A stretch of DNA of 7,462 nt from Victivallales bacterium (lineage in GTDB: Bacteria; Verrucomicrobiota; Lentisphaeria; Oligosphaerales; Oligosphaeraceae). The notes beneath the pieces are model-generated. The model searched no databases. It saw only the letters and a program-made list of their open reading frames with translations, and had not been told where the DNA came from. Shown here in pieces: positions 1 to 7,462 of this stretch. Every line of letters begins with the position of its first letter. The stretch's first letter is position 1. The stretch covers positions 1 to 7,462 of the forward strand of contig JAFRLP010000079.1 in assembly GCA_017431185.1 (NCBI GenBank). The letters are read 5' to 3'. The position numbers were made by a program, and so were the translations under genes.

Positions 1-578
1 ATTGTCACCGCCAGACTGCCCTCCTTCATGCCGATGGAGACGGGGGTTCTGCCCAAGGCGTCACGCACGGCAATCACCCCTTCGCGGGTCAGCAGAAGCA
101 TGGAGCAGGAGCCGTGAATGCTGTCCTGCATCACGCGGATGCCGTCGGCAAAGGAGGCGCCCGACGAAACGAGGGCGGCGGCCACCTCATTGGGGTTCAT
201 CCCGTCCGAATAGAATTCGGAGAAATGGACTTTGGGGTCACGGCATGCCTCGGCGGAGAGTTCGGCGAGATTTCCGATGGCGCCGACCATCACCGCGCCA
301 AACGTCCCCAAATGGGAGTGTATGAGGACAGGCTGGTCGCCCGTGTCGCTGATGCATCCGATGCCGAAGTTGCCGCCGCGCAGATACTCCAGGTCGCCAT
401 CGAATTTGGCGCGGAAAGGTTCGCCGGAGATGTCGTGGATGACGCGGCGCAGTCCCTGCTTTGGCCCCCAGGTCAGCTGACCGCCTCGGTGATTTCCCAG
501 GTGGGAGTGGTAATCGGTGCCGTAGAACAGGTCGTTGCAACACTCGCCTTTGGAGACCACGCCAAAAAAACCGCCCAT
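1..578 (-). CDS. PurF-like amidophosphoribosyltransferase, N-terminal 192 residues, degenerate glutaminase domain (partial, runs off left edge)
   Basis: Family role: PurF makes phosphoribosylamine from PRPP and glutamine in the first step of purine synthesis. The protein begins MGGFFGVVSKGECCNDLFYG and continues through DYHSHLGNHRGG (about 22-33), RRVIHDISGEPFRAKFD (about 42-58), GNFGIGCISD (about 66-75), GAIGNL (about 95-100), GSCSMLLLTREGV (about 155-167) and RDALGRTPVSIG (about 171-182). The last matches the PurF RDxxGIRPLxxG segment closing the glutaminase domain; the phosphoribosyltransferase domain lies outside the window. The start GGFFGV aligns with the usual CGIVGI of mature PurF, so the nucleophile Cys is Gly. 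The positions of the Gln-binding Arg (HVRY, here CISD) and Asn (HNGN, here AIGN) also differ. From memory, Bacteroidetes and clostridial proteins annotated amidophosphoribosyltransferase share the MGGFFG start, so this is probably a family trait rather than a recent mutation. An AGGA lies 7 nt before the ATG. It follows asnS by 63 nt with no clear terminator, so co-transcription is likely. Fold assignment is firm; activity is uncertain. Confidence 0.85.
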   Translation of the reverse strand, partial: MGGFFGVVSKGECCNDLFYGTDYHSHLGNHRGGQLTWGPKQGLRRVIHDISGEPFRAKFDGDLEYLRGGNFGIGCISDTGDQPVLIHSHLGTFGAVMVGAIGNLAELSAEACRDPKVHFSEFYSDGMNPNEVAAALVSSGASFADGIRVMQDSIHGSCSMLLLTREGVIAVRDALGRTPVSIGMKEGSLAVT

Positions 579-641
579 TGATGTATCCTGCTGCTGAAGA
601 TGATTTTACCGGAGAAAGACAAAACGACTGCCAGGCGCCAT

Positions 642-2039
642 TCAGAAGTCGGCGTTCAGGGGGGCGCGCGGATAGGGGATGACATCACGGATGTTTCCCA
701 TTCCGGTGCAGAAACGGACCATTCGCTCAAAGCCCAGGCCGAAGCCCGCGTGCGGAACGGTGCCGAAGCGGCGCAAGTCCAGATACCACCAGTAGTTGGC
801 TGGGTCCATTTTGAGTTCCGCCATGCGCTTCTGAAGCACGTCCAGCCGTTCCTCGCGCTGGCTGCCGCCGATGATTTCGCCGACCTTGGGCAGGAGCACG
901 TCCATGGCGGCGACCGTCTTGCCGTCATCGTTCTGGCGCATATAGAACGCCTTGATGTCCTTGGGGTAGTTCATCACCGTGACGGGGCCATGGAAAATCT
1001 CCTCGGTGAGGTAGCGCTCATGCTCGGACTGCAAATCAATGCCCCATTCAGGCTTGAACTCAAACTTGTCGGCGTGCTGCTTGAGGAGCGCCACGGCCTC
1101 CGTGTATTCGATGCGGGTGAACGCCGCGTCCGCCAGACGCCTCAAATCGGCGTGAATGCCTTTCTCGACCCGCTTGTCGAAGAAATCCAGGTCAGCCGCA
1201 TTGTTCTCCAGGACGGCGCAGAAGAGGCTGCGCAGGTAATCCTCCGCCAAATCGGCGTCGTCGTGGAGGTCGGCGAAGGCGATTTCAGGCTCAATCATCC
1301 AGAATTCGGAGAGATGCCGGGTGGTGTTGGAGTTTTCGGCGCGGAAGGTCGGTCCGAAGGTATAGACATTGCCCAGGGCGCAGGCGTAGGTCTCCGCCTC
1401 CAACTGTCCGCTGACCGTGAGATTGGCTCGGCGCCCGAAGAAGTCACGCGAGAAGTCCACGGCCCCCGTCTCCTGGTTGCGCGGGAGTTTGTCCAAGTCC
1501 AGCGTGGTCACCTGGAACATCTGCCCTGCGCCCTCGGCGTCACTGGCGGTGATGATGGGTGCGTTAAAGTAGAAGAACCCGCGTCCCTGAAAGAACTTGT
1601 GGGTGGCCATCGCCAGGGTGTTGCGCACACGCATGACGGCGCCGAAGGTGTTGGTTCTGGCCCGCAGATGCGCCACCTCACGGAGCCGGTCAAAGGAGAT
1701 TTTGGATTTGCCCAGAGGATATTCATTGGGCTCGCAGAATCCCAGCACCTCAATCACGGAGGCTTGCAGTTCGACGGCCTGCCCGGCAGCAGGGGACTCC
1801 TTCAGGATGCCCACCGCCCGAATCGCCGCGCCTGGATGCAATTTCTGAATCTCGCCCGCATAGTTCGGCAAATCGGCGGGCGCGATGACCTGAAGATTCG
1901 CAAAACTGGAGCCGTCATTCAGTTCGATAAACGACAAGCCCGCCTTGGAATCCCGACGGGTCTTCACCCAGCCGGCGACCGTCATCTCTACGTCGTACCG
2001 CCGGGTTGCCAGGGCGTCTTTCACCAATGTCCTTTTCAT
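642..2039 (-). CDS. asnS: Asparagine--tRNA ligase (AsnRS)
   Basis: Cytoplasmic class IIb aminoacyl-tRNA synthetase that activates asparagine with ATP and charges tRNA-Asn. The 465 residues match the usual bacterial length (E. coli AsnRS is 466) and align essentially end to end by recall. An N-terminal OB-fold anticodon-binding domain covers about 17-100 ([20 protein letters not shown]). The catalytic domain follows: [11 protein letters not shown] (120-130), the motif 1 region [19 protein letters not shown] (149-167), [13 protein letters not shown] (210-222), motif 2 [16 protein letters not shown] (232-247), ERYLTEE (341-347), [12 protein letters not shown] (357-368), [12 protein letters not shown] (387-398) and motif 3 GFGLGFER (432-439). 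No catalytic residue appears missing. The frame is open for 29 more codons upstream, but the ATG at 2039 has a strong AGGAG five bases before it and begins the conserved domain at the normal place. Candidate promoter at 2084-2112. The PurF-like gene follows downstream. Direct tRNA-Asn charging is implied, though an indirect Gln-dependent route elsewhere is not excluded. Confidence 0.97.
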
Positions 2040-2044
2040 CGTTT

Positions 2045-2049
2045 CTCCT
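2045..2049 (-). promoter_or_regulatory. Shine-Dalgarno site of asnS
   Basis: On the minus strand this reads AGGAG, five bases before the ATG at 2039. It decides the asnS start against the longer in-frame extension to 2126, which would add 29 residues with no counterpart in AsnRS proteins. Confidence 0.8.
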
Positions 2050-2083
2050 GTACACAACGTGGACACAAAAACATGGATTGCAT

Positions 2084-2112
2084 AATATAACCCATCAATG
2101 CCGGTTTGTGAA
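2084..2112 (-). promoter_or_regulatory. Candidate sigma70-type promoter for asnS
   Basis: On the minus strand a -35-like TTCACA (2112-2107) and a -10-like TATATT (2089-2084) are separated by exactly 17 nt. Transcription would start near 2077, giving a leader of about 38 nt before the asnS ATG. This is motif matching only. No T-box or other leader structure was recognised, and there is little room for one. Confidence 0.5.
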
Positions 2113-2165
2113 ATTCCTTGCCCCAAAACCGAAGTGTTCAGGCAAAAAATATGGTTTGGCGTCGA

Positions 2166-2192
2166 TTGACATTGGGCAAAATGGTGTATATT
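2166..2192 (+). promoter_or_regulatory. Candidate promoter for the AraC-family gene
   Basis: A consensus -35 TTGACA (2166-2171) is followed by TATATT (2187-2192) after a short 15-nt spacer, or by the weaker TATTTG (2189-2194) after 17 nt. Transcription would begin near 2199, about 23 nt before the chosen ATG. This supports the short form of the regulator. It diverges from the asnS promoter across about 54 nt. Confidence 0.5.
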
Positions 2193-2221
2193 TGAACAGA
2201 CAGTTCAAGGATGGCACACCA

Positions 2222-3148
2222 ATGAGTGAAGAGACACTTCCATTGCCAGAGCACAACGACCTGCTGGCGGAGGCAGTCCGTTCCATGTCCCCACTGGATT
2301 TCGGCGGTCTGTCGCTGACGCTCTACTATTGCATCATCGTGCTGGCAAAAGGGCATTTTCTCACCAGGGAACACGCCCACCCGACATACGAGATGACCAT
2401 TCATCTGGACGGCGAGCCAATCCACACCTACATCGGGCGCGCCACCGTGTCCCTTTCCAAGGGTTGCGGGAAGGCAATGTTCCTGCCTCCCAGCCAACTG
2501 CACAGCCGCAGGCAAATCACCGAAGGGGAATCCAAAATCATCTCGTTCTCCTTTGGCCTGAACGGAAGAGGAGTCGAACAGCAACGCCTTTGCCAGCAAA
2601 TCGAGGATATCGCGGCCCGGCACGGCTATGTCTTCCCCCTGACCTCCCTCCAGATGCAGATGATATCGGCATTGGCGTCCCTTCCGCCGGACTCGCTGTT
2701 CCGCACATCCTGGATTGCCACAACGCAAAGATGCTTCCTGACAGGCTTTCTGACCTGGAATTTCCCCTGGAATATCCTGCAGCAGGACGGCGGGGCCGCC
2801 GTCGCCTCCCACGAAATCGAGAACGAGATCGTCACCAGTATCTGCCTTTCGCTCAACACAAAAAAACTCTCTCTGCAGGAACTGAGCAGAATGTATGGTC
2901 TGGGCATACGCCAACTCAGCCGCCGCTTCAGGGAACGGTATGGTTGCAGCATCGGTCGCTATCAACAGCAAGTCCGCCTGAAAAACGCCAAGGCCCTGCT
3001 GGAGACCACTGACCGCTCCATCACCGACATCGCCTATACGGCAGGCTTTCCCAATGTGCAGGCATTCTCCCGGTTCTTCCAGAAATACGAAGGGGTATCG
3101 CCATCGGAATATCGCATCGAGGCGGAAAAGCATCCCCGCAATGAGTGA
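2222..3148 (+). CDS. AraC/XylS-family transcriptional regulator
   Basis: DNA-binding regulator of 308 residues, the usual size for the family. The N-terminal half looks like a cupin-type effector-binding domain: EHAHPTYEMTIHLDGE (50-65) and FLPPSQLHSRR (87-97), the latter resembling the P-x-x-x-H element of AraC cupins. The C-terminal AraC DNA-binding domain has two helix-turn-helix units, LSLQELSRMYGLGIRQLSRRF (216-236) and ITDIAYTAGFPNVQAFSRFFQ (267-287), followed by the typical GVSPSEYR (291-298). The reading frame is open upstream to 2006 over asnS. I chose the ATG at 2222 because AAGGA (2207-2211) precedes it by 10 nt and a promoter ends just upstream. A five-codon ORF (2211-2225, four residues plus stop) overlaps the start and is probably chance. 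The regulator lies 171 nt before the prepilin-DUF4838-sialidase genes in the same direction, so it probably controls them in response to a sugar. The effector cannot be read from the sequence. Confidence 0.92.
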   Translation: MSEETLPLPEHNDLLAEAVRSMSPLDFGGLSLTLYYCIIVLAKGHFLTREHAHPTYEMTIHLDGEPIHTYIGRATVSLSKGCGKAMFLPPSQLHSRRQITEGESKIISFSFGLNGRGVEQQRLCQQIEDIAARHGYVFPLTSLQMQMISALASLPPDSLFRTSWIATTQRCFLTGFLTWNFPWNILQQDGGAAVASHEIENEIVTSICLSLNTKKLSLQELSRMYGLGIRQLSRRFRERYGCSIGRYQQQVRLKNAKALLETTDRSITDIAYTAGFPNVQAFSRFFQKYEGVSPSEYRIEAEKHPRNE

Positions 3149-3156
3149 CTCACCGC

Positions 3157-3214
3157 CAGGACAAGGGCGCCTCTCTTCCCCATGTCTATTTTTGACAATA
3201 CATTGTCCTGTTTT
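3157..3214 (+). terminator. Terminator-like hairpin after the AraC-family gene
   Basis: CAGGACAA (3157-3164) and its exact complement TTGTCCTG (3203-3210) could form an 8-bp stem followed by TTTT (3211-3214). The loop is long (38 nt) and the U-tract short, so this would be a weak Rho-independent terminator at best. The right arm can alternatively pair with GACAAT (3194-3199) next to it. It lies between the regulator stop and the next candidate promoter, where a terminator would be expected. Confidence 0.3.
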
Positions 3215-3229
3215 GCCAACGCCGAACTG

Positions 3230-3258
3230 TTGATAAAACCGGTTTTCGGTCGTATATT
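3230..3258 (+). promoter_or_regulatory. Candidate promoter of the prepilin-DUF4838-sialidase operon
   Basis: TTGATA (3230-3235) and TATATT (3253-3258) are separated by 17 nt, an optimal sigma70-type arrangement. Transcription would start near 3265 and leave a leader of about 55 nt before the prepilin ATG. The spacer contains a perfect palindrome, listed separately. No other equally good promoter was seen in front of the three downstream genes. Confidence 0.6.
3235..3246. promoter_or_regulatory. Candidate operator palindrome in the promoter spacer
   Basis: AAAACCGGTTTT is a perfect 12-bp palindrome lying between the -35 and -10 elements. A protein bound here would block RNA polymerase. The AAACCGGTTT core resembles operators of LacI/GalR-family repressors, while AraC-family proteins normally bind non-palindromic direct repeats. 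If real, it may therefore belong to a second regulator encoded elsewhere. The role is inferred from position and symmetry only. Confidence 0.4.
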
Positions 3259-3714
3259 TATGCTTGTGCAAATCAAATCGTTTGCCAAATCAAGAAACTG
3301 ACCATCGGAGAATGCCCAAATGAAGGAAAAACCATTCACACTCATTGAATTACTGGTCGTCATCGCGATAATCGCCGTGCTTGCCGCGATGCTGCTGCCG
3401 GCGTTGAGCAAGGCGCGGGAGAGGGCGCGGGTCATCTCCTGCGTCAGCAACCTCAAGCAGATTGGGCTGGACATGGAGATGTACGAGAGCGACTACGGGC
3501 AGAAGCCTTACGGGAAAATCAGTGTGTCAGGCAAAAACGACAACTGCTGCTTCTCCTGGAATCTGCTGCTGTATGGCAACCTGGACTTCAACCTGGACAA
3601 CATCTGGTCAGGCACACCCAAGCAGAACTTCAAGATTTTGAAATGCCCGTCCGACACGTTGCCCGCCGACGTCTCCGACCAGCCGAAACTTTCCTATGGC
3701 TTCAACTGCAACAC

Positions 3715-3736
3715 CCTAGTACTTAATTGAATTAAT
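3715..3736 (+). repeat. Left terminal inverted repeat of the MITE-like element
   Basis: Twenty-two bases pair with 3795-3816 with a single mismatch at 3731/3800. Symmetry ends outward at 3714/3817 (C against C), which marks the outer limit of the repeat. The repeat carries the in-frame TGA (3728-3730) that truncates the prepilin. Confidence 0.85.
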
Positions 3737-3794
3737 CTGAATACACATTTTGAAGAGCTTTTTGGTTCAATCAAGCATGCTTCTATGTAAACGA

Positions 3795-3816
3795 ATTAAA
3801 TCAATTAAGTACTAGG
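3795..3816 (-). repeat. Right terminal inverted repeat of the MITE-like element
   Basis: Reverse complement of the left end with one mismatch. It ends TCAATTAAGTACTAGG. The prepilin reading frame resumes at 3815-3816 immediately after it. Confidence 0.85.
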
Positions 3817-4219
3817 CAAAACGCAGGGCGGGACTTCCGCCAGCGACTTTGGCCTGACCGGTTTTCAATTTGACCCGACGATTGGCAGCAATTATGGCCA
3901 ATTAGGCGGCAACTGGGCGAATAACGTAAACAACAAGGCCGTCAAGAAGGGGCCGTCCGAGGTCACCACCATCATGGACTTGGCGAACAAATGCCGGTCC
4001 ACCAACGCGGGCGTGCCATATATTCAATGGCTGCCAGGCGCCCCCCTGACCATTGGCAACAACGGCGACCCAGACTACTATCACAGGACCTGCAGCAACT
4101 GGCTCTTCTGGGATGGGCATGTCGAGACGCTCCGCCCTTGGAAAATCCACAATTTCACTGTACATTATCTCTACAACAACATGGCCTGGTGATGGCACGC
4201 AAGAAGGAGCCAGACAAAA

Positions 4220-6724
4220 ATGCATCGTCACAACCAATCCCTCCATCTTGGCTTATTGCTCGCCCTCTTCGCCCTTCCCCTGTTCGCCATTGATTTGGCG
4301 AAGGACGGGCGCGCCCTGGCGCGGATAGCCGTCCCGAAAGAACCCGCCCTCCTGGAGAGGATGGCGCTGGCCGACCTCCAGGAGTTCCTGAACCGCATGA
4401 CAGGCGCCACCTTCGAGGCGGTCGAGGAGTCGCTCCTCCGCCCCGGCGAACCCGCCATCCACCTGGGATGGACGCAGGCCGCGAAGGCGTCAGGCATCGC
4501 CTGCGCCTCCCTGGGCAAGGAGGAGTGGGTGGTCAAGGCGGATGACCATGCGCTGCTCATCACGGGCGGACGCCCCGCGGGGACGTTCTACGGCGTCTGG
4601 CAGTTCCTGAACCGCCTGGGGTGCTACGCCATGGCGATGGACTGCTACTCGACTCCAGCGCATCAGACGCTCACGGTGACGGGGCTCTCCCTGCGACATG
4701 CCCCCTCCTTTGCGGGGCGGCTCCTCTACAACGACTTCCCTGGCGCGGCCATCGTCGGCGGCGCCCCCGCCGACCTGCTGGAGCAGTATCGGCTCTTCGC
4801 CCTGCGCAGCGGCTGCAACGGGGAGCAGACCCACCGCCAGAGGCAATATCACTACGGGGACCTGTTCAACATCTCGACCACCCCCTTCCACCACACACTG
4901 ACCCTCTATGTGCCGCCGCAGAAGTACTTCAAGGAGCACCCCGAGTATTTTGCGATGAACTCCCAGGGGGAGCGCTTCGCCCCGCAGGGGTTCGCTCGCG
5001 GCAGCCTGTGCATGTCCAACCGCGAAGTAGGGGATGTCACCCTCCAGTCACTGCGCGAACTGATCAAAAAGGACCGCAGCGAGAGGGCGCCGGAGGAGTG
5101 GCCCGTTCTCTACGACATCTCCCTGCTCGACAACTCCCCCTACATCTGCAAATGCCCGAAATGCGCCGCCATCTCCGCCGAGGAGGGGTCCGAGGCGGGA
5201 CTGCTGTTCCGCTACATCAACTATGTGGCTACGGAGATTGCCAAGGAGTATCCCGAACTGATTATCCGCACCTTCGCCTACTCCGCCGCCCGCAAGCCAC
5301 CGAAAATCACCCGCCCCGTCGCCAATGTGCTCCTCCAGGTCTGCAACGAGTTCCCGAATGCGGATGCATTCCGCCCGCTGAGCCACCCGTTCAACGCCGG
5401 GAACCTGGCGGGGGTCAAGGCGTGGGCCGAGGTGGGCGGCAATTTACAGATCTACGACTACTGGAACATCGGCGGAGGATATTTCGACCCGCCCCGCTGG
5501 GAGACCGTGCTGGACGTCATCCAGCCGAACCTTCGGCTTTTCAGGAGCCTGGGCGCAAAGGCGATGTTCGTGGAGTATGAGCGCGACCACGTCTGCCCCC
5601 AGCCGTTCTATGACCTCGGCTATTTCGTGGCCAGCCAACTGCTGATGGACGTGGAGTCGGATGTGGAGTCGCTCATCGACGCCTTCCTGCCCGCCTACTA
5701 CGGAGCCGCCGCCCCCGCCATGAAGGAACTGTTCACCGAAATGCGCGCAGGGGTCAAGGCGCATCCCACCCGTCAGGCCATCCACACGGCGGGCAACTGG
5801 CAGTACTTCACCCCGAAGAACGCCCTGCGCTACTACCGGACGCTGAAGCGGGCGTCGGAGTCACTGCCGCCCGGCAGCGCATATCGGCAACACGTGGACA
5901 GCGAGCGTCTCACCCTGGACTGGTGCGTGCTGGCCAGGCAAATCAACTTCGCCCCCGCCTTCAAGGAGGCTGGCGTCACCATGGAGTCGCTCATCGCCGA
6001 ATGCGAGGCCCTTGCCCAACGGCACATCGCCCGGCTCCATCCGGCCAAAGACCTTTTCCAGAATCGGTTCCACCAGAAATTCGACAAAATCAAGGTCGTC
6101 CTCCCCCGCCCGAAGAAATTCCGGAATGTGGCTGACGAGAATTTCCGGCTCATCGCCTATCCGCAGGCCACACCATTCCCCCACATCCACTCCGAACTTG
6201 TCGATGACCCCGACTCCATCACAGGAAAGGCCATCCTCTCCCATGGTCCGAGCGGAACGGACGCCGACCACGGCATCGGCAAGATGATTCAGGCCACCCC
6301 CGCCATCCGCGTCCCAAACCTCCAATTCACGCTGGGCAACATCGGTTCCAAGCGGGACATCCACCCCTCCGCGCAATGGGAGATCAGCACCGTGCTCAAA
6401 CAAGTCCATCAGGACGAAAAGTACCACTGGTACAAGTTGCGCGGCGCCATCGACCTCCAGGACAAGTCCTACTTCTGGGCACACTCCTGGGCCATCCAGT
6501 TCAAGACCTCCGCAGTTTATCTGCTGACGGACGGGATGACCGACAACAATGTCTGGGAGGCCTGGGTCAGCGCCAAATTCACGGGTCCCGCGTATGTCCC
6601 AGGCTCCGCCAAGGAGAACGCCATCTGGGTCGATATGGTCGCCCTGACGCGCCCCGGCGCCAAGGGAATCGAGCCGGACGAGCCGCTCCCCGCCATGCAG
6701 ATTCCCCCCTCCCCCACTGAATAG
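4220..6724 (+). CDS. Secreted DUF4838 domain-containing protein, putative glycan-active enzyme
   Basis: An 834-aa protein with a Sec signal peptide: basic MHRHNQSLHL, hydrophobic GLLLALFALPLFA, likely cleavage after Ala23. Residues about 30-150 look like the alpha-beta domain found ahead of GH67/GH20-type barrels, with LADLQEFLNRMTG (50-62) and GRPAGTFYGVWQFLNRLGC (117-135). Residues about 225-500 fit DUF4838: PPQKYFKEHPEYFAMNSQG (232-250), LCMSNREV (263-270) and DISLLDNSPYICKCPKC (299-315). The CxCPxC cluster may bind a metal or stabilise a loop. A helical stretch follows (500-610). The last about 170 residues (WYKLRGAIDL 737-746, YFWAHSWAIQF 751-761) look like a beta-rich, possibly carbohydrate-binding module. 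DUF4838 proteins occur with glycoside hydrolases, but I know no established substrate, so activity is inferred. AAGGAG (4204-4209) precedes the ATG by 10 nt. The gene starts 27 nt after the prepilin stop and ends one base before the sialidase-like gene, so the MITE upstream may exert polarity on it. Confidence 0.88.
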   Translation: MHRHNQSLHLGLLLALFALPLFAIDLAKDGRALARIAVPKEPALLERMALADLQEFLNRMTGATFEAVEESLLRPGEPAIHLGWTQAAKASGIACASLGKEEWVVKADDHALLITGGRPAGTFYGVWQFLNRLGCYAMAMDCYSTPAHQTLTVTGLSLRHAPSFAGRLLYNDFPGAAIVGGAPADLLEQYRLFALRSGCNGEQTHRQRQYHYGDLFNISTTPFHHTLTLYVPPQKYFKEHPEYFAMNSQGERFAPQGFARGSLCMSNREVGDVTLQSLRELIKKDRSERAPEEWPVLYDISLLDNSPYICKCPKCAAISAEEGSEAGLLFRYINYVATEIAKEYPELIIRTFAYSAARKPPKITRPVANVLLQVCNEFPNADAFRPLSHPFNAGNLAGVKAWAEVGGNLQIYDYWNIGGGYFDPPRWETVLDVIQPNLRLFRSLGAKAMFVEYERDHVCPQPFYDLGYFVASQLLMDVESDVESLIDAFLPAYYGAAAPAMKELFTEMRAGVKAHPTRQAIHTAGNWQYFTPKNALRYYRTLKRASESLPPGSAYRQHVDSERLTLDWCVLARQINFAPAFKEAGVTMESLIAECEALAQRHIARLHPAKDLFQNRFHQKFDKIKVVLPRPKKFRNVADENFRLIAYPQATPFPHIHSELVDDPDSITGKAILSHGPSGTDADHGIGKMIQATPAIRVPNLQFTLGNIGSKRDIHPSAQWEISTVLKQVHQDEKYHWYKLRGAIDLQDKSYFWAHSWAIQFKTSAVYLLTDGMTDNNVWEAWVSAKFTGPAYVPGSAKENAIWVDMVALTRPGAKGIEPDEPLPAMQIPPSPTE

Positions 6725-6725
6725 A

Positions 6726-7462
6726 ATGCACTCCATGAAAACCCGGCATCCAGAAAATCACGAAAGAGCGGAAGGCGCGCTTTGGCTCTCCGAGGTCCGC
6801 TACCAGGACCCACGTTCCCAAATCTACCTCGGAAGCCCCAACATCCTGCGCCTGCCGGACGGTGCGCTGCTCGCATGCCACGACTTCTTCGGGCCGCAGG
6901 CCTGCGACCGAAATGGGAACATACGCGGTCTTGTCGCCATCTACCGTTCCGAGGACAACGGCCAGACCTGGCAGCAGGTCAACCTGCTTTTCAATGCGTG
7001 CTGGGGCTCGCTGTTCCAGCACCGGAAGAGCGTCTATTTCCTCGGCAACCAGGGCGAATACGGGGCCATCGCCATCCGCCGCAGCGATGACGGGGGCTTC
7101 ACCTGGACTTATCCATACGACGAGAAGACGGGCCTGCTCTTTCCTGCGGGCGATGCGCGCACTCCCCCAAACTGGCAGTGCATCGGGCCAGTCTCCCACC
7201 ACAAAGGACGGTTCTTCGAGGACCTGGACGACCTGGTGATTCCGCCAGGCGAGTGGTGGGTTCCCAAATACTTCCAGGCATGCGTCATCAGCGCGCCTGA
7301 CGACTGCGACCTGCTCCACGCCTCCAACTGGATCATGAGCAATCACCTCCCCTTCGACTGCAGCCAGGTACCCGACCAAAGCCTGGTCACCCCGACATAC
7401 TCGGGCTGGCTGGAAAGCAGCATCGTCGATGAGCAGACAAAGGAAGAACTCCGCGCCATCGC
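6726..7462 (+). CDS. Sialidase-like BNR/Asp-box protein (partial, runs off right edge)
   Basis: The first 245 residues of a six-bladed beta-propeller type glycosidase. SPNILRLPDGALLACHDFF (about 37-55) resembles the segment around the sialidase RIP arginine, with Arg at the expected place before LPDG. Two Asp-box repeats (SxDxGxTW) follow: RSEDNGQTW (about 74-82) and RSDDGGFTW (about 118-126). Sialidases release terminal sialic acids, but this superfamily also includes proteins acting on other sugars, and the rest of the active site lies outside the window. The chosen ATG is one base after the DUF4838 stop; another in-frame ATG is at 6735. No Shine-Dalgarno sequence is evident, so translational coupling to the DUF4838 gene is likely. 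The N-terminus (MHSMKTRHPENHERAEGALW) has no signal peptide or membrane segment, so it appears cytoplasmic, unlike its secreted neighbour. That suggests it trims imported oligosaccharides, if it is an enzyme. Confidence 0.85.
   Translation, partial: MHSMKTRHPENHERAEGALWLSEVRYQDPRSQIYLGSPNILRLPDGALLACHDFFGPQACDRNGNIRGLVAIYRSEDNGQTWQQVNLLFNACWGSLFQHRKSVYFLGNQGEYGAIAIRRSDDGGFTWTYPYDEKTGLLFPAGDARTPPNWQCIGPVSHHKGRFFEDLDDLVIPPGEWWVPKYFQACVISAPDDCDLLHASNWIMSNHLPFDCSQVPDQSLVTPTYSGWLESSIVDEQTKEELRAI

Follow-up and report, generated by a model that had tools for sequence, protein, structure and literature searches.

An AT-rich palindromic insert splits a prepilin-like gene

The window, by which we mean the whole stretch of 7462 bases that was analysed, holds a DUF1559 prepilin-like gene lying between an AraC-type regulator and a DUF4838 gene, together with a tRNA synthetase and two weaker matches (Table 1). 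For the DUF4838 protein, 7997 candidates sharing the most words were scored and 58 relatives were listed; the best named relatives among these matches (P0011, P0013, P0017 and P0021, 45–48% identity) are labelled Lentisphaeria, which makes a Lentisphaeria host likely. The original prediction had placed a palindromic element inside a prepilin gene, and the N_methyl and DUF1559 matches bear out this location, as does the 258-residue frame obtained by joining the two parts of the gene.

Table 1 Features of the window and the evidence for each.
Feature	Coordinates	Strand	Evidence or remark
Class II (D, K, N type) tRNA synthetase	642-2039	-	
AraC-type regulator	ORF 2006-3148	+	Domain at ORF end
Interrupted prepilin-like gene, whole	3320-4192	+	N_methyl and DUF1559
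DUF1559 prepilin-like gene, 5' part, 136 aa	3320..3730	+	ORF ending at TGA inside the element; Pfam SBP_bac_10/DUF1559 E 1.8e-10, N_methyl E 2e-7
Left CTAG copy (TA at 3717-3718)	3716..3719	.	Exact direct repeat with 3812-3815
Candidate MITE	3719..3812	.	Inverted ends, 27.7% G+C, no open frame, missing from 3/3 homologs; 94 bp if TA duplicated
Candidate MITE, alternative limits	3720-3811	.	92 bp if CTAG duplicated
Left terminal inverted repeat, 18 bp, GTACTTAATTGAATTAAT	3719..3736	+	17/18 against right repeat; 18/22 (including CTAG) against right end of G218 IS630
Right terminal inverted repeat, 18 bp, GTACTTAATTGATTTAAT read on the - strand	3795..3812	-	Complementary to left repeat; compared with G218 IS630 ends
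Right CTAG copy (TA at 3813-3814)	3812..3815	.	Exact direct repeat with 3716-3719
Prepilin-like gene, 3' part, same frame	3816..4192	+	Stop 4190-4192; joined 258-residue frame aligns lengthwise with P0059-P0061; no Pfam family of its own
DUF4838 gene	4220-6724	+	
Start of a gene with weak BNR_2 match		+	Below Pfam cut-off
Weak GATase_7 match		-	Just below cut-off

The best inverted repeat of the window lies at 3715-3816, with 22-bp arms (3715-3736 and 3795-3816) that differ by one mismatch and extend to 31 bp at 84%; the next-best inverted repeat elsewhere in the window reaches 11 bp. Across 1000 dinucleotide shuffles of the segment, the longest inverted repeat was 14 bp, compared with the 22 bp observed. 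When up to three mismatches are allowed, the end pattern occurs twice in the window, as it does in 0 of 200 shuffles, and the single-stranded DNA folding of the segment (z = -5.24) was equalled by none of 200 shuffles. Because the palindromic target CCTAG/CTAGG accounts for four to five bases of each 22-bp arm, the element's own inverted repeat, which starts at the G after TA, is 18 bp long and complementary at 17 of 18 positions. The element stands out from the window as a whole (59.2% G+C) and from the two halves of its host gene (54.4 and 55.2%), and all six of its reading frames contain stops. Inverted ends of 22 bp with one mismatch, a G+C content of about 29% in a GC-rich context and the absence of coding capacity had all been predicted, and each holds.

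The insert adds a net 96 bp, which is divisible by three, at codon 133 and brings in four in-frame stops (3728, 3788, 3797 and 3806). Since these end the protein at residue 136, the interrupted allele is probably inactive, to judge from its sequence. This truncated 136-residue form is represented by one record, on a contig of 3706 bp. Further listed records place the neighbouring proteins (3320-3730 and 4220-6724) on contigs 3706 and 3755 bp long, each about half of the window; assemblies may break near the element, as at a repeat.

The flanks rejoin at a single CTAG

CTAG was predicted at both borders and is found there, as an exact four-base direct repeat whose adjoining base differs on either side. 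These are the only two copies of CTAG in the window, for which base composition predicts about 27. Once the insert is removed, the resulting empty-site window contains 129 TA dinucleotides and one CTAG, and the insertion lies at that CTAG, an outcome of 1 in 129 if TA were chosen randomly.

Joining the flanks at the single CTAG yields one open frame encoding the 258-residue prepilin. A homolog search with residues 60–258 of this product returned three proteins of 257–259 residues (P0059-P0061), which are 84, 76 and 64% identical to it in alignment. By protein comparison the insert is missing from all three, and L133, G134 and K135 are invariant across the site. The host frame serves as the internal control for clean junctions that the original prediction took it to be. 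A segment found only once and at the same position in every orthologous prepilin gene had been named as speaking against that prediction; this does not hold for the three homologs. Together with the anatomy of the segment, the clean empty site in three of three homologs makes the insertion of a MITE-like element well supported. As to the duplication made on insertion, CTAG at both borders is compatible with either two duplicated bases (TA) or four (CTAG).

Searches for the exact ends and for paired copies

The exact paired ends of the window were found in none of the viral contigs and in none of 294 genomes from the phylum to which L001 belongs, a distant Planctomycetia MAG reached via the DUF4838 protein. 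Likewise, no transposon with exact GTACTTAATTGA ends was found in the viral contigs and genome collections searched. Single-end patterns in viral contigs matched 14, 3, at least 120 and 26 stretches, depending on the pattern. Within the first set, partners with up to 4 of 18 mismatches that did not overlap their own site occurred near L006, L008 and L014, and these were judged to be chance; in the set of three, partners were seen at L016 (overlapping micro-repeats) and L018. For the single end carrying the A variant, TAGTACTTAATTGA, 121 sites were read, and the best partner within 3 kb had two mismatches at 5 sites, three at 33, four at 78 and five at 5. In the last set the best partner had at least four mismatches in 26 of 26 stretches. 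Among 75 genomes of the class of genome G218, TAGTACTTAATTGA gave two sites lacking close partners, compared with three for the reversed control.

An IS630 subgroup carries similar ends

Among genomes of that phylum, 14 of 99 in one search and 47 of 284 in a second encode IS630-family transposases that clear the threshold of the NF033545 model, and inverted ends were sought around each transposase gene with no presupposed target. The resulting survey comprised 29 usable IS630 loci: 13 of the 30 loci of a first set (L146 and L150-L165 left out) and 22 new loci, six of which were set aside for incomplete flanks. Seven of the 29 (L136, L144, L166, L172, L176, L177 and L182) have CTAGT at both ends, and L148 was added as a CTAGT-ended locus through a TA-anchored scan. 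Some of the remaining loci have TA but not CTAG at their ends (for example L183 and L184), and several show no credible ends. One locus, L179 of genome G123, has CTAGTGCTTAATTGCATAAATT as one of its ends.

The subgroup represented by G218 and G123 has the ends CTAGTGCTTAATTGC. Matches to the pattern CTAGTRCTTAATTG number 27, spread over 6 of the 294 genomes, against one for the reversed control, and the pattern is also present in 11 of 59 relatives of G218, again with a single occurrence for the reversed control; all of the sites listed have G where the window has A. In both G218 and G123 the motif adjoins IS630 transposase genes. Twelve IS copies were read in these two genomes, and the other end was recognisable in 11 (the exception being L234), with CTAG there in 10 and with outer flanks that differ; in L229 this end is degenerate. 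The copy in L217 spans 1151 bp from CTAG to CTAG and encodes a transposase of 357 aa that matches the IS630 model NF033545 at E = 3.1e-69 and contains DDE_3; a PDB sequence search with the subgroup transposase at E up to 1 returned no relative. At L217:1508-1530 the transposase stop codon lies within the terminal repeat, so that the end motif doubles as coding sequence for the C-terminal residues.

Counted from CTAG inward, the G218 IS shares 18 of 22 positions with each end of the window element at its right end, and 14 and 13 of 22 at its left end. Beyond the ends the interiors are unrelated (8 of 38 bases). Over the 17 bases that follow CTAG, the two window ends match the IS630 subgroup at 14 and 13 positions. 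The loci retrieved contain a further 5141 distinct CTAG sites: none reached 14 of 17, and of the three that reached 13, two are diverged members of this family; among composition-matched random ends, 0.04% reached 14 of 17. Chance therefore appears an unlikely source of the match, but the sequence comparison is not overwhelming, since the loci behind the 5141 sites are non-random, many being viral contigs picked by the window's motif, and L179 stood out only after inspection of about 29 IS630 loci, each with two ends. The original prediction had named a lack of related transposon ends in any relative as counting against it; a right end identical at 18 of 22 positions occurs on the IS630 subgroup in other genomes.

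Related transposases were also present in viral contigs. L310 and L311 encode transposases 56–58% identical to that of G218, the former with the ends CTAGTGTCTACTTGC and CTAGTGTCTAATTGC and the latter with a single visible end, CTAGTGTTTAATTGC, and these ends match the window at 9–12 of 17 bases. Judging by these sequences, the subgroup ends retain CTAGT and TTG and drift elsewhere, as the window element would require. Four further viral contigs (L284, L292, L302 and L306) have ends of the form CTAGTGCTTAATTGCATAAAT..., which resemble the G218 family beyond the searched motif and have no close partner within 1.6 kb downstream.

Subgroup ends bound transposase-free elements

Ends of the same subgroup bound 12 distinct transposase-free elements (MITEs) of 106–128 bp, measured TA to TA, in seven genomes; an overlapping row (L270 1469-1607) was removed before counting. 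CTAG flanks 9 of the 12 on both sides, a figure informative for one side only because every copy had been selected for CTAG on at least one side. The borders of the copy in L270 are CTAG and CTAA, consistent with a TA-only duplication or a mutation. BLAST with a G218 MITE copy gave matches in six of six genomes, covering all or nearly all of its length in G218, G050, G240 and G196 (72% identity) and only part of it in G123 and G276. A profile built from the 12 MITEs matched the left end of the window element twice, not significantly (E = 4.7 and 6.1).

In G218, the MITE at L236:1501-1640 directly adjoins CTAGTGTGGTGTTCCGTAAATAACTAG. This sequence is similar to an end of a different IS630 type in that genome (L176), an arrangement that would arise if a CTAG at a transposon end had served the MITE as target. 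A short duplication towards the right end distinguishes two otherwise similar copies in G302, L276:1502-1629 (128 bp) and L281:360-473 (114 bp). CTAG is also low in three loci of genomes with related MITEs, at 5, 3 and 4 copies compared with 11.6, 11.1 and 11.2 expected.

Origin of the element

We consider the element to be a MITE of IS630 (Tc1/mariner-like) type, with a probability of roughly 78%. This reading is favoured by the insert and its CTAG repeat, by homologs in which the site is empty, by the location in the only CTAG among 129 TA, and by the resemblance of the ends to those of IS630 elements and MITEs in other genomes; against it are the failure of the exact paired ends to appear anywhere in the collections searched, the G in place of A at all listed family sites, the low identity to the left end of the G218 IS, the unrelated interior, the profile scores and the membership of the related genomes in a group other than that of the probable host. 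The original prediction, an IS630/Tc1-mariner derivative with TA duplication in a CTAG target, thus stands in part: an IS630 subgroup in other genomes, with a matching right end, a CTAG location and accompanying MITEs, argues indirectly for the family, and the borders fit a duplication of TA alone or of four bases.

In this reading, a complete IS630-family transposon elsewhere in the cell would supply the DDE transposase that recognises the 18-bp ends and mobilises the element in trans. From what is typical of the family, the transposase would excise the 94-bp element and join it to the TA within CTAG, duplicating TA; the element would in this way have landed at codon 133 of the DUF1559 prepilin-like gene. 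IS630 reportedly prefers TA in CTAG, by the title of earlier work.

The genomes with related transposons belong to a group other than that of the probable Lentisphaeria host, and probably to another phylum. A broader proposal, that an undescribed IS630-driven, CTAG-seeking MITE lineage extends across deep Planctomycetes-Verrucomicrobia-Lentisphaerae branches, with the motif CTAGTRCTTAATTG common to full transposons and to MITEs with unrelated centres and with CTAG-poor genomes, is in our view evenly balanced between right and wrong.

The best-placed alternative is a MITE of another DDE family, IS5- or IS701-type, that duplicates the four bases CTAG, in which case the element would be 92 bp long and start TACTTAATTGA. 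The direct repeat is exactly four bases long, so the junction alone does not speak against such an origin; the available sections of a published report describe an element of similar size and target, MITEPsy1 (PMC3189936), and one IS701 locus in our survey (L205) has a four-base CTAA repeat (TTAG/CTAA) and ends starting TAC, more precisely TACGACAACG. It is the comparison of ends that lowers this alternative. Of the seven IS5 loci usable after four of 11 were set aside for incomplete flanks, three (L189, L195 and L196) have CTAGG at both ends, and IS5 ends match the window at 3–7 of 17 bases. None of 11 usable IS701 loci (L208 of 16 rows left out, and four of the other 15 set aside) has CTAGT at both ends, and the ends of L205 match at 5 of 17 bases, compared with 13–14 of 17 for the IS630 subgroup. 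We therefore regard a four-base IS5 or IS701 MITE as unlikely.

Less probable again is a palindrome of other origin, such as an assembly artefact, a regulatory hairpin or a phage-derived piece, that merely resembles a MITE. The segment is known from a single record, given that the truncated protein listed once may be the window itself, and no Rfam family matched in the window. An exact CTAG repeat, a frame restored by joining, and ends related to those of real transposons argue against such an origin, as does BLAST of the segment against phages and plasmids, which yielded nothing beyond short and weak matches (best E 0.08 and 0.8). Finally, an in-frame element retained as part of the protein, the type represented by the Rickettsia palindromic elements, would agree in size, in palindromic form and in a net length that preserves the frame, but is very improbable with an insert that three of three homologs lack and whose four in-frame stops close the host frame, which could be rescued only by reading through or editing the stops. 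Passages on the Rickettsia elements are found in PMC2229807 and PMC10969869.

Preferring the IS630-type MITE, we document a miniature element of this type in a probable Lentisphaeria bacterium together with its likely transposase subgroup in related bacteria, and a DUF1559 prepilin-like gene seen interrupted by a mini-transposon. The end motif and target offer a means of finding more copies, for which 3719-3812 and CTAGTACTTAATTGA can be used as queries.

Comparison with known systems

Such elements were predicted to be little described in Lentisphaerota, which agrees with the open-licence PMC literature: mainly at the level of titles and the starts of abstracts, it contains no report of the element or of the IS630 subgroup under Lentisphaerae, Victivallis, Planctomycetes or the end motifs. 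Mentions of CTAG in the available parts of PMC13349160, PMC6956133 and PMC3055811 concern a primer, a gene name and a primer, respectively. The mechanism itself is already well known, and the element adds a further example of it.

The nearest relatives by sequence, the MITEs of the G218/G123 subgroup, share with the window element the CTAGTRCTTAATTG ends, the CTAG target, the size and an AT-rich centre (28.8% G+C in the G218 copy), but differ in having G as the sixth base and C as the fifteenth, where the window has A in both places, in their unrelated interiors and in probably belonging to another phylum. Among published systems, in so far as the available sections of each paper describe them, MITEPsy1 of Pseudomonas syringae is similar in its length of 100 nt, its 18-nt inverted ends, its CTAG or YTAA target and its interruption of genes; unlike the window element, it has ISPsy2/IS5-like ends (GGAAGG...) and a four-base duplication demonstrated by trapping (PMC3189936). 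The Correia/NEMIS elements of Neisseria, at about 107 or 155 bp, likewise have inverted ends and a terminal TA, but these ends are 24 bp long and the 107-bp form has open frames that fuse with genes (PMC2229807). ISY100 of Synechocystis is of IS630/Tc1-mariner type, with 24-bp imperfect ends, and inserts almost exclusively into TA, which is duplicated; it is a full 947-bp element with a transposase, likened to the window element by type and not by end sequence, and mini-elements with about 30 bp from each of its ends transpose (PMC2170065).

The closest published parallel is the pairing of RUP with IS630-Spn1 in Streptococcus pneumoniae. As the consulted passages describe it, RUP is 107 bp long, encodes no protein, has stops in all six frames, carries ends similar to those of IS630-Spn1 and inserts at TA (PMC2229807, PMC3049150), so that it resembles the window element in being short and non-coding, in its six-frame stops, in its IS630-like inverted ends and in its TA insertion. 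The two differ in that RUP is present in about 108 copies, mostly described as intergenic, with a contiguous inverted repeat of 9 bp (PMC2229807, PMC3049150), whereas the window element is known from one copy, lies in a gene, has an 18-bp repeat, and finds its matching IS, with non-identical ends, in other genomes.
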